This document shows, in pieces, positions 1 through 64,000 of a stretch of 64,000 bases of DNA. The stretch spans positions 103,316 through 167,315 of the forward strand of contig NZ_MEFG01000014.1 of the NCBI RefSeq assembly GCF_001724715.1, read 5' to 3'. The position numbers were made by a program, and so were the translations under genes. Position 1 is the first letter of the stretch; each line of letters opens with the position of its first letter. The notes beneath the pieces were generated by a model, which was not told the origin of the DNA, ran no database searches, and was given only the letters and a program-made list of their open reading frames with translations. Origin of the DNA: Sphingomonas sp. SCN 67-18. Its GTDB lineage: Bacteria > Pseudomonadota > Alphaproteobacteria > Sphingomonadales > Sphingomonadaceae.

Positions 1-390
1 CGACCCTTCGACCGACAGGGCGATGCGCGGCGCGCGCATCCGGTCCACCGTCAGGCTGCCGCCGCCTGATATCCGCGCGGTTTCAAGCGTGAACACGGTC
101 ACCGCCACCGTCACCAGGCCCGCGCCCCCATCGGCATTGTCCGCCGCGCCCAGGCGCGGGCGCAGGATCAGCGTCCGCCCCTGCACCTCGGCATTGACCG
201 CATCCAGCGCCCGCCGGTCGCCGCTCGCCTTCACCGAAGTGCTCCGCCCCGTCGCGACGGTGACGACATATGGCCCCTCGACCCGGATGCGCTCGAAATT
301 GTCGACGCCGAAGCTGCGCTCCGCCGCCACGGCAGGCCCGGCGATGAGCAGCAGGGCGCAAGCGACCACGGCGAAGCGGGGGGCGATCAT
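1..390 (-). CDS. GIN-domain (DUF2807) secreted protein, C-terminus outside window
   Basis: Read on the minus strand from ATG at 390, the frame stays open to the window edge, so the 3' end is missing. The N-terminus (MIAPRFAVVACALLLIAGPAVAA) is a clear Sec signal peptide with an AVAA cleavage site. The rest (residues about 25-130) has the alternating short beta-strand pattern of putative auto-transporter adhesin head GIN domains, with phrases such as FERIRVEGPYVVTV and SGGGSLTV. It lies 38 bases downstream of another DUF2807 gene on the same strand, so the two probably form an operon of envelope proteins. The biological role of this family is not established. Confidence 0.7.
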   Translation of the reverse strand, partial: MIAPRFAVVACALLLIAGPAVAAERSFGVDNFERIRVEGPYVVTVATGRSTSVKASGDRRALDAVNAEVQGRTLILRPRLGAADNADGGAGLVTVAVTVFTLETARISGGGSLTVDRMRAPRIALSVEGS

Positions 391-428
391 GCCCGCGCTA
401 TGCCAGCAAGCCGCCCGGCCGGGCAAGC

Positions 429-1160
429 TCAACCGCCGCAGCGCACCGCGCCGGAACCGAGCTTGGACACCGTGCAGGCCGCCTTGCCGACAATCTCGAC
501 ATCGCCCGATCCGATCAGCGAGACATCGGCGGTGCCGTCCACGCCGGCCTTGACGTCGCCGGACCCTGCCAGCGAAATCCTGGCGTGCGCCGCCTTATAG
601 CCGCCCATGTCCGCATCGCCCGACCCGGCGAGCGAAATGTCGATGCTCTGCCCGCGCCCGCCAATGGTGGCGTCGCCCGATCCGGCGATGTTCAGCGCCG
701 TCGCGTCCGCCGTCAGGTCGACGATCCGCAAATTGCCGGATCCCGCCACCGACGCGGCGAAGCTGGTCGCCTGCGCGCGGTCCACATCCATGTCGCCCGA
801 CCCCGCGACCACCGCGCCCACCAGCCGGGGCAGGGTGACCGTGACGAGCACCGGCTTGTCGCTCTTGCGCCAGCTGAGCACGCCGTCCCGCTCGCGCCGC
901 TCGATCCGCAGCGTGCCGTCCACCACCTCGATCTTCAGCCGGTCGAGCACGGCGGTGTCGCCCCTGGCGGTCACCGATTCAGCCGGCCCGACCTTGACGA
1001 CCACATTGTCCGCGCCGCGCAGGGCGACCTTGTCAAACCCGGTCGCGGCGAAGCTGCGGCTGCCCTCGACACCGCTCGGGGCCGATGAGGACTCGCTGGC
1101 ATTGCCGCTTCCGCAGGCGGCGACCATGGCCAGCACCGGCAGGGAATAGAGGATACGCAT
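429..1160 (-). CDS. GIN-domain (DUF2807) lipoprotein
   Basis: The 243-residue product begins with a lipoprotein signal (MRILYSLPVLAMVAAC, lipobox VAAC), so it is probably a lipid-anchored envelope protein. Residues 35-110 are a first beta-rich segment. From about residue 120 the chain carries a periodic AGSGD-type repeat (AGSGDMD, AGSGNLR, AGSGDAT, AGSGDAD, AGSGDVK, IGSGDVE, LGSGAVR) roughly every 18-20 residues, as expected for the beta-helix turns of the GIN domain. A second DUF2807 gene follows 38 bases downstream. Function is unknown; proteins of this type are suggested to act in surface adhesion or polysaccharide contact. ATG 1160 is the natural start because the lipobox follows directly. 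Confidence 0.8.
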   Translation of the reverse strand: MRILYSLPVLAMVAACGSGNASESSSAPSGVEGSRSFAATGFDKVALRGADNVVVKVGPAESVTARGDTAVLDRLKIEVVDGTLRIERRERDGVLSWRKSDKPVLVTVTLPRLVGAVVAGSGDMDVDRAQATSFAASVAGSGNLRIVDLTADATALNIAGSGDATIGGRGQSIDISLAGSGDADMGGYKAAHARISLAGSGDVKAGVDGTADVSLIGSGDVEIVGKAACTVSKLGSGAVRCGG

Positions 1161-1235
1161 CCATCGTCTCCATTACTGTATTACTTAAATAATACAGCAA
1201 CCGCGCGCCCTGTCCAGCCCGCGCCCGCCGCAACG

Positions 1236-1268
1236 AAAAAGGGCGGCCCCGCAGGACCGCCCCCTTTT
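1236..1268 (-). terminator. Intrinsic terminator after carD
   Basis: A GGGCGG/CCGCCC hairpin is flanked by AAAAA on one side and TTTT on the other. On the minus strand it gives a GC stem followed by TTTTT, 25 bases past the carD stop and before the DUF2807 gene, so it should separate the two units. Confidence 0.75.
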
Positions 1269-1292
1269 CATGAATCTGGCTGGAAAACCGGC

Positions 1293-1847
1293 TCAGTCGG
1301 CGGCTTCGGCCGCTTCCTTGGCTTCCTTCGCCTTGTTGTGGATCAGCGCGGCGGCGTTCAATATCTCCAGGATCTGCTCCTGCGCCTTCGGCTCGTCCAC
1401 CTGGTCCATCGCGGCCAGTTCGCGCGCCAGCCGGCTGGTCGCCGCTTCGAAGATCTGGCGCTCCGAATAGCTCTGCTCGGGCTGGTCGTCGGCGCGGAAC
1501 AGGTCGCGAACCACTTCGGCGATCGACACGAGGTCGCCCGAATTGATCTTGGCCTCATATTCCTGCGCGCGGCGCGACCACATGGTGCGCTTCACCCGCG
1601 GCTTGCCCTTCAGCGTGGTCAGCGCTTCCTGCAGCGTCTTGTCGGACGACAGCTTGCGCATCCCGACGCTTTCGGCCTTGTTGGTCGGCACGCGCAGCGT
1701 CATCCGCTCCTTTTCGAAGCGCAGGACGTAGAGTTCCAGGTTTATCCCCGCAATTTCCTGGCGTTGAAGCTCGACCACCCGGCCGACGCCATGTTTTGGA
1801 TAGACGACATAATCACCAACATCGAAATTCAGGGCCTTTGCAGCCAT
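1293..1847 (-). CDS. carD: CarD/CdnL family transcription regulator
   Basis: CarD/CdnL proteins bind the RNA polymerase beta subunit and stabilise open promoter complexes, notably at rRNA promoters. The 184-residue product has the N-terminal Tudor-like RNAP-interaction domain (residues about 5-60; motif FDVGDYVVYPKHGVGRV) and the helical C-terminal DNA-binding domain with the conserved MWSRRAQEYEAKI segment near residue 90. The C-terminal tail is Ala/Glu/Lys-rich. ATG 1847 is chosen over the in-frame TTG at 1856 because an AAAGG ribosome site lies at a proper distance upstream of it. The gene stands alone, followed by a strong terminator. Confidence 0.95.
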   Translation of the reverse strand: MAAKALNFDVGDYVVYPKHGVGRVVELQRQEIAGINLELYVLRFEKERMTLRVPTNKAESVGMRKLSSDKTLQEALTTLKGKPRVKRTMWSRRAQEYEAKINSGDLVSIAEVVRDLFRADDQPEQSYSERQIFEAATSRLARELAAMDQVDEPKAQEQILEILNAAALIHNKAKEAKEAAEAAD

Positions 1848-2082
1848 GCTGAACAACCTTTCTTCCTTGGAGCAATGCCCGCGCGGATGCGACCCGATCG
1901 GGGCGTGACAACGACCTGCGCTTTTCAGCGGACAGCCAAGATGTGCCTTGTTCTACGAAGCGGGGAATCCGCTCCCGTCTCCGGCGCATTTAACAGATTC
2001 GCAACAAAAATACCACCCCTTGGCACATTTGTGCGCCAAGTGATTGCTGTGATTGCCTGATCGGCGTTGCGAACGGGCCGGA

Positions 2083-2421
2083 TCAGTCCCCCTGCCCGGG
2101 CTCCGGCGAGAAATATTTGTCATACTTGCCTTCGACGCCCTTGAATTCGTCGGCGTCGGCGGGCGCTTCGCGGCTGCGCGAAAGATTGGGCCATTGCGCG
2201 GAGAAGGTGGCGTTCAGCTCCAGCCACTGCTCAAGGCCGCTTTCGGTGTCCGGCAGAATGGCCTCGGCCGGGCATTCCGGCTCGCACACGCCGCAGTCGA
2301 TGCACTCGCTGGGGTTGATGACGAGCATGTTCTCGCCCTCATAGAAGCAGTCGACCGGACAGACCTCCACGCAATCCATATATTTGCAACGGATGCAGGC
2401 ATCTGTAACGACGTAGGTCAT
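2083..2421 (-). CDS. fdxA: FdxA-type 7Fe ferredoxin
   Basis: The 112-residue product starts [20 protein letters not shown] and has the two cysteine clusters of a [3Fe-4S][4Fe-4S] ferredoxin: [17 protein letters not shown] near residues 9-25 and [12 protein letters not shown] near residues 40-51. The C-terminal extension after residue 60 ([22 protein letters not shown]) is typical of the alphaproteobacterial FdxA group. It is a cytosolic electron carrier whose partner cannot be deduced here. It lies downstream of the S4-protein and helicase genes on the same strand, separated by about 90 bases. Confidence 0.95.
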
Positions 2422-2513
2422 TGGTCGGGCTCCATGAGTGGTCGGCCCTCGCTATGGCGCGATTGTGGGAACGTCAACAACGCGCACGTACCTGCAAGTC
2501 GTTCTCAATTCCC

Positions 2514-2786
2514 TTACGGCTCCGGCGTCAGCTCGACATAGCAGCCGCGCGCCTCCCCGGCCGGGCCGCGCCGGCCGGGCAGCGCCTCGATGCGGATCAC
2601 GCGAACCCGGTCGTTGAGCGGAAAACTCAGCACATTGCCGACGCGCACGGCGGCATGGGCGCGGTCGATCACCCGGCCGTCGATGCGCAGATGTCGGCCC
2701 TCCGCCATCGCCTGGGCGTCGCCGCGATGCTTGGTAAAGCGGGCGAACCAAAGGAATTTGTCGAGCCTCAGGCTGTCCGCCGTCAT
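2514..2786 (-). CDS. S4-domain RNA-binding protein (Hsp15-like)
   Basis: A 90-residue product consisting almost entirely of an S4 RNA-binding fold: LRLDKFLWFARFTKHRGDAQ at residues 5-25, then the GRVIDRAHAAVRVGNVLSF strand-turn region. This resembles Hsp15/HslR, which binds stalled 50S subunits, and other small S4 proteins. The start ATG 2786 overlaps the stop of the upstream helicase gene (ATGA), so the two are translationally coupled and an RNA-related role is shared. The longer frame upstream to 2870 is rejected because it lies inside the helicase gene. Confidence 0.88.
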   Translation of the reverse strand: MTADSLRLDKFLWFARFTKHRGDAQAMAEGRHLRIDGRVIDRAHAAVRVGNVLSFPLNDRVRVIRIEALPGRRGPAGEARGCYVELTPEP

Positions 2787-5287
2787 CGGCGCGTCAACTC
2801 CGCCAGCGCGGCAAAGGCGTTGCCGGGCGCGGCGCGGGGCCGGGGCCGGGCGCGGCGATGGCCCTGCCATGCCCAGTGCGGCCCCGCGCCCTCATGCCCG
2901 GTGGCCGCGCGAAAGCCCAGCAACGCCATCAGCCGCGCCAGCGCGTCGGCGGACAAGCCCATCGACGTCGCCAGCGCCGGGTCCGGCGCGAAGGCCCGTT
3001 GCCCGTCGCGCGCCTCATGCGCGGCGCGGGCGATGCGTTCGACCAGGTCGATTCGCAACATCTGCCCGCCAAGCATGCGATAGTCCGCGCCGCCAAGCGC
3101 GGGATCGGCGGGCAGCAGCGCCATGCCGGGTGGCGGCAAGGCGGGCATCGCCGCGCCGCGCCGCGCCGCCAGCAGCGCCGCCCGCCAGCGCATCGCCTCC
3201 GGCTTCAGCAGGGGCGCCACGAAAATGTCGAGCGCGCCGATGGTGATGCCCAGCCGCCGCGCCCGCCAGCGCATCGCCTTGTCCAGCCCGGCCAGCGCCG
3301 CATCGCCCTCGCTCCGGGGCATCGCGCCGCCCGCCTCGGCCAGCGGCGCCAGCAGGGCGCGCAGCGCGGGCGGCGTCGCCTTGTCCGCCGCCGCCGCGGC
3401 GATCTTTTCCAGCGGCGCCAGCGCGCGGGCGATGCGCCCCGCCAGCCAGCGTTCCAGCCGCGCCGCCACCGCCTCGCGCGGGGCGGCGTCCAGCGCGGCG
3501 ACGGCGCGGTCGAGCAGCAGCCGGGGCCGCAGCAGGTCGCGCGTGCCGCCCAGCGTGGCGACGACGATGCCGTCCCAGGCTATGCCCACCGCGGCCCCCG
3601 CCTCGCTCACCAGCGCAAAGGCATCGTCCCGCGCCGCCGCCAGCGCCCGGGCGCGCGCAATCCGCTCCCCCGCCAGCCGCCGGTCGGCCGCGGCCAGCAG
3701 GCGGCGGTTGTCGCCGCGCCGCGCATCCGGCGTGGGCGTGAAGGCAAAGCCGGTCAGCCGGCCGATCGGCTCGTCGTCGACGCTCACCGTGCCGTCCGCA
3801 GCCACGGTGACGGGCAGCAGCGCGTCGTCGCTGCCGAAATCGCGCATCAGCACCGCCGTGCGCCGGTCGACGAAACGCTGGGTCAGCCCGGCGTGCAGCG
3901 CGTCCGACAATTTCTCCTCGAGCGCCTGGCTGCGCGCCGCCCAATGGGCGGGGTCCGCCAGCCAGTCCGGTCGGTGCGCGATATAGGCCCAGCTGCGCGC
4001 CGCCGCGATCCGCCCGGACAGGGTCTCGACATCGCCCTGCACGCTGTCCAGCCGCGCAATCTCCTCGGCGAACCATTGGTGCGGCACATGGCCGTCGCCC
4101 TCGCTCAGGTGCCGGAACAGCCGGCCGACGAAGCGCGCATGATGGTCAGCGCCGGTCTTGCGGAAATCGGGCAGGCCGCACGCCGCCCACAACCGCGCGA
4201 CCATGGCGGGGGTGCGCGCCCGGTCGCGCACCCAGGGTTCGTCGGCCAGCCGCTTCAGCACGGCCAGGTCGGTGGCTTCGGGCGCGGCGCGCAGCACCGG
4301 CTGGTCCGGCCGCGCTTCCAGTGCGCCGATCAGCGCATCGATGCCGCTCGCGTCCGGCGATCCGTCGCGCCAGTACAGATGGTCCAGCGGCGGAAAATCG
4401 TGCGATTCGATCGCCTCTATCTCCTCCGGCTCGAAGCGCGCGCCGCTCTCCTCGCTGCCCAGCGTACCGAACGTCCCGTCGCGCTGGTGCCGCCCGGCGC
4501 GCCCGGCGATCTGCGCCATCTCGGCCAGGGTCAGCCGGCGCTGGCGGCGCCCGTCGAACTTGCGCAGCGAGGCGAAGGCGACATGCGCGACATCCATGTT
4601 CAGGCCCATGCCGATCGCGTCGGTGGCGACGAGATAATCGACCTCGCCCGCCTGGAACATCGCCACCTGGGCGTTGCGGGTGCGCGGCGACAGCGCGCCC
4701 ATCACCACCGCCGATCCGCCGCGCAGGCGGCGCAGCATCTCGGCCACGGCATAGACTTCCTCGGCTGAGAAGGCGACGATGGCGGACCGTTTGGGCAGGC
4801 GCGACAGCTTCTTCGCGCCGGCATAGCTGAGCGTGGAGAAGCGCGGCCGCGCGATGATCTCCGCCTTCGGGGTCAGCGCGCGCAGCATCGGCCGCAGGCT
4901 GTCCGACCCCAGGATCAGCGTCTCCTCGCGCCCCCGCGCGCGCAGCAGCCGATCGGTGAAGACATGGCCGCGCTCCGGGTCCGCGCCCAGCTGCGCCTCG
5001 TCCAGGGCGACGAAGGCGACGTCGCGGTCGAGCGGCATGGATTCCGCCGTGCAGAGGAACCAGCGCGCCTTGGGTGGCAGGATCTTCTCCTCGCCGGTGA
5101 TCAGCGCGACCTGTTCGACGCCCTTCAGAGCGACCACCCGGTCATAGACCTCGCGCGCCAGCAGGCGCAGCGGAAAACCCATCATCCCGCTGGAATGGCC
5201 GCACATCCGCTCCACCGCGAGGTGGGTCTTGCCGGTGTTGGTGGGGCCGAGCACCGCGGCGAGCGACGAAGACGCGAACATCGACAT
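2783..5287 (-). CDS. SUV3-like DEAD/DEAH-family RNA helicase
   Basis: The 834-residue product is a superfamily 2 helicase. Walker A is GPTNTGKTHL near residues 14-23, the DExx motif is ALDEAQLGA, and the C-terminal helicase half shows YLVATDAIGMGLNM and QIAGRAGRHQRDG (motif VI). This matches the mitochondrial SUV3-like helicases common in alphaproteobacteria. The C-terminal third is Ala/Arg-rich and helical. The start is ATG 5287 (MSMFASSS), which places the P-loop at the usual distance from the N-terminus; the in-frame ATG at 5347 would add 20 unconserved residues. The stop overlaps the S4 gene start. Confidence 0.92.
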   Translation of the reverse strand: MSMFASSSLAAVLGPTNTGKTHLAVERMCGHSSGMMGFPLRLLAREVYDRVVALKGVEQVALITGEEKILPPKARWFLCTAESMPLDRDVAFVALDEAQLGADPERGHVFTDRLLRARGREETLILGSDSLRPMLRALTPKAEIIARPRFSTLSYAGAKKLSRLPKRSAIVAFSAEEVYAVAEMLRRLRGGSAVVMGALSPRTRNAQVAMFQAGEVDYLVATDAIGMGLNMDVAHVAFASLRKFDGRRQRRLTLAEMAQIAGRAGRHQRDGTFGTLGSEESGARFEPEEIEAIESHDFPPLDHLYWRDGSPDASGIDALIGALEARPDQPVLRAAPEATDLAVLKRLADEPWVRDRARTPAMVARLWAACGLPDFRKTGADHHARFVGRLFRHLSEGDGHVPHQWFAEEIARLDSVQGDVETLSGRIAAARSWAYIAHRPDWLADPAHWAARSQALEEKLSDALHAGLTQRFVDRRTAVLMRDFGSDDALLPVTVAADGTVSVDDEPIGRLTGFAFTPTPDARRGDNRRLLAAADRRLAGERIARARALAAARDDAFALVSEAGAAVGIAWDGIVVATLGGTRDLLRPRLLLDRAVAALDAAPREAVAARLERWLAGRIARALAPLEKIAAAAADKATPPALRALLAPLAEAGGAMPRSEGDAALAGLDKAMRWRARRLGITIGALDIFVAPLLKPEAMRWRAALLAARRGAAMPALPPPGMALLPADPALGGADYRMLGGQMLRIDLVERIARAAHEARDGQRAFAPDPALATSMGLSADALARLMALLGFRAATGHEGAGPHWAWQGHRRARPRPRAAPGNAFAALAELTRR

Positions 5288-5491
5288 GCGTCCACCATCG
5301 GCAATCCGCCCGCGCCGCGCAAGCGGGGACAGGCGGCATCGTTTCATCCCCCAAAATCCGTCCGTCCACCGCAGGCGCGGGGCGCAAAAGCGCCCATTAG
5401 TTTGACTTTAACCCTGTTCGGGCCACTATCCGGCCCCGCGTCGCCCGTGCGCGGGTCGCAGAAAAGTTCGGGTTCGCAGGGGGCCGTCCAC

Positions 5492-7027
5492 TTGTATCAA
5501 CGCAGCGATCATGGATTCGGGTCGGCCAGCGGCACCGCCGCGCTGTCGATCGACCAGGCGATCGCGCCGATATTCGGCCGCCGCACGCCGCCCCTGCTCG
5601 ACCGGTTCCACGGCCGCTTCGCCGATCTCGATCTGGTGCCGGATCTCGGCGCGCGGATCGGCTCGCGCGAATGGTATCGCGGGCTGGCGACGCTGGGCGC
5701 GCTCTGTGCCGCCGCCATCGCCCTGTCGCCGGGCTTCGACCGGCCCATTCCCGGCGCCGCCACACCCGCCTTCAACGAGGCGCAGTGGGACCATGCCCGC
5801 GCCCAATCCATCGCGCCGCTCGCCTGGGGCGGCGACACCGGCCGCCGCATGGCGGCGACGGACGCGGTCGTGCCGCTCACCGAGACGCCCGAGCGCCCGT
5901 CCATCGACCTCAGCGCCACCATCGGCCAGGGCGACGGCTTCGCCCGCGTGCTGGAACGCGCCGGCGTCGGCAAGCCGGAGGCCGCGCGCGTCGCCCAGCT
6001 GGTGGGCGGGGCGATGTCGCCGGACGATATCGCCGCCGGCACCCGGATGGACATCACGCTGGGGCGGCGGCCCAACCGCAACGTCGCCCGCCCGCTCGAC
6101 AATCTGGAATTCCGCGCCCGTTTCGACCTGAAGCTGCAGGTGGAGCGGGTGGACGGCGCGCTGCGCCTCACCCGCATCCCCATCGCCGTCGACAACACGC
6201 CGCTGCGTATCCAGGGCCGGGTGGGCGGCAGCCTCTATCGCTCCGCCCGCGCCGCCGGCGCGCCGGCCAAGGCCATCGAAACCTATCTGCGCGCCATCGC
6301 CACCAAATTCCCGGTGACCAGCGTGGGCGGCGACGCCAGCTTCGACCTGATCATCGAGCGCCGCCGCGCCGAAACCGGCGAGGTGGAGATCGGCCAGCTG
6401 CTCTATGCCGGGCTTGACCAGGGCAAGCGCAAGGCGCGGCTGCTGAAATGGACCACCGACGGCCAGGTGCAATGGTATGAGGCGTCCGGCGTCGGCGAAC
6501 GCAAGGGCATGATGATCGCGCCGGTCCACGGCCACCAGTCGTCCGGCTTCGGCATGCGCCGCCACCCCATTCTCGGCTATTCGCGGATGCACAAGGGGCA
6601 GGATTACGGCGCCCCCTATGGCGCGCCCATCTATGCCGTCACCGACGGCGTGGTCGCCTTTGCCGGGCGCAACGGCGGCTATGGCAATTTCGTCAAGATC
6701 CAGCACACGGCGGGGCTGGCCACCGGCTATGGCCATATGAGCCGCATCGTCGCGCGCTCCGGCACGCGCGTCCGCCAGGGTCAGGTGATCGGCTATGTCG
6801 GCTCCACCGGCCTGTCGACCGGCCCGCATCTGCATTATGAGCTGTACAAGAACGGCGTGGCGATCAACCCGCGTTCCGTCAGCTACACCACCACCGCGCA
6901 GCTGACCGGCGGCGAGCTGCAGCGCTTCAAGGCCCGGCTGGCGACGCTGCTGGCGGTCAAGCCCGCCGCCGCCGAAGCCAGGGCCGAAAAGGCGCCCGAA
7001 CCGCCCAAACAGATCGCGACCCGCTGA
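5492..7027 (+). CDS. M23 family metallopeptidase (LytM/DipM type)
   Basis: An envelope peptidoglycan hydrolase or hydrolase activator. The 511-residue product has a short cytosolic N-terminus, a membrane anchor near residues 65-85 (LATLGALCAAAIALS), a helical periplasmic region, and a C-terminal LytM domain with HKGQD (H367, D371) and HLHYE (H446, H448), the expected zinc motifs, so it is probably active. The start is taken as TTG 5492 because GCAGGGGG lies about 8 bases upstream and there is no ATG before the membrane segment; the frame is open much further upstream but runs antisense through the helicase gene. Confidence 0.88.
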   Translation: MYQRSDHGFGSASGTAALSIDQAIAPIFGRRTPPLLDRFHGRFADLDLVPDLGARIGSREWYRGLATLGALCAAAIALSPGFDRPIPGAATPAFNEAQWDHARAQSIAPLAWGGDTGRRMAATDAVVPLTETPERPSIDLSATIGQGDGFARVLERAGVGKPEAARVAQLVGGAMSPDDIAAGTRMDITLGRRPNRNVARPLDNLEFRARFDLKLQVERVDGALRLTRIPIAVDNTPLRIQGRVGGSLYRSARAAGAPAKAIETYLRAIATKFPVTSVGGDASFDLIIERRRAETGEVEIGQLLYAGLDQGKRKARLLKWTTDGQVQWYEASGVGERKGMMIAPVHGHQSSGFGMRRHPILGYSRMHKGQDYGAPYGAPIYAVTDGVVAFAGRNGGYGNFVKIQHTAGLATGYGHMSRIVARSGTRVRQGQVIGYVGSTGLSTGPHLHYELYKNGVAINPRSVSYTTTAQLTGGELQRFKARLATLLAVKPAAAEARAEKAPEPPKQIATR

Positions 7028-7228
7028 AGCCACGCCGTTCGTGGCCGCCCCGGCCCGGTCCGTCGAAAATCCTTTGCACCTGCAGCAAAGCAAATCTTCC
7101 CATCACTTTAGGAAAGCCACGTCGCAATTCTCGACTGGGCGGGTAGAAATGCGGCAACGCAATAGTCGGACCCTGCCCGGGAGATATTGGGGCAATCCGC
7201 GCGATCCATCTTCTCAGGGAGACCCTTC

Positions 7229-9628
7229 ATGCGCATCCATCTGAAATTCCGTCTTGCCGCTTCCGTCGCGCTGATCGCCGCCGCGCCGGGCATCGCCCAC
7301 GCCCAGCAGGCCGGCGCCGATGCCGCCGCCAGCAGCAGCGACGACGTCATCGTCGTCACCGGCACCCGCGCCGCCGGCCGCACCCGGCTCGATTCCGTCT
7401 CGCCCGTCGACGTGCTGACCGCCAACACGCTGCGCCAGCAGGGCACCACCGAGATCGCCGAGGCGCTGTCCAGCGTCACCCCCTCCATCGATTTCCCCCG
7501 CGCCGCCGTGGTGGACGGCACGGATTCGGTGCGCCCCGCCACGCTGCGCGGCCTCTCGCCGGACCAGACTCTGGTGCTCATCAACAATGTGCGCGGCCAT
7601 TCCTCCGCGCTGGTCAACGTCAACGGATCGGTCGGCCGCGGCTCGTCCGCCGTCGATCTGAACACCATCCCCGGCGTCGCGCTCGACCGGATCGAGGTGT
7701 TGCGCGACGGCGCGTCGGCCCAATATGGGTCGGACGCCATTGCCGGCGTCATCAACCTGCGCCTGCGCGAGGCGCGCTCCGGCGGCGGGCTGAACGCCAG
7801 CTACGGCCAGTATCGCACTAGCGTGGAGGCCGCCCGCGCCTCGCGCGACGCGCATGACGGCGAAACCTACACCATCTCCGGCTGGCAGGGCCTCGGGCTG
7901 GGCCAGGACGGCTTCCTGACGCTGTCCGCCGAATATCTGAACCGCAACCCGACCAGCCGTGGCGACGTCGATCCGCGCGCCACGCCGAACAAGGTCCGCT
8001 CGCGCTTCGGCGATCCCGATGTCGAGCAATATACGGTCTATGCCAATGCCGGCATTCCGCTGAACGACAGCTGGCAGCTTTACGGCTGGGGCGGTTACCA
8101 GCACCGCGACAGCGTCAGCGCCGCCTTCCCGCGCGTGCCCAGCAACGCCAACAATGTCGCCGCCGTCTATCCCGACGGTTTCCTGCCGCTGATCGGCGTG
8201 AAATCCAAGGATCTGACGCTGGCCACCGGCGTGCGCGGCGATATCGGCGCGTGGAAGCTCGACCTGAACGTCAGCTATGGCCGCAACCAGCTGGATTTCA
8301 GCACGCTGAACTCCATCAACTCCACCTATGGCGCGGCATCGCCCACTGATTTCGACGATGGCGCGCTGATCTATGACCAGCTCACCGCCGGGCTGGACGT
8401 CAACCGCGAATATGGGCTGGGCGAAGGCACGCTGACCGTGGCCGCCGGCGTCGAATATCGGCGCGAAGGCTATGAGATCCGCGCCGGCCAGCCGGAATCC
8501 TATAATCGCGGCCCGCTGGGCGGCAACACCAGCCTGGCGAGCGGTGCTCAGGGCTTCATCGGCTTCCAGCCGTCGAACGAGGTGGACGTCCACCGCGACA
8601 ATGTGTCCGGCTATCTGGATATCGAGGCCAAGTTCAACGACCGGCTGACCATCGCCGCCGCGGTGCGCGGCGAAAGCTATTCCGATTTCGGCGAAACCGC
8701 GACGGCCAAGCTGTCCGGCCGGTTCGACGCGGCGGACTGGTTCGCGCTGCGCGGCGCGGTGTCGACGGGCTTCCGCGCGCCGTCGCTCCAGCAGAGCTTC
8801 TTCACCTCGACGGCGTCGGTGATCTCGGACGGCAACCTGCTGGAAACCGGCACCTATCCCGCGACCAGCCCGATCGCGACCGCGCTGGGCGGGCAGGCGC
8901 TGGACCCTGAAAAATCGACCAACTACTCGCTTGGCTTCGTCGTCCGGTCCGGCCGGTTCGAGCTGACCGTGGACGGCTATCACATCCGCATCCGCGACCA
9001 GCTGGCCCTGTCGGAGAACATCCAGGCCAGCTTCAGCCAGGATGTCGCGGATATCCTCGCCCCGTTCGGCGTGCAGGCGGCGCGCTTCTTCATCAACGGC
9101 GTCACCACCCAGACCAAGGGCGTGGACATCGTCGCGCGCTACCGCCAGCCGACGGCGAGCGCGGGCACGTTCGACTTCACCGTCGCCGCCAACGTCAACG
9201 ATATCGACGTGAAGAAGGTGCCGACGACCACGTCGACGCTCGACCCCGCGCCGACGCTGTTCAACCGCCAGCGCATCCTGACCATCGAGCAGGGCACGCC
9301 GCGCACCAAGATCGTCGGGTCGATCGACTGGACGCTGGGCGATTTCGCCCTCACCGCGCGCGCCACCCATTATGGCGACGTGACCCAGCCCGGCACGGCG
9401 GCGGCGTCCGATCTGCACACCGGCAAGAAGACCATCGCCGATCTGGAGGCGCGCTATACCTTTGCCGACCGGGTGACGCTGGCGGTGGGCGCGGACAATC
9501 TGTTCGACACCTATCCCGATCAGGTGCCGGCGGCGCTCAACTCCACCGGGGTTACGGCCTTCCCCTTCTACTCGCCCTTCGGGTTCAACGGCCGCTTCCT
9601 CTACGCGCGCGTCGGCGTGAACTGGTAA
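7229..9628 (+). CDS. TonB-dependent receptor
   Basis: A 799-residue outer-membrane receptor. Residues 1-25 are a signal peptide ending in AHAQQ. The plug begins with a TonB-box-like DVIVVTGTRA stretch followed by DVLTANTLRQQGTTEIAEAL and the plug motif VLRDGASAQYGSDAIAGVINL. The beta-barrel ends in an aromatic residue (VNW). ATG 7229 is chosen over 7187 because CAGGGAGA precedes it and the signal peptide starts there. It is followed after a hairpin by a PLP decarboxylase gene on the same strand, so it could import an aromatic or catecholic substrate for the island, but the substrate cannot be read from the sequence. Confidence 0.93.
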   Translation: MRIHLKFRLAASVALIAAAPGIAHAQQAGADAAASSSDDVIVVTGTRAAGRTRLDSVSPVDVLTANTLRQQGTTEIAEALSSVTPSIDFPRAAVVDGTDSVRPATLRGLSPDQTLVLINNVRGHSSALVNVNGSVGRGSSAVDLNTIPGVALDRIEVLRDGASAQYGSDAIAGVINLRLREARSGGGLNASYGQYRTSVEAARASRDAHDGETYTISGWQGLGLGQDGFLTLSAEYLNRNPTSRGDVDPRATPNKVRSRFGDPDVEQYTVYANAGIPLNDSWQLYGWGGYQHRDSVSAAFPRVPSNANNVAAVYPDGFLPLIGVKSKDLTLATGVRGDIGAWKLDLNVSYGRNQLDFSTLNSINSTYGAASPTDFDDGALIYDQLTAGLDVNREYGLGEGTLTVAAGVEYRREGYEIRAGQPESYNRGPLGGNTSLASGAQGFIGFQPSNEVDVHRDNVSGYLDIEAKFNDRLTIAAAVRGESYSDFGETATAKLSGRFDAADWFALRGAVSTGFRAPSLQQSFFTSTASVISDGNLLETGTYPATSPIATALGGQALDPEKSTNYSLGFVVRSGRFELTVDGYHIRIRDQLALSENIQASFSQDVADILAPFGVQAARFFINGVTTQTKGVDIVARYRQPTASAGTFDFTVAANVNDIDVKKVPTTTSTLDPAPTLFNRQRILTIEQGTPRTKIVGSIDWTLGDFALTARATHYGDVTQPGTAAASDLHTGKKTIADLEARYTFADRVTLAVGADNLFDTYPDQVPAALNSTGVTAFPFYSPFGFNGRFLYARVGVNW

Positions 9629-9637
9629 GCCTGTCGA

Positions 9638-9666
9638 CGGTTGCCGGCGCGCCCCGCCGGCAACCG
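9638..9666 (+). terminator. GC-rich hairpin after TonB receptor gene
   Basis: Perfect 11-bp inverted repeat CGGTTGCCGGC / GCCGGCAACCG with a 7-base loop, 10 bases after the stop. It has no T-run, so it may be a weak terminator or an mRNA 3'-end stabiliser. Confidence 0.5.
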
Positions 9667-9753
9667 TTCGGCCGACCCCCGTTGAAGTTACGGAAAAATT
9701 TCGTGTAGAGCCTCCCCCGGGTCCATTGCGACGGGCCGTGAAGTGGGGGACGA

Positions 9754-11205
9754 ATGACGATCGAACAGGATGCGCTGCAGCTGTCCGGCGATGAGATGCG
9801 GACGCTGGGCTATCGCATGGTCGATATGCTGATCGGCCATGTCGAGGGGCTGCACGACGCACCGATAGGGCGCAAGGCCGGGCGCGGCGAACTGGAGGCG
9901 CTGCTGCGCGAGCCGGTGCCGGATGCGCCGGGCGACCCCGTCGCGCTGCTCGAGCGGCTGGATCGCGACGTGTTGTCCAACATGCTGCATGTCGATCATC
10001 CGCGCTTCTTCTCCTTCGTGCCCGGCCCCAATAATTTCGTCAGCGTCATCGCCGACGCGCTGACCGCCGGGTTCAACAGTTTCGCCGGCACATGGTTCGC
10101 AGGCTCCGGCCCGGCTCAGATTGAGCTGGTGGTGGTCGAATGGCTGCGCGGCATTTGCGGCCTGCCGGAAACGGCGGGCGGCCTGTTCGTCAGCGGCGGA
10201 TCGATGGCCAATCTCACCGCGCTGGCGGTGGCCCGCAAGGCGGTGCTGGCGGACCGGATCGACGGCGCCGTCGCCTATACCAGCGATCAGACCCATAGTT
10301 CAGTGAAGCGCGCGCTGCGCGTGCTCGGCTTCGCGGCGGATCAGGTGCGCGTGCTGCCTTGCGACGACGATTTCCACCTGCCGCTGGAGGCGCTCGGACA
10401 GGCCGTCGCGGCGGACCGCGCGGCGGGGCTGACCCCATTTTGCATCATCGCCAATGCCGGCACCACCAACACCGGCGCGGTCGACCCGCTGCCCGCCCTT
10501 TCCCGGCTGTGCAAGGCGCAAGGGATGTGGCTGCACGCCGACGGGGCCTATGGCGCGCCGGCGGTGCTGAGCGATGCCGGGCGGCCGCTGCTCGACGGCA
10601 TGGGCGCGGTCGATTCACTGTCGCTCGATCCGCATAAATGGCTGTTCCAGCCTTATGAGACCGGCTGCGTGCTGGTGCGGGACCGGACGCTGCTGCGCGA
10701 CACTTTCCAGGTGATGCCGGAATATCTGCGCGACACGCAGGGCGGATCGGAGGAAGTGAATTTCGGCAATTACGGCGTCCAGCTCACCCGCTCCTTCCGG
10801 GCGGTGAAGCTGTGGATGTCGCTCCAGACCTTCGGGCTGGACGCCTTCCGCGCCGCCATCGGCCGGGGCATCGCCCTCGCCGAACTGGCAGAGGCGGAAT
10901 TGCGGGCCGGCGCGCCGGAATGGGAAGTGGTGACGCCCGCGCGGCTGGGCGTGGTCACCTTCCGCTATCGCGCCGCCGGCATGGCCGACGATCAGGTCGA
11001 TCTTTTCCAGAGCCGCATGGTCGAGGAAATGATGACGGACGGCTATGCGCTGGCGACCTCCACCGTGCTGAAAGGCCGCCCGGCGCTGCGCCTGTGCACG
11101 ATCAACCCGCGCACCCGCGACGACGAGATCCGCGAGACGGTGCGCCGGCTGGCCGCCATGGGGGCGGCGCTGGCCGCGACATGGCCGCCCGCGCCCGCGC
11201 CCTGA
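9754..11205 (+). CDS. Group II PLP-dependent decarboxylase (aromatic-L-amino-acid decarboxylase-like)
   Basis: The 483-residue product has the group II decarboxylase fold. The PLP lysine is K295 in DPHKWLFQPYE; the pyridine-binding Asp is D263 in LHADGAYG; H181 in THSSVKRA is the ring-stacking His. SGGSMANL binds cofactor phosphate. The length matches bacterial aromatic amino acid decarboxylases (about 470-490). The expected reaction is aromatic amino acid to arylethylamine plus CO2. A copper amine oxidase and homoprotocatechuate genes in the same island support an aromatic substrate such as DOPA or a methoxylated relative. Glutamate or other amino acid decarboxylation cannot be excluded. No TTAACATGTTAA operator lies upstream. 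Confidence 0.85.
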   Translation: MTIEQDALQLSGDEMRTLGYRMVDMLIGHVEGLHDAPIGRKAGRGELEALLREPVPDAPGDPVALLERLDRDVLSNMLHVDHPRFFSFVPGPNNFVSVIADALTAGFNSFAGTWFAGSGPAQIELVVVEWLRGICGLPETAGGLFVSGGSMANLTALAVARKAVLADRIDGAVAYTSDQTHSSVKRALRVLGFAADQVRVLPCDDDFHLPLEALGQAVAADRAAGLTPFCIIANAGTTNTGAVDPLPALSRLCKAQGMWLHADGAYGAPAVLSDAGRPLLDGMGAVDSLSLDPHKWLFQPYETGCVLVRDRTLLRDTFQVMPEYLRDTQGGSEEVNFGNYGVQLTRSFRAVKLWMSLQTFGLDAFRAAIGRGIALAELAEAELRAGAPEWEVVTPARLGVVTFRYRAAGMADDQVDLFQSRMVEEMMTDGYALATSTVLKGRPALRLCTINPRTRDDEIRETVRRLAAMGAALAATWPPAPAP

Positions 11206-11208
11206 AAG

Positions 11209-11220
11209 TACACATGTTAA
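11209..11220. promoter_or_regulatory. Degenerate HpaR-type operator upstream of aldehyde dehydrogenase
   Basis: TACACATGTTAA matches the island palindrome TTAACATGTTAA at 10 of 12 positions and keeps a perfect right half. It lies just after the decarboxylase stop and 66 bases before the dehydrogenase start. It is the weakest of the five sites. Confidence 0.45.
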
Positions 11221-11286
11221 TCTTTTTGCTGGACTCGGCCCCGGCGCTTGCGTCAAATCCCCGCGATAAGGCGGGAGAGTTGACGC

Positions 11287-12693
11287 ATGAAACGCTATGA
11301 ACTGCTGATCGACGGCAAGGCGGTGGCCACCGCCGATCATTTCGCGGTGCACGATCCGGCGACGGGCGCGGTGGTGGGCGAATGCCCGGTCGCCACCCGG
11401 GCCGATCTGGACGCTGCCGTCGCCGCCGCCCGCCGCGCCTTCCCGCTCTGGAGCGCCGTGCCGGACGCGGAGCGCAAGGCGGCGGTCAACCGCATGGCAG
11501 ACGTCATCCACGCCCATATGGAGGAACTGGCCGAACTGCTGACCCGCGAGCAGGGCAAGCCGCTGAACGGCATGGGATCGCGCTTCGAACTGCACGGGGC
11601 GGAGGGCTGGGCGCGGCACACCGCGTCGCTGGACCTGCCGGTCGAGGTCATCCAGGACGACGCCAAAGGCCGGGTGGAACTGCACCGCAAGCCGCTGGGC
11701 GTGGTCGGGTCGATCACCCCGTGGAACTTCCCGGTGCTGATCGCCATCTGGCATGTCGTGCCCGCCATCCGCGCCGGCAACACGGTGGTCATCAAGCCGT
11801 CGCCCTATACCCCGCTCAGCACCATCCGGCTGGTCGAGCTGCTCAACACGGTGCTGCCCGCAGGCGTGCTGAACGTCGTCGCCGGGCGCGATGATCTGGG
11901 CCAGATGATCTCGGAGCATGACGGCATCCAGAAGCTGGTGTTCACCGGCTCATCGGCCACCGGCAGGCGGGTGATGCGGACGGCGGCCGACACGCTGAAG
12001 CGCGTGACGCTGGAACTGGGCGGCAACGACGCGGGCATCGTCCTGCCCGATGCCGATCCGGAGGCGATCGCGGAGAAGCTGTTCTGGGGCGCGTTCATCA
12101 ACAACGGCCAGACCTGCGCCGCGCTGAAGCGCCTCTATGTGCCCGATGCGCTGTACGACAGGGTGTGCGATGCGCTGGTCCGCTATGCGGCGGGCGTGGC
12201 GATGGGCAACGGGCTGGACGAGGCCAATATACTCGGCCCGATCCAGAACCGGATGCAGTTCGACAAGGTGACGGCGCTGGTCGAGGACGCGCGCACGCGC
12301 GGCGGGCGCATCCTGTGCGGCGGCGCCGCGCCGGAGGGGCCGGGCCTGTTCTATCCCGTCACCATCGTCGCCGACGTGACGGACGGGATGCGCATCGTCG
12401 ATGAAGAACAGTTCGGCCCGGTGCTGCCGGTGATCCGCTATCATGACGTGGAAGATGCCATCGCCCGCGCCAACGCTTCGGAAAACGGGCTGGGCGGTTC
12501 CGCATGGAGCGCGGATGTCGACCGCGCCCGCGCCGTCGCCGGGCGGCTGGAATGCGGCACGGCCTGGGTGAACAACCATGGCGCGATCCGCCCCGATGCG
12601 CCCTTCGGTGGCGTCAAGGCGTCGGGCATCGGCGTCGAATTCGGGCGGCAGGGGCTGGAGGAATATACTTCGATCCAGGTGGTGCACCAGTAA
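11287..12693 (+). CDS. NAD(P)-dependent aldehyde dehydrogenase
   Basis: A 468-residue ALDH-superfamily enzyme. The general base is E243 in VTLELGGND and the catalytic thiol is C277 in NNGQTCA; PWNFP (near residues 145-150) and FTGSSATG are the usual cofactor-binding stretches. By context it would oxidise the arylacetaldehyde released by the copper amine oxidase to an arylacetic acid. It could instead be the succinate-semialdehyde dehydrogenase that ends the homoprotocatechuate route, for which no other candidate is present in the window. GCGGGAGAG precedes the ATG. It is convergent with the LysR gene, 10 bases apart. Confidence 0.88.
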   Translation: MKRYELLIDGKAVATADHFAVHDPATGAVVGECPVATRADLDAAVAAARRAFPLWSAVPDAERKAAVNRMADVIHAHMEELAELLTREQGKPLNGMGSRFELHGAEGWARHTASLDLPVEVIQDDAKGRVELHRKPLGVVGSITPWNFPVLIAIWHVVPAIRAGNTVVIKPSPYTPLSTIRLVELLNTVLPAGVLNVVAGRDDLGQMISEHDGIQKLVFTGSSATGRRVMRTAADTLKRVTLELGGNDAGIVLPDADPEAIAEKLFWGAFINNGQTCAALKRLYVPDALYDRVCDALVRYAAGVAMGNGLDEANILGPIQNRMQFDKVTALVEDARTRGGRILCGGAAPEGPGLFYPVTIVADVTDGMRIVDEEQFGPVLPVIRYHDVEDAIARANASENGLGGSAWSADVDRARAVAGRLECGTAWVNNHGAIRPDAPFGGVKASGIGVEFGRQGLEEYTSIQVVHQ

Positions 12694-12703
12694 GGCGCGG
12701 CCG

Positions 12704-13594
12704 TCAGGCGCCGCCGCGCGCCAGCACTTCCAGCCGGTCGAGGAACAGCCGCACCTTGGCCGGCATCAGCCGCCGGGCGGGCAGCAGCGCATAGACGCGC
12801 AGCGGCGCGCAGCCATAGCCGGCCAGCAATGGCCGCAGCGCCCCCGCCCGCACCGCCGGCTCGCAGAAAGTGGCCGTGATCCGCGCGATCCCCAGCCCCG
12901 CCAGCGCCGCCTGCCGCCGGATGCCGGCATTCGGGCTGCTCAGCCTTGGCGAAACGATGGGCACCGATGCGGTTTTCCCGCCCCGGCCCTTGAACGTCCA
13001 GTCGCGGTCGGACGGGGCGACCAGCAGCGGCAGCGCGCGGAGATCGTCCGGCGTGTGCGGCTCGGCATGGGCGGCGATGAAGGCGGGCGAGGCGAACAGC
13101 CCGCGCTCCAGCGAAAAGACCCGGCGCATCACCGCACTGCTGGCGGGCAGCTCGTCCTCCACCGTGGTGAAGACGATGTCGTAACGCTGGTCGAACAGGT
13201 TGACCGGCGCATATTCGACGTCGATGTCGATCTGCAGTTCCGGGTAATCGGCCAGCATGGTGCAGGCGACCGCGCCAAGGTGATGCGCGCCGAATTCATA
13301 GGGCGCGGCGATCCGCAACTGCCCGCCCACCGCCCGGCCGCGCGCCTTGGCGTCGTCCACCACATCGCGCAGATGGCTGAACAATGGGGCGATTTCCCGG
13401 TGCAGCGCCTCGCCCGCCTCCGTCAGCCGCAGCCGGCGCGTGGTGCGCTCGATCAGGCGCGCGTTCAGCCGTCCCTCCAGCCGGGTGATCGCCGCGCTGA
13501 CCGTCGATTTCGGGCGGCCGAGCGCGCGCGCCGCTCCGCTGAAGCTGGCGCGGTCCACCACATGGCAGAACAGGTCGTAATCGTCCCAGTCCAT
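12704..13594 (-). CDS. LysR-type transcriptional regulator
   Basis: A 296-residue LysR protein: N-terminal winged helix-turn-helix (DLFCHVVDRASFSGAARALG, then KSTVSAAITRLE) and a C-terminal periplasmic-binding-protein-like effector domain (residues about 90-290; QLRIAAPYEFG, DIVFTTVEDE). It is divergent from the Rieske oxygenase genes, the classic arrangement for control of the neighbouring operon by its substrate. The start codon lies inside a near-perfect inverted repeat and has no ribosome-binding site upstream, so the message may be leaderless and the gene self-repressed. Confidence 0.9.
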   Translation of the reverse strand: MDWDDYDLFCHVVDRASFSGAARALGRPKSTVSAAITRLEGRLNARLIERTTRRLRLTEAGEALHREIAPLFSHLRDVVDDAKARGRAVGGQLRIAAPYEFGAHHLGAVACTMLADYPELQIDIDVEYAPVNLFDQRYDIVFTTVEDELPASSAVMRRVFSLERGLFASPAFIAAHAEPHTPDDLRALPLLVAPSDRDWTFKGRGGKTASVPIVSPRLSSPNAGIRRQAALAGLGIARITATFCEPAVRAGALRPLLAGYGCAPLRVYALLPARRLMPAKVRLFLDRLEVLARGGA

Positions 13595-13614
13595 TGTTCA
13601 TCATAATGGACAAT
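13593..13614. promoter_or_regulatory. Inverted repeat, probable LysR operator
   Basis: ATTGTtCAT and ATGgACAAT form a near-perfect 22-bp inverted repeat with a 4-base centre. It spans the start codon of the LysR gene and is about 80 bases upstream of the oxygenase gene. Its position suggests autoregulation together with control of the divergent operon. Confidence 0.55.
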
Positions 13615-13694
13615 CTGTTCAGAATGGCCAGCTAAATCTCCGCCCGCTCCCGGTCTAGCATCGCCGCGCTGAACGGACGCGCAAGGAGACGGAC

Positions 13695-14747
13695 ATGTTC
13701 CTCAAAAACTGCTGGTACGTGGCCGCGTGGGACCATGAGCTGAACGACGGCAAGCTGCTGGAACGCACGCTGCTGGGCGAGACGGTGCTGCTCTACAAGA
13801 CGCCCGACGACGCGGTGGTGGCGCTGGACAATCGCTGCTGCCATCGCGGCGCCAAGCTCTCGCAGGGGCGGATCGAGGGCGATTGCGTGCGCTGCATGTA
13901 TCACGGCCTGAAATTCGACCCGAGCGGCGCCTGCGTCCAGATTCCGGGGCAGGACCGCATCCCGCCGAAGCTTGGCGTGAAAAGCTATCCGGTGATTAAC
14001 AAGGATCATCTGGTCTGGATCTGGATGGGCGACCCCGCGCTCGCCGACCCCGCCGGCATCATCGACATTCCCTATTTGCGTGATCCGCAGTGGAAGGGCA
14101 TTCCCGCCTATCTCCATTATGACGCCAACTATCTGCTGATCGTCGACAATCTCAGCGATTTCGCGCACCTGGCCTTCGTCCACACCAACACGCTGGGCGG
14201 GTCGGAAGAATATGCCTATGTCACCAAGCCGGTGGCAATCGAGCGGCTGGAAAACGGGTTCCGCGTCGAACGCTGGCACATGAACAGCGATGCGCCGCCC
14301 TTCCATAAAAAGGTGATCCCCAACAAGGCCGACAAGGTCGACCGCCGCAACATCGGCCATATGCAGATTCCTGGCATCTTCCTGCTGGAATCGCTGTTCG
14401 CGCCGGCGGGGAGCGGAGCGGAAAAGGGCAATCTGGAGGGCGCGCGGGAATATCGCAACTGCCAGTTCATGACGCCCGAAACGGAGCGATCGACCCATTT
14501 CTTCTGGAATTATCTCAATAATTTCGAAGGGACGGACTACACGATCTCGATGTCGCTGCTCGACAGCCTGATCGAAGGGTTTCTCGAGGACAAGGAGATC
14601 ATCGAGCATCAGCAAAAGGTGCTGGACGACGATCCCGGCTTCAAGATGACGGCGGTGGCGGCAGACGTGGCGCTCTCCCACTTCCGCTGGACGCTGGACC
14701 GGATGCTCGAGGCCGAACAGTCCGAAACCGCGATGGCCGCCGAATGA
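13695..14747 (+). CDS. Rieske non-heme iron oxygenase, vanillate O-demethylase-like oxygenase subunit
   Basis: The 350-residue product has the Rieske [2Fe-2S] ligands C48-x-H50 and C67-x2-H70 and the mononuclear iron motif DNLSDFAHLAFVH with H158 and H163, as in VanA-type O-demethylases and related ring oxygenases. Length and the absence of a beta subunit also fit VanA. AAGGAGA precedes the ATG. It overlaps the reductase gene by ATGA. In a homoprotocatechuate island, a likely substrate is homovanillate or another methoxylated phenylacetate, giving a catechol plus formaldehyde. Vanillate itself, or ring hydroxylation, remains possible. Confidence 0.88.
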   Translation: MFLKNCWYVAAWDHELNDGKLLERTLLGETVLLYKTPDDAVVALDNRCCHRGAKLSQGRIEGDCVRCMYHGLKFDPSGACVQIPGQDRIPPKLGVKSYPVINKDHLVWIWMGDPALADPAGIIDIPYLRDPQWKGIPAYLHYDANYLLIVDNLSDFAHLAFVHTNTLGGSEEYAYVTKPVAIERLENGFRVERWHMNSDAPPFHKKVIPNKADKVDRRNIGHMQIPGIFLLESLFAPAGSGAEKGNLEGAREYRNCQFMTPETERSTHFFWNYLNNFEGTDYTISMSLLDSLIEGFLEDKEIIEHQQKVLDDDPGFKMTAVAADVALSHFRWTLDRMLEAEQSETAMAAE

Positions 14748-15715
14748 GCAGCGCCGTGGACCGTTCCCTGATCGTCGAGGTGAGCGACGTCGCGGCCGAG
14801 GCGCGCGACGTGATGCGGCTGGAGTTGCGCCCGACGGGTGGGGCGATGCTGCCCCCGTTCCAGCCCGGCGCGCATGTGGAGATCGGCCTGCCGGGCGGGC
14901 TGGTGCGGCATTATTCGCTGGTCAACGACTGGCGGGAAACCGACCGCTATGTCATCGCGGTCAGCCGCACGGTGGACAGCCGGGGCGGATCGGATTTCCT
15001 GCACACCGGCGTGCGGCGCGGCATGAAGCTGAAGATCAGCGCGCCCAGGAACAATTTCTCGCTGAACCCGGAGGCGGGGCGCTATCTGTTCGTCGCGGGC
15101 GGCATCGGCATCACGCCGATCATGGCGATGATCCACTGGTGCGACGCCAATGAAAAGCCGTGGCGGCTCATCTACGCCGCCCGCAGCCGCCAGCGCGCGG
15201 CCTTTTTCGAGGATCTGAGCTTCGGCGCGGATTCGCACCGGATCCGCTTCCATTTCAAGGAGGAGAAGCGCGCCTCGCTGGACATCGCGGCCGCGCTGCA
15301 GGGGCTGGAGGCGGACGAGCATATCTATTGCTGCGGCCCGGCGTCGCTGATGCAGGCGGTGCGCGACAACAGCGCGGACCGCCCGGCAGGCACCGTGCGC
15401 TTCGAATGGTTCACAGCACCGGACGACCCCGCCGCGGGCTCCGACGACGACGAGTTCACCGTGACGCTGAAGCGCGACGGGCGGACGTTGACGGTGCAGC
15501 CCGGCGCGTCGATCCTGGAGGTGCTGGAGGGCAACGGCCTGGTCGTCCCCTATTCCTGCCGCGAGGGGCTGTGCGGCACCTGCCGCACCACCGTGCTCGC
15601 CGGCCAGCCCGATCACCGCGATTATGTGCTGACCGACGAGGAGCGGGAGGCCGGAACGGCGATGATGCTGTGCGTGTCGCGCGCGCTGTCGCCCGATATC
15701 GTTCTCGATCTGTAG
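14744..15715 (+). CDS. VanB-like oxidoreductase (FMN/NAD domain plus [2Fe-2S] ferredoxin)
   Basis: The 323-residue electron-transfer partner of the oxygenase. The flavin domain comes first (HVEIGLPGGLVRHYSLVN, residues about 45-62), then the NAD-binding domain (FVAGGIGITPIMAMI), and last a plant-type ferredoxin domain with CREGLCGTC near residue 275 and a final C before the end. This class IA reductase layout is that of VanB and phthalate dioxygenase reductase. ATGA overlap with the oxygenase indicates translational coupling. It should pass electrons from NAD(P)H to the Rieske centre. Confidence 0.92.
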   Translation: MSSAVDRSLIVEVSDVAAEARDVMRLELRPTGGAMLPPFQPGAHVEIGLPGGLVRHYSLVNDWRETDRYVIAVSRTVDSRGGSDFLHTGVRRGMKLKISAPRNNFSLNPEAGRYLFVAGGIGITPIMAMIHWCDANEKPWRLIYAARSRQRAAFFEDLSFGADSHRIRFHFKEEKRASLDIAAALQGLEADEHIYCCGPASLMQAVRDNSADRPAGTVRFEWFTAPDDPAAGSDDDEFTVTLKRDGRTLTVQPGASILEVLEGNGLVVPYSCREGLCGTCRTTVLAGQPDHRDYVLTDEEREAGTAMMLCVSRALSPDIVLDL

Positions 15716-15724
15716 CGTGAGCGG

Positions 15725-15753
15725 GCAAGGCCCTGCCGTTACGGCAGCCTTGC
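15725..15753. terminator. Hairpin after the oxygenase-reductase pair
   Basis: GCAAGG-cc-CTGCCG, loop TTA, CGGCAG-CCTTGC. It begins 9 bases after the reductase stop and is followed by GATAAAA. It probably ends the vanAB-like unit; its 3' arm also forms the upstream edge of the next promoter region. Confidence 0.55.
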
Positions 15754-15763
15754 GCGATAAAAG

Positions 15764-15775
15764 TTAACATGTTAA
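15764..15775. promoter_or_regulatory. HpaR-type operator TTAACATGTTAA upstream of TonB receptor 2
   Basis: Exact 12-bp palindrome TTAACATGTTAA between the reductase stop and the second TonB receptor, 53 bases before its start. CTTGCGCGATAAAA immediately upstream looks like a -35 region, so a bound repressor would cover the promoter. Confidence 0.75.
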
Positions 15776-15828
15776 ACGATAACCGCCGCTCGCGCGCAGA
15801 CGCGACGGAAGGCAGAGGGAGGACAGGC

Positions 15829-18078
15829 ATGCGACAGCACAGGGTTCGACGCGCCATGTTGGGGGCGAGCGTAGCGATTTTGGCCGGGGCATGGGGCGGC
15901 GCGGACGCGCAGACCACGCCGGCGCCGCAACCGGCCCAGGCCGCGCCGGCGGATCAAGGCGTTTTCGCCGACATCGTGGTGACGGCGCAGAAACGCGCCG
16001 AAAACCTGCAGGATGTCGGCATTTCCATCACCGCGCTCTCCGGCGAGGCGCTGGGCACGCTCGGCCTGCACAATATGCAGCAGATCGGCCAGCAGGTACC
16101 CGGTCTGCAATTGCAGACCTTCACGCCGGTGCTGACCGTGTTCAACCTGCGCGGCGTTTCGCAGAACAATTTCCAGGACAATCTGGAGGCGCCGGTCGCG
16201 GTCTATATCAACGACGTCTACGTCGGCAGCATGAACGCCATCGGCCAGCAGATGTTCGACATGGAACGGGTGGAGGTGCTGCGCGGGCCGCAGGGCACGT
16301 TGTTCGGCCGCAACGCGACCGGCGGCCTGATCCACTATGTCACGCGCGGCGCGGACGAGCAGCAGTTGAACGGCTATGCCGAGGCGTCGCTCGGCGAGTT
16401 CGACAGCTATAGCGTCGAAGGCGCGGTGGGCGGCGGCGTCACCCCCGGGCTGCGGCTGCGGCTGGCCGGCCGCTACGAGCATTCGGACGGCTATGTGAAG
16501 GCGGGGTTCAACCCCATATTGGACCGCAAGGCGCTGGGCCGCACGTCGCACGGCGCCAATGGCTGGGCACTGCGCGGATCGGCGCAGGCGGATCTCGGCC
16601 CGGACACCACGCTGGACCTGATCGCCGCATATAGCCGCGACCATGACGTGCCGACCGGCCAATATACGGTGCGCTTCGCGGAGGCGGACGAGGAGACCGG
16701 CCTCGGCATCAACGCCGGCCCGCCGATCACCGGCGACGTCCACCGCCACGCGTCGGACGAGGACACATTCTTCAACCGGAAGGTCTTTTCCGGCACCGCC
16801 AAGCTGACCAGCAAGCTGACTGACGATGTCACCCTGACGTCGATCAGCAACTACACCTCGATGAAAAAATTCTACATCGAGGATGCCGGCGGCGGCCTTG
16901 TCTTCTTCCCGTTCCAGACGGTCGCCGACTTCAAGCAATATTCCCAGGAACTGCGCCTTTCCGGCGAGACGGACCGGATGCGCTGGCAGTTGGGCGGCTA
17001 TTATCTCAACATGGATTTCGACGGCAGCTTCACCGCAGAGGGGGCGCCGATCACCGGCGAAGAGGATGGCCGGATCGTCGGCACCACCCGGCTACGCTCG
17101 AAAAACTGGTCGCTGTTCGGCCAGGCGGAATATGACCTTGCGCCGGAATGGACCGCCATTCTCGGCCTGCGCTGGTCGCAGGACAACAAGCATATCCGGT
17201 TCCAGACGCGCGGCTTCAACCTGGATGGCGTGCCGGATGGCAGCGTGCTGTTCGATTTCGCGGATGCTATCGCCGCCGACCCGCTGTTCAAGGACCATGA
17301 CCGGATCGACTATGGCGACGTCGCCGTCCGGGCGCAGGTCAACTACAAGCCCAGCGACGACCTGCTGGTCTTCCTGTCGTACAATCGCGGCATCAAGGGC
17401 GGCAACTGGTCGCCCAGCCCCTCGGTCGATCTCGCCAACTTCCGGCACAAGAACGAGGTGCTGAACTCCTATGAGCTGGGCTTCAAATCCACGCTGGCGC
17501 CCGGGCTGCGGCTGAACGCCACTGCATTCTATTATGATTATCAGGATTATCAGGCCTTCGCCCTCACCGGGCTGCAGCCGCAGGTGACCAATTCCGACGC
17601 CACGGTGAAGGGCGGCGAGATCGAGCTGTTCGCGCACCCCGCCCATGGGCTCGACCTGTCGCTGGGCGCGTCCTTCCTGGATTCGGACGTGGATTTCGTC
17701 CCCGCCGTCTTCCCCGGCACCGGCACGGAAAATGCCAAGCTGCCGCAGGCGCCGGGGGCAAGCCTAAACGGGCTGGTCCGTTACGGGCTGGACCTTGGCG
17801 CCGGCGAACTGGCGTTCCAGGTGGATGGCCGGTTCAATTCCGCTCAATATCTGGAAGGGACCAATTCGCAGGTCTCGCACCAGGAAGCCTATGCCATCGC
17901 CAATGCGTCGATCAGCTTCACCGCGCCCGGCGATGCATGGCAGGCGAGCCTTTGGGTGAAGAATTTCACCAACTCCGAATATCTGCTCTACAATCTCGAC
18001 CTGGGCCTCGCCGGCTTCGTCGAGCAGATTTACGGCCCGCCCCGCCAGTTCGGCGGCACGGTGAGATTCAGCTTCTAG
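15829..18078 (+). CDS. TonB-dependent receptor, likely part of the HpaR regulon
   Basis: A 749-residue outer-membrane receptor with a signal peptide (MRQHRVRRAMLGASVAILAG, cleavage near GADAQ). The plug carries DIVVTAQKRAENLQDVGISI, the TonB-box-like signature common in sphingomonads, and VEVLRGPQGTLFGRNATGG. The barrel ends in VRFSF. The start is ATG 15829, preceded by GGGAGGACA; an earlier in-frame ATG at 15769 lies inside the operator and is rejected. The operator upstream marks it as co-regulated with the homoprotocatechuate genes, so it is a candidate importer for the pathway substrate. Confidence 0.93.
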   Translation: MRQHRVRRAMLGASVAILAGAWGGADAQTTPAPQPAQAAPADQGVFADIVVTAQKRAENLQDVGISITALSGEALGTLGLHNMQQIGQQVPGLQLQTFTPVLTVFNLRGVSQNNFQDNLEAPVAVYINDVYVGSMNAIGQQMFDMERVEVLRGPQGTLFGRNATGGLIHYVTRGADEQQLNGYAEASLGEFDSYSVEGAVGGGVTPGLRLRLAGRYEHSDGYVKAGFNPILDRKALGRTSHGANGWALRGSAQADLGPDTTLDLIAAYSRDHDVPTGQYTVRFAEADEETGLGINAGPPITGDVHRHASDEDTFFNRKVFSGTAKLTSKLTDDVTLTSISNYTSMKKFYIEDAGGGLVFFPFQTVADFKQYSQELRLSGETDRMRWQLGGYYLNMDFDGSFTAEGAPITGEEDGRIVGTTRLRSKNWSLFGQAEYDLAPEWTAILGLRWSQDNKHIRFQTRGFNLDGVPDGSVLFDFADAIAADPLFKDHDRIDYGDVAVRAQVNYKPSDDLLVFLSYNRGIKGGNWSPSPSVDLANFRHKNEVLNSYELGFKSTLAPGLRLNATAFYYDYQDYQAFALTGLQPQVTNSDATVKGGEIELFAHPAHGLDLSLGASFLDSDVDFVPAVFPGTGTENAKLPQAPGASLNGLVRYGLDLGAGELAFQVDGRFNSAQYLEGTNSQVSHQEAYAIANASISFTAPGDAWQASLWVKNFTNSEYLLYNLDLGLAGFVEQIYGPPRQFGGTVRFSF

Positions 18079-18087
18079 AGAGTCACC

Positions 18088-18111
18088 GGTCCCCGGCCCG
18101 TGCCGGGGACC
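18088..18111. terminator. Hairpin between convergent TonB receptor and hpaR
   Basis: Perfect 10-bp stem GGTCCCCGGC / GCCGGGGACC with a CCGT loop, in the 36-base gap between two convergent genes. It lacks a T-run but is placed to serve both strands. Confidence 0.55.
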
Positions 18112-18114
18112 GCC

Positions 18115-18645
18115 TCAGGCCTGATCGTCCGGCAGGTCCGCATCTGGCCCGCGCGCGCCCAGCACCGTGCCGACCCGGTTCAACAGGGCATAGAGCGCGC
18201 GCACGTCCGCTTCCCCGATCAGCGCGGTCAGCCGGGCATATTCGGCCTCGGATTCCGGCGCGACCGCGTCGAACAGCGCGCGGCCCGCGGGGGTCAGCGC
18301 GATATAGGCCTTGCGCTGATCGCTGTCGGCGCGCGCGCGGCTGACGATGTCGCGGCCCTGCAGGTTGCGCACGGTGCGCGTCGCGCTGGGTTTCAGGATG
18401 AACACCCGGTCGGCCAGCTCGCCCATTTCCAGCCGTTCGACCTCGGCCAGCGCGCGGATGATCCGCCATTCCTGCTCGTTCAGGCCATGGCCGCGCAGCA
18501 GGCGGCGGAAACCGCGCATCACCGCCTCGCGCGCGCGCAGCAGCGCCATCGGCAGCGACCGCTCGAACGGGCGCATCCTCAGCCCCTCGTCCGGGACGCT
18601 CTCGGCAGGCGGCGGCGCTTTTCCGCGCCGGGGGGCTTTAGTCAT
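18115..18645 (-). CDS. hpaR: HpaR, MarR-family repressor of homoprotocatechuate catabolism
   Basis: A 176-residue MarR-family winged-helix protein. Its core resembles the homoprotocatechuate operon regulator HpaR of enterobacteria: SLPMALLRAREAVM, LNEQEWRIIRALAEV, FILKPSATRTVRNL (recognition helix) and DQRKAYIALTPAGRALF (wing). A Lys/Arg/Pro-rich extension of about 30 residues precedes the core. It is the last gene of the aldolase-hpaG-hpaR operon and overlaps hpaG by 8 bases, so it would be autoregulated through the operator at 20436. HpaR family members repress meta-pathway genes until homoprotocatechuate or 4-hydroxyphenylacetate is present. Confidence 0.9.
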   Translation of the reverse strand: MTKAPRRGKAPPPAESVPDEGLRMRPFERSLPMALLRAREAVMRGFRRLLRGHGLNEQEWRIIRALAEVERLEMGELADRVFILKPSATRTVRNLQGRDIVSRARADSDQRKAYIALTPAGRALFDAVAPESEAEYARLTALIGEADVRALYALLNRVGTVLGARGPDADLPDDQA

Positions 18646-19495
18646 CCGCCACCGGATTGCCGAGCATCCCGATTGCGGGAACGATCACTTCCACCATGTC
18701 TCCAGCCCCCAGATAGCGCGGCGGATCGAACCGCGCGCCGGCCCCCGTGGGTGTTCCGGTGGAGATGATGTCCCCCGGCCGCAGGGTCGTGAAGGTGGAC
18801 ACATAGGCGATTAGATAGTCGAACGGAAAGATCATATTCGCGGTGCTGTCATCCTGCCGCAGTTCGCCGTTCACCCGCGTCTGCAGCGCGATGTCGTCAT
18901 AACCGGAAAAGGCGTCCGCAGTGACCATCCACGGGCCGATCGCCCCGCTGCGGTCGAAATTCTTGCCCTGGGTGACGTTGAATTTCGCGTGGCGCACCCA
19001 ATCCCGCAACGTGCCTTCGTTCATGATGGTCAGCCCGGCGATATGGCCGAGCGCCTGGCTGCGCGGGATGCGCCGGCCGCCCTTGCCGATGACGATGACG
19101 ATCTCGCCCTCATAATCCAGCTGCTCGCTTTCGCGCGGGCGCAACAGCGGGCGGCCATGGGCGGTGAAGGACCCCGGCGTCCGCATGAACAGACTGGGAT
19201 ATTTCGGCAGTTCGGACTGGTCGCGATATTCGGCGTTGCGGTTGTGATAATTGACGCCGACGCACAGGATCTTCTCCGGGTCCGGCAGGAAGGGGGCGAT
19301 CACCGCATCCTCCAGCGCCATGTCGGCGGTGCGCCCGGCGACATGATCGGCCAGCCGCCTGCGCCCGTCATCGTCCAGAAAGGCGTGGATCGCGCCATGG
19401 CCGCCGCCGACCATGCGGGACAGGTCGACAATGCCGTCCCCGCTCACCGCGCCCCAGGCGAAGCCGCCCTGCCGTTCCAGCCGGACGATCTTCAT
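18638..19495 (-). CDS. hpaG: FAH-family protein, HpaG-like isomerase/decarboxylase (or hydratase)
   Basis: A single fumarylacetoacetate-hydrolase domain of 285 residues. The acidic metal site is seen in LDYEGEIVIVIGKG, with KILCVGVNYHNRNAEY before it and IISTGTPTGAG near the C-terminus. In the homoprotocatechuate route HpaG decarboxylates and isomerises 5-oxopent-3-ene-1,2,5-tricarboxylate; E. coli HpaG is a fused double domain, so this is the single-domain version. The HpaH hydratase is also in this superfamily, and the two activities cannot be told apart by eye. It overlaps the upstream aldolase gene by ATGA and hpaR downstream by 8 bases. Confidence 0.82.
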   Translation of the reverse strand: MKIVRLERQGGFAWGAVSGDGIVDLSRMVGGGHGAIHAFLDDDGRRRLADHVAGRTADMALEDAVIAPFLPDPEKILCVGVNYHNRNAEYRDQSELPKYPSLFMRTPGSFTAHGRPLLRPRESEQLDYEGEIVIVIGKGGRRIPRSQALGHIAGLTIMNEGTLRDWVRHAKFNVTQGKNFDRSGAIGPWMVTADAFSGYDDIALQTRVNGELRQDDSTANMIFPFDYLIAYVSTFTTLRPGDIISTGTPTGAGARFDPPRYLGAGDMVEVIVPAIGMLGNPVADD

Positions 19496-20397
19496 GCTGC
19501 CACCGCGCCGAGCAGGCCGGCACGTGCCAGCACGCCGTCCAGCCGCCGCTCCAGTTCCGCCGTCGCCGGGGCCATGGGCAGCCGGTGCTCGTTCTGCGGG
19601 ATGATGCCCAGCCGCTTCATCATATATTTCATCGGGATCGGATTGGTGTCGAAGAACACCGCCTGGTTGATCTCCAGCAGCCTGTCATGCAGCGCGCGGC
19701 CGCCTGGAATGTCGCTGGCCCACACCGCCTCGCACAGCCGCACCAGCATGTCGGGCCGCAAATTGCCCACTGCGTTCATCAGCCCGCAGGCGCCGATCGC
19801 CATCATCGGGAAGGACAGTTCCTCCAGCCCCACGAAAATGCGGAAATCCGGGCCGAAGCTGGTCAGGCACTCGGTGACGAAGCCAAGATCGTTGGCCGCG
19901 TGCTTCATGCCGACGAAATGCGGCGATCCGTCCTTCAGCGCCTTCATCGTATCCAGCGTCACCGACACGGCGGCGCGGCCGGGGATGTGATAGACCATCC
20001 ACGGAAGGTCGTGCCGCCGGGCGAGGTGCAGATAATAGTCGACCAGCCCGCGCTGCGGCGGGCGCGAATAATAGGGCGTGACGATCAGCAGCGCGTCCGC
20101 CCCGGCCCTTGCCGCATGGTCGGAGAGCGCCTCCGTCTCGGCGAGCGACTGCGATCCCGTCGCCGCCACCACCGGCACCCGCCCGGCGGCCCTGCCGATC
20201 GCCACGTCGACCAGCCGGTTGCGTTCCTCGACGCTCAGCGAGGCGGGTTCGGACGTGGTGCCGTTGACCAGCACGCCGTGAGACCCCTGCGCGATCTGGA
20301 ACTCCACCATGTCGCCATAGGCTTCATAATCCACGGCCCCGCCGCGAAACGGGGTGATCAGCGGGGGTATGGACCCCCTGAGGCGGCGGATATCCAT
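19492..20397 (-). CDS. DapA/NAL-family aldolase, possible hydratase-aldolase of the meta pathway
   Basis: A 301-residue class I aldolase of the dihydrodipicolinate synthase/N-acetylneuraminate lyase superfamily. The Schiff-base lysine is K165 (GMKHAAND), the partner tyrosine is Y136 (WMVYHIPGRAA), and the phosphate/carboxylate loop is GTTSEP at residues 46-51. It is first in an operon with hpaG and hpaR, so lysine biosynthesis is unlikely. Some family members combine hydration and retro-aldol cleavage of aromatic ring-cleavage products, as in naphthalene and phenanthrene pathways. Here it may replace HpaH and HpaI, which are both absent. ATG 20397 is preceded by AGGGAG; the extension to 20457 would run through the operator. 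Confidence 0.85.
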   Translation of the reverse strand: MDIRRLRGSIPPLITPFRGGAVDYEAYGDMVEFQIAQGSHGVLVNGTTSEPASLSVEERNRLVDVAIGRAAGRVPVVAATGSQSLAETEALSDHAARAGADALLIVTPYYSRPPQRGLVDYYLHLARRHDLPWMVYHIPGRAAVSVTLDTMKALKDGSPHFVGMKHAANDLGFVTECLTSFGPDFRIFVGLEELSFPMMAIGACGLMNAVGNLRPDMLVRLCEAVWASDIPGGRALHDRLLEINQAVFFDTNPIPMKYMMKRLGIIPQNEHRLPMAPATAELERRLDGVLARAGLLGAVAA

Positions 20398-20435
20398 GGA
20401 GACACTCCCTTGCATAAGATGGGGCCGGTTGATAT

Positions 20436-20447
20436 TTAACATGTTAA
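20436..20447. promoter_or_regulatory. HpaR-type operator in the divergent aldolase/hpaF promoter region
   Basis: Exact TTAACATGTTAA, 38 bases upstream of the aldolase-hpaG-hpaR operon and 22 bases upstream of hpaF. One site can control both directions, including hpaR itself. Confidence 0.8.
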
Positions 20448-20469
20448 CAAGAGCCATCGGAACAGGTCA

Positions 20470-20865
20470 ATGCCGCATCTTCACATCGAATATTCGGACA
20501 ATCTGGACAGGGTGCTGAACATCCAGGCGCTGGTGGACCATATCCACGCCGAAGCGCTGGCCACCGGCATCTTCCCGCCGGGCGGCGTCCGCACCCGCGC
20601 GGAGCCGCGCCACCATTACCGCATCGCCAATGGCGATCCCGCCGCCGGCTATATCCACATGATGGTGCGCGTCGGCTCCGGCCGGGAACATGCGGTGCGC
20701 CGTGCGGCGGGCGACCGCATCTTCGCCGCGCTGTGCGATTTCACCGCCCGGCTCTACGCCGCACAGCCGCTCGCCCTCTCGTTCGAGCTGCACGAGATCC
20801 CGCCCGACATGGCGTGGCGCAAGAACAACCTGCACGAATTGCTGAAGAAAGAGTCCGCCGAATGA
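20470..20865 (+). CDS. hpaF: 5-carboxymethyl-2-hydroxymuconate delta-isomerase
   Basis: A 131-residue protein of the CHMI family within the tautomerase superfamily. It starts MPHLHIEYSDNL, giving the catalytic N-terminal Pro after Met removal, and ends with the family-typical HEIPPDMAWRKNNLHELL. It isomerises 5-carboxymethyl-2-hydroxymuconate in homoprotocatechuate degradation. It is translationally coupled to hpaE (ATGA) and lies immediately downstream of the divergent operator. Length matches E. coli HpaF (about 126). This is the most specific marker that the island handles homoprotocatechuate. Confidence 0.95.
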   Translation: MPHLHIEYSDNLDRVLNIQALVDHIHAEALATGIFPPGGVRTRAEPRHHYRIANGDPAAGYIHMMVRVGSGREHAVRRAAGDRIFAALCDFTARLYAAQPLALSFELHEIPPDMAWRKNNLHELLKKESAE

Positions 20866-22397
20866 CCTCGATTCCCGCCGCCGCCCAATCGGGCGAGCAC
20901 CCCAACCGCACCCGGGCGAGGGCCTATCTGGCGCGCTTCCGTGTCGAGCCGCTGGGCCATTTCATCGCCGGCGAGGCGACGATGGGCAGCGGCGACGCGC
21001 TGTTCGACGTGACCGATCCGTCGAACGGCCAGCCGCTGGGTCAGGTCATCGCTGGCACCGATGCCGATGTCGATGCCGCAGCGCGGGCCGCCCGCGCCGC
21101 CTTTCCCGCCTGGGCCGCGCTGACCGGCAAGCAGCGGCGCGCCATCCTGCACCGCATCGCGGACGGCATCGAGGCGCGGGCCGAGGAAATCGCCTTCACC
21201 GAATGCATGGACGCCGGCCAGCCGCTGCGCTTCATGGCCAAGGCGGCGCTGCGCGGCGCGGAGAATTTCCGGTTCTTCGCGGACCGCGCGCCGGGCGCGC
21301 AGGACGGCGTCTCGCTGCCCACCGCGGATCATATCAATTACACCATGCGCCAGCCGATCGGCCCGGTGGGGGTGATCACGCCGTGGAACACGCCCTTCAT
21401 GCTGTCGACGTGGAAGATCGCCCCGGCGCTGGCGGCGGGCTGCACCGTGGTCCACAAGCCGGCGGAATGGAGCCCCTACAGCGCCCGGCTGCTGGCTGAG
21501 GTCGCCCATGAAGCGGGCCTGCCGGCGGGCGTACTGAACAGCGTCAACGGCCTTGGCGAAGGCGCGGGCCGCGCGCTGACCGAACATCCGGCGATCAAGG
21601 CGATCGCTTTCGTCGGCGAATCGAAAACCGGCAGCGCGATCATGCGCCAGGGTTCGGAAACGCTGAAGCGCGTCCATTTCGAACTGGGCGGCAAGAATCC
21701 GGTGATCGTGTTCGACGACGCGGATCTCGACCGGGCGCTCGATGCGGTCGTCTTCATGATCTACAGCCTCAACGGCCAGCGTTGCACATCGTCCAGCCGG
21801 CTGCTGGTCCAGCGGTCGATCCACGACGCTTTCGTCGCCCGGCTGGCCGCGCGGGTGGCGGCACTGAAGGTCGGCGATCCGCTGGACCCCGGCACCGAGA
21901 TCGGCCCGCTGATCCACCCCCGCCACCGCGACAAGGTGCTCTCCTATGCGGAGATCGCACGGGCCGAGGGCGCGACGGTGGCGGTGGGCGGCGGCACGCA
22001 TGGCGATGCCGGCACATTCGTCCAGCCGACATTGTTCACCGGCGCCAGCGCGACGATGCGGATCGCGCGCGAGGAGATTTTCGGCCCGGTGCTGACCGTG
22101 ATCCCGTTCGACGACGAGGCGGACGCCATCGCCCAGGCCAATGATGTCGATTATGGGCTGGCCGGTTATCTGTGGACCGGCGATGTCGGCCGCGCCCACC
22201 GCGTCGCCCAGGCGATCGAGGCCGGGATGATCTGGGTCAATTCCGAAAATGTCCGCCACCTGCCCACCCCCTTCGGCGGGATGAAGGCCAGCGGCATCGG
22301 CCGCGACGGCGGCGATTACAGCTTCGATTTCTACATGGAGACCAAGAATATCGCGGTCGCGCTGGGCAGCCACAAGGTGCCGCGGCTGGGCGGCTGA
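20862..22397 (+). CDS. hpaE: 5-carboxymethyl-2-hydroxymuconate semialdehyde dehydrogenase
   Basis: A 511-residue ALDH-superfamily enzyme with E274 in VHFELGGKN and C308 in NGQRCTSSS as catalytic base and thiol; [20 protein letters not shown] is the HpaE-like coenzyme region and [17 protein letters not shown] near the C-terminus is typical of HpaE. It oxidises the ring-cleavage semialdehyde of homoprotocatechuate to the dicarboxylate with NAD. ATG 20862 overlaps the hpaF stop; the longer open frame from 20733 lies inside hpaF. It converges on the ring-cleavage genes with only 5 bases between stops. Confidence 0.93.
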
Positions 22398-22402
22398 CCC
22401 GG

Positions 22403-23224
22403 CTAGCCGATATTCATCACGCCCGCGAAGCCGCTGGTCGCGAAGATCGGGATCGGCTCGCAGAACCATAAGTCGCCGGTCGCCCCTTCGCAGGCGCCGG
22501 CGACGCTGATCAGCGTGCGGATCTCGAACCCGCCCTGCCCGGCATCGCGCAGCGTGTCCTCGTCGCTATAGTCGATCAGCGCGTCACGGTCGTTGCGGAC
22601 CCAGCGGTCCAGGAAATCGCGGTCCCATGCCTCGTTGATCCGGCCGGAATTGGGCGTCGCCGGCCAGTGCGATATGCCGCCGGTGCCGACCAGCGCGATC
22701 CGTTCTGGCACGGCGTCGCAGCCCCGGCGCAGCGCCTGGCCGAACGCATAGGCGCGGTGCAGCGGGGTCAGCGGCGGCCCCTGGCAATTGATGTTGGCCG
22801 GGATGATCGCAAGGTCGTAGCGCGGGGTGAGGAAATTCAGCGGCACCATGATGCCGTGGTCGAACTTCCATTCCTCGGCATAGGCGACATCCGCCAGCTC
22901 CATCGCTCCGGCGATGATCCGGCGCGACAGGTCCGGATTGCCGGGCACCGTGCGCCTGCCGATGCGCAGCCAGTCCGGATCCTCGATCGGCCCTTCATAC
23001 TGGTCGGCCATACCGATGCAGTAAGCGGGCATGTTGTTCATGAAGAAATTGGCGAAATGCTCCGCCGCGACGACGATCAGCGCATCGGGCCGCGCGGCCT
23101 CCAGCGCCTGCCGCATCCGGTCCAGGCTGGCGAAGAAGGGATCGCGCACCGCCGGGTCGGCGCGGTCGGCGCGCGCCGTCATGCCGGGGCCGTGGCTCAT
23201 GATACCGGCGAAGACCAGGCTCAT
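22403..23224 (-). CDS. Extradiol ring-cleavage dioxygenase, LigB-type catalytic subunit
   Basis: A 273-residue class III extradiol dioxygenase. Candidate iron ligands are H11 (MSHGPGM), H56 (AAEHFANFF) and a C-terminal Glu (FCEPIPIF); GISHWP carries the catalytic-acid His. This is the layout of protocatechuate 4,5-dioxygenase LigB. It is co-translated with a LigA-like small subunit (ATGA overlap), so the enzyme is the two-subunit form rather than the one-chain HpaD. In this island its product should feed HpaE, so homoprotocatechuate is the likely substrate. Confidence 0.9.
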   Translation of the reverse strand: MSLVFAGIMSHGPGMTARADRADPAVRDPFFASLDRMRQALEAARPDALIVVAAEHFANFFMNNMPAYCIGMADQYEGPIEDPDWLRIGRRTVPGNPDLSRRIIAGAMELADVAYAEEWKFDHGIMVPLNFLTPRYDLAIIPANINCQGPPLTPLHRAYAFGQALRRGCDAVPERIALVGTGGISHWPATPNSGRINEAWDRDFLDRWVRNDRDALIDYSDEDTLRDAGQGGFEIRTLISVAGACEGATGDLWFCEPIPIFATSGFAGVMNIG

Positions 23225-23541
23225 ACCGCGCCTCCCCTGCCGCCATCCACGGCCGCATAGAGCCCGCCGCGCACCGGCCCATGTTCGGCCAGCCCGTCCT
23301 TCATCGCCTGGATATAATCATCCCAGGCAAGGCCGCGCCACGCCGCGAAATGCATCAGGATCTGGCCGTTGACGCCCAATATGTAGAGCTTGCCGATATC
23401 GTCGGCGCGGATCGCCTCCGCTTCCTCCCCGGTCAGCCGGTAACGGCCGATCACCGCCTCGCGGTCCGCAGTGAAGGCGGCCTGCACGGCGGGATCGCGG
23501 TTCAGCTCGTAGATCAGCTTTTGCACCATATATAGGCTCAT
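23221..23541 (-). CDS. Extradiol dioxygenase small subunit, LigA-type
   Basis: A 106-residue helical protein like the alpha subunit of protocatechuate 4,5-dioxygenase: MVQKLIYELNRDPAVQAAF, YRLTGEEAEAIRADDIGKLY, LGVNGQILMHFAAW. LigA forms a lid over the active site of the catalytic subunit. It is the first gene of the pair, only 19 bases from the operator, and has no evident ribosome-binding site, so its leader must be very short. The stop overlaps the LigB start. Confidence 0.9.
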   Translation of the reverse strand: MSLYMVQKLIYELNRDPAVQAAFTADREAVIGRYRLTGEEAEAIRADDIGKLYILGVNGQILMHFAAWRGLAWDDYIQAMKDGLAEHGPVRGGLYAAVDGGRGGAV

Positions 23542-23560
23542 CGCCCGGATCGCTTTTTAA

Positions 23561-23572
23561 TTAACATGTTAT
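23561..23572. promoter_or_regulatory. HpaR-type operator between two dioxygenase units
   Basis: TTAACATGTTAT, one mismatch from the island palindrome, in the 75-base gap between the divergent LigAB-like and DODA-like units. TATATATTT follows directly and could be the -10 region of the DODA promoter. Confidence 0.7.
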
Positions 23573-23616
23573 ATATTTGTAACGCGACAGGACCGGCCCG
23601 GCAAGCGAGGAGGACA

Positions 23617-24405
23617 ATGATGACGACACGGCCCGCCCCGGCGCTGTTCCTCGGCCACGGTTCGCCGATGAATGCGCTTTCGGACAATGGTTTTACAAGG
23701 GCCTGGCGCGGGCTGAGCGATCGCATCGGCAAGCCCGCAGCCATATTGTGCATATCGGCGCACTGGGAGACGAAGGGCACGCTGGTCACCGCCGCACAGT
23801 CGCCGCGCACCATCCACGATTTCTACAATTTCCCGCCCGCGCTTTATGCCATGCGCTATCCCGCGCCGGGATCACCGGCGCTGGCGAAGCGGATCGAGGC
23901 GATGCTCGCCCCCCATGCCCGCGCCGATCTGGACAGCTGGGGGCTGGACCATGGCGCGTGGAGCGTGCTCGCCTTCCTCTATCCCGAAGCCGACGTGCCG
24001 GTGCTGCAACTGAGCATGGACATCCGCCGCACGCCGCCGGAGCATCTCGCCATCGGCCGGGCGCTGGCCTCGCTGAGGGATGAAGGCGTGATGATCCTGG
24101 GCAGCGGCAATATCGTCCACAATCTGCGCGTGCCGCGCGGGCCGGACGTGCCGACGCCGGATTGGGCCCGCCGCTTCGACGCGGGGGTGACGCGCGCCGT
24201 GCTGGCCGGGGAACGCGAAGCGCTGGCCGATCCGGCGGCCATCGATGCGGAATGGCGCATGGCGGTGCCGGAGGCTGAGCATTATCTGCCGCTGCTCTAC
24301 GTGATGGGTGCGGCCCGCCCCGAAGACGCGGTGGAAGTGCCGGTTTGCGACGTTCAGGGCGGCATTGCGATGACCAGCTTCGCCTTCGGCCTGCCGCCGG
24401 CGTGA
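23617..24405 (+). CDS. ygiD: DODA/YgiD-family extradiol dioxygenase (4,5-DOPA dioxygenase-like)
   Basis: A 262-residue single-chain class III extradiol dioxygenase. Metal-site motifs are LGHGSPMNAL near the N-terminus, ISAHWETKG near residue 50, LDHGAWSVLAF in the middle and GSGNIVHNLR in the second half. The family includes plant DOPA 4,5-dioxygenase and E. coli YgiD. It shares an operator with the LigAB-type enzyme, so two different ring-cleaving enzymes would be induced together. L-DOPA or dopamine cleavage is a reasonable guess. ATG 23617 follows GCGAGGAGGA; the longer frame to 23566 starts inside the operator. Confidence 0.9.
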   Translation: MMTTRPAPALFLGHGSPMNALSDNGFTRAWRGLSDRIGKPAAILCISAHWETKGTLVTAAQSPRTIHDFYNFPPALYAMRYPAPGSPALAKRIEAMLAPHARADLDSWGLDHGAWSVLAFLYPEADVPVLQLSMDIRRTPPEHLAIGRALASLRDEGVMILGSGNIVHNLRVPRGPDVPTPDWARRFDAGVTRAVLAGEREALADPAAIDAEWRMAVPEAEHYLPLLYVMGAARPEDAVEVPVCDVQGGIAMTSFAFGLPPA

Positions 24406-24410
24406 CGGCC

Positions 24411-24430
24411 GGGCAAGGATGGTCTTGCCC
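24411..24430 (+). terminator. Hairpin after DODA gene
   Basis: GGGCAAG, 6-base loop, CTTGCCC, six bases after the stop and followed by GATAAATTT. Likely terminator; its 3' arm again adjoins the next operator-promoter region. Confidence 0.5.
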
Positions 24431-24437
24431 GATAAAT

Positions 24438-24449
24438 TTAACATGTTAA
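24438..24449. promoter_or_regulatory. HpaR-type operator upstream of copper amine oxidase
   Basis: Exact TTAACATGTTAA, 31 bases before the amine oxidase start. CTTGCCCGATAAA upstream and TAATGAT downstream look like -35 and -10 elements flanking the operator. Confidence 0.8.
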
Positions 24450-24480
24450 TGATATCGCGCCATCAGGGAGGATATCCGCC

Positions 24481-26457
24481 ATGCGTTCGAACAGCTCTGT
24501 CCTGGCTCTTGCCGCCGGCCTGTGCCTTTCCGCCGCCGCGCCGGCCTTTGCCGCGGACGCGCCCAGCCACCCGCTGGACGCGCTGACCGCCGGGGAAATC
24601 GACGCCGCCGTCGCGATATTGCGCGCCGCGCACAAGGTGGATGACGCCAGCCGCTTCCCCGGCATCAGCCTGGTGGAAAACAGCAAGGAATCGGTGCTGG
24701 CCTGGCAGCCGGGCCAGCCGTTCGAGCGCCACGCCCGCGCTACCTTCACCGACAAGGGCCGACTGTACGAGGCGCGCGTCAACCTGACCGCCGGCACGAT
24801 CGACGAGGTAAAGGAGATCAAGGACCGCCAGCCGCTGATCCTGTTCGAGGAATTTCTCGGCGCCAGCGAGGTGGTGAAGCAGGACAAGCGCTGGCAGGCC
24901 GCGATGCGCAAGCGCGGCTATACGCGCTATGACGATATCGTCTGCGCGCCGCTCACCGTCGGCCCGGTGATCGACCCGAAATTCGGCACGATGCGCCTGC
25001 TTAACGTCCCCTGTTTCGACCGGGCCGGGGCGACCAACCATATTTACGGCCGACCGATCGAAAACCTGATGGCGGTGGTCGACGTCGCCGGGCGCAAGGT
25101 GCTGGAGGTGATCGACCTGGGCGTCGTGCCGATCCCGGCGGAGGTGCCCAATGTCGCCTATGACGCCGCAACCAGCAGCCGCGCCGGCGTGAAGCCGGTG
25201 CAGATCGTATCGCCCGGGGGCGATAATTTCACGATCAGCGGATCGTCCGTCGCGTGGGACAAATGGAATTTCCACCTGCGCGTCGACAAGCGCGTGGGGC
25301 CGATCATCTCGCGCGTCACCTGGCGCGACGGGGCGGAGACGCGGCAGGTCGCCTATCAGATCAACACCTCCGAAATGTTCGTCCCCTATATGGATCCCCG
25401 GCAGAACTGGGCCTACCGCGCCTATATGGACGTGGGCGAATATGGCTTCGGCGCGCTGTCCTCTCCGCTCAAGCCGGGATCGGACTGCCCCGCCAACGCC
25501 CATTATCTGGATGCGGTGATTTCCGACGATCATGGCAGGCCGATCACGCTGAAGAATGTCGTGTGCGTGTTCGAGCGCGCCACCGGAAACCCGCTGTGGC
25601 GGCATTATGAGGTGTTCACCGAATCGCTGGAAAGCCGGCCGGACGTGGAACTGGTCGTCCGCATGGCGCCCGAAGTCGGCAATTACGACTATCTGCTCGA
25701 TTTCACGTTCAACCGCGCGGGCGAGATCGAGGTCAAGGCCGGCGCCTATGGCATCGACGCCACCAAGGCGGTCGCATCCAGGACGATGGCCGACAAGCTG
25801 GCGAAGGACGATACCGCATATGGCACGCTGATCGCGCCCAATCTGGTCGGCGTGAACCACGACCATTATATGAGCTTCCGGGTCGATCTGGACGTGGACG
25901 GGCAGAACAACCGGCTGGTCAAGGACCGCTTCGTCACCCGCACCCTGACCGACAACCCCCAGCGCCGCAGCCTGTGGCAGGTGGAAAGCGCCCCGGTGGC
26001 GCGCGAGCAGGCCTTTCCGCCCGCGCATGAATCCGCCTGGCTGCGGGTGGAAAGCGCCGGCCGCCACAACGCCATGGCCAATCCGACCAGCTACCAGTTC
26101 GCGCCGGGCCATGCCGATCTGTCGATCCTGGCGGAGGACGAGCCGCTGCAACAGCGCGCGAGCTTTGCCACCATGCCGCTGTGGGTGACGCGCTATCACC
26201 CGAATGAGCTTTATGCGTCGGGCGTCTACCCCAACCAGAACCGCGCCATCGAGGGCCTGCCCGCCTTCGTCGCGGACCAGGAGCCGATCGAGAATCAGGA
26301 CATCGTGCTGTGGTACACGCTCGGTTTCCGCCACCAGACCCGGGCCGAAGACTGGCCGGTGATGCCGGGCCTGTGGCACGGCTTCAAGCTGCGCCCGTTC
26401 AACTTCTTCGATCGCAATCCGGGCATCGACATGGCCGAAGGCGCCGTCGCGCCCTGA
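24481..26457 (+). CDS. tynA: Periplasmic copper amine oxidase (TynA/MaoA-like)
   Basis: A 658-residue quinoprotein amine oxidase. Residues 1-24 form a signal peptide (AAAPAFA cleavage), placing it in the periplasm. The TPQ precursor tyrosine is Y402 in VGNYDYLLDF, and the copper ligands are H460 and H462 (NHDHY) and H633 (GLWHGFKLRPFNFF); the 58-residue gap between Y402 and H460 is that of TynA. It oxidises primary arylethylamines to aldehydes with release of ammonia and hydrogen peroxide. Under the same operator as the hpa genes, it links amine oxidation to homoprotocatechuate breakdown. GGGAGGA precedes the ATG. Confidence 0.95.
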   Translation: MRSNSSVLALAAGLCLSAAAPAFAADAPSHPLDALTAGEIDAAVAILRAAHKVDDASRFPGISLVENSKESVLAWQPGQPFERHARATFTDKGRLYEARVNLTAGTIDEVKEIKDRQPLILFEEFLGASEVVKQDKRWQAAMRKRGYTRYDDIVCAPLTVGPVIDPKFGTMRLLNVPCFDRAGATNHIYGRPIENLMAVVDVAGRKVLEVIDLGVVPIPAEVPNVAYDAATSSRAGVKPVQIVSPGGDNFTISGSSVAWDKWNFHLRVDKRVGPIISRVTWRDGAETRQVAYQINTSEMFVPYMDPRQNWAYRAYMDVGEYGFGALSSPLKPGSDCPANAHYLDAVISDDHGRPITLKNVVCVFERATGNPLWRHYEVFTESLESRPDVELVVRMAPEVGNYDYLLDFTFNRAGEIEVKAGAYGIDATKAVASRTMADKLAKDDTAYGTLIAPNLVGVNHDHYMSFRVDLDVDGQNNRLVKDRFVTRTLTDNPQRRSLWQVESAPVAREQAFPPAHESAWLRVESAGRHNAMANPTSYQFAPGHADLSILAEDEPLQQRASFATMPLWVTRYHPNELYASGVYPNQNRAIEGLPAFVADQEPIENQDIVLWYTLGFRHQTRAEDWPVMPGLWHGFKLRPFNFFDRNPGIDMAEGAVAP

Positions 26458-26463
26458 GCCGGG

Positions 26464-27477
26464 TCAGGCGAACAGGCCAGTCACCGTCGCGATCCAGTAG
26501 AAGCCAGCGCCGATCAGCGCCGCCGCGGGCAGGGTGACGACCCAGGCCACGACGATGCTGCTCGCCACGTTCCAGCGCACGGCGGACAGGCGCCGCGACG
26601 CGCCGACGCCCACGATGGCCCCGGTAATGGTGTGGGTGGTGGACACGGGAATGCCCATCGCCGTCGCCGTGAACAGGGTGATCGCCCCGCCGGTTTCCGC
26701 GCAGAAACCCTGCGCCGGGGTGAGCCGCGTGATCTTCGATCCCATCGTCTGGACGATCTTCCAGCCGCCGAACAGCGTGCCCAGCGCCATCGCCGCCTGG
26801 CATGAGATCACCACCCAGAAGGGCACGTGGAAGCCGCCGCTCAACATGCCCTGCGAATAGAGCAGCACGGCGATGATCCCCATCGTCTTCTGCGCGTCGT
26901 TGCCGCCATGGCCCAGCGAATAGAGCGACGCGGAGACGAGCTGGAGCTTGCGGAAGCTCTTGTCCGCGAAACGCGGCGTCGCCCGCGCGAACAGCCATGA
27001 AATGAGCAGCACCAGCAGCAGCGCCAGCACCAGCCCCACCGCCGGCGACAGCACGATCGCCGCCGACGTCTTGATGACGCCGCTCCACACCACCACCGGC
27101 AGCCCCGCTTTGGCGATGCCGGCCCCCAGCAATCCGCCGATCAGCGCGTGGCTGCTGCTGGACGGGATGCCCAGCGCCCAGGTGATCAGGTTCCAGCTGA
27201 TCGCGCCCATCAGCGCGCCGAAAATCACCGCCGCGTCGATAACGTCCGCCGCGACGATCCCCTTGCCCACCGTTTCCGCGACATGCAGCCCGAAGAACAG
27301 GAAGGCGATGAAGTTGAACCCCGCCGCCCATGCCACCGCGAATTGCGGGCGCAGTACGCGGGTGGACACGATGGTGGCGATGGAATTGGCCGCGTCGTGC
27401 AGCCCGTTCAGGAAATCGAAGACCAGCGCGACGCCGATCAGGCCGATCAGCAGCGGCAGCGATAATGTGGCGTCCAT
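26464..27477 (-). CDS. pit: PiT-family inorganic phosphate transporter
   Basis: A 337-residue inner-membrane protein with the PiT duplicated signature: FDFLNGLHDAANSIAT near residues 20-35 and LGHGGNDAQKTMGIIA in the second half, between about ten hydrophobic segments. It is a low-affinity phosphate (metal-phosphate) symporter. Its start is 22 bases downstream of a DUF47 gene, the usual accessory of PiT transporters. The stop lies 6 bases from that of the convergent amine oxidase gene. Confidence 0.95.
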   Translation of the reverse strand: MDATLSLPLLIGLIGVALVFDFLNGLHDAANSIATIVSTRVLRPQFAVAWAAGFNFIAFLFFGLHVAETVGKGIVAADVIDAAVIFGALMGAISWNLITWALGIPSSSSHALIGGLLGAGIAKAGLPVVVWSGVIKTSAAIVLSPAVGLVLALLLVLLISWLFARATPRFADKSFRKLQLVSASLYSLGHGGNDAQKTMGIIAVLLYSQGMLSGGFHVPFWVVISCQAAMALGTLFGGWKIVQTMGSKITRLTPAQGFCAETGGAITLFTATAMGIPVSTTHTITGAIVGVGASRRLSAVRWNVASSIVVAWVVTLPAAALIGAGFYWIATVTGLFA

Positions 27478-27499
27478 TCCGGGTCGTTCCAGCCGCTGG

Positions 27500-28141
27500 T
27501 CAGGCGTGGTCGATCACGAGACCCTGGATCTCGTTGGCGACGTCCTCGAACCGGTCGACCACCTTTTCCAGATGCCCGTAAATCTCGCGCCCGATGACGA
27601 AGGACATCGGGTCCGCATCGCCCTGCGCCTTGAACAGCGCCTTCAGCCCGGCATCGCAGATATCGTCGGCATGGCCTTCCAGGCGGACCAGCCGCTCGGT
27701 CAGCTCGTGCAGCCGGTTGCTGTTGTTGCCCAGCGAACGGAGCAGCGGAATCGCCTCCGCCGTGATCCGCGCCGCCTCGACGATGATGCCGCTCATGTCG
27801 CTCATCTGCGGCGGGAATTCGGTCACTTCATATAGGGTTATGGTCTTGGCCGCATGGTTCATCTGGTCGATGGCGTCGTCCATCACGCCGATCAGGTCGG
27901 TGATGGCGCTGCGGTCGAACGGGGTGATGAAGGTGCGGCGCACATCCTGCAGCACTTCGCGGATGATGTCGTCCGCCTCATGCTCGCGGTCCTGGATCTC
28001 CTTGCTGTAGGACGCGATGGTGTCGCCGCCCTGCAGCAGCCGCGCCAGCGCGTCCGCGCCGCCCACCAGCGTCGCCGCATGCGCCTCGAACAATTCGAAA
28101 AAACGCCCCTGCTTCGGCATCAATGCCTGGAACCACCGCAA
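27500..28141 (-). CDS. DUF47/PhoU-like protein associated with PiT transporter
   Basis: A 213-residue all-helical protein of the DUF47 (PhoU-like, TIGR00153) family, with RFFELFEAHAATLVGGADAL near the N-terminus and repeated helices with REHEADDIIREVLQDV and RLEGHADDICDAGLKALF, the metal-binding bundles of PhoU relatives. It is encoded directly upstream of the PiT gene and probably modulates phosphate transport. The start is taken as TTG 28141 (gives MRWFQALMPKQ) because AAAGGA lies about 9 bases upstream; ATG 28120 is the alternative. The same frame is open upstream through a NUDIX domain without a stop. Confidence 0.88.
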   Translation of the reverse strand: MRWFQALMPKQGRFFELFEAHAATLVGGADALARLLQGGDTIASYSKEIQDREHEADDIIREVLQDVRRTFITPFDRSAITDLIGVMDDAIDQMNHAAKTITLYEVTEFPPQMSDMSGIIVEAARITAEAIPLLRSLGNNSNRLHELTERLVRLEGHADDICDAGLKALFKAQGDADPMSFVIGREIYGHLEKVVDRFEDVANEIQGLVIDHA

Positions 28142-28735
28142 AATCGCTATCCTTTCGCCCCCGCGATCGCGGACCCATAGCAAGGCGCTCTGGGCAAGCC
28201 CAGCGGTCTTTGGGGGTTCGCGAAACCCGGCGATCATCGCCTTCAATTCCGGTTCCCTGACCGCCTCGGCCGCCTCGGCAAGGTCGAACCAGCGGGTGTC
28301 GCGCTCATGCCGTTCGGGCCAGTCGCCGAACTGGCTGAGCACGGCCAGCGGAAACACGTCCACCCTCGCCGGCTCGGACGGCCGGCGGCGGTGATGCTTC
28401 TGATATTGGTAGGCGCCAAGCGCGGTCGGGCAGGGAATGCCGGAAATGCCGGCTTCCTCGAACGCCTCGTGCGCGGCGGCCTGATGCGGGTCCAGCCCGC
28501 GAATGGGATTGCCCTTGGGAATGATCCAGCGGCGGGTATCGCGCGAGGTGATCAGCAGCACCTTGGCGGATCCGTCCGGCTCGATGCGATAGGGAAGGGC
28601 GGCGACCTGTTTTATTTTCTCGGCTCCTGCCGCAACGCGCGGCGCAATCCCTCCTGCATCATCCGCGGGATAAGCGGAAGGGGCAGATGATTGACCCGCG
28701 CCGGCTGTGTCCCCAGGGTGACAGCCGTCAGCCAT
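28142..28735 (-). CDS. NUDIX hydrolase, in frame with the DUF47 gene and lacking its own stop
   Basis: A NUDIX domain lies at about 28200-28615: ALPYRI, WIIPKGNPIRGL and the NUDIX box GLDPHQAAAHEAFEEAGISG (intact REx2EE-like core, here HEAFEEAG). The substrate is unknown; relatives hydrolyse diphosphoinositol or nucleoside diphosphate compounds. No stop codon separates it from the DUF47 frame, so a single fused protein of about 411 residues from ATG 28735 is possible. The best ribosome site (GCAGGAG) stands 8 bases before an ATA codon at 28615, which looks like a mutated ATG start. The coordinates mark the NUDIX part only. Confidence 0.65.
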
Positions 28736-28750
28736 GGAAGGACGATCGAT

Positions 28751-29347
28751 ATGCGCGTGCTCGGCGCGATCCTGGCCGGGGGAAAATCGACCCGCTTCGG
28801 CGCCGACAAGGCCGCCGCGCTGGTCGACGGCCGCGCGCTGCTCGATCATGTCGCAGACGCGCTGGCGGCGCAGACGGATGCGCTGCTGCTCTTCGGCCGC
28901 GCCTGGCCGGGGCTGACCGGCATCGCTGACCGTCCCGCGCCGGACCTGGGGCCGCTGGGCGGCCTGTGCGCGGCGCTGCGCCACGCAGCCGATGCGGGGT
29001 ACGGCCATGTGCTGACCGCCGGATGCGACGTGCTGCCGGTGCCGCCCGCGCTGCGTGAGACGCTGTCCGGACAGGGCGCCGCCATCGTCGCCGGCCAGCC
29101 GCTGTTCGGCTGGTGGCCCGCCGGGCTGGCCGACCTGCTCGACGCGCATCTGGCGAAGGGCGCGGACCGTTCGATCCGCGGCTGGGTGGCCGCGTGCGGC
29201 GCGCGGGTGGTGGCCATCGACACGCCGCTCGCCAACCTCAACACCCCCGCCGATCTGGCGGATTATCTGCGGCTCAGAACAGCACCGCGCCAAAGCGCAG
29301 GCCCACCACCAGCGCATCCGCCCGGCCCGCCGCCCAGCCGGGATTGA
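28751..29347 (+). CDS. mobA: Molybdenum cofactor guanylyltransferase
   Basis: A 198-residue MobA-type nucleotidyltransferase starting MRVLGAILAGGKSTRFGADK, the GTP-binding loop (LAGGxSxRFGxDK), then GPLGGLCAAL and the metal-binding ACD-like TAGCDVLPV. It attaches GMP to molybdopterin. GGAAGGACG precedes ATG 28751; the 20 extra residues from 28691 are not typical. The conserved domain ends near LADYL; a Pro-rich tail of about 25 residues is coded inside the 3' end of the convergent porin gene. The NUDIX gene is divergent. Confidence 0.9.
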   Translation: MRVLGAILAGGKSTRFGADKAAALVDGRALLDHVADALAAQTDALLLFGRAWPGLTGIADRPAPDLGPLGGLCAALRHAADAGYGHVLTAGCDVLPVPPALRETLSGQGAAIVAGQPLFGWWPAGLADLLDAHLAKGADRSIRGWVAACGARVVAIDTPLANLNTPADLADYLRLRTAPRQSAGPPPAHPPGPPPSRD

Positions 29348-30416
29348 AGATATATTGGACGTCCGGCTGGATGGTCAGCCGGTCGTTGAGGCGGAAAGCC
29401 CAGCTCAGCTCGACATTGGTTTCCGCGCGGCGCTCCCCCGCGCCCGCGCGCAGGGCCGGATCACCCAGCCGGGCGTGGGCAAAGGCCAGCCCCCAACTGC
29501 TGCGATCCCCGCCATAGGTCAGCCCGCCGCCCAGATAGGTGCCGACCGGGTTGATCGCGCTGTTGGCGATGCCCAGCCTCAGCCAGGCGTCCAGCCGCTG
29601 CTCGCCCCGGCTGAGCACCATGGTCTGCCCCATGACATAGGCGCCGCTATTGCCGGACAGGCGCCGCGCGCCGCCATCGACCGCATCGAAGCTGCGGGTG
29701 TAGCTCCATGCGCCCAGCTGAAGCTGCGTGTCGTCGTCCAGCGCCAGATCGACCTCGCCGACCATCAGCAGCCCGCTCTCGCCGGGAAAGCGGACCACGG
29801 TGCGGCGCGGATGATCCGGATCGCCCGAAACGCCGTCGAACAGGCCGAGGCGCACCGACCAGCCCGGCTCGGTCCAGCGCATCACCACCGCCGACGCGGT
29901 CGTCGGGAAGATGGACGGCCCGTTCAGCCCGGTCTGCGCGAAATCCGCGCCGATGCCGTGCGAGGAGTTGAGGAACATCGCGCCCACCGCCTGCTCGTCG
30001 AAATCGTCGTTCAGGTCGATCAACCCCGCCTTCACCTGCCCCCGGCCCCCGCCGATGCGCGCGGCGACATAGGCCTGCAGCGGACGCAATCCGGGCGGCG
30101 CCTCGATATTGCTGACGCCCTGCCCGTCGCCCACCACATCGCCGGAGATGGCCCCGCCATGCGCCCATTGCAGGTTCACATGCGCGGACAGCCCGTCCAG
30201 GCCGATGGCGTCGCCGTCCACATCGGCCATCATGTCGAGCAGGCCCATATAGCGCATGCCGCGCTCGCCCTTCAGGCTGGCCATGCTGTCGCCGACATAG
30301 CTGATCTCGGCATCGATGGCGGGCGGCCCGTCGCCCGCCCGCGCCGCGTCCCCGCCCAGCACGGCGACGCCGCCCGCCACCGCCCGGGCCAGATGCCGCA
30401 CCACCGCGCCAGCCAC
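29274..30416 (-). CDS. Carbohydrate-selective porin, OprB family
   Basis: A 380-residue outer-membrane barrel. The start is a GTG, three bases after the stop of paiB, followed by a signal-peptide-like N-terminus (ARAVAGGVAVLGGDAARAG). Beta-strand phrases typical of OprB include GLIDLNDDFD, NSSHGIGADFAQTG, WSVRLGLFDGVSGDPDHP and QPDVQYIFNPG; the chain ends in an aromatic (AVLF). It should allow diffusion of sugars or small organics. Tight linkage to paiB suggests co-transcription. It overlaps the mobA 3' end by 74 bases tail to tail. Confidence 0.85.
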   Translation of the reverse strand: MAGAVVRHLARAVAGGVAVLGGDAARAGDGPPAIDAEISYVGDSMASLKGERGMRYMGLLDMMADVDGDAIGLDGLSAHVNLQWAHGGAISGDVVGDGQGVSNIEAPPGLRPLQAYVAARIGGGRGQVKAGLIDLNDDFDEQAVGAMFLNSSHGIGADFAQTGLNGPSIFPTTASAVVMRWTEPGWSVRLGLFDGVSGDPDHPRRTVVRFPGESGLLMVGEVDLALDDDTQLQLGAWSYTRSFDAVDGGARRLSGNSGAYVMGQTMVLSRGEQRLDAWLRLGIANSAINPVGTYLGGGLTYGGDRSSWGLAFAHARLGDPALRAGAGERRAETNVELSWAFRLNDRLTIQPDVQYIFNPGWAAGRADALVVGLRFGAVLF

Positions 30417-30419
30417 CGC

Positions 30420-31019
30420 TCAGCCCCGATCCCGCTTGAACCGGCGCATCCAGTCTGCCAGCGCGCTGTCGCCCAGCCAGTCGACAATCTCGTCAAAGGC
30501 GGCAGGCTGCTCGTCCTGCCCCAGCTTGAAGCGCGGCACGATGCGGTGGATCGCGGCGCTGAAGCCGATCACCTGATCCCGCATCCGCGCATAGCGGCCG
30601 CCCAGTTCCTCCACCGTCCACGGCCGCGCCCGGTCCGCCTCCATCCGCGCGACCAGCCGGCGCAGCGCGATGTCGGTCAGCGCGTCGTCGAAATGCACTT
30701 CCGCGTCGATGCGGACGACGGCGAAATTCCAGGTCGGCGCCCAGTCGCGGTTCGATAGCGGCTCAGGAGAAATATAGGCTTGCGGTCCCTGGAACAGGAA
30801 CATGGCGCGCGGATCCGCCGTCAGCTGCGCAAACAGCGGATGCGCCTTGGGCACATGGCCGGTCAGGCCGGCGATCTGGCCGTGCCCGTCGCGGTCGAGC
30901 AGCATCGGCAGCGGGGTCGCGGCGGCGCCGGGGGCGGGCGCGATCACCCAGGCCAGCGGATGCGCGTCGATAAGCCGGGCGATGTCGTCGGCCGTGCAAC
31001 GCTCGAACGGGCCGGTCAT
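30420..31019 (-). CDS. paiB: PaiB-family FMN-binding protein
   Basis: A 199-residue protein of the PaiB family (FMN-binding split barrel). It has the N-terminal HPLAWVIAP segment, GHVPKAHPLFAQL near residue 55, AMFLFQGPQAYISPEPL and PTWNFAVVRI, and the C-terminal GFSAAIHRIVPRFKLGQ, all family hallmarks. B. subtilis PaiB was described as a negative regulator of sporulation and protease genes; in other bacteria its role is unclear. It probably forms an operon with the porin gene. Confidence 0.9.
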   Translation of the reverse strand: MTGPFERCTADDIARLIDAHPLAWVIAPAPGAAATPLPMLLDRDGHGQIAGLTGHVPKAHPLFAQLTADPRAMFLFQGPQAYISPEPLSNRDWAPTWNFAVVRIDAEVHFDDALTDIALRRLVARMEADRARPWTVEELGGRYARMRDQVIGFSAAIHRIVPRFKLGQDEQPAAFDEIVDWLGDSALADWMRRFKRDRG

Positions 31020-31348
31020 CCGCGCTCTGCCCTGTTGCGATCAGCCATGGCAATCCTCGTCCGGGTCTCCAGCGATCGCGCCGGGCGATCATGCCATCAT
31101 CCATGCCCCGCCCGCCGGCAGGCCGCTTTGGGGGGTGGGCCAGAAACTGTCCAACACGGGCATAAGGCCCGATCCGCCCCCGGATATCGGCCGGGTTGAT
31201 TAAATACCGACTGGTTGGTATGTATCGGTCGCGCCCGCCCGAATCGAACCCCGGCGATGATCGGGGCGACCGGAATGGCCCACTCATGAACGCGAAACGG
31301 TTGCGCGCCGCGATGCCGGTGCGATGATCGCCGAAGAGGAGAGAGACG
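31020..31348. other. Intergenic region between divergent paiB and DUF1428 genes
   Basis: A 329-base gap without a convincing gene. It holds the promoters of both flanking units, one TetR-type inverted repeat (separate entry), and a GGAGAGAGA ribosome site before the DUF1428 gene. Open frames crossing it on either strand lack start signals and family motifs. Confidence 0.7.
31204..31221. promoter_or_regulatory. TetR-type inverted repeat
   Basis: ATACCGACTGGTTGGTAT pairs at 7 of 9 positions (ATACCnAC/GTnGGTAT), the size and pattern of operators bound by TetR-family dimers. No TetR gene is adjacent. It lies about 130 bases upstream of the DUF1428-VOC-SRPBCC operon. Confidence 0.5.
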
Positions 31349-31714
31349 ATGGCTTATATCGATGGATTCCTGGTGCCCGTGCCGAACGACAAGCGCGAGG
31401 CCTATCGCGAGATGGCGGCCACGGTCGCGCCGCTGTTCCGCGAATATGGCGCGCTGCAGCTGGTGGAATGCTGGGGAGACGACATTCCCGTCGGCAAGAC
31501 CACCGATTTCCGCATGGCGGTGAAGGCCGAGGAGCATGAGAATGTGGTCTTTTCCTGGATCGTCTGGCCGTCCAAGGAGGCCCGCGACGCGGGCAACGCC
31601 AAGCTGATGGCTGATCCGCGGATGCAACCGGACATGGACGCCATGCCGTTCGACGGCAAGCGCATGGTGTTCGGCGGATTCTCGCTGCTGCTCGACACCG
31701 CAGAGGACGGCTGA
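31349..31714 (+). CDS. DUF1428 family protein
   Basis: A 121-residue protein starting MAYIDGFLVPVPNDKREAYR, with VECWGDDIPVGKTTDFRMAV, FSWIVWPSKEARDAGN and DGKRMVFGGF, the family signature. It has a dimeric alpha-beta barrel (ferredoxin-like) fold. Function is unknown. It is the first gene of an operon with a VOC-family and an SRPBCC-family gene, a combination often seen under stress-type or TetR regulation. GAGGAGAGAG precedes the ATG. Confidence 0.92.
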   Translation: MAYIDGFLVPVPNDKREAYREMAATVAPLFREYGALQLVECWGDDIPVGKTTDFRMAVKAEEHENVVFSWIVWPSKEARDAGNAKLMADPRMQPDMDAMPFDGKRMVFGGFSLLLDTAEDG

Positions 31715-31716
31715 CC

Positions 31717-32199
31717 ATGGCCGCCATCGCGCCCTGCCTGTGGTTCGACGGGCAGGCCGAACAGGCCGCGCGCTTCTATGTCGGGATCTTCCCGGATTCC
31801 GGGATCGACCTGATCTCGCATTATGGGGAGGGGATGCCCTTTCCCGCCGGCACGCCGATGCTGGTAGAGTTCCGGCTGCGCGGCCAGCGGTTCCAGGCGC
31901 TGAACGGCGGCCCCGGCGTGCCCTTTACCGACGCGATCTCGCTGTCCGTCAACTGCGCCGACCAGGCGGAGGTGGATCGCTATTGGGATGCGCTGGTCGC
32001 CGATGGCGGCCGCCCGGTCCAGTGCGGCTGGCTGAAGGACCGGTTCGGCCTTTCATGGCAGATCGTGCCCGAAGCCGTGATTCGCATGCACAAGCAGGGC
32101 AATGCGGAACAGCTGGGCCGGATGATGGCCGCGCTGGTCGGCATGGTGAAGCTGGACCTCGCCGCGCTGGAAGCGGCCTATGCGGGAGAGACGCGATGA
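31717..32199 (+). CDS. VOC-family (PhnB-like) protein
   Basis: A 160-residue PhnB/3-demethylubiquinone methyltransferase-like member of the vicinal oxygen chelate superfamily: PCLWFDGQAEQAARFYVGIFPDSG at the N-terminus, FRLRGQRFQALNGGPGVPF, and CGWLKDRFGLSWQIVP. No enzymatic function is established for this group. It starts 2 bases after the DUF1428 stop and overlaps the next gene by ATGA. Confidence 0.9.
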   Translation: MAAIAPCLWFDGQAEQAARFYVGIFPDSGIDLISHYGEGMPFPAGTPMLVEFRLRGQRFQALNGGPGVPFTDAISLSVNCADQAEVDRYWDALVADGGRPVQCGWLKDRFGLSWQIVPEAVIRMHKQGNAEQLGRMMAALVGMVKLDLAALEAAYAGETR

Positions 32200-32651
32200 A
32201 CGCCGACACCGGCTATGAACTGGCGATAGAGCGGCGGATCGCGGCGACGCCCGCCCGGGTCTGGCAGGTCTGGACCTTGCAGCTGGAGCAATGGTGGGCG
32301 CCGCGCCCATGGCAGACGCGGGTCATCGAGCTGGACCTGCGCCCCGGCGGGCGAAGCTGCATGGAAATGTCCGGCCCCGGCGGCGAAGTCAGCGTCATGG
32401 AAGGGGTGGTGCTGGAAATCGTGCCGGAACGGCGGATCGTCTTCACCAACGCCTTCCGGGCAGGCTGGATTCCCCAAACCCCCTTCATGGTCGGCCTGTT
32501 CAGCTTCGCGGCGGACGGGGACGGCACGCTCTATCGCGCCGCATCCCGCCATTGGGATGAAGCGACGATGAAACAGCATGAGGAAATGGGTTTCCAGCAG
32601 GGCTGGGCGCAATGCGCGGCGCAACTGGCGGAGATTGCCGAGGCCGGCTGA
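32196..32651 (+). CDS. SRPBCC/AHSA1 domain protein
   Basis: A 151-residue START-like (AHSA1/ATPase activator homologue) protein: RRIAATPARVWQVWT, QWWAPRPWQT, VVLEIVPERRIVFTNAF and a C-terminal helix KQHEEMGFQQGWAQCAAQL. These form a hydrophobic ligand pocket; the ligand is unknown. It is the third gene of the operon, coupled by ATGA to the VOC gene, and convergent with a small secreted-protein gene 9 bases away. Confidence 0.9.
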   Translation: MNADTGYELAIERRIAATPARVWQVWTLQLEQWWAPRPWQTRVIELDLRPGGRSCMEMSGPGGEVSVMEGVVLEIVPERRIVFTNAFRAGWIPQTPFMVGLFSFAADGDGTLYRAASRHWDEATMKQHEEMGFQQGWAQCAAQLAEIAEAG

Positions 32652-32659
32652 CCGGCGCG

Positions 32660-33031
32660 TCAGCGATGGCGGTAGCGATAGCCCCGATTGCCATAACGCT
32701 CGGTCGAAAAGGAAATGACGGCGCCGCCATTGTCGCCCAGCGGGATCGCCGCGGTACCGAACAGCCCGCGCGCGCCGCCGGTGCCGATCATCATGCCGAC
32801 CTCACCATGGATCTGCCGGCCGGGGCCGTCGTCGATCATCGCATATCCATCGTCCGTGGCGGCGGACGCCGCGCCCGATTCGATCGCCCGTTCAGCGGCG
32901 GCAGGGCTGAGCCGGACCACCGTGGCGTCCGCCACGTCCTCTGCCATGGCGGGTGCGCCAGCCATGGCGGCCGCCACGCAGGCAAGGAGATGCAGGCCAG
33001 ATATCCGGGTCATCATCGCCGTCGCTACCAT
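32660..33031 (-). CDS. Hypothetical secreted protein
   Basis: A 123-residue product with a signal peptide (MVATAMMTRISGLHLLAC, cleavage near APAMAEDV) and a mature Gly/Ala-rich chain with EVGMMIGTGGARGLFGTA and a basic Tyr/Arg tail (RYGNRGYRYRHR). I do not recognise a family. The start is uncertain among 33031, 33016 and 33013; ACAGGTC upstream favours 33031. It lies 13 bases downstream of fumC on the same strand. Confidence 0.6.
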   Translation of the reverse strand: MVATAMMTRISGLHLLACVAAAMAGAPAMAEDVADATVVRLSPAAAERAIESGAASAATDDGYAMIDDGPGRQIHGEVGMMIGTGGARGLFGTAAIPLGDNGGAVISFSTERYGNRGYRYRHR

Positions 33032-33044
33032 GGCCGACCTGTCG

Positions 33045-34460
33045 TCAGCATGAACGGCCCAGCATCGCTTCCGGCTTGACCAGCCGGTCGAACGTGGCGG
33101 CATCGACCAGCCCCAGTTCCAGCCCCGCCGCCTTCAGCGTCAGCCCCTTGTCCAGCGCATATTTGGCAATCTTCGCGGCGTTATCGTAACCGATCTCGGG
33201 CGCCAGCGCCGTCACCAGCATCAAGGACCGGTCGAGCAGCTCCGCGATCCGCGCCTCATTCGCCTCCAGCCCCTCGACGCAATGCTCGGCAAAGCCCGCC
33301 ATGCCCTGCGCCAGCAAGTGGATCGAGCGGAGCACATTGGCGCCGATCATCGGCTTGAACACGTTCAGTTCCAGATGGCCCTGCAGCCCGCCCACCGTCA
33401 CCGCCTGATGGTTGCCGATCACCTGCGCCGCCACCATGGTCAGCATCTCGCACTGGGTGGGGTTCACCTTGCCCGGCATGATGGAACTGCCCGGCTCGTT
33501 GGCGGGCAGGGTCAGCTCGCCCAGGCCGCAGCGCGGGCCGCTGCCCAGCAGGCGGATGTCGTTGGCGATCTTGGTCAGCGCCACCGCCAGCGTGTTGAGC
33601 GCGCCGGAGAAAAAGACCAGCGCATCATTGGCCGCCAGCGCCTCGAACTTGTTCGGCGCGGGCTCGAACGGCAGGCCGGTCGCCTCCGCCAGCGCCGCCG
33701 CCATCGCGGCGTCGAACCCCGGCGGCGCGTTCAGCCCGGTGCCGACGGCGGTGCCGCCCTGCGCCAGCTTGCAGATATTGTGGTAGAGCGCGCCGTCCAG
33801 CCGCTTGCGCGCGGCGAACAGCTGCGCCGCATAGCCCGAAAATTCCTGCCCCAGCGTCAGCGGCGTCGCATCCTGCAAATGGGTGCGGCCGATCTTGACG
33901 ATGCCGCCCCACTGCTCCGCCTTCCCGCCCAGCGCCGCGAACAGCCGGTCGAGCGCCGGGAACAGCGCCGCCACCGTCGCCTGCGCCACGGCCACGTGCA
34001 ATGCGGTCGGGAAGCTGTCGTTGGACGACTGGCCCATATTGACATGATCGTTGGGGTGGACCGGGCTCTTGCCGCCGCGCGCGCCCGCCAGCGCCTCGTT
34101 GGCGAGGCCGGCGATCACCTCGTTGACGTTCATGTTCGATTGCGTGCCCGATCCGGTCTGCCAGATGGCGAGCGGAAACTGGTCGTCGTACCGCCCGGCC
34201 AATATGGCGTCCGCCGCCGCGACGATGGCGTCGCCCAGCCGCGCGTCCAGCGCCCCGCGCCCGCCGTTCACCCGCGCCGCGGCCCGCTTCACATGGGTCA
34301 GCCCATAGATGATGCCCATCGGCATCCGCTCGTCCGGGCCGAAAGGGAAATTGACCGTGGAACGCTGCGTCTGCGCGCCCCAATAGGCGCTGGCGGGCAC
34401 GGCGATGCCGCCGATGCTGTCCGTTTCGATCCGGCTCTGGGGGTCAGTCATATCCGTCAT
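33045..34460 (-). CDS. fumC: Class II fumarate hydratase
   Basis: A 471-residue fumarase C. The superfamily signature [11 protein letters not shown] is present, as are [15 protein letters not shown] (substrate loop), [17 protein letters not shown] and [19 protein letters not shown] with the catalytic His. It interconverts fumarate and malate in the citric acid cycle and is iron-independent. It is followed by a small secreted-protein gene and preceded by sspB on the same strand, 20 bases away. Confidence 0.97.
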
Positions 34461-34480
34461 CCTTCACGATGCCGGACGCC

Positions 34481-34966
34481 TTATTTCTTCCGGCCGAAAT
34501 CCACCGACACCACGTTGGAGCCGTCCGAGATCGGTTCCGCCAGCGGCGCATCATTCTCCGCGGCCTCCGGCGGCTCATGCTCGTCGGCATCGCCCTGCGC
34601 CTGGAATTGCAGCGCGAAATCCACCGAGGGATCGACGAAGCCAGTCACCGCCGCGAACGGAATCACCAGCCGCGTCGGAATCTGGTTGAAGCTCAGCCCC
34701 ACCTCGAACCCGTCGTCATGGACCTTCAGGTCCCAGAATTTATGCTGGAGGACGATGGTCATCTCGTCCGGGAACCGCTCGGTCAGGTGGCGGGGGATGT
34801 CGACCCCGCCCGCGCCGGTCTTGAAGGTGATGTAGAAATGATGGTCGCCGGGCGGAACCCCGCCGGCCGCCGCCACCTCGCCCAGCACGCGGCCCACCAC
34901 GGCGCGCAGCGCCTCCTGCACGATCTCGTCATAGGGAATCAGGCTGTCGGGCGGCGCGTCGGTCAT
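34481..34966 (-). CDS. sspB: SspB, ClpXP specificity adaptor (alphaproteobacterial type)
   Basis: A 161-residue product with the SspB fold: IPYDEIVQEALRAVVGRVL, GDHHFYITFKT, IPRHLTERFPDEMTIVLQH and LSFNQIPTRLVIPFAAVTGFVDPSVDFAL. A variable acidic linker follows and the C-terminus (NVVSVDFGRKK) is the conserved ClpX-binding tail. It delivers ssrA-tagged proteins to ClpXP. It may be co-transcribed with fumC. Confidence 0.93.
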   Translation of the reverse strand: MTDAPPDSLIPYDEIVQEALRAVVGRVLGEVAAAGGVPPGDHHFYITFKTGAGGVDIPRHLTERFPDEMTIVLQHKFWDLKVHDDGFEVGLSFNQIPTRLVIPFAAVTGFVDPSVDFALQFQAQGDADEHEPPEAAENDAPLAEPISDGSNVVSVDFGRKK

Positions 34967-35041
34967 GTTTCTCTGGTGAACGCCCGCAACCCGCCGGTCA
35001 AGACGTTGCGCGACGCTACGACATCGCTATAGGCCGCTGTC

Positions 35042-35638
35042 ATGCGCACCGGCTCCGTCCACCGCCAGACCAAGGAAACATCGGTCGCTGTCGAGCTGAA
35101 CCTCGACGGCACCGGCGTCTATGAGGTTTCGACCGGCATCGGTTTCCTCGACCATATGCTGGAGCAGCTGTCGCGCCATTCGCTGATCGACCTGACGGTC
35201 AGGATCGACGGCGACCTGCATATCGACCAGCACCACACCACGGAAGACAGCGGCATCGCCATCGGCGAAGCGTTCACCCAGGCGCTCGGCGACCGGCGGG
35301 GCATCACCCGCTACGGCACCGCCTATGCGCCGATGGACGAGACGCTGACCCGCGCCGCCATCGACATTTCCGGGCGGCCCTATCTGGTGTGGAAATCGGG
35401 CTTCAGCCAGCCCCGGCTGGGCGAGATGGACACCGAGCTGTTCGAACACTGGTTCCACAGCTTCGCCGGGGCGGCGGGCATCACCCTGCACATCGAGACG
35501 CTGTACGGCGACAATAACCACCATATCGCCGAAAGCGCGTTCAAGGCGCTGGCCCGCGCGCTGCGCCAGGCGGTGGAGATCGATCCGCGCAAGGCGGACG
35601 CCGTTCCCTCGACGAAAGGGACGTTGGGCGGTGTCTGA
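35042..35638 (+). CDS. hisB: Imidazoleglycerol-phosphate dehydratase
   Basis: A 198-residue single-function HisB. Both metal-site repeats are visible: [14 protein letters not shown] with [16 protein letters not shown], and [10 protein letters not shown] with [19 protein letters not shown]. It dehydrates imidazole glycerol phosphate in histidine biosynthesis. It is the first gene of a compact his operon and overlaps hisH by 8 bases. Confidence 0.97.
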
Positions 35639-36242
35639 CACCGTCGCGCTGATCGATTACGGCGCCGGCAACCTGAAATCCGTCCATAATGCGTTGAACG
35701 CCGCGGGCGCCGGCCATGTCCGCGTCACCGCCGATTCCGCCCTGGTGGCGGCGGCGGACCGCATCGTCCTGCCCGGCGTCGGCGCCTTCGCCGCCTGCAT
35801 GAACGCGCTCGCCGCCATTCCCGGCATGGTCGAGGCGCTGAACGCCGCCGCCGTCGACAAGGGCCGCCCGTTCCTCGGCATCTGCGTCGGCATGCAGCTG
35901 CTGGCGGACCGGGGCGAGGAATATGGCGTCACGCCCGGCCTCGGCTGGATCGGCGGGACGGTGCGGGCGATCGTGCCGGACGATCCGGCGGTCAAGGTGC
36001 CGCACATGGGCTGGAACGACGTCACCCCCTCCGCCGCCCATCCGCTGATCGTGCCGGGCGAGGCCTATTTCCTGCACAGCTACGCCTTCTGGGGCGACGG
36101 CATGATCGCGACCACCCGGCATGGCGGCCCGCTGACGGCGGCGATCGGCCGGGACAATATCGTCGGGGTCCAGTTCCACCCCGAAAAGAGCCAGGGCTAC
36201 GGCCTGGATTTCCTCACCCGTTTCCTGGAGTGGCGCCCGTGA
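35631..36242 (+). CDS. hisH: Imidazole glycerol phosphate synthase, glutaminase subunit
   Basis: A 203-residue class I glutamine amidotransferase. The nucleophile Cys is in [11 protein letters not shown], and the His-Glu pair is in [12 protein letters not shown]-terminal [16 protein letters not shown] is typical of HisH. It supplies ammonia to HisF. It overlaps hisB by 8 bases and hisA by 4 (GTGA). Confidence 0.97.
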
Positions 36243-36970
36243 GCATCATCGTCTTCCCCGCCATCGACCTGAAAGGAGGCCAGGTCGTCCGGCTGGCCGA
36301 GGGCGATATGGGCCGGGCCACCGTCTATGGCGACGATCCCGCCGCGCAGGCGCTGCTCTTTGCCGATGCGGGCGCGGCCCACCTTCATGTCGTCGATCTG
36401 GACGGCGCATTCGCCGGCCGCGCGGTCAATGCCGATGCGGTGACCGCCATCGTCCGCGCCTTCCCCGGCCATGTCCAGCTGGGCGGCGGCATCCGCGACC
36501 GCGCCGCCATCGAGCGCTGGTTCGCGCTCGGCGTCGCGCGGGTGGTGATCGGCACCGCCGCGCTCGAAAATCCCGATCTGGTGCGCGATGCGGCGCGCGA
36601 TTTCCCCGGCGGCATCGTCGTCGCCGTCGATGCGCGCGACGGCATGGTCGCCACGCGCGGCTGGGCGGACGTTTCCGACGTGTCGATCGTCGATCTCGCC
36701 CGCCGGTTCGAGGATGCGGGCGTCGCCGCCCTGCTGTTCACCGATGTCGGCCGCGACGGATTGCTGAAGGGCTGCAATATCGACGCGACCGTCGATCTTG
36801 CCCGCGCCACCCGCATCCCGGTGATCGCCAGCGGCGGGGTGAAGGATATCTCCGATATCCGCATCCTCTCCCTCCATGCGCGCGACGGCATAGAAGGCGT
36901 CATCACCGGCCGCGCGCTCTATGACGGGCGGCTGGACCTGGCCGCCGCGCTGGCGGTGGCCGCGGCATGA
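36239..36970 (+). CDS. hisA: Phosphoribosylformimino-5-aminoimidazole carboxamide ribotide isomerase
   Basis: A 243-residue TIM barrel. The catalytic Asp is in [14 protein letters not shown] and the second acid in [10 protein letters not shown]; phosphate-binding loops are LGGGIRD and [11 protein letters not shown] 36239 is chosen since it overlaps the hisH stop and has GGAG 8 bases upstream; GTG 36230 is an alternative adding three residues. It overlaps hisF by ATGA. Confidence 0.96.
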
Positions 36971-37740
36971 CCGTCCGCACCCGCGTCATCCCCTGCCTGG
37001 ATGTCGCCGGCGGGCGGGTGGTGAAGGGCGTCAATTTCGTCGATCTGGCCGATGCCGGGGACCCGGTGGAACAGGCCCGCGCCTATGACGCCGCGGGGGC
37101 GGACGAGCTGTGCTTCCTCGATATCACCGCCACCCACGAGGCGCGCGGCACGATGGTCGACGTGGTCCGCCGCACCGCCGAGGTCTGCTTCATGCCGCTG
37201 ACCGTGGGCGGCGGCGTGCGCACCCCGGACGACGCCCGCGCGCTGCTGCTCGCCGGGGCGGACAAGGTGGCGGTGAACAGCGCCGCCGTCGCCCGGCCGG
37301 AACTGGTCGCCGACCTTGCCGACCGCTTCGGCGCGCAATGCGTGGTCGGCTCCGTCGATGCCCGCGCGGTCGCGCCCTGCCGCTGGGAAATCTTCACCCA
37401 TGGCGGCCGCCGCGCGACCGGAATCGATGCCGTCGCCCACGCGCTGCGGCTGGCGGAACTTGGCGCGGGCGAGCTTTTGATCACCTCCATGGACCGGGAC
37501 GGCACCCGCGACGGCTATGATCTGGCGCTGATCCGCACCATTGCCGACGCCGTCACCGTGCCGGTGGTCGCCAGCGGCGGGGTGGGCACGCTCGATCATC
37601 TCGTCGCCGGCGTGACGCAGGGCCATGCCAGCGCGGTGCTGGCCGCCTCCATCTTCCATTTCGGCCAGCACAGCATCGCCGAGGCCCATGCCGCCCTCGC
37701 CGCCGCCGGATTGCCGGTGCGCGCCCATCAAGCCGGTTGA
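36967..37740 (+). CDS. hisF: Imidazole glycerol phosphate synthase, cyclase subunit
   Basis: A 257-residue TIM barrel starting [24 protein letters not shown], with the catalytic Asp residues in CLDV and [12 protein letters not shown] and phosphate loops VGGGVRT and ASGGVGT. It pairs with HisH to form imidazole glycerol phosphate and AICAR. Coupled to hisA by ATGA. Confidence 0.97.
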
Positions 37741-37772
37741 CGCGCCCGCCGCCGCCGCGCCACATGCGGCGC

Positions 37773-38093
37773 ATGACGACGACGCTCGACAGGCTTGAAG
37801 CCACCATCCGCGCCCGCCGCAATGGCGATCCGGCCGCCTCCTACGTTGCGCGGCTTACGGCGGACGGCCGCGCCCGCATGGCCCGCAAGCTGGGCGAGGA
37901 AGCGGTGGAAACCGTGGTCGCCGCGATGGAGGGGGATGCCGCCGCCGTCACTAGCGAAGCCGCCGACCTGATCTTCCATCTGGCGGTGCTGCTGGCCGAC
38001 ATGGGCCTGTCGCTGGATGCGGTGATGGCCGAGCTGGACCGGCGCGAAGGCGTGTCCGGCATCGCCGAAAAAGCCGCGCGCGCGAAGGAGTAA
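37773..38093 (+). CDS. hisE: Phosphoribosyl-ATP pyrophosphatase
   Basis: A 106-residue all-alpha NTP-pyrophosphohydrolase: TLDRLEATIRARR at the start, then ARKLGEEAVETVVAAM and EAADLIFHLAVLLADMG, the MazG-like metal-binding helices of HisE. It catalyses the second step of histidine synthesis. ATG 37773 is chosen because the family starts just before TLDRLE. It lies 32 bases after hisF and 2 before the HIT gene. Confidence 0.95.
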   Translation: MTTTLDRLEATIRARRNGDPAASYVARLTADGRARMARKLGEEAVETVVAAMEGDAAAVTSEAADLIFHLAVLLADMGLSLDAVMAELDRREGVSGIAEKAARAKE

Positions 38094-38095
38094 CC

Positions 38096-38473
38096 ATGCC
38101 GATCGACGCCACCCTGCCCTATGACGACCAGAATATCTTCGCGAAGATCCTGCGCGGGGAAATCCCCAGCACCCGTGTTTATGAGGACGATCACGCGCTC
38201 GCCTTTCTCGACATCAACCCCCAGGCGCCGACCCACATATTGGTGATACCCAAGGGCGCCTATGTGTCCTGGGACGATTTTTCCGCCCGCGCGCCGGATG
38301 CGGAAATCGCCGGTTTCGTCCGCGCGGTGGGCATCGTCGCCCGCAATGCCGGGCTGGTCGAGCCGGGCTACCGGCTGCTCGCCAATATCGGGCAGCATGG
38401 CCATCAGGAGGTTCCGCACCTGCACGTCCATATCTTCGCGGGCCGCCCATTAGGCCCGATGCTGGCACGATAA
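38096..38473 (+). CDS. HIT-family nucleotide-binding protein (HinT-like)
   Basis: A 125-residue histidine triad protein. IFAKILRGEIPSTRVYEDD is the standard N-terminus and HLHVHIFAGRPLGPML carries the HxHxH triad. HinT relatives hydrolyse nucleoside phosphoramidates. It is the last gene of the his operon, a common position for this gene in alphaproteobacteria. Confidence 0.94.
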   Translation: MPIDATLPYDDQNIFAKILRGEIPSTRVYEDDHALAFLDINPQAPTHILVIPKGAYVSWDDFSARAPDAEIAGFVRAVGIVARNAGLVEPGYRLLANIGQHGHQEVPHLHVHIFAGRPLGPMLAR

Positions 38474-38563
38474 ATTGTTGCGCGCGGCGCAACAGCGTTT
38501 AGGTTCCACCCCAATGAAATGACGCGCGTGATTGCGCGTCCATGCCCTGGAGGGGGACCAGAT

Positions 38564-40186
38564 ATGATTTTTGGGCGCGTCAAACCACTCGACGCCATTC
38601 TTGCCACCGCTGAAAAGAAATCGCTGACCCGGTCGCTCGGCCCGGTCCAGCTGACCCTGCTGGGCGTCGGCGCGATCATCGGCACCGGCATCTTCGTGCT
38701 CACGTCGGAAGCCGCGCAAAAGGCCGGTCCCGGCATGTTGATCAGCTTCATCATCGCCGGTTTCGTCTGCGCGGTGGCGGCGCTCTGCTATTCCGAGCTC
38801 GCCTCGATGGTCCCGGTATCCGGCTCCGCCTATACCTACACCTATGCGGTGATGGGCGAATTGCTGGCCTGGATGGTCGGCTGGGCGCTGATCCTCGAAT
38901 ATGCGGTGGCGGCCAGCGCCGTCTCGGTCGGCTGGTCCGGCTATTTCGTCGGCCTGATAGACAGTTCGCTGGGGATACACATACCAGCCGCCCTCGCCTC
39001 CGGCCCGGCATGGTCGATGGTGGACGGCATTCCCCATGCCGATTTCTCGGCCGGCATCGTCAACGTGCCAGCCATCGTCATCGCGCTGCTCGTCACCTGG
39101 CTGCTGATGATCGGCACCACCGAAAGCGCCAAGGTCAACGCCGTGCTGGTGGCGATCAAGGTGGCGGCGCTAACGATGTTCATCGCGCTCACCGTGCCGA
39201 TGATCAACGGCGCCAATTTCGAACCCTTCCAGCCCAACGGCATGTTCGGCCATGGCGGGGAGAGCGGCCTCGGCGTGGTCGGCGCGGCAGCGTCGATCTT
39301 CTTCGCCTATGTGGGCTTCGACGCGGTCTCCACCGCGGCGGAAGAAACCAAGAACCCCCAGCGCAACGTCCCGATCGGGCTTATCGGGTCGCTGGCCATC
39401 TGCACCGTCTTCTACCTGCTGGTGGCGAGCGGCGCGATCGGCACGATCGGCGCCCAGCCCGTCGTCAACCCGGACGGATCGTCGATCGCGCCCGGCTCCG
39501 CCGCGATGGTCGCCCAGTGCAAGTCGCTGATGGCGATCGGCCAGGAACCGCTGGTCTGCTCCAAGGAGGCGCTGGCCCATGTGCTGCGCCAGATCGGCTA
39601 TCCCTGGCTCGGCAACCTGATCGGCCTCGCCGCCTTCCTGGCGCTGCCCTCCGTCATCCTGATGATGCTGTTCGGCCAGACCCGTATCTTCTTCGTCATG
39701 GCGCGCGACGGCCTGCTGCCCGAAAAGCTGGCGACCATCCACCCGCGCTGGAAGACGCCGCACGTCGTCACCCTCATCACCGGGCTGTGCGTCGCCGTGG
39801 CGGCGGCCTTCTTCCCGGTCGGCCAGCTGGCGGACATCTCCAATTCCGGGACGCTGTTCGCCTTCTTCATGGTCGCGATGGCGGTGATGATGCTGAGGAT
39901 CACCGATCCCAAGCGCAAACGGCCGTTCCGCACCCCGATAGTGTGGGTCGTAGCACCGGTGGCGCTCATCGGCTGCGTCACCCTGTTCCTCAACCTGCCT
40001 TATGAATCGAAGATGGTTCTGCCCATCTGGGGCGGGATCGGGCTGGTGCTCTATTTCCTATACGGCCGGCGCAAGAGCTATGTCGGCCGGGGCATCGTGG
40101 ACGTGCATGAGGACGACGCCGATACGCCGCCGCAGCCGGTCCCGCCGCTGCCCGACGCGCCGACGCCGGGCGGCCGCCAGGCCTGA
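38564..40186 (+). CDS. APC-superfamily cationic amino acid permease (CAT-like)
   Basis: A 540-residue inner-membrane permease with about 12-14 membrane segments. The first helix has LLGVGAIIGTGIFVL, the APC substrate-binding break; AYVGFDAVSTAAEETKNPQR is the family loop, and MARDGLLPEKLATIHPRWKTP is typical of the cationic amino acid transporter (YfnA/CAT) branch. A Pro-rich cytosolic tail ends it. ATG 38564 follows GGAGGGGG; the earlier in-frame start at 38519 is rejected. The substrate is not known. A strong terminator follows. Confidence 0.93.
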   Translation: MIFGRVKPLDAILATAEKKSLTRSLGPVQLTLLGVGAIIGTGIFVLTSEAAQKAGPGMLISFIIAGFVCAVAALCYSELASMVPVSGSAYTYTYAVMGELLAWMVGWALILEYAVAASAVSVGWSGYFVGLIDSSLGIHIPAALASGPAWSMVDGIPHADFSAGIVNVPAIVIALLVTWLLMIGTTESAKVNAVLVAIKVAALTMFIALTVPMINGANFEPFQPNGMFGHGGESGLGVVGAAASIFFAYVGFDAVSTAAEETKNPQRNVPIGLIGSLAICTVFYLLVASGAIGTIGAQPVVNPDGSSIAPGSAAMVAQCKSLMAIGQEPLVCSKEALAHVLRQIGYPWLGNLIGLAAFLALPSVILMMLFGQTRIFFVMARDGLLPEKLATIHPRWKTPHVVTLITGLCVAVAAAFFPVGQLADISNSGTLFAFFMVAMAVMMLRITDPKRKRPFRTPIVWVVAPVALIGCVTLFLNLPYESKMVLPIWGGIGLVLYFLYGRRKSYVGRGIVDVHEDDADTPPQPVPPLPDAPTPGGRQA

Positions 40187-40194
40187 CGCCAACA

Positions 40195-40222
40195 AAAAGG
40201 GGAGGCCACGGCCTCCCCTTTT
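40195..40222. terminator. Bidirectional intrinsic terminator
   Basis: AAAAGGGGAGGCC / GGCCTCCCCTTTT, a 13-bp inverted repeat with A-run and T-run, midway between the convergent permease and PfkB-kinase genes; it can terminate both. Confidence 0.85.
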
Positions 40223-40261
40223 CTTATCCGTGCCGTCCCCAGCCGGGGCGGCGGCAGCCGG

Positions 40262-41260
40262 TCAGGCCAGCCCGTTCGCGACCAGCGCCTTCAGGTCCGC
40301 CTCCGGCCGCGCGCCATAATGGGAAATCACCTCCGCCGCGCACAGCGCGCCCATGCGCAGGCTGTCGACGATGCCGCGCCCCTGCGCCTGCCCGGCCAGG
40401 AAACCGGCGGCAAACAGGTCGCCCGCCCCGGTAGTGTCCACCACCGCGTCGACCGGCGCGGCGGGCACCTCATGACGCGCGCCGTCCTTCACCGCGATCG
40501 CCCCCTTCTCGCTGCGCGTCACCACCAGCAGCGGCACCTGCGCCGCCACCCGGGCGATCGCCGCGTCGCAATCCTCGGTTTCCATCAGCGACAATATCTC
40601 CGCCTCGTTGGCGAACAGGATATCGATGTCGCCGCGCGCGATCAGATCGACGAAATCGCCGCGATGGCGCGAGATGCAGAATGTGTCGGACAGGGTGAAG
40701 GCCACCTTGCGCCCCGCCCCGCGCGCCACCGATATCGCCCGCCGCATCGCCGCGCGCGGTTCTTCCGGGTCCCAGAGATAGCCTTCGAGATACAGGATCT
40801 CGCCGGCCGCGATCATCGCCAGGTCGATCGCGCTTTCCGGCAGGAACTGCGACGCGCCCAGAAAGGTGTTCATCGTCCGCTGACCGTCCGGCGTGACCAG
40901 GATCAGGCAGCGCGCCGTGGGCGGATCGCCCGCGCGCACCGCGGTGTTGAAGGCGATGCCATGGGCGCGGATGTCATGCGCGAAGACCGCGCCCAGCTGG
41001 TCGTCCGCTACCTGGCCGATGAACCCGCACCGCCCGCCCAGCGCCGCGATGCCGGCGATGGTGTTGGCGGCGGAGCCACCGCTCGCCTCTATGCCCGGCC
41101 CCATCCGCTCATAAAGCGCCTCGGCCTCGCCGGTCGAGAAGAGCAACTGCATCGAACCCTTGTTCAGCCCCTCCCGGGCGATGAAGGCGTCGTCTGCCTT
41201 TGAAATCACGTCGACGATGGCGTTGCCGATGGCCACCACGTCATATTCGGCTGCTGCCAC
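40262..41260 (-). CDS. PfkB-family kinase, adenosine kinase-like
   Basis: A 332-residue ribokinase-fold enzyme: YDVVAIGNAIVDVI at the N-terminus, GGSAANTIAGIAALGG (substrate motif) and DTTGAGDLFAAGFLAG (PfkB signature 2 with catalytic Asp). The family in alphaproteobacteria is annotated as adenosine kinase; other sugar or nucleoside substrates are possible. It is a single-gene unit ended by the 40195 terminator. Confidence 0.9.
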   Translation of the reverse strand: MAAAEYDVVAIGNAIVDVISKADDAFIAREGLNKGSMQLLFSTGEAEALYERMGPGIEASGGSAANTIAGIAALGGRCGFIGQVADDQLGAVFAHDIRAHGIAFNTAVRAGDPPTARCLILVTPDGQRTMNTFLGASQFLPESAIDLAMIAAGEILYLEGYLWDPEEPRAAMRRAISVARGAGRKVAFTLSDTFCISRHRGDFVDLIARGDIDILFANEAEILSLMETEDCDAAIARVAAQVPLLVVTRSEKGAIAVKDGARHEVPAAPVDAVVDTTGAGDLFAAGFLAGQAQGRGIVDSLRMGALCAAEVISHYGARPEADLKALVANGLA

Positions 41261-41373
41261 GAAAATCTCCCTACGGAATCACGATCTTGTTGAATGCCCG
41301 CATAAGGGGCTTTTCGCGCCCGTCAAATCGCGGACGCATTGACGGGCGCGCCCGCATCCGCAACCACCGGGGC

Positions 41374-42051
41374 ATGATCCGCGCGTTCACCCTGTCGATC
41401 GGCCAGCTCGCCGATCCGCCGATCCTGCGGGTGCTGGCCAAATCGCTGGCGCTGACGCTGCTGATCTTCGTCGGCCTGGGGGTGTTGCTTCAGCTCGGCC
41501 TCGGCGCGCTGGCGGGGTGGAGCGGCATCGCCGCGCTGCATGGCGGCCTGGCCGCGGCGGCGGCCGTGCTGGTCGCCATCCTGCTCGGCATCCTGCTGTT
41601 CCGGGTGGTCGCCATCGCCGTGATCGGCCTGTTCGGCGACGAGATCGTCGGCGCGGTGGAGCGGCGCCATTATCCCGCCGCCGCCCGCGCCGCCCGCCCT
41701 GTCGGCCTTGCCCGCTCGCTGGCGATGGGCAGCCGGTCCGCAATCCGCGCGCTGCTGTTCAATCTTGCGGCGGTGCCGCTCTACATACTGCTGCTGGTCA
41801 CCGGCGTCGGCAGCGTGGCGCTGTTCCTGGCGGTCAATGCGCTGCTGCTGGGGCGCGACCTGGGCGAAATGGTCGCCGCCCGGCACATGGAGCGCGCCGC
41901 CCTGGCGGAATGGCTTGCGGCGACGCGTGTGGAACGCGCGCTCACCGGCCTTGTCGTCGCCGGGCTGTTCGTGATTCCTGTCGCCAATCTGTTCGCCCCC
42001 ATATTGGGCGCGGCCATGGCGACGCATCGATTTCACGGGGGTTTGAAATGA
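41374..42051 (+). CDS. EI24-domain membrane protein (CysZ-like)
   Basis: A 225-residue inner-membrane protein with four to five hydrophobic segments. MIRAFTLSIGQLADPPILRVL and the later VERRHYPAA and LLGRDLGEMVAARHM are typical of the EI24 domain family, which includes the sulfate permease CysZ. The actual substrate is unknown. ATG 41374 is chosen because the family N-terminus begins there; the open frame upstream to 41200 overlaps the kinase gene. It overlaps the following lipoprotein gene by ATGA. Confidence 0.85.
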   Translation: MIRAFTLSIGQLADPPILRVLAKSLALTLLIFVGLGVLLQLGLGALAGWSGIAALHGGLAAAAAVLVAILLGILLFRVVAIAVIGLFGDEIVGAVERRHYPAAARAARPVGLARSLAMGSRSAIRALLFNLAAVPLYILLLVTGVGSVALFLAVNALLLGRDLGEMVAARHMERAALAEWLAATRVERALTGLVVAGLFVIPVANLFAPILGAAMATHRFHGGLK

Positions 42052-42431
42052 CATATCGGACATGGCTGGCGGCCGGGTGCGGCGCGATCATGCTCGGCGG
42101 ATGCGTCTCCACGCCCGCCCCCGTGCCCAACCGCGTGCCGATGGCGACGACCCCGCCGGTCTACAGCACCGCCGGGCTGGAACGGGTGATCGGCCAGGAC
42201 GCGCGGGGCCTGGGCGCGCTGTTCGGCAAGCCGGACCTGGACGTGCGGGAAGACGCGGCCCGCAAGCTGCAGTTCGCCAGCGGCATCTGCGTGCTGGACG
42301 CCTATCTCTATCCGCCAGCACCCGGGCGGGAGCCGCTGGTCACCTATGTCGACGCGCGCCAGCCCAACGGCGCGGACATCGACCGCGCCTCGTGCGTCGC
42401 CGCGCTGGTGCGCCGGCAGGGCGGGCGCTGA
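42048..42431 (+). CDS. Hypothetical lipoprotein
   Basis: A 127-residue product with a lipoprotein signal (MTYRTWLAAGCGAIMLGGC, lipobox LGGC) and a mature domain with GQDARGLGALFGKPDLDVRE, then KLQFASGICVLDAYLYPP, resembling small SmpA/OmlA-like envelope proteins. I do not recognise a precise family. ATGA coupling to the EI24 gene suggests the two act together in the envelope. Confidence 0.8.
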   Translation: MTYRTWLAAGCGAIMLGGCVSTPAPVPNRVPMATTPPVYSTAGLERVIGQDARGLGALFGKPDLDVREDAARKLQFASGICVLDAYLYPPAPGREPLVTYVDARQPNGADIDRASCVAALVRRQGGR

Positions 42432-42531
42432 CCGCGCAGGCCGCTTTATCCGCGTGACTTTCCCGCTTCGTCACGCGACATAAACCTTTGCGCGGCATTG
42501 CTGACCGGGCCGATCGAACGACAGGACCAGC

Positions 42532-43458
42532 GTGACTCATTCTCTTGCGATCAAGGCGACCGGCCTGGTGAAGGATTTCGGCGGGCGACGCGCGGTGGAC
42601 CATGTCGACATGGCCGTCCCGGCCGGCACCATCTACGGGGTGCTCGGCCCCAATGGCGCGGGCAAGACGACCACCTTGCGCATGTTGCTGGGCATTATCG
42701 ATCCGGACGCGGGCGAACGGCTGGTACTGGGCCACACCGCGCCCCGCGCGGTGAGCGCGCGGGTGGGCTATCTGCCCGAAGAACGCGGCCTCTACCCCGC
42801 CATGAAGGCGCGGGACGCGATCGCCTTCATGGGCGCGCTGCGCGGGCTCAGCTGGGCGACCGGGCGGACGCGCGGCGCCGAGATGCTGGAGGCCGCAGGG
42901 CTGGGCCATGCCGTGGACCAGAAGATCCGCAAGCTCTCCAAGGGCATGGCGCAGCTGGTCCAACTGCTCGGCTCGATGGTCCACCGGCCCGACCTGTTGG
43001 TGCTCGACGAACCGTTTTCGGGGCTGGACCCGGTCAATCAGGAAAGGCTGGAAACGCTGATCCGCGGCGAGCGGGACCGGGGCGCGACCATCCTCTTTTC
43101 AACCCATGTCATGGGCCATGCCCAGCGCCTGTGCGACCGGCTGACCATCATCGCCGGGGGCCGCCACCGCTTCGAAGGCACGGTGATGGATGCGCGGGCC
43201 ACCTTGCCGATGCGCGCCCATTTCGTGCCCCGCCCCGGCGACGAGGCGGTGCGCGCCCTGCTGCCGCCCGGCGCGGCCGCGGCGGGCGACGGCTTCGACT
43301 TCACCGTGCCGGAGGAAGGCATAGAGCCGCTGCTGGTCCGCATGATCGGCCAGGGCCACGGCATCGCCGGCCTGTCGATCGAGCGGCCGAGCCTGCACGA
43401 CGCGTTCGTCCGGCTGGTCAACGCGGCGGATGCGGACGACCGGGAGACGGCGAAATGA
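42532..43458 (+). CDS. ABC transporter ATPase (NatA/DrrA-like)
   Basis: A 308-residue ATPase. Walker A is GPNGAGKTTTLRML, the signature motif is the divergent LSKGMAQLVQ, Walker B is LLVLDEPFSGLDPV, and the H-loop is STHVMGH. A DUF4162-like C-terminal domain follows. It pairs with an ABC-2 permease whose start overlaps the stop (ATGA). The NatAB type exports sodium or small compounds; the substrate is unknown. GTG 42532 is the start, preceded by ACAGGA. Confidence 0.93.
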   Translation: MTHSLAIKATGLVKDFGGRRAVDHVDMAVPAGTIYGVLGPNGAGKTTTLRMLLGIIDPDAGERLVLGHTAPRAVSARVGYLPEERGLYPAMKARDAIAFMGALRGLSWATGRTRGAEMLEAAGLGHAVDQKIRKLSKGMAQLVQLLGSMVHRPDLLVLDEPFSGLDPVNQERLETLIRGERDRGATILFSTHVMGHAQRLCDRLTIIAGGRHRFEGTVMDARATLPMRAHFVPRPGDEAVRALLPPGAAAAGDGFDFTVPEEGIEPLLVRMIGQGHGIAGLSIERPSLHDAFVRLVNAADADDRETAK

Positions 43459-44675
43459 CGAAATTCATGCGCCAGACCGTGGTGATCGCGCGCCGCGATT
43501 TCATCGCCATCGTCTTCACCCCCACTTTCCTCATCTTCCTGCTCGCCCCGCTGCTGATGATCGGCTTCGGCGCGGTCGGCGGCATGGGCGCGGCGCGCAT
43601 GGCTGAAGGCGGCGCGGACCGCAGCCGCATCGTCGCGCTGGTCGAACCCGCAACGGCCGCGCGCATGGCGCAGATCGACGGCCGGATGCGCGCCATATAT
43701 CGCCGCGCAGAGATGCCCCCGGCGCTGGAAAGCCGCGCACCGGGCCGCGATCCGGCGGCCGCGGCCCGCGCCCTGTTCGAGGATGACCGGATCGAGGTTG
43801 CCGCCGTGCTCTACGGCCCGCTCGACCACCCGGCCATCCTCCACGGCCCCAAGGGCGAGCGCACCGCCGCCTATCTGGGCGAACTGGCGGAACAGACGTT
43901 GCTCGCCGCCCGCGCCGGGGCCGGGGATCCGGTCAGCCAGCCGATCCTGTCCGAATATCGCCGGTCCAGCGCCACCGATACGGGCCGGCAGGCGGCCGGT
44001 TTCGGCGCGGTGTTCGTCATGTTCTTCCTCACCCTGCTGCTCGCCGGCCAGTCGGTCGGCATGCTGGCGGAGGAACGCGCCAACAAGGTGATCGAGATTC
44101 TCGCCGCCGCCGTGCCACTGGAGGCCGTGTTCCTGGGCAAGCTGCTCGGCATGTACGGTGTCGCCATATTGTTCATCACTTTCTGGGGCACGTTGATGTC
44201 GCAGGCGGTGGCCTTCATGCCGGATAGCGGCCAGACGCTGATCGCCATCGCCCCGGCCATCGGCACGCCGGCCTTCCTCGCGCTGTTCCTGGCCTATTTC
44301 ACGCTGGCCTTCCTGCTGCTGGGCGCGGTGTTCCTGGGGGTCGGCGCGCAGGCATCGTCGATGCGCGAGATCCAGATGCTGTCGCTGCCCATCACCATGT
44401 TCCAGGTCGGCATGTTCGCGCTGGCCTCCGCCGCCGCGAACAACCCCGATGCGACGATCGCCACCATCGCCCGCGTCTTTCCGTTCAGCTCGCCCTTCGC
44501 CATGGCCGCCCGCGCGGCCACGGATCACGGGCTCGCCCCGCACATGCTGGCGCTGGCGTGGCAGCTGATCTGGGTGGGGATCACCATCACCCTGTCCTCC
44601 CGCCTGTTCCGGCGCGGCGTGCTGCGTTCGGGCGGCAGCCTGATCCCGGCTTGGGCGCGGCGGCGGTCCGCCTGA
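43455..44675 (+). CDS. ABC-2 type transporter permease (NatB-like)
   Basis: A 406-residue integral membrane protein. A hydrophobic segment follows the N-terminal amphipathic region (IVFTPTFLIFLLAPLLMIGF), a large extracytoplasmic domain spans about residues 50-175, and five or six helices follow, with LLAGQSVGMLAEERANKVIEILAAAVP, the ABC-2 membrane motif. It forms an exporter with the upstream ATPase. Confidence 0.92.
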   Translation: MTKFMRQTVVIARRDFIAIVFTPTFLIFLLAPLLMIGFGAVGGMGAARMAEGGADRSRIVALVEPATAARMAQIDGRMRAIYRRAEMPPALESRAPGRDPAAAARALFEDDRIEVAAVLYGPLDHPAILHGPKGERTAAYLGELAEQTLLAARAGAGDPVSQPILSEYRRSSATDTGRQAAGFGAVFVMFFLTLLLAGQSVGMLAEERANKVIEILAAAVPLEAVFLGKLLGMYGVAILFITFWGTLMSQAVAFMPDSGQTLIAIAPAIGTPAFLALFLAYFTLAFLLLGAVFLGVGAQASSMREIQMLSLPITMFQVGMFALASAAANNPDATIATIARVFPFSSPFAMAARAATDHGLAPHMLALAWQLIWVGITITLSSRLFRRGVLRSGGSLIPAWARRRSA

Positions 44676-44760
44676 CCGCATCCGGCCCGCGGTCCGCCGC
44701 TTCTGCCGTTGACATCCATGTCAGCAATGCCACTCTCCCCCGATAACCGGGAGGATGGCG

Positions 44761-45990
44761 ATGGCGACCTTGGCCCAGGACCTGGCGGCCGACCCGCTCG
44801 ACGTGAGCCGGGCAGAACTTTACCGCGACCATCTCTGGCACGAACCGTTCCGCCGGCTGCGCGCGGAATCGCCGGTCTATCGCTGCGAAAACAGCAGCTT
44901 CGGCCCCTATTGGTCGGTGTCGACCTACAAGCCCATCGTCCATGTCGAATCGCTGCCGGACATCTATTCCTCGTCCTGGGAATATGGCGGCATCACGCTG
45001 GCCGAGCGATTCGACGACGGCGTGCCGATGCCGATGTTCATCGCCATGGACCGGCCCAAGCATACCGACCAGCGCCGCGCCGTCGCCCCCGCCTTCACGC
45101 CCAGCGAAATGGTGCGCATGTCCGATTCGATCCGCGCCCGCACCGCCGAGCTGCTGGACGAACTGCCCGTCGGCACGCCGTTCGACTGGGTGGACAGGGT
45201 GTCGATAGAGCTGACCACGCAGATGCTGGCGATATTGTTCGATTTCCCCTGGCAGGATCGGCGCAAGCTGACCTTCTGGTCGGACTGGGCGGGCGATATC
45301 GAACTGGTCCACAACCCGGAAACCCGCCGCGAGCGGCTGGGCCACCTGATGGAGTGCGCCACCTATTTCAAACGGCTGTGGGACGGCAAGGTCGGCCAGC
45401 CGCCGACGCCCGACCTGATCTCGATGATGATCCATTCCGAGGCGATGAGCCACATGGACGACGGGGAATTCATCGGCAACCTGATCCTGCTCATCGTCGG
45501 CGGCAACGACACCACCCGCAACTCGATGACCGGCGCGGTCTATGCGCTGGACAAATTCCCCGACGAGCGCGCCCGGCTGGAGGGCGATCCGGGGCTGATC
45601 CCCAATGCGGTGAGCGAAATCATCCGCTGGCAGACGCCGCTCGCCCACATGCGCCGCACCTGCGTGCAGGATACCGAACTGGAAGGGCAGAAGATCGCCA
45701 GGGGCGACAAGCTGGCGCTCTGGTATATCTCGGCCAATCGCGACGAGAGCGTCTTCGAAAATGCCGACCGGCTGATCGTCGACCGGCCCAACGCCCGGCG
45801 GCACCTTGCCTTCGGCTACGGCATCCACCGCTGCGTGGGCGCGCGGCTGGCCGAATTGCAGATCACCATCCTGCTGGAGGAGATGGCGCGCCGCCGGCTG
45901 CGGGTGAACGTCCTCGAACAGCCGGTCCGCGTCTCCGCCTGCTTCGTCAACGGCTATCGCTCATTGCCGGTGGAACTCAGCCGCTATTAA
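44761..45990 (+). CDS. Cytochrome P450, CYP153-like
   Basis: A 409-residue soluble P450. The I-helix oxygen motif is GGNDTTRNS, the K-helix ExxR is EIIR, and the heme loop FGYGIHRCVGARLAE places the thiolate at C358. FGPYWSVSTYKP, FIAMDRPKH and GGNDTTRNS are characteristic of CYP153, whose members hydroxylate the terminal carbon of alkanes and fatty acids. Family assignment is by pattern only. No ferredoxin or ferredoxin reductase gene is adjacent. ATG 44761 is preferred to 44755 because the GGGAGG site abuts the latter. Confidence 0.88.
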   Translation: MATLAQDLAADPLDVSRAELYRDHLWHEPFRRLRAESPVYRCENSSFGPYWSVSTYKPIVHVESLPDIYSSSWEYGGITLAERFDDGVPMPMFIAMDRPKHTDQRRAVAPAFTPSEMVRMSDSIRARTAELLDELPVGTPFDWVDRVSIELTTQMLAILFDFPWQDRRKLTFWSDWAGDIELVHNPETRRERLGHLMECATYFKRLWDGKVGQPPTPDLISMMIHSEAMSHMDDGEFIGNLILLIVGGNDTTRNSMTGAVYALDKFPDERARLEGDPGLIPNAVSEIIRWQTPLAHMRRTCVQDTELEGQKIARGDKLALWYISANRDESVFENADRLIVDRPNARRHLAFGYGIHRCVGARLAELQITILLEEMARRRLRVNVLEQPVRVSACFVNGYRSLPVELSRY

Positions 45991-46011
45991 GCGGCGGCGG
46001 GCAGCCGCGCC

Positions 46012-46773
46012 TCAACCGCCCATCGCCGCGCGCGCCGCCTCGGTGACGGCCGCCATCGCCATGCGATACGGCCCGGGGCCGTGGCTGATCCGCGCCACCC
46101 CGGCCGCCGCCAGCTGTTCGCGTTCGGGAAAACCGGGAAAGACGATGATGTTCACCGGCAGGGGCGATGCCTTGCACAGCGCCGCGATCAACCCCTCGTC
46201 CCGCAAGCCGGGCGCGAAAAAGCCGCTGGCCCCGGCCTTCGCATAGGCATCGGCCCGGCGCAGCGCCGCTTCCACCAGATCCATGTCGTGCGCGGTCGCG
46301 GCCGTCTTCAGGAACAGGTCGGTGCGGGCGTTGATGAAGGCATCGGCGGAAACGGCGCGCAGCGCGGCGATGCGCGCCGCCTGATCGGCGATGGGATAAA
46401 GGCCCTCGCCGCCCACCAGCTGGTCCTCGAAATTGCAGCCGATAGCGCCCGCCGCCAGCGCGCGGGCGAAATTCGCGGCCACGCCCGCCGGGTCCGCCGC
46501 ATAGCCGCCCTCGAAATCGATCGAGACCGGCAGCGCCACCGCCGCCGCGATCCGCGCCAGATTGGCGATGGCGAGATCGATCGGCAGCGCCTCGCCGTCG
46601 CCATGGCCATGGGCCGCCGCCACCGACCAGCTGCCGGTGGCGATGGCCTTCGCCCCGGCATCGGCCACGGCCAGCGCGCTGCCGGCATCCCATGCGTTGA
46701 ACAGCACCAGCGGATCGCCCGGCACGTGGAGCGCCGCGAATGTTCTGGCCAGCGCGGCCCGATCCCCTGTCAT
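46012..46773 (-). CDS. Isocitrate lyase/PEP mutase family protein
   Basis: A 253-residue alpha-beta barrel of the ICL/PEPM superfamily (oxaloacetate decarboxylase or carboxyvinyl-carboxyphosphonate phosphorylmutase group). VLFNAWDAGSALAVADAG leads, VSIDFEGGYA holds metal-binding acids, GCNFEDQLVGGEGLYP is a core loop, and FINARTDLFL completes the site. The isocitrate lyase signature KKCGH is not seen, so isocitrate lyase itself is unlikely. ATG 46773 is chosen for its AAAGGGA spacing. Confidence 0.88.
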   Translation of the reverse strand: MTGDRAALARTFAALHVPGDPLVLFNAWDAGSALAVADAGAKAIATGSWSVAAAHGHGDGEALPIDLAIANLARIAAAVALPVSIDFEGGYAADPAGVAANFARALAAGAIGCNFEDQLVGGEGLYPIADQAARIAALRAVSADAFINARTDLFLKTAATAHDMDLVEAALRRADAYAKAGASGFFAPGLRDEGLIAALCKASPLPVNIIVFPGFPEREQLAAAGVARISHGPGPYRMAMAAVTEAARAAMGG

Positions 46774-46787
46774 CGCCATTCCCTTTG

Positions 46788-47588
46788 TCAGTGCACGAAG
46801 CGCGCCACCACGTCCCTGTAGCTGCGGCTCACTTTCACCTGCGCGCCCGAATCCAGCACCAGGAAGCATTCGCCATTGGTGTGCGGCTTCACCTGCTTGA
46901 CCAGATCGAGGTTGACGATGGTGGAGCGGTGGACCCGCTGGAACCGGCGCGGGTCGAGCCGCTTCTCAAGATCCTTCATGGTTTCGCGCAGGATCAGCGT
47001 GTTGTCGCCGGTGTAGATGCACATATAGTCGCCGGCGGCGTCGATCCGCTCGATCGTGTCGACATCCACCCGGAAAATCTGGCCGCGATCCTTGATGTTG
47101 ATCAGCTTCTCGAACCGGCTCGCCGCGGGCGCGTCCTCGGTATCGGCCATGTCGGCGGCCGCTTCGGGCGCAACTTCGGCCAGCACTTCCTTCAGCCGCT
47201 CCACCTCCTCCACGCCGCGCTTTTCGGACAGGCGCTGGCGCACCCGGTCCAGCGTGTCGGCCAGCCGCTGCTCCTCCACCGGCTTCATCAGATAATCCAC
47301 CGCCTGCGCCTCGAAGGCGCGGATCGCATGGTCCTGATAGGCGGTGACGAAGACGAACAGCGGCGGCTCGACCTCCATCAGCCCCTGGACGACCGAAAAG
47401 CCGTCGAAACCGGGCATCTGGATGTCGAGAAACACCAGGTCCGGCTTGTGGGTCTTGATCGAGCGGATCGCTTCGCGGCCGTTGACGCAGGTGTCGATGA
47501 TCTCGACATCGTCATGCGCCTCCAGCCGCAGCCGCAATCCCTGGATCGCGAGCGATTCATCGTCGACCAATATGGTTCTAATCGTCAT
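46788..47588 (-). CDS. LytTR-family response regulator
   Basis: A 266-residue two-component regulator. The receiver domain (residues 1-120) has phosphoacceptor D55 in LVFLDIQMPG and K in YLMKPVEE; a linker with an acidic Ala-rich stretch follows; the LytTR DNA-binding domain (residues about 165-266) shows DYMCIYTGDNTLILRETM and RRFQRVHRSTIVNL. It overlaps the histidine kinase gene by ATGA, so the two form a pair. Confidence 0.95.
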   Translation of the reverse strand: MTIRTILVDDESLAIQGLRLRLEAHDDVEIIDTCVNGREAIRSIKTHKPDLVFLDIQMPGFDGFSVVQGLMEVEPPLFVFVTAYQDHAIRAFEAQAVDYLMKPVEEQRLADTLDRVRQRLSEKRGVEEVERLKEVLAEVAPEAAADMADTEDAPAASRFEKLINIKDRGQIFRVDVDTIERIDAAGDYMCIYTGDNTLILRETMKDLEKRLDPRRFQRVHRSTIVNLDLVKQVKPHTNGECFLVLDSGAQVKVSRSYRDVVARFVH

Positions 47589-48682
47589 GCAGCTTCCTTG
47601 GGCTGATCGTCCAGTTGGAACGGGATTTCGATCGTCACGCCGAAACCGCCTCCTGTGCGCGACTTCGCCTCGAAACGATGGTCCGCGCCATAGGCCTGCG
47701 CCAGCCTGTCCCGAATATTCGCCAGTCCGACGCCTGTTGAATAGCTGGGGGCGGATCGCCTGTCCTTCAAGCCCGGCCCGGTATCGATCACCTTGATCTG
47801 CACCCTGTCGACGATCAGCCGCGCCTCGACGGTGATGTCGGCGCCGTCCTCGCGCGGGGTGACGGCATATTTGATCGCATTTTCCACCAGCGGCTGCAGC
47901 AGCAGCGAGGGCAGGCGCGCCCGCGCGGCCGCCGGATCCAGCTCGAAACTGGGGCGCAGCCGGTCCTCGAACCGCATCTTCTCGATCTCGAGATAAAGCT
48001 TCAGCGTCTCGATCTCCTGCTCCAGCGTCACCTGCGCGGTCGGCTCGTTGACCAGCGTGTAGCGCAGGAAGGACGACAGGCGGGACAGCATGGCATTGGC
48101 CCGCTCCGTCTGTTTCAGCAGCACCAGCGTGGAGATGGAATTCAGCGTGTTGAACAGGAAATGCGGGTTCAGCTGATAGCGCAGCATGGCGAGCTGCGCC
48201 GATGAAGCCTGGCTTTCCAGCCGCGCCAGCTGATCAGCCTGCTCCTCGACGACCAGGAAGAAATTGATCGCATAATAAAGCGCGGACCAGGCGGCGATCA
48301 CCGTGAAATCGAGAAAGATGGTGCCGAGGAACAGGCGCAGCTCGAACGGCTCGCCGGGCCGCTGGATGGTGTTGAACATCCAGGCGTCGATCATCGAATA
48401 GATGGTCGCCGCCGCCAGCACGGTCAGGATGGAAAACCCCCAGGTCACGACCGGCCGGCGCGAGATCAGCGCGCGGAACGCCGCCGCCATCACCAGCGTC
48501 AGCGAATAGCCCGTCGCCGTCGACACCGCGACCGGCACGAGAATCGACAGGGTGAAGCCGTTGGCGAAGCCCGATGTCGCGCGCAGCAGGAAATAACCCG
48601 CCCAGCCCGCGGTCTGCAGCCGCCAGAATGCACTGTTCTTGTCGTCGAAGAACGGACGGGGGGTAAATGCCATGCTTGCCAT
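47585..48682 (-). CDS. LytS-type sensor histidine kinase
   Basis: A 365-residue membrane sensor kinase. Four hydrophobic segments fill residues about 20-160, then a His_kinase (PF06580) domain with the phosphorylation box YQLNPHFLFNTLNSIS, followed by an ATPase domain (NAIKYAVTPRED N-box, DTGPGLKDR and GVGLANIRDRL G-boxes). The ligand is unknown. ATG 48682 or 48673 are the plausible starts; the long upstream extension is not typical. Regulator and kinase are divergent from the Oar-like receptor. Confidence 0.9.
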   Translation of the reverse strand: MASMAFTPRPFFDDKNSAFWRLQTAGWAGYFLLRATSGFANGFTLSILVPVAVSTATGYSLTLVMAAAFRALISRRPVVTWGFSILTVLAAATIYSMIDAWMFNTIQRPGEPFELRLFLGTIFLDFTVIAAWSALYYAINFFLVVEEQADQLARLESQASSAQLAMLRYQLNPHFLFNTLNSISTLVLLKQTERANAMLSRLSSFLRYTLVNEPTAQVTLEQEIETLKLYLEIEKMRFEDRLRPSFELDPAAARARLPSLLLQPLVENAIKYAVTPREDGADITVEARLIVDRVQIKVIDTGPGLKDRRSAPSYSTGVGLANIRDRLAQAYGADHRFEAKSRTGGGFGVTIEIPFQLDDQPKEAA

Positions 48683-49041
48683 CGCAGGCCGGTCTAATGG
48701 ATTTCCACCGGGGTTAGAAGCGCGCCCGCGCGAAACCCCGCCGGGGCGCCGGACACGCCCCCGAAACAACCCCCGCCAGCCGCGCCGCGCGCTCTGCTGC
48801 ACCGCAGCAACGCGCCGATTGCCGTGCAACAGGATTAACCAAAAAATTTTATATGAAACCTATGAAATATAATAATATAAATTGGATTCTGATGCTTTTT
48901 TGCAACGCGAATTCTCTTTGTTGCGTCGCCCCCTAATTCGGACTCTGCTGTCACGATGCAGCAATATATCGCGGCCACATGGCAGCGGAACGGCGCCAGT
49001 CGTCGCAATGCGGGCACGAGCTCGACTAGGGGAAAACGAAC
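48683..49041. other. Intergenic region with AT-rich island upstream of the Oar-like receptor
   Basis: A 359-base gap between the divergent sensor-kinase and receptor genes. Bases about 48835-48890 are strikingly AT-rich (AAAAAATTTTATATG, AATATAATAATATAAATTGG) in a GC-rich genome. They contain several TATAAT-like matches. GCAAC and GTTGC arms flank a central AATTCTC at about 48902-48924. No convincing short gene was seen. Confidence 0.6.
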
Positions 49042-52000
49042 ATGCGGAATCAGCTCTATTTTGGCGCGGCCATCGTCGCGCTCATGGCGCCGGCGGGCTC
49101 CTATGCACAGGAAACGACATCGTCGATCCGGGGTGTGGTGACCTCGACCGGCGCGCCTGTCGCGGGTGCCTCCGTGGTCGTCACGCACGAGCCTTCGGGC
49201 ACGCGGTCGGTCGCGACCACGGACGTCAATGGCAGCTTCAACGTCAGCGGCCTGCGCGTGGGCGGCCCCTTCTCCGTCACCGTGAACGGCAACGAGGCTC
49301 GAATCACCGATATCTTCACCGATGTCGGCCAGCCCTATGATATCCCCATCGAACTGCGTCAGGGCGAAGACATCGTCGTGACGGCATCCTCGGTCGCCAA
49401 GGCAGGGTCGATCTCCCAGGGCCCGGTCACGCTGCTCAACATCGAACAGATCGCCAAGGTCGCCACCGTCAACCGCGACATCCGCGATCTGGCGCGGCGC
49501 GATCCCTTCGCCCGGCTGGACGATACGCCGGGCGGCGGTCGCGCGGTCTCGTTCGCGGGGCAGAACGCCCGCTTCAATCGCTTCTCCGTCGATGGCGTGC
49601 CCATCACGGACAATTTCGGCCTCAACCCTGACGGGCTTCCCAGCCGGCGCAGCCCGATCCCGCTCGACGCCATCGGCCAGTTCCAGACCAAGGTCGCGCC
49701 GTTCGACGTGCGCGAAGGCAATTTCCAGGGCGGCGCGATCAACATCGTGCTGCGCTCCGGCACCAACCATTTCCAGGGCACCGGCTTCTACGCCTATTCC
49801 AGCGACAAGCTGACCGGCGACAAGACGAAGGACCTGGACGTCACGCTGCCCAAGTTCAAGATCGAGAATTACGGCGCCGAGCTGTCCGGCCCGATCATCA
49901 AGGACAAGCTGTTCTTCATGATCGCCGGCGAGCGCATTCGCGCCGGCACGCCGATCCCCGAAGGCCCGACCGACAACAATGCGGGTACGGCTATTCCGAC
50001 GCTCACCCAGGCACAGGTCGATCAGGTCACCCAGATCGCCAAGTCGCGCTATAATTACGATGCCGGCGGCGTGCTGAACAATTCCGACGACAAGGACGAC
50101 CGCCTGGTCGCCAAGATCGACGCCAATCTGTCCGACAGCCAGCGCCTGTCGCTGACCTACAGCTACACCAAGGACTCGATCAAATTTAACCAGAACAGCT
50201 TCACCACCGGCGTGCCGGGGCTTGGCCTCGAATCGAACGGCTATGTCGCGACCAACCGCCTGCACACCGGCGTCGTCCAGCTGAACTCCGACTGGTCGGA
50301 CAGCTTCTCGACCGAAGTTCGCGGCTTCTACAAGGATTACAAGCGCGGTCAGGACCCGATCCTGGGTCGCGGTTTCGCCCAGTTCCGCGTTTGCACCGCG
50401 CCGACGTCGGATCGCGGCGCCGCCGCCAACCCGACCAGCACGACGGAGGCGACGAGCTGCGCCGCGGGGTCGTCCATCGTCTCGCTCGGGCCGGACATTT
50501 CGCGCCAGTCCAATGCGTTGACCAGCCGCACCTATGGCGTGTCGGGCCAGGCCAAGCTGACGCTGAACGATCATAATCTGAAGCTCTTCGCGGACTTCCA
50601 GGACACGAAGATCTTCAACATCTTCCTGCAGCGCACGTCGGGCGATTATTATTTCGATTCGATCGCGGATTTCGCCGCCGGAAACGCCCAGCGCCTGCAA
50701 TATCAGAACGCCATCCCGTCGCTCGATCCCGCCGATGCGGCTGCCCGCTTCGGTTATCAGAGCTACAGCTTCGGCATCCAGGACAGCTGGAGCGTCAGCG
50801 ATACGCTCAACGTCTCCTATGGCGCGCGCTACGATCTTTACGGCGGACATAGCCGCCCGGCGACGAACGCGACGTTCGCCAGCCGCTACGGTTTCCCGAA
50901 CACGGCCTTCATTTCGGGCCGCGGCCTGTTCCAGCCGCGCTTCGGCTTCGACTGGAAGCCGCTCGACCGGCTGACGATCCGCGGCGGTGGCGGCATCTTC
51001 GGCGGCGGATCGCCGGACGTGTATATCTCGAACAGCTTCTCGACCACCGGCGTCCTGAGCAATTCCATCGATATCCGTCAGGCCAATAACGGCACCTTCA
51101 CCGGCACCGGGCTGCCCGCCGGCGTCGGCGCCGACGCGCTGACCAATGTCGACGGCACGACCATCCCGACATCTGTGAACAATTATCTGCTCGCAGGCAC
51201 GGTGTCGGCCAACTCGCCCACCAACGCGCTCGATCCCGATTTCAAGATCCCGTCGCAATGGCGCGCAACCATGTCGGCCGATTATGATGCGGATCTCGGT
51301 CCGCTGGGCACGGGCTGGACCTTTGGTGCCGACCTCTTCTATTCGGCGGTCAGGAACCAGGTGCTGTTCACCGATCTGCGCTCGGTGCCGATCGACGGAT
51401 CGCTCACCCCTGACGGGCGCCAGCGTTATCGGGCGGTGACGACCTTCACCGACAGCAATTCGGACCTGTTCCTCACCAACACCAAGAAGGGCCGCAGCTA
51501 CATCGCGATCGCGCGGATGCGCAAGGATTGGGACTTCGGCCTCAACGCCGGACTGAGCTTCGCCTATCAGGACGTGAAGGATCAGGCGCCGGCGACGTCG
51601 TCGACGGCATCGTCAAACTATGCCAACGGCGCCTTCTCGGACCCCAATATCGTCCAGTACGGCACCGCCAACGATCAGGTGAAGTACAGCTTCAAATATG
51701 ACGTGACCTTCGAACGCGCCTTCTTCGGCGACTACAAGACCACGATCGCGCTGTTCGGCGAAACCCGCGCCGGACACCCGTACAGCTATACCTTCCTCGA
51801 TCCGGCGTCGGGCCGCAGCCCGGTGTTCGGCACCATCGGCTCGGGCTCGCGTTACCTGCTGTACGTTCCCAAGGTTGGCGGCGACGCGCTCGTTTCCTAT
51901 GATTCGACCGCAACGCAGACCGCCTTCGAGGCGTTCATCAACGCGACCGGCCTGAAAAACTATCAGGGCCAGGTCGCACCGCGCAACGCCTTCCGGTCCA

Positions 52001-52338
52001 GGTGGTTCACCCGGCTCGACCTGCATCTGTCGCAGGAAATCCCGACCGGCTTCGGCGGCTCGCGCATAACCCTGTTCGCGGACGTCGAGAATTTCACGAA
52101 CCTGCTCAACAAGAATTGGGGGCAGATCCGCGAATATGCCTTCCCGTACAATGTCGCGCCGATCCGGGTGTCCTGCCTGACGGCTGCAACCCCCACCGGC
52201 ACGGCGGGCACCGCCGCGACGTCGACCGCCCAGACCTGCGCTCAGTATCGCTACTCGAGCTTCTCCGATCCCAAGGACACGGTCTACACCCGCCAGTCGC
52301 TCTATGCGATCCGCGTGGGTGCGCGGTTCAGCTTCTGA
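49042..52338 (+). CDS. oar: Oar-like TonB-dependent receptor with carboxypeptidase-regulatory-like domain
   Basis: A 1098-residue outer-membrane protein. The signal peptide (residues 1-23) ends GSYAQE. A CarboxypepD_reg-like beta-sandwich (residues about 28-105; IRGVVTSTGAPVAGASVVVTH) precedes the plug domain (EDIVVTASS, then GRAVSFAGQNARFNRFSVDG). The large barrel ends in ARFSF. This architecture matches Oar of Myxococcus and its sphingomonad relatives, involved in protein or peptide transport. GGGGAAAACGA precedes the ATG. A strong terminator follows. Confidence 0.93.
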   Translation: MRNQLYFGAAIVALMAPAGSYAQETTSSIRGVVTSTGAPVAGASVVVTHEPSGTRSVATTDVNGSFNVSGLRVGGPFSVTVNGNEARITDIFTDVGQPYDIPIELRQGEDIVVTASSVAKAGSISQGPVTLLNIEQIAKVATVNRDIRDLARRDPFARLDDTPGGGRAVSFAGQNARFNRFSVDGVPITDNFGLNPDGLPSRRSPIPLDAIGQFQTKVAPFDVREGNFQGGAINIVLRSGTNHFQGTGFYAYSSDKLTGDKTKDLDVTLPKFKIENYGAELSGPIIKDKLFFMIAGERIRAGTPIPEGPTDNNAGTAIPTLTQAQVDQVTQIAKSRYNYDAGGVLNNSDDKDDRLVAKIDANLSDSQRLSLTYSYTKDSIKFNQNSFTTGVPGLGLESNGYVATNRLHTGVVQLNSDWSDSFSTEVRGFYKDYKRGQDPILGRGFAQFRVCTAPTSDRGAAANPTSTTEATSCAAGSSIVSLGPDISRQSNALTSRTYGVSGQAKLTLNDHNLKLFADFQDTKIFNIFLQRTSGDYYFDSIADFAAGNAQRLQYQNAIPSLDPADAAARFGYQSYSFGIQDSWSVSDTLNVSYGARYDLYGGHSRPATNATFASRYGFPNTAFISGRGLFQPRFGFDWKPLDRLTIRGGGGIFGGGSPDVYISNSFSTTGVLSNSIDIRQANNGTFTGTGLPAGVGADALTNVDGTTIPTSVNNYLLAGTVSANSPTNALDPDFKIPSQWRATMSADYDADLGPLGTGWTFGADLFYSAVRNQVLFTDLRSVPIDGSLTPDGRQRYRAVTTFTDSNSDLFLTNTKKGRSYIAIARMRKDWDFGLNAGLSFAYQDVKDQAPATSSTASSNYANGAFSDPNIVQYGTANDQVKYSFKYDVTFERAFFGDYKTTIALFGETRAGHPYSYTFLDPASGRSPVFGTIGSGSRYLLYVPKVGGDALVSYDSTATQTAFEAFINATGLKNYQGQVAPRNAFRSRWFTRLDLHLSQEIPTGFGGSRITLFADVENFTNLLNKNWGQIREYAFPYNVAPIRVSCLTAATPTGTAGTAATSTAQTCAQYRYSSFSDPKDTVYTRQSLYAIRVGARFSF

Positions 52339-52358
52339 TACCCGCCTCTCGGCAATGG

Positions 52359-52395
52359 AAAGGCCGTCGCTCCCCAAAGGAGCGGCGGCCTTTTC
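52359..52395 (+). terminator. Intrinsic terminator after Oar-like receptor
   Basis: A GGCCGtCGCTCC / GGAGCGgCGGCC stem with a CCAAA loop, followed by TTTTCC; located 20 bases after the stop. Confidence 0.85.
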
Positions 52396-52407
52396 CTTGT
52401 GCGGGCT

Positions 52408-53001
52408 TCAGGCGGCTTCGGCTGGCTTCACATACATGCTGTTGCGCGGAAAGGCGGTGACGCGGCGGAGCATCGGCTCGAAGAAGCTGAGCGGCGCGCT
52501 GTCATAAGCCGGGTCGAACGCGGCCTGGTCGTATTTCTCGCAGAATTCCGCGCAGGCCTGAAAATGCGGGTGGCCGCGAAAACCCTCGCGCATGTTCCGG
52601 TCCAGCCCCAGATGGTGGAAGAAATAATAGCCCTGGAACACGCCGTGCTGGGCGGTGATCCAGTGCAGTTCCTCGCTGACGAAGGGCTTCAGGATCGCCG
52701 CCGCCACGTCCGGGTGATTATAGCTGCACAAAGTGTCGCCAATGTCGTGGAGCAGCGCCATCACGACATAATCCTCGTCGCGCCCGTCGCGGTGGGCGCG
52801 GGTCGCGGTCTGCAGGGAGTGCTGCAGCCGGTCGACCGGAAAGCCCCCATAATCGCCGTCCAGCAGCCGCAGATGGTCGAGCACCCGGTCCGCCAGCCGG
52901 CCCGCAAAGGGCATGAAATGGCTGGAGATGACCGCCCAGTCCTCTGCGGTGCCTTCCGTCATCGCCGTAAAGCCGGCGCGGTCCTGGCTGCCGTCGCTCA
53001 T
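52408..53001 (-). CDS. HD-domain protein, possibly a diiron oxygenase of the HDO type
   Basis: A 197-residue HD-superfamily protein. Metal-binding candidates are H61 (LQHSLQTA), H85-D86 (ALLHDIGD), H96 (NHPDVAAAIL) and H119 (ITAQHGVF). The spacing and the absence of HD-GYP or nucleotide-related motifs recall the mixed-valent diiron oxygenases such as PhnZ and myo-inositol oxygenase, but a phosphohydrolase role is possible. No phosphonate genes are nearby. Single-gene unit, convergent with the Oar-like gene. Confidence 0.7.
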   Translation of the reverse strand: MSDGSQDRAGFTAMTEGTAEDWAVISSHFMPFAGRLADRVLDHLRLLDGDYGGFPVDRLQHSLQTATRAHRDGRDEDYVVMALLHDIGDTLCSYNHPDVAAAILKPFVSEELHWITAQHGVFQGYYFFHHLGLDRNMREGFRGHPHFQACAEFCEKYDQAAFDPAYDSAPLSFFEPMLRRVTAFPRNSMYVKPAEAA

Positions 53002-53189
53002 CGTTCATCCTTTCCGCTGCGGGTCGCCGCCCGCTTCCGAATCGGAGTCTAAACCCCTGCGCCTCCGGGTCAATCGCCATCAATATATTGAAATATCATG
53101 ATATTATCATCGTGTCGGTGGCGTTAACCATTCTTTATGCACCCAGCGACGATGCTCCCATGGAGACAGGTTCACAGGGGGCCAGCAAC

Positions 53190-53492
53190 ATGGGAAACAG
53201 CTACAAGAGCGCCGCATTCCTGATGGAAAGCCGGATGGCGGACGCCGCTATGGGCGACAGCAACGCCTGCTTCGAATTGGGGATCGCCTATTCGTCCGGG
53301 GCCGGCGGCCTCAACGTCGATCTCATCGAGGCGCATAAATGGTTCAACCTCGCCGCCCTGCGCGGCAGCGAACGGGGCCAGCAATGCCGGGCCGAAATCG
53401 CGGAGGAAATGTCCAGCCGCGAGATCGCCGAAGCCCAGCGCCAGGCCCGCGCCTGGCTGCACGGCGCCGGCGCCGCGCTCCGCGCCGCCTGA
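53190..53492 (+). CDS. Sel1-repeat small protein
   Basis: A 100-residue protein with a single Sel1/TPR-like unit: ACFELGIAYSSGAGGLNVDLIEAHKWFNLAALRG. Sel1 repeats mediate protein contacts; no enzymatic motif is seen. ATG 53190 has AGGGGG about 9 bases upstream; starts at 53160 and 53088 are alternatives. It ends 2 bases from the convergent DUF482 gene. Confidence 0.78.
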   Translation: MGNSYKSAAFLMESRMADAAMGDSNACFELGIAYSSGAGGLNVDLIEAHKWFNLAALRGSERGQQCRAEIAEEMSSREIAEAQRQARAWLHGAGAALRAA

Positions 53493-53494
53493 CG

Positions 53495-54628
53495 TCAATC
53501 CTCTTTCCTGAACGGCGCCATCGCGCCCATCCTGTCGATGTCGCGCGCCACCGCGCGCCGCTCCGCCGCCAGGAAATCCGCCACCGCCGCGCGAAAGGCG
53601 GGATCGGCGATATAATGGGCGGAAAATGTCGCCACCGGCGCATAGCCGCGCGCCAGCTTGTGGCCGCCCTGCGCGCCCGCCTCGACATGGGCCAGTCCGC
53701 GCGCGATCGCGGCGTCGATCGCCTGATAATAGCATAGCTCGAAATGGAGGAAGGGCACCTCCTCCACCGCCCCCCAATAGCGCCCGTACAGCGTGTCGGC
53801 GCCGATCAGGTTCAGCGCCCCGGCAATCGGCCGCCCGTCGCGCAGCGCCAGCACCAGCAACACCCGATCCGCCATCCGCGCGCCCAGCAGGGAGAAGAAT
53901 GCACGGGTCAAATAGGGCCGCCCCCATTTGCGCGCGCCGGTATCCTGGTAGAAATGCCAGAAGGCGTCCCAGTGCGCCTCGCCGATCGCGTCGCCGCTCA
54001 GCTGGACGATCTCCAGCCCCGCCACCGCCGCCGCCCGTTCCCGCCGGATCGCCTTGCGCTTGCGGGATGACAGCGCCGCCAGAAAATCGTCGAAATCGCC
54101 ATAGCCGGCATTGGACCAGTGGAACTGGCTGTCGGTGCGGACCAGCCAGCCCGCCGCCTCGAACAGCGGCACCTGTTGCGGCGCGACGAAGGTGGCATGG
54201 GCGGAGGACAGGCCGTGCTGCGTCACCACCGCTTCCGCCGCCGCGATCAGCGCCGGGGCGACGGCCGCATCGCGCATCAGCAGGCGCGGGCCGGGCACGG
54301 GCGAAAAGGGCACCGCGATCTGCAGCTTGGGGTAATAACGCCCGCCCGCCCGCTCGAACGCATCGGCCCAGGCGTGGTCGAACACATATTCGCCCTGGCT
54401 GTGGCTCTTGGCATAAGCGGGCACCACCCCGGCCAGCCGCCCGTCCGCCCCGTCGATGGCGATGGGCAGCGGCTGCCAGCCGAACCGCGACACCGCGCTG
54501 CCCGAATCCTCCAGCGCGCTCAGGAAAGCATGGCTGACGAAGGGGTTGTCCGCCCCCGCGCACGCATCCCATTCAGCCGCGTCAAAGGATGCGACGCCGT
54601 CGCCGATCCGCGCGACGAGATCGGTCAT
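53495..54628 (-). CDS. GNAT-fold protein, DUF482/FemAB-like
   Basis: A 377-residue protein of the DUF482 (peptidogalycan biosynthesis/recognition) family within the GNAT superfamily. NPFVSHAFLSALEDSGSA near residue 30, AYAKSHSQGEYVFDHAWADA, FHWSNAGYGDFDDFLAALSSRKRKAIRRER and EVPFLHFELCYYQAIDAAI are hallmarks. Function is unproven; FemAB relatives transfer amino acids. It is the last gene of a five-gene minus-strand operon. Confidence 0.92.
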   Translation of the reverse strand: MTDLVARIGDGVASFDAAEWDACAGADNPFVSHAFLSALEDSGSAVSRFGWQPLPIAIDGADGRLAGVVPAYAKSHSQGEYVFDHAWADAFERAGGRYYPKLQIAVPFSPVPGPRLLMRDAAVAPALIAAAEAVVTQHGLSSAHATFVAPQQVPLFEAAGWLVRTDSQFHWSNAGYGDFDDFLAALSSRKRKAIRRERAAAVAGLEIVQLSGDAIGEAHWDAFWHFYQDTGARKWGRPYLTRAFFSLLGARMADRVLLVLALRDGRPIAGALNLIGADTLYGRYWGAVEEVPFLHFELCYYQAIDAAIARGLAHVEAGAQGGHKLARGYAPVATFSAHYIADPAFRAAVADFLAAERRAVARDIDRMGAMAPFRKED

Positions 54629-55389
54629 GGCATGCGTTCGTAGATGATCTGATCCGTAGAGGCCGCCGCCGTCTCGCGCTGCGCCGGGCTGCGCACCGTC
54701 CAGGTCAGCACGGGCATGCCCCGCGCCCGCGCCCTGCCGGCAAAGCGCGACGGCAGATCGCGTATGTCATAGGCCAGAAAATCGGGCCGGGCGCGCCGCA
54801 AGGCCAGCCGGCGGACAAGCCCGCCCAACAGCCCCTTGCGCCCTTCTTCGGTCATCACCAGCCCGCGCACGATGCGGTCCTCATGGTCGTGGAACCAGCG
54901 CGACACCAGCGGATTGAACGACATCACCGCCGCTGCGCCGCGATAGCCCTCCAGGGCGCGGCGCACCGCCTGACACAGCGGCGCGACATGGCGGTCCGGC
55001 GCCTTGATCTCGATCAGCATCGGCACCCGGCCGTCGACCAGCGCGAGCACCTCGTCGAGCCGGGGAATGGATTCGTCGCCGCCGGTCAGTGCAATGGCGG
55101 AAAGGGCGGCGGGCATCCGCACGGCGACCGGCCCCCGTTCACCCGTCAATCGGTCAAGATCGTCATCGTGGAAGACGAAGGGCGTGCCGTCCGCCGCCGG
55201 CTGGATGTCGCATTCTATGCCATGGCCGATGGCGATGGCGGCGCGAAAGGCGGCGCGGCTGTTTTCCGGCGCGCCCGGCCCGTGCAGGCCGCGATGGGCA
55301 AAGGGCTGCGCGAACAGGAAAGCCACCCGTCGTTGCGACGGAGCCGCGCTGAACAGGGGATCAGGCGGCGCGAACGGCGACGATGGCAT
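54625..55389 (-). CDS. Glycerophosphodiester phosphodiesterase
   Basis: A 254-residue GDPD-family enzyme. FAHRGLHGPGAPENSRAAF holds the catalytic HRG and the EN metal pair; ECDIQPAADGTPFVFHDDDLDRLTG has the metal-binding E-D and catalytic HDD; MLIEIK carries a further acid. It releases glycerol 3-phosphate from phospholipid head groups. The start overlaps the ridA-like gene by 29 bases; the stop overlaps the DUF482 gene by ATGA. Confidence 0.92.
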   Translation of the reverse strand: MPSSPFAPPDPLFSAAPSQRRVAFLFAQPFAHRGLHGPGAPENSRAAFRAAIAIGHGIECDIQPAADGTPFVFHDDDLDRLTGERGPVAVRMPAALSAIALTGGDESIPRLDEVLALVDGRVPMLIEIKAPDRHVAPLCQAVRRALEGYRGAAAVMSFNPLVSRWFHDHEDRIVRGLVMTEEGRKGLLGGLVRRLALRRARPDFLAYDIRDLPSRFAGRARARGMPVLTWTVRSPAQRETAAASTDQIIYERMP

Positions 55390-55822
55390 CGATTTCCACG
55401 GCCGCGCCCAGCGGCAGCACCGGCACCCCCACCGCGCTGCGCGCGTGGCGGCCGGCCTCTCCGAATATGTCGGCCATCAGCGTCGATGCGCCGTCGGCCA
55501 CCTTGGCCTGATCGGTGAAGCGGCCATCGCTGTTCACGAACACGCCCAGCTTGACGATGCGCTCCACCCGTTCCAGCGATCCGAGCGCCTTCCTGATCTG
55601 CGCGACCAGCATCAGCGCGCAGGCCTGCGCCGCCTCCCGGCCGAACTCGATGTCGCGATCCTCGCCCAGCCGGCCGCGCATCACCTCGCCATTGCGGAAC
55701 GGCAGCTGGCCGGAAATATGGAGCAGCCCCCCGATTTCCACCGTCGGGACATAAGCGGCGACGGGCGCGGCCGGGGCCGGGAGCTTGTGGCCGAGTTCGG
55801 CGATCTTCTCGTCTATCGTCAT
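55361..55822 (-). CDS. RidA family protein
   Basis: A 153-residue protein of the YjgF/RidA superfamily of enamine/imine deaminases. GGLLHISGQLPFRNGEVM and the C-terminal ARSAVGVPVLPLGAAVEIDAIVAV match the YjgH/RidA-like subgroup; VGVPVLP replaces the R-xA-x-xLP consensus, so the key arginine should be checked. It is located within a five-gene operon; 29 bases of overlap with the GDPD gene suggest coupling. Confidence 0.88.
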   Translation of the reverse strand: MTIDEKIAELGHKLPAPAAPVAAYVPTVEIGGLLHISGQLPFRNGEVMRGRLGEDRDIEFGREAAQACALMLVAQIRKALGSLERVERIVKLGVFVNSDGRFTDQAKVADGASTLMADIFGEAGRHARSAVGVPVLPLGAAVEIDAIVAVRAA

Positions 55823-55855
55823 AGCCCCTCGTGAAGCACCGGCATGGCCGCCCGG

Positions 55856-56485
55856 TCAAGCCCCGGCCGGGGCCATCGCCTCGAAACGCGCCAATATCCA
55901 TGCCGCCGCCGCGGGCCAGTCATCGATCCGCGCATGGGCGAAAGGCGCCGCCGCTACCGATCCGGCCAGGCTCGGCTCGGAAATCATGTGCAGCCGGTGG
56001 ACGGCGGGGGCGTGGCGGGCGACCGATTCGTGATGCGTCGCCAGATCGTCGACGAACACCGTCACCGACGGATCATGTTCGGCAATCAGCCGCGCGACGG
56101 GCACGCCCTTGCCGCCCTGGTTGCAGACCACGCGATGGCGGATGCCCACCGCCTCCAGCTGCGCCACCCGGTCGGCATGGCACTGGTCGCCCAGATTGGT
56201 GAGGATGACGATATCGGCAACGCGGGCAATGTCGGCCAGCGCCTCGCGGGCATGGGGCACCAGCGTCTGGCGGTGCATTTCCGTCGCGAAGAACCCGTCG
56301 AGCAGCGGCCACATATCCTCGCGCGCCACATAGCTGCCGTCCGCGCGCCGCCGCATGGAACGGGAGAAATCGCCCCCGTCCGGCGCGAAATCCACGTCAT
56401 GCGCCTCGCCCAGCCAGGCGCCGAACGGCACCACCATGTGCAGCAGCACCTCATCGCAATCGGAAATCAGCAGCGGTTTCTTCAT
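55856..56485 (-). CDS. HAD-family hydrolase
   Basis: A 209-residue haloacid dehalogenase-like protein. Motif I is ISDCDEVLL (with D-x-D), motif II is ILTNLGDQ (T), and motif IV is VFVDDLATHHES. A cap is inserted after motif I. The substrate is unknown; sugar or nucleotide phosphates are typical. It starts inside the stop of DUF3572 (4-base overlap). Confidence 0.88.
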   Translation of the reverse strand: MKKPLLISDCDEVLLHMVVPFGAWLGEAHDVDFAPDGGDFSRSMRRRADGSYVAREDMWPLLDGFFATEMHRQTLVPHAREALADIARVADIVILTNLGDQCHADRVAQLEAVGIRHRVVCNQGGKGVPVARLIAEHDPSVTVFVDDLATHHESVARHAPAVHRLHMISEPSLAGSVAAAPFAHARIDDWPAAAAWILARFEAMAPAGA

Positions 56486-56754
56486 GGTTCGAGCATCCTG
56501 CGAACATCGACGAGCATGGCGGGCGCAATCTCCAGCGCGGCGGCGCAGGCCAGCAGGTCCGGCTCATGCGCCTCCAGAAAGCCGAGCAGCGCGACAAGCA
56601 GCACCGGGTCCGCCGCGCGGCGGCGCAGATCGTCCGGCGTCAACCCGGTCAGCGCCAGCAGCCGGTCCGCCCGGGCGGGGTCGGACACCGCCCAGCCAAG
56701 CGCGGCCAGGCCGATCGCGATCGCATCTTGCGGGTTTGTCTCGGGCTTGCGCAT
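56482..56754 (-). CDS. DUF3572 family protein
   Basis: A 90-residue small protein: PQDAIAIGLAALGWAVSDP, RLLALTGLTPDDLRRRAADP and LLVALLGFLEAHEPDLLACA match DUF3572, a helical family largely confined to alphaproteobacteria. Function is unknown. It is the first gene of the five-gene operon (DUF3572, HAD, RidA, GDPD, DUF482) and divergent from the DivK-like gene. Confidence 0.9.
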   Translation of the reverse strand: MRKPETNPQDAIAIGLAALGWAVSDPARADRLLALTGLTPDDLRRRAADPVLLVALLGFLEAHEPDLLACAAALEIAPAMLVDVRRMLEP

Positions 56755-56790
56755 CGCCTAATATGGGCTCCGGTGAAGCATGAGGGCCGC

Positions 56791-57228
56791 GTGGCAAAAA
56801 GGGTGCTCGTTGTCGAGGACAACGAACTCAATCTGAAACTTTTCTGCGATCTGCTGCGTGCGCACGATTATGTGGCGGAGCCGGTTCGCGATGGCCGGGA
56901 AGCCGTGGACAGCGCCCGGGCCTTCACGCCCGATCTCATCATCATGGATATCCAGCTGCCGCACGTCAGCGGGCTGGAACTGATCGAAACGCTGAAAGGC
57001 GATGCGGATCTCAGCGCCATCCCGATCATGGCGGTCACCGCCTATGCCGGGAAGGGAGACGAGGAGCGGATTCGCGCGGCCGGGGCCGAATCCTATGTGT
57101 CCAAGCCGATTTCGGTGATGCGCTTCGTCGAATCGGTCGAATCGCTGCTTGCCGCAGCGCCGAAGCCCGCCGGGGAAGAGAAAGCGCCCGGCCCGGATGA
57201 GGCCGGGGACGCGCCGCCGGTTACTTGA
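56791..57228 (+). CDS. divK: DivK-like single-domain response regulator
   Basis: A 145-residue receiver-only protein: [20 protein letters not shown] at the start, phosphoacceptor D53 in [16 protein letters not shown], and [11 protein letters not shown] with the conserved Lys. It is most like DivK, the cell-cycle regulator of alphaproteobacteria. It carries a Pro/Glu-rich tail of about 25 residues. GTG 56791 is chosen because GAGGG lies just upstream; GTG 56773 would add six residues. Its 3' end overlaps rpmG by 8 bases. Confidence 0.9.
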
Positions 57229-57394
57229 TCTTGGCTTCCTTGAACTCGACATGCTTGCGCACGACGGGATCATATTTGCGCATGACCATCTTTTCGGTGG
57301 TGTTGGGGCTGCGCGGGTTCTTCTTCGTCACGTAGAAGAAGCCGGTGTCCGCCGTGCTCACAAGCTTGATCTTCACTGTGGTCGGCTTGGCCAT
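57221..57394 (-). CDS. rpmG: 50S ribosomal protein L33
   Basis: A 57-residue basic protein: [20 protein letters not shown], then VTKKNPRS and [20 protein letters not shown]. This is the cysteine-free L33 type. It is a component of the large ribosomal subunit. The longer open frame upstream to 57535 is not part of the gene. Confidence 0.97.
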
Positions 57395-57567
57395 GACCCA
57401 TACCCTTTTATGCTGTCCGAAAAACAAAAGCGGCGTCGCCGCCGCTCCTATCAAGGCCGGGCAATTGCGCGAAACCGCCGCGATTGTCAAGGCGAGCCCA
57501 TCATGCTTAACGCCGTCTTTACCCATTTCGGCCATGCTCTCCTCCGATCAACCGGGAGTGCGGGGCG

Positions 57568-57891
57568 ATGGGGCTGGGCAATGAGGCGCTGCTGATGGTG
57601 CGGGCCGGCCTGTGCGACCGGATAGACGGCATCGCCGCCGGTTTGAACCACCTGTCCAGCGCGCGCCTTTACGATCATGTCGATGCCGTCCGCCGGGTCG
57701 CGCTCGATCATGGCTTCCTGCCCCTCGCCCAGCTCAGCCGCGGGCTCGAGGCCGCGCTGGCGGCCGGCGAGCGCGGGGTGATGGTGCTCGGCTATCTCGA
57801 TCTGATGCGCGATGCGGCGGCCTGTGAACGGCTGGATGCCCAGGCCAGCGAGGCCTATCTCGCCGCGATCTCCGTCAGGCTGGCGGGCTGA
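57568..57891 (+). CDS. Conserved hypothetical helical protein
   Basis: A 107-residue predicted helical protein: MGLGNEALLMVRAGLCDRID, then HLSSARLYDHVDAVRRVALDHG and GLEAALAAGERGVMVLGYLDLM. No signal peptide or membrane segment. I do not recognise a characterised family; such small proteins occur in sphingomonads near rpmG. GGGAGTGCGGGG precedes the ATG. Confidence 0.75.
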   Translation: MGLGNEALLMVRAGLCDRIDGIAAGLNHLSSARLYDHVDAVRRVALDHGFLPLAQLSRGLEAALAAGERGVMVLGYLDLMRDAAACERLDAQASEAYLAAISVRLAG

Positions 57892-58008
57892 TCCAGCCAG
57901 TCGATCAGTGGAATCGAAATTATCGCCGCCGGCCATGCCCGTTGCGTGAGACTTTCGCGCCCCTCGTCCGTTATGATGGCGCAACGTTTCGAGAGCAAGG
58001 AGGCCATC

Positions 58009-58509
58009 ATGGCGAAAGCAGGCAAGGAAAAGCTGAAGACTCCGACTGATCTGGGCAGCAACGCCACCAAGAGCGTGGCGGACGCGCTCAACGGAATATT
58101 GGCGGACAGCTATGCCATCTATCTGAAGACCAAGAATTTTCACTGGCATGTCTCGGGCCCGCACTTCCGCGATTATCATTTGATGCTCGACGATCAGGCG
58201 GCGCAGATTCTCGCGACCACCGACGCCATTGCCGAGCGGGTCCGCAAGACCGGCAACACCACGCTGCGTTCCATCGGCGACATCGCCCGCCGCCAGACGA
58301 TCAAGGATAATGACGCCGAGTTCGTCTCCGCCCAGGCCATGCTGGCCGAGCTGCGCGAGGACAATCTGAAGCTGGTCGAATCGCTGCGCGAAGCCAAGGA
58401 CATCGTCGACGATGCCAAGGACAATGCGACCAGCGGCATATTGGACGAATGGACCGACCAGGCGGAAGAACGCGCCTGGTTCCTGTTCGAGGCCAGCCGC
58501 ACCGGTTGA
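58009..58509 (+). CDS. dps: Dps family DNA-binding ferritin-like protein
   Basis: A 166-residue ferritin-like protein. [28 protein letters not shown] contains the ferroxidase ligands of Dps, and the C-terminal [16 protein letters not shown] is typical. The N-terminus is Lys-rich ([10 protein letters not shown]), consistent with DNA binding. It stores iron and protects DNA during stress. ATG 58009 follows CAAGGAGG; an earlier in-frame start at 57946 is rejected. A terminator follows. Confidence 0.95.
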
Positions 58510-58531
58510 TCCCGCACCATCCCCGTCGGCG

Positions 58532-58568
58532 GCGCGGGAACCCTTTGGCCGTTCCCGCGCTTGTTGTT
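58532..58568 (+). terminator. Intrinsic terminator after dps
   Basis: Perfect 10-bp stem GCGCGGGAAC / GTTCCCGCGC, 9-base loop, followed by TTGTTGTT. Confidence 0.8.
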
Positions 58569-58595
58569 CAGGCAGAACAATCAGGGATCGGTCAG

Positions 58596-58787
58596 ATGAT
58601 CAAATGGGCGATAATCTTCCTCGTCGCGGCGGCCATCATGGCGCTGCTCGGCTTTGGCGGGATTGCGGGCGCTTTCGTGGGAATCGCGAAATTCCTGTTC
58701 TTCCTCGCCATCGCGGTGTTCGTCATCCTGCTCGTGCTCGGCCTTGCCGCGGGCAAGAAGGTGAAGGACGTCATCGATAGGCCCTGA
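58596..58787 (+). CDS. DUF1328 small membrane protein
   Basis: A 63-residue protein with two hydrophobic helices: [20 protein letters not shown] and [19 protein letters not shown], then [11 protein letters not shown]. This is the DUF1328 (YtjA) family, often induced with stress genes. Placement directly after dps fits such a role, although a terminator separates the two. Convergent with the phosphoesterase gene. Confidence 0.88.
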
Positions 58788-58803
58788 GCCGGATCCGCTT
58801 CCG

Positions 58804-59616
58804 TCACCGGCGCTGCGGCGGTCCCACGCGGATCAGCCACACGTCGGGCGGGGCGTTCCAGCGCAGCGGCACAATGCTGGTACCCAGCCCCGCGCCGACG
58901 ATCAGGCTGTGGCCGGGCCAGCGGATCATGCCGCACGGCCTGCGCCCGGAAAAGAAGGGCGGGTTGATCTGCCCGCAATGGGTATGCCCGGCGAGCATCA
59001 GGTGGATGTCGGGCGGCAGGAAATTCCTGTAGCTGATGCCATGGCTCAGGATGACCTTTGCGCCGGGCAAAGCGCGCATCTGGTGCACGGTCGATTCGAA
59101 ATCCGAATGATCCGTCACCGAATCGTCGATGCCGCCCAGCGCCAGCGGCCCGGCGCGCACCGCCTTGTCCTTCAGCAGGGTGATGCCCGCCCGCACGATG
59201 GCCCGGCGCATCTCCGCCACCCCGCGCGCATGGTCGTGATTGCCCAGCACCGCATAGACACCCAGCGGCGCGCGCAGGCCGCCCAGCGGCGCCACCGCCT
59301 CCCGGCTGGGCACGGTGGGGAAGATCAGGCTTTCGCTCACCATGTCGCCCGCGATCAGGATCAGGTCCGGCCGGGTGCGGTTGAGCCCGGCGACAATGCG
59401 GCGCAACCGCTCCGGCGGCATGGACAGGCGCGATACATGGGTGTCGGACAGCAGCAATATGGTGATCGGCGCCGCGCCCTCCGGCCAGTCGGGCAGGGCG
59501 ATCGTCGCATGGCGGACCAGCGGGTCGCGCTGCGCCTCGCACCAGCCCACAACGCAAACCGCCAGCACCAGCATGGCCAGCAGCGCGAAGCCGGTTCCCA
59601 GTCCCCGCCGTGTCAT
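58804..59616 (-). CDS. Membrane-anchored metallophosphoesterase (YkuE/YaeI-like)
   Basis: A 270-residue calcineurin-like phosphoesterase. A hydrophobic anchor (LGTGFALLAMLVLAVCVVG) is at residues about 5-24. The metal motifs follow in order: LLLSDTHVS, LILIAGDMV, AVLGNHDHA, LSHGIS and LAGHTHCGQINPP. This is the YkuE/YaeI layout. It could act on UDP-diacylglucosamine or other phosphodiesters. It is divergent from the DNA ligase gene with 26 bases between starts. ATG 59616 fits the signal-anchor; the longer frame to 59685 overlaps the ligase start. Confidence 0.9.
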   Translation of the reverse strand: MTRRGLGTGFALLAMLVLAVCVVGWCEAQRDPLVRHATIALPDWPEGAAPITILLLSDTHVSRLSMPPERLRRIVAGLNRTRPDLILIAGDMVSESLIFPTVPSREAVAPLGGLRAPLGVYAVLGNHDHARGVAEMRRAIVRAGITLLKDKAVRAGPLALGGIDDSVTDHSDFESTVHQMRALPGAKVILSHGISYRNFLPPDIHLMLAGHTHCGQINPPFFSGRRPCGMIRWPGHSLIVGAGLGTSIVPLRWNAPPDVWLIRVGPPQRR

Positions 59617-59642
59617 GCCCGGCCAATCCCTTTCGCGCTGCC

Positions 59643-61232
59643 GTGAAGGCGTTCGCCCAGCTGCTGGACGCGCTCGTCTATACACGGTCGCGCAACGCCA
59701 AGCTAAAGCTGATCGGCGATTATCTCATCGCCACGCCGGATCCGGATCGCGGCTGGGCGATGGCGGCGCTGACCGGCGACATGGATATCCCGGCGGTGAA
59801 ACCCGCCATCGTCCGCGCGCTGATCGAGGAACGGGTCGATCCCGTGCTGTTCCGGATGAGCCGGGACTATGTGGGCGACACCGCCGAAACGGTGGCGCTG
59901 CTCTGGCCCGATCCGGCGACGCCGCCCCCGCCGGCGGACCTGTCGCTGGGCGCGATCGTCGATGCGCTGCGCCATCTCGGCCGGGCGGAGGCGCCCGCCA
60001 TGCTCGCCGGGCTGCTCGACCGGCTGACGCCGCCGGAACGCTTCGCCCTGCTCAAGCTGGCGACCGGCGGCCTGCGCGCCGGCGTCTCCGCGCGGCTGGC
60101 CAAGACCGCGCTGGCCCAGGCTTTCGCGCTCGATGTCGATGTGGTGGAGGAGGTCTGGCACGGCATCGCGCCGCCCTATGCGCCCCTGTTCGCGTGGGGC
60201 GAGGGCCGGGCGGGGCAGCCCCGGGCGGCGGACCTGCCGCTCTTTCGCCCCTTCATGCTGGCCCATCCGCTTGACGCCATGACGCCGGATCTGGCGGACT
60301 ATGCCGCCGAATGGAAATGGGACGGCATCCGGGTGCAGATCGTCCGCGTCGCCGGGCAGACGCGGCTTTACAGCCGGGCGGGCGACGACATCACCGCCGC
60401 CTTCCCCGACATTGCCGAAGCCTTCGCCATGGACGGCGCGGTCGACGGCGAACTGCTGGTCAAGGGCGACGCGCAGGGCGCGGACGAACAGGGCGGCGCG
60501 GCGGCCAGCTTCAACGCATTGCAGCAGCGGCTGGGCCGCAAGACCGTCTCAGCGCGGATGCTGGCGGATTACCCCGCCTTCGTGCGCCTCTACGACATAT
60601 TGTTCGACGGCGGCGACGATGTGCGGGACCAACCCTGGCATCAGCGGCGGGCACGGCTGGAAACGGCGGTCGCGCGGCTCGACCCCGGCCGGTTCGACCT
60701 CTCCGCGCTGATCGCGGTCGACGATTTCGCCCAGCTGGCCGCGATCCGCGACAGCGCCCGCGATGCTGCCATCGAAGGCGTGATGCTGAAACGGCGGGAC
60801 AGCCCCTATGTCGGCGGCCGCCGCGTCGGGCTGTGGTATAAATGGAAACGCGACCCGTTGGTCGCCGACTGCGTGATGATGTACGCGCAGCGCGGCTCGG
60901 GCAAACGATCCTCCTTCTATTCCGACTATACCTTCGGGTGCTGGACCGAATCGGGCGAATTGCTGCCGGTCGGCAAGGCCTATTCCGGCTTCACCGACGC
61001 GGAACTGAAGCAGCTCGACCGGTTCGTGCGCACCCACACGGTGGCGCGCTTCGGCCCGGTCCGCGAGGTGGAGAAAAGCCTGGTGCTCGAAGTCGCGTTC
61101 GATTCGATCCACGCCAGCAAGCGCCATAAATCCGGCCTCGCCATGCGCTTCCCGCGCATCGCCCGCATCCGCACGGACAAGCCCGCCGCCGAGGCGGACC
61201 GCATCGAGACGCTGCGGACGATGATCGGCTGA
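59643..61232 (+). CDS. ATP-dependent DNA ligase
   Basis: A 529-residue ligase. The N-terminal domain begins MKAFAQLLDALVYTRSRNAKL (GTG start), the adenylation lysine is K225 in EWKWDG, followed by DGELLVKG (motif III), EGVMLKRRDSPY (motif IV) and WYKWKRDP (motif V); the OB-fold domain closes with HKSGLAMRFPRIARIR. This is the LigC/Lhr-associated group used in DNA repair. Its usual partners (the ligase-associated exonuclease, MPP nuclease and helicase) are not adjacent: the neighbouring metallophosphoesterase is a different, membrane-anchored type. Confidence 0.94.
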   Translation: MKAFAQLLDALVYTRSRNAKLKLIGDYLIATPDPDRGWAMAALTGDMDIPAVKPAIVRALIEERVDPVLFRMSRDYVGDTAETVALLWPDPATPPPPADLSLGAIVDALRHLGRAEAPAMLAGLLDRLTPPERFALLKLATGGLRAGVSARLAKTALAQAFALDVDVVEEVWHGIAPPYAPLFAWGEGRAGQPRAADLPLFRPFMLAHPLDAMTPDLADYAAEWKWDGIRVQIVRVAGQTRLYSRAGDDITAAFPDIAEAFAMDGAVDGELLVKGDAQGADEQGGAAASFNALQQRLGRKTVSARMLADYPAFVRLYDILFDGGDDVRDQPWHQRRARLETAVARLDPGRFDLSALIAVDDFAQLAAIRDSARDAAIEGVMLKRRDSPYVGGRRVGLWYKWKRDPLVADCVMMYAQRGSGKRSSFYSDYTFGCWTESGELLPVGKAYSGFTDAELKQLDRFVRTHTVARFGPVREVEKSLVLEVAFDSIHASKRHKSGLAMRFPRIARIRTDKPAAEADRIETLRTMIG

Positions 61233-61260
61233 GCGCGACGCGGGCGGGAGCGCCAATGAA

Positions 61261-61296
61261 AAGGCCCGGCGCGCATCGCTGCACGCCGGGCCTTCG
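61261..61296. terminator. Intrinsic terminator between ligase and cold-shock gene
   Basis: Perfect 11-bp stem AAGGCCCGGCG / CGCCGGGCCTT with a 12-base loop, in the gap between convergent genes. It may act on both strands. Confidence 0.8.
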
Positions 61297-61322
61297 CTAG
61301 ATCGCCGAAGCGGGTTTGCGGC

Positions 61323-62090
61323 TCAGGACTGGCCCGGGCTCAGGTTCACCGCCGCATATTTGCCGCGCCGGTCCACCTCCAGCTCGAAATCGAGCCGGTC
61401 GCCTTCGTTCAGGTTCGTCATCCCGGCGCGCTCGACGGCGGAGATGTGGACGAACGCATCGGGCTGGCCGTCGTCGCGCTGAATGAAGCCGAAGCCCTTC
61501 ATCGCGTTGAAGAACTTCACCGTGCCGGAGGCTTTCTCGCCGGTAAGCTGACGCTGCGGGCCGCCGCGATCGCCGCCGCCGAAGCCGCCGCGCGCGCCGT
61601 CACGATCCCGCGGCGGACCACGGTCCGTCACCGGAAGCGGCTCGCCCTCGATCTTCAGGTCGGTCGCCGAGACGCGGCCGCCACGATCCACCAGCGTGAA
61701 TTCAAGCGGCTGGCCCTCGGCAAGGCCGGTCAGCCCCGCCTGCTCGACGGCGGAGATGTGGACGAACACGTCCTCGCCGCCATCGTCGCGCACGACGAAG
61801 CCGAAGCCCTTTTGCGCATTGAAGAATTTGACGACGCCCTTGCCTTCGCCGATCACCTGCGCCGGCATGCCGCCGCGCGGACCGCCGCCGCCACCGCCGC
61901 TGCGGAAACCGCCGCCAGCGCCGCCGCCAAAGCCGCCGCGATCACCGAAGCCGCCGCCGCCAAAGCTGTCGCCGCCGCCAAAGCGGCTGCCGCCACGGTC
62001 CGTGTTGTAGCCGTCGAAACTCTCGTCGCCGAAACTGTCCCGCTTGTCCCTGCCGCCGCGCTGCCCACGCCGTCCTCTGTCGAAACTCAT
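61323..62090 (-). CDS. Double cold-shock-domain protein with Gly/Arg-rich N-terminus
   Basis: A 255-residue protein with two cold-shock domains, residues about 80-145 ([26 protein letters not shown]) and 185-250 ([26 protein letters not shown]), each with RNP1 and RNP2 motifs. The first 75 residues are Gly/Arg/Phe-rich repeats (RGGF, FGGG) like RGG boxes. Such proteins bind single-stranded RNA or DNA and may act as RNA chaperones. The N-terminal region is low-complexity and probably disordered. Confidence 0.93.
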
Positions 62091-62336
62091 GCCCTGTATT
62101 TCTTTCCCGGTTCGCTCATCTCAACGCCAGAGCTTGCGCGCCGAGCGATGGCCGCAAGTCCACCACCACGAAAACCGATAGTCGCGGCGATGATTCGTCA
62201 TAGCGAAAAAAAGGTCACGCCGCGAATGATTTCAGACGCCCGGCGCGCTAGACTGTCATTTTCCCGAAATGCTGTGGCCGGCGGCCCACAAAATGTACGC
62301 TTGCAGCGGCCGCCATGTCACGGCAATGACCTGCAA

Positions 62337-63143
62337 ATGGATGCGATTTTCACCCTGTTCGCCGACCCCGCCGTGTGGGCCGCCCTCATCACCCTGATCG
62401 TGATGGAGGTGGTGCTGGGCATCGACAATCTGGTGTTCATTTCCATCCTCTCCAACAAATTGCCGGTCGAGCAGCGGCAAAAAGCGCGGCGCATCGGCCT
62501 TGCGCTGGCGCTGATCATGCGGCTGCTGCTGCTGTCGATGATCGCGTGGATCGTCGGGCTGACCGCGCCGGTGTTCGATCTGGGCATCACCGGCCCGCTG
62601 GATTCGCACGGCGCGCCCTCCTTCGAGACCGCCTTTTCCTGGCGCGACCTGATTCTGGTCGCGGGCGGGCTGTTCCTGGTGTGGAAAGCCACCAAGGAAA
62701 TCCACCACAGCGTCGACAGCCGCCCGTCCGGCGACGTGCTGGACAAGAAAAGCGTCGCCGCGACCAATTTCGGATCGGCGATCGTCCAGATCATCCTGCT
62801 CGACATCGTCTTCTCGATCGATTCGATCCTGACCGCTGTCGGCATGACCGAACATCTGCCGGTGATGGTGATCGCGGTGGTCGTCGCGGTCGCGCTGATG
62901 CTGTTCGCGGCCGATCCGCTGGCCAATTTCATCAACGATAACCCCACGGTGGTCATGCTGGCGCTGGGCTTCCTGCTGATGATCGGCATGGTGCTGATCG
63001 CCGAAGGCTTCGGCGCGCATATTCCCAAGGGCTATATCTACGCCGCCATGGCCTTTTCCGCCGGGGTCGAGATGCTCAACATCTGGTCCAGGCGGGCCAA
63101 GGCGCGCGCGGCGCAGCAGGGCGGCGACACGCTAGGCCATTGA
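62337..63143 (+). CDS. TerC family integral membrane protein
   Basis: A 268-residue membrane protein with seven hydrophobic helices. The family motifs [15 protein letters not shown] near residue 25 and [17 protein letters not shown] near residue 160 carry the acidic residues of the predicted metal path. TerC/Alx proteins export manganese or accompany secreted metalloproteins. The longer open frame from 61446 runs antisense to the cold-shock gene and is rejected. Confidence 0.92.
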
Positions 63144-63174
63144 GCGTTCGGCGCCACGCGCCTATGCGTTGCCG

Positions 63175-63792
63175 ATGACCGTCCATTTCCATGAAGAAGA
63201 TCTGCCCGCCGGCGTGCTCGCCGACGGGCCCGTTGCCGTCGATACCGAAACGATGGGCCTCCAGCCCGGTCGCGACCGGCTCTGCCTCGTCCAGATATCG
63301 GACGGCGGCGGTGACGAGCATCTCGTCCGTTTCGGACCGGACAGCGATTATGCCGCGCCCAACCTGAAGGCCGTGCTGGCCGATCCCGCGCGGCTGAAGC
63401 TCTATCATTTCGCCCGGTTCGACCTGGCGTCGATCGCCGCCTATCTCCACGTCACGGCGGCGCCGGTCTATTGCACCAAGATCGCGTCGCGGCTGGTGCG
63501 CACCTATACCGACCGGCACGGGCTGAAGGAGCTGGTGCGCGAACTGATCGGCCAGGAAATCTCAAAGCAGCAGCAGTCTTCGGACTGGGGCGGCCCAACC
63601 CTTTCCGACGCGCAGAAGGATTATGCCGCGTCCGACGTGCGCTTCCTGCACGCGATGAAGGTGGAGCTGGACAAGCGGCTGCTGCGCGAGGGGCGGATGG
63701 AGCTGGCCCAGGCCTGTTTCGATTTCCTGCCGCACCGCGCCGCGCTGGACCTGGCCGGGTGGCCGGAGGTCGATATCTTCGCCCATGTCTGA
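63175..63792 (+). CDS. Ribonuclease D-like 3'-5' exonuclease
   Basis: A 205-residue DEDD exonuclease domain: AVDTETMGL (Exo I, D-E), KLYHFARFDLASIA (Exo II, D) and AQKDYAASDVRFLHAM (Exo III, D). It lacks the HRDC domains of full RNase D, so it is the short form found in alphaproteobacteria. It may act in tRNA 3' end processing. ATG 63175 is chosen; a TTG at 63169 would add two residues. It overlaps the lptC start. Confidence 0.92.
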   Translation: MTVHFHEEDLPAGVLADGPVAVDTETMGLQPGRDRLCLVQISDGGGDEHLVRFGPDSDYAAPNLKAVLADPARLKLYHFARFDLASIAAYLHVTAAPVYCTKIASRLVRTYTDRHGLKELVRELIGQEISKQQQSSDWGGPTLSDAQKDYAASDVRFLHAMKVELDKRLLREGRMELAQACFDFLPHRAALDLAGWPEVDIFAHV

Positions 63793-64000
63793 AATCGCTG
63801 ACCGGACGCGCAGCCAGCGCCAGCACTGGGCCGCGCCCGGCAGCAGCCACGACCGCGTCGTGCGGATCGCGCGGGTGGTGCTGCCCGCCGGCATCGGCAT
63901 CCTCGCCGCCTTCCTCGCCATCGCGCCGCTGACCATGGATGGCGACATCAGCTTCGTGCTGGCCAAGGACAAGGTGGAGATGGCGCGCGAGCGGATGCGC
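63785..64000 (+). CDS. lptC: LPS export protein LptC, N-terminal part
   Basis: The first 72 residues are in the window. They contain a basic N-terminus, one membrane helix (RVVLPAGIGILAAFLAIAPL) and the start of the periplasmic domain (ISFVLAKDKVEMARERM), matching alphaproteobacterial LptC/YrbK, which links LptBFG to LptA. It overlaps the RNase D-like gene by 8 bases, the usual gene order in this class. Truncated by the window end. Confidence 0.85.
   Translation, partial: MSEIADRTRSQRQHWAAPGSSHDRVVRIARVVLPAGIGILAAFLAIAPLTMDGDISFVLAKDKVEMARERMR

Follow-up and report, generated by a model that had tools for sequence, protein, structure and literature searches.

A NUDIX-DUF47 fusion gene of Sphingomonadaceae with a conserved, putative AUH start codon and a probable internal start ahead of DUF47

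Where does translation begin in a gene that lacks an ordinary codon at the place where its start is expected? This question is raised by a locus in the window, i.e. the whole 64-kb stretch of Sphingomonas sp. SCN 67-18 DNA that was analysed, where a NUDIX hydrolase domain runs in frame into a DUF47 domain. An earlier note on this DNA had reported that no stop codon separates the two domains, that an ATA lies behind a good ribosome-binding site where an ATG would be expected, and that a second such site with a TTG precedes DUF47. All three observations are borne out by the sequence. The open reading frame listing gives one minus-strand frame from 29317 to 27500 without an internal stop. The ATA (28613..28615, minus strand) is preceded at 8 bases by the Shine-Dalgarno (SD) sequence AGGAG (28624..28628, minus strand), with a duplex energy of -6.6. 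The TTG (28139..28141, minus strand) is likewise preceded at 8 bases by GAAAGGA (28150..28156, minus strand), with an energy of -5.4. These energies, and all SD energies below, are those of the duplex with an assumed anti-SD sequence. We think it probable, at about 0.72, that one frame yields two proteins here: a scarce NUDIX-DUF47 protein started at an AUH codon, and DUF47 alone started internally, both serving the Pit phosphate transporter. Throughout, ATH or AUH stands for ATT, ATC or ATA, and an ordinary start is ATG, GTG or TTG.

Read from the ATA, the fusion frame encodes 371 amino acids (27500..28615, minus strand). Both domains pass their Pfam profile cut-offs, the NUDIX domain (28247..28582, minus strand; PF00293, E 5.6e-9) with 36.5 bits against 21.1, and the DUF47/PhoU_div domain (27512..28108, minus strand; PF01865, E 5e-41) with 140.8 bits against 24.4. 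With the NCBIfam model TIGR00153 the fusion scores 50.7 bits, under the curated cut-off of 104.3. Read from the TTG, the same frame would give a DUF47-only product of 213 amino acids (27500..28141, minus strand). A gene for a Pit-type phosphate transporter (26464..27477, minus strand; PF01384, E 7.4e-96) starts 22 bases past the DUF47 stop; DUF47/PhoU_div proteins are often encoded beside Pit. On the other side lies a divergent gene (28751-29347, plus strand), the product of which has a MobA-like NTP transferase domain (PF12804); the NUDIX frame is open far upstream, largely opposite this gene. No tRNA genes were found within the 64-kb window. An AlphaFold2 model of the 371-residue fusion has a mean pLDDT of 88.7; its first NUDIX strand comprises residues 2-11, and the region of the internal start is modelled with low confidence and is linker-like.

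Is the fusion a property of more than one genome? Among 40 relatives searched, four other genera have the entire fusion in a single frame, at 58-74% identity. In a family-wide search 155 of 397 genomes matched, and among the matches listed there are 120 places with a full-length fusion, defined as covering query residues 1-5 to 373 without a stop. This comparison with relatives, which the earlier note had named as a check, supports the fusion itself. The start region was scored in 119 of the 120 places, and these 119 span 35 genera; the one missed by the start-motif script (L190) has an ATG start on inspection. One further fusion (L202), with an ATT start, was left out of the counts; its DUF47 frame is broken near the end, by assembly error or real loss. 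Beyond the family, all full-length places among the matches listed from an order search of 147 genomes belong to the family itself. When 190 genomes of the class were searched with the NUDIX part as query, a NUDIX-DUF47 fusion came up at two loci outside the family, L216 and L217, both from a single other family (f46); their frames likewise end in DUF47. In other families still, two NUDIX relatives (L234:1498-2457 and L237:910-1875) continue in frame for about 180 residues that are not DUF47. Presumably these extensions resemble a SixA-type phosphatase. Among the matches listed from the open-licence literature, there was no report of a NUDIX-DUF47 fusion and none of an AUH start in Sphingomonadales.

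Viewed alone, an ATA and a missing stop resemble decay, and the earlier note had allowed for a NUDIX gene with decayed start and stop signals as well as for a sequencing error. That the NUDIX start and stop were lost in this one genome, or misread, has next to no chance of being right. An error is contradicted by the recurrence of the same features in independent species and assemblies; decay is contradicted by the conservation of the fusion, the AUH codon and its SD, and by a low NUDIX dN/dS. In 29 disjoint pairs of at least 85% amino-acid identity (22 with ATH in both rows, seven with ATG, GTG or AAG) the median dN/dS is 0.073 for NUDIX and 0.054 for DUF47. By this measure, purifying selection acts on the NUDIX part.

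The outer start can be located in relatives because it lies four codons 5′ of a conserved AALPYR motif. At this aligned codon the 119 fusions have ATT 45 times, ATC 44 times, ATA four times, ATG 18 times, GTG twice and some other codon six times. Thus, 93 of 119 fusions, our own locus counted, from 30 genera have ATH. The six other codons are TCT, AGC, GCG, GTC, AAG and GAA, one each; in five of these six fusions an ATG lies upstream at a distance of two to five codons. The fusion with GTC (L137/L057) has a good SD, and the only ordinary codon upstream of it is a TTG 23 codons away; by analogy, this GTC may be a start like the GTC of Streptomyces sigR. At six of the loci (L178, L189, L195, L196, L197 and L199) an ordinary codon nearby is possibly the true start, which would bring the ATH count to about 87. 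The same codon class recurs in 27 further loci, with ATC in 19, ATT in five, ATA in two and GTC in one; these 26 of 27 ATH comprise 24 of 25 loci from another search, whose species are partly shared with the main set, and both loci of f46.

Could the protein begin at an ordinary codon further upstream? The earlier note had proposed that the fusion is made from the ATG at 28735, which would give the NUDIX part a longer N terminus. The frame is indeed open to this ATG and beyond, and 42 of the 93 ATH relatives have some in-frame ATG, GTG or TTG upstream, within 10 codons in 18 and only beyond 10 codons in 24. In the other 51, from 22 genera, there is none back to the upstream stop. As a control, an ordinary start is available in frame for all 111 located pit loci (8 of 119 were unlocated), a figure that, like the count of 51, measures the availability of start codons. 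Downstream initiation fares no better: in these 51 fusions the first ordinary codon lies 6 to 37 codons in, and initiation there would cut into or remove the first NUDIX strand. In the window itself, the ATG at 28735 has no SD (energy +0.3) and lies 40 codons 5′ of the conserved start. Since 51 of 93 relatives also lack any such codon, initiation at this ATG is unlikely, and we judge the in-frame stretch from it to the ATA (28616..28735, minus strand) to be non-coding. No counterpart of this stretch was seen in the upstream regions of the relatives, and the window's long open frame is mostly opposite the divergent gene.

The SD signal points to the AUH codon as well. At the 93 ATH sites the mean energy is -6.67, with 78 at -5 or below and 15 weaker; 81% of them have G at position -10, and 68% have it at -11. 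Of ten offset controls at the same 93 loci, one gave a mean of +1.2, eight gave means between -1.7 and -3.2, and one gave -5.15. The last of these, at offset +600, offers the poorest contrast, as 57 of the 93 loci reach -5 or below there. In 29 of the 93 ATH sites there is no exact match to an SD substring of at least 4 bases. Where an ordinary codon does exist upstream, the SD is stronger at the ATH codon in 35 of 42 fusions (in three of them by less than 0.4); it is not stronger than that of the same-frame upstream rival in six, and in one no ordinary codon lay within 45 codons. Altogether, we consider translation of NUDIX from an ordinary upstream start very improbable.

The weak start seems to accompany the NUDIX part rather than the fusion. 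This is suggested by NUDIX relatives without DUF47: five of the seven examined (L204, L205, L206, L208 and L209) have ATC at the start position, two of these five without any upstream ordinary codon. The other two have ATC directly after a TTG (L210) and CTC with an ATG six codons upstream (L207). The NUDIX match of L208 has an in-frame TGA inside. A NUDIX relative at L006 has TAT at the start position.

We now turn to the inner start. In the window the TTG lies two codons 5′ of a conserved WFQ, and an ordinary start codon lies three or two codons upstream of this motif in 109 of the 118 junctions located among the 119 fusions. The SD energies of these 109 codons average -6.71, with 88 at -5 or below and 21 weaker, against a mean of -2.84 and 435 of 2264 at -5 or below for the other in-frame ATG, GTG and TTG codons of the fusion genes. 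Furthermore, loci with DUF47 only, i.e. those where the match spans DUF47 and begins at query residue 107 or later, have an ordinary start at the identical place in 49 of 49 located cases (10 of 59 were unlocated). The SD of these starts is weaker, with a mean of -5.53 and 28 of 49 at -5 or below. On the strength of these sequence signals, we conclude that the TTG ahead of DUF47 is probably a retained internal start.

How could a start codon come to lie inside a fusion? In one locus (L203) the NUDIX gene adjoins a separate DUF47 gene. On a plasmid of Lichenicola cladoniae the two are annotated as separate genes; this is the only record with at least 80% query coverage among the best 20 of 537 plasmid records. 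Since NUDIX is found beside a separate DUF47 in these cases, and since the place of the DUF47 start is shared, the most likely origin of the fusion is a pair of adjacent genes, with the DUF47 start retained. The same history suggests another reading, in which the fusion, started at the AUH codon, is the sole product, and the internal site is an unused relic of the once separate DUF47 gene. A relic is what the adjacent genes of L203 and Lichenicola cladoniae would lead one to expect, and in nine of 118 fusions the internal site lacks an ordinary codon. However, a relic does not sit easily with an ordinary codon kept in 109 of 118 junctions and an SD at or below -5 in 88, over deep divergence and in a linker-like stretch. 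We regard the relic as possible, though distinctly less probable than an internal start that is in use.

What would two starts of such different quality do? On the two-protein reading, the strong SD would guide ribosomes to the ATA at 28615 and give the 371-residue NUDIX-DUF47 protein at a low rate, because AUA, AUC and AUU match the initiator tRNA poorly and are disfavoured by initiation factor IF3. Other ribosomes would use the TTG at 28141, which has an SD of its own, and produce only DUF47, the putative PhoU-like partner of the Pit transporter that is encoded next. The scarce long form would then tie a DIPP-like diphosphate hydrolase to Pit or to the same site. The sequences retain the elements that this scheme calls for, as far as comparison can tell: the frame, the AUH codon with its SD, the internal start with its SD, purifying selection on both domains, and an AUH codon in infC (see below). 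From these we infer the use of both starts, their ratio, a dependence on IF3 and an action at Pit.

Low output and sensitivity to IF3 are likely for an AUH start, by analogy with results from Staphylococcus, Streptomyces and in vitro translation. According to PMC5472188, hardly any non-canonical start codons of bacteria have been characterised by experiment. One that has is the GTC start of Streptomyces sigR, for which the same paper describes repression by IF3 as experimentally shown. In poor medium, Staphylococcus reporters with AUU or AUA reach about 10% of the AUG level; in rich medium the rise is clear for ccpN, modest for citZ and absent for cvfC1 (PMC13009471). In vitro, more IF3 leads to a smaller full-length share for AUU read by a CAU anticodon (PMC10158994).

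The infC gene, which encodes IF3, is itself a known case, with ATT in E. coli and ATC in Streptomyces (PMC5472188). In our comparison Sphingomonadaceae infC appears to begin with ATA (mostly), ATC or ATT behind GGAG or AGGA in 27 of 27 located genes (30 loci, L245-L274). For two of them (L255 and L266) the first choice of our script was a different codon, whose SD is weaker; L259 has an ATT and an ATC next to each other. The fusion gene, as judged by its sequence, thus fits into a class of genes with a conserved non-canonical start and an SD, i.e. infC, pcnB, sigR and ccpN.

Is AUG avoided at the outer start? In the start-codon comparison no selection against AUG was seen: the third base changes like nearby synonymous (fourfold) sites, with three changes between G and non-G at the start codon and four and five at codons A5 and A6. 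Because the third base drifts in this way, we do not claim such selection. Mapped on a tree, the start codon needs at least 21 changes among ATT, ATC and ATA and three between ATH and ATG or GTG; the tree was built by a quick method and some of its long branches were flagged. A start-specific preference for ATT was also considered, as ATT makes up 45 of the 93 ATH codons against 10% of isoleucine codons in the gene body. The neighbouring isoleucine codon is just as often ATT (36 of 70), so the share of ATT is a 5′-end effect and was dropped as evidence.

These results bear on whether the outer start responds to anything at all. It may simply set a constant low dose, unresponsive to IF3 levels, and we give this only slightly less than even odds. 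A third base that drifts like a synonymous site agrees with a constant dose, as do the outputs of about 10% of AUG in poor medium and the lack of a rich-medium rise for cvfC1 in PMC13009471. The title of a pcnB AUU paper cited there also calls pcnB translationally limited. The repression of a non-canonical sigR start by IF3, in PMC5472188, speaks against a constant dose, and so does the fact that Sphingomonadaceae infC shares the codon class. A more speculative possibility, which we hold to be rather doubtful, is that the AUH start couples phosphate handling to translation. The ratio of NUDIX-DUF47 to DUF47 would then follow that of free IF3 to ribosomes, and the operon would be under the control of phosphate at transcription and of IF3 at translation. 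If true, a shortage of IF3 relative to 30S subunits would attach more diphosphate hydrolase to the Pit system, the nudix-DUF47-pit genes and infC would share an IF3-sensitive codon class in Sphingomonadaceae, and one frame, with its outer start weak and its inner start strong, would act as a ratio setter.

The transcriptional half of such a dual control would lean on Pho-box-like direct repeats, present in about half of the species. Within 150 bases upstream, repeats with a score of at least 11.5 occur in 64 of 119 relatives, as against 0.46% of shuffles, which keep base composition only, and 0 of 119 inner windows; the scoring was devised after the repeats had been noticed, making this a lead rather than a blind test. 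In some relatives the repeats sit directly ahead of the SD. The window has only a weak candidate (about 28707-28724), and we do not claim a Pho box for it: the best score there is 10.8, which is matched by 2.5% to 6.7% of shuffles. The repeats in relatives, the place of the gene before pit and the fusion to DUF47 together tie this gene to phosphate.

What might the NUDIX part hydrolyse? The Nudix box is GX5EX7REUXEEXGU. In a 57-row alignment E50, E53, E54 and G56 are invariant, which corresponds to its core EUXEEXG; none of the conserved columns holds the box's first E or its R. The nearest solved relatives by sequence are the diphosphoinositol polyphosphate phosphohydrolases DIPP1-3 and DDP1: the 18 matched solved sequences comprise 16 with the name DIPP or DDP1, one named MS0616 (2duk) and, as the weakest, an Ap4A hydrolase. 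Among fold matches (Foldseek) to NUDIX proteins, the best are again DDP1 and DIPP, at 23-28% identity. The earlier note's suggestion of inositol-polyphosphate-like signalling therefore has a real basis in these relatives, but other substrates are judged likelier. Bacteria are not known to signal with inositol pyrophosphates, and for this reason we infer that inorganic polyphosphate or a dinucleoside polyphosphate is most likely the substrate. Aps1 of fission yeast cleaves both inositol pyrophosphates and inorganic polyphosphate (PMC11323792). The DUF47 part matches the PhoU-like protein 3l39 by sequence (phmmer E 3.3e-23) and by fold (Foldseek E 1.6e-11).

These results are of use in several ways. 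An AUH start can be read here by comparison alone, across 30 genera of one family. By combining a poor outer start with an ordinary inner one, a single frame would fix the ratio of its two proteins, and the long one is predicted to join a hydrolase of diphosphates or polyphosphate to Pit's PhoU-like partner. Start prediction mostly presumes ATG, GTG or TTG, and gene finders restricted to these codons are expected to misplace the start of the fusion.

Finally, how does this gene compare with known systems? The DUF47/PhoU_div proteins 3l39, 2olt and 2iiu share a domain family with the fusion but have no fused NUDIX. In DUF47 genes without NUDIX, the position of the start matches the internal start of the fusion. 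DIPP1-3, DDP1 and Aps1 are alike as the nearest solved relatives of the NUDIX part, in sequence and in fold; they are eukaryotic and are not known to be fused to DUF47. The closest parallels for the start itself are found elsewhere. Like the fusion gene, infC combines a non-canonical start with an SD, and in Sphingomonadaceae this start appears to be AUA, AUC or AUU too. However, infC encodes IF3 and autoregulates, and it is no fusion that keeps an internal start for a separate domain. In sigR, as described in PMC5472188, a non-canonical start lowers one protein relative to a partner from the same operon, which is the effect that we propose here; the difference is that two genes are involved (sigR and rsrA), that the codon is GTC and that repression by IF3 is experimental. 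Staphylococcus ccpN (AUA) and cvfC1 (AUU) resemble the fusion gene in having conserved AUA or AUU starts behind a strong SD, whereas their SD is of the extended Firmicutes kind, they encode single proteins and they are backed by ribosome profiling and reporters, all according to PMC13009471.
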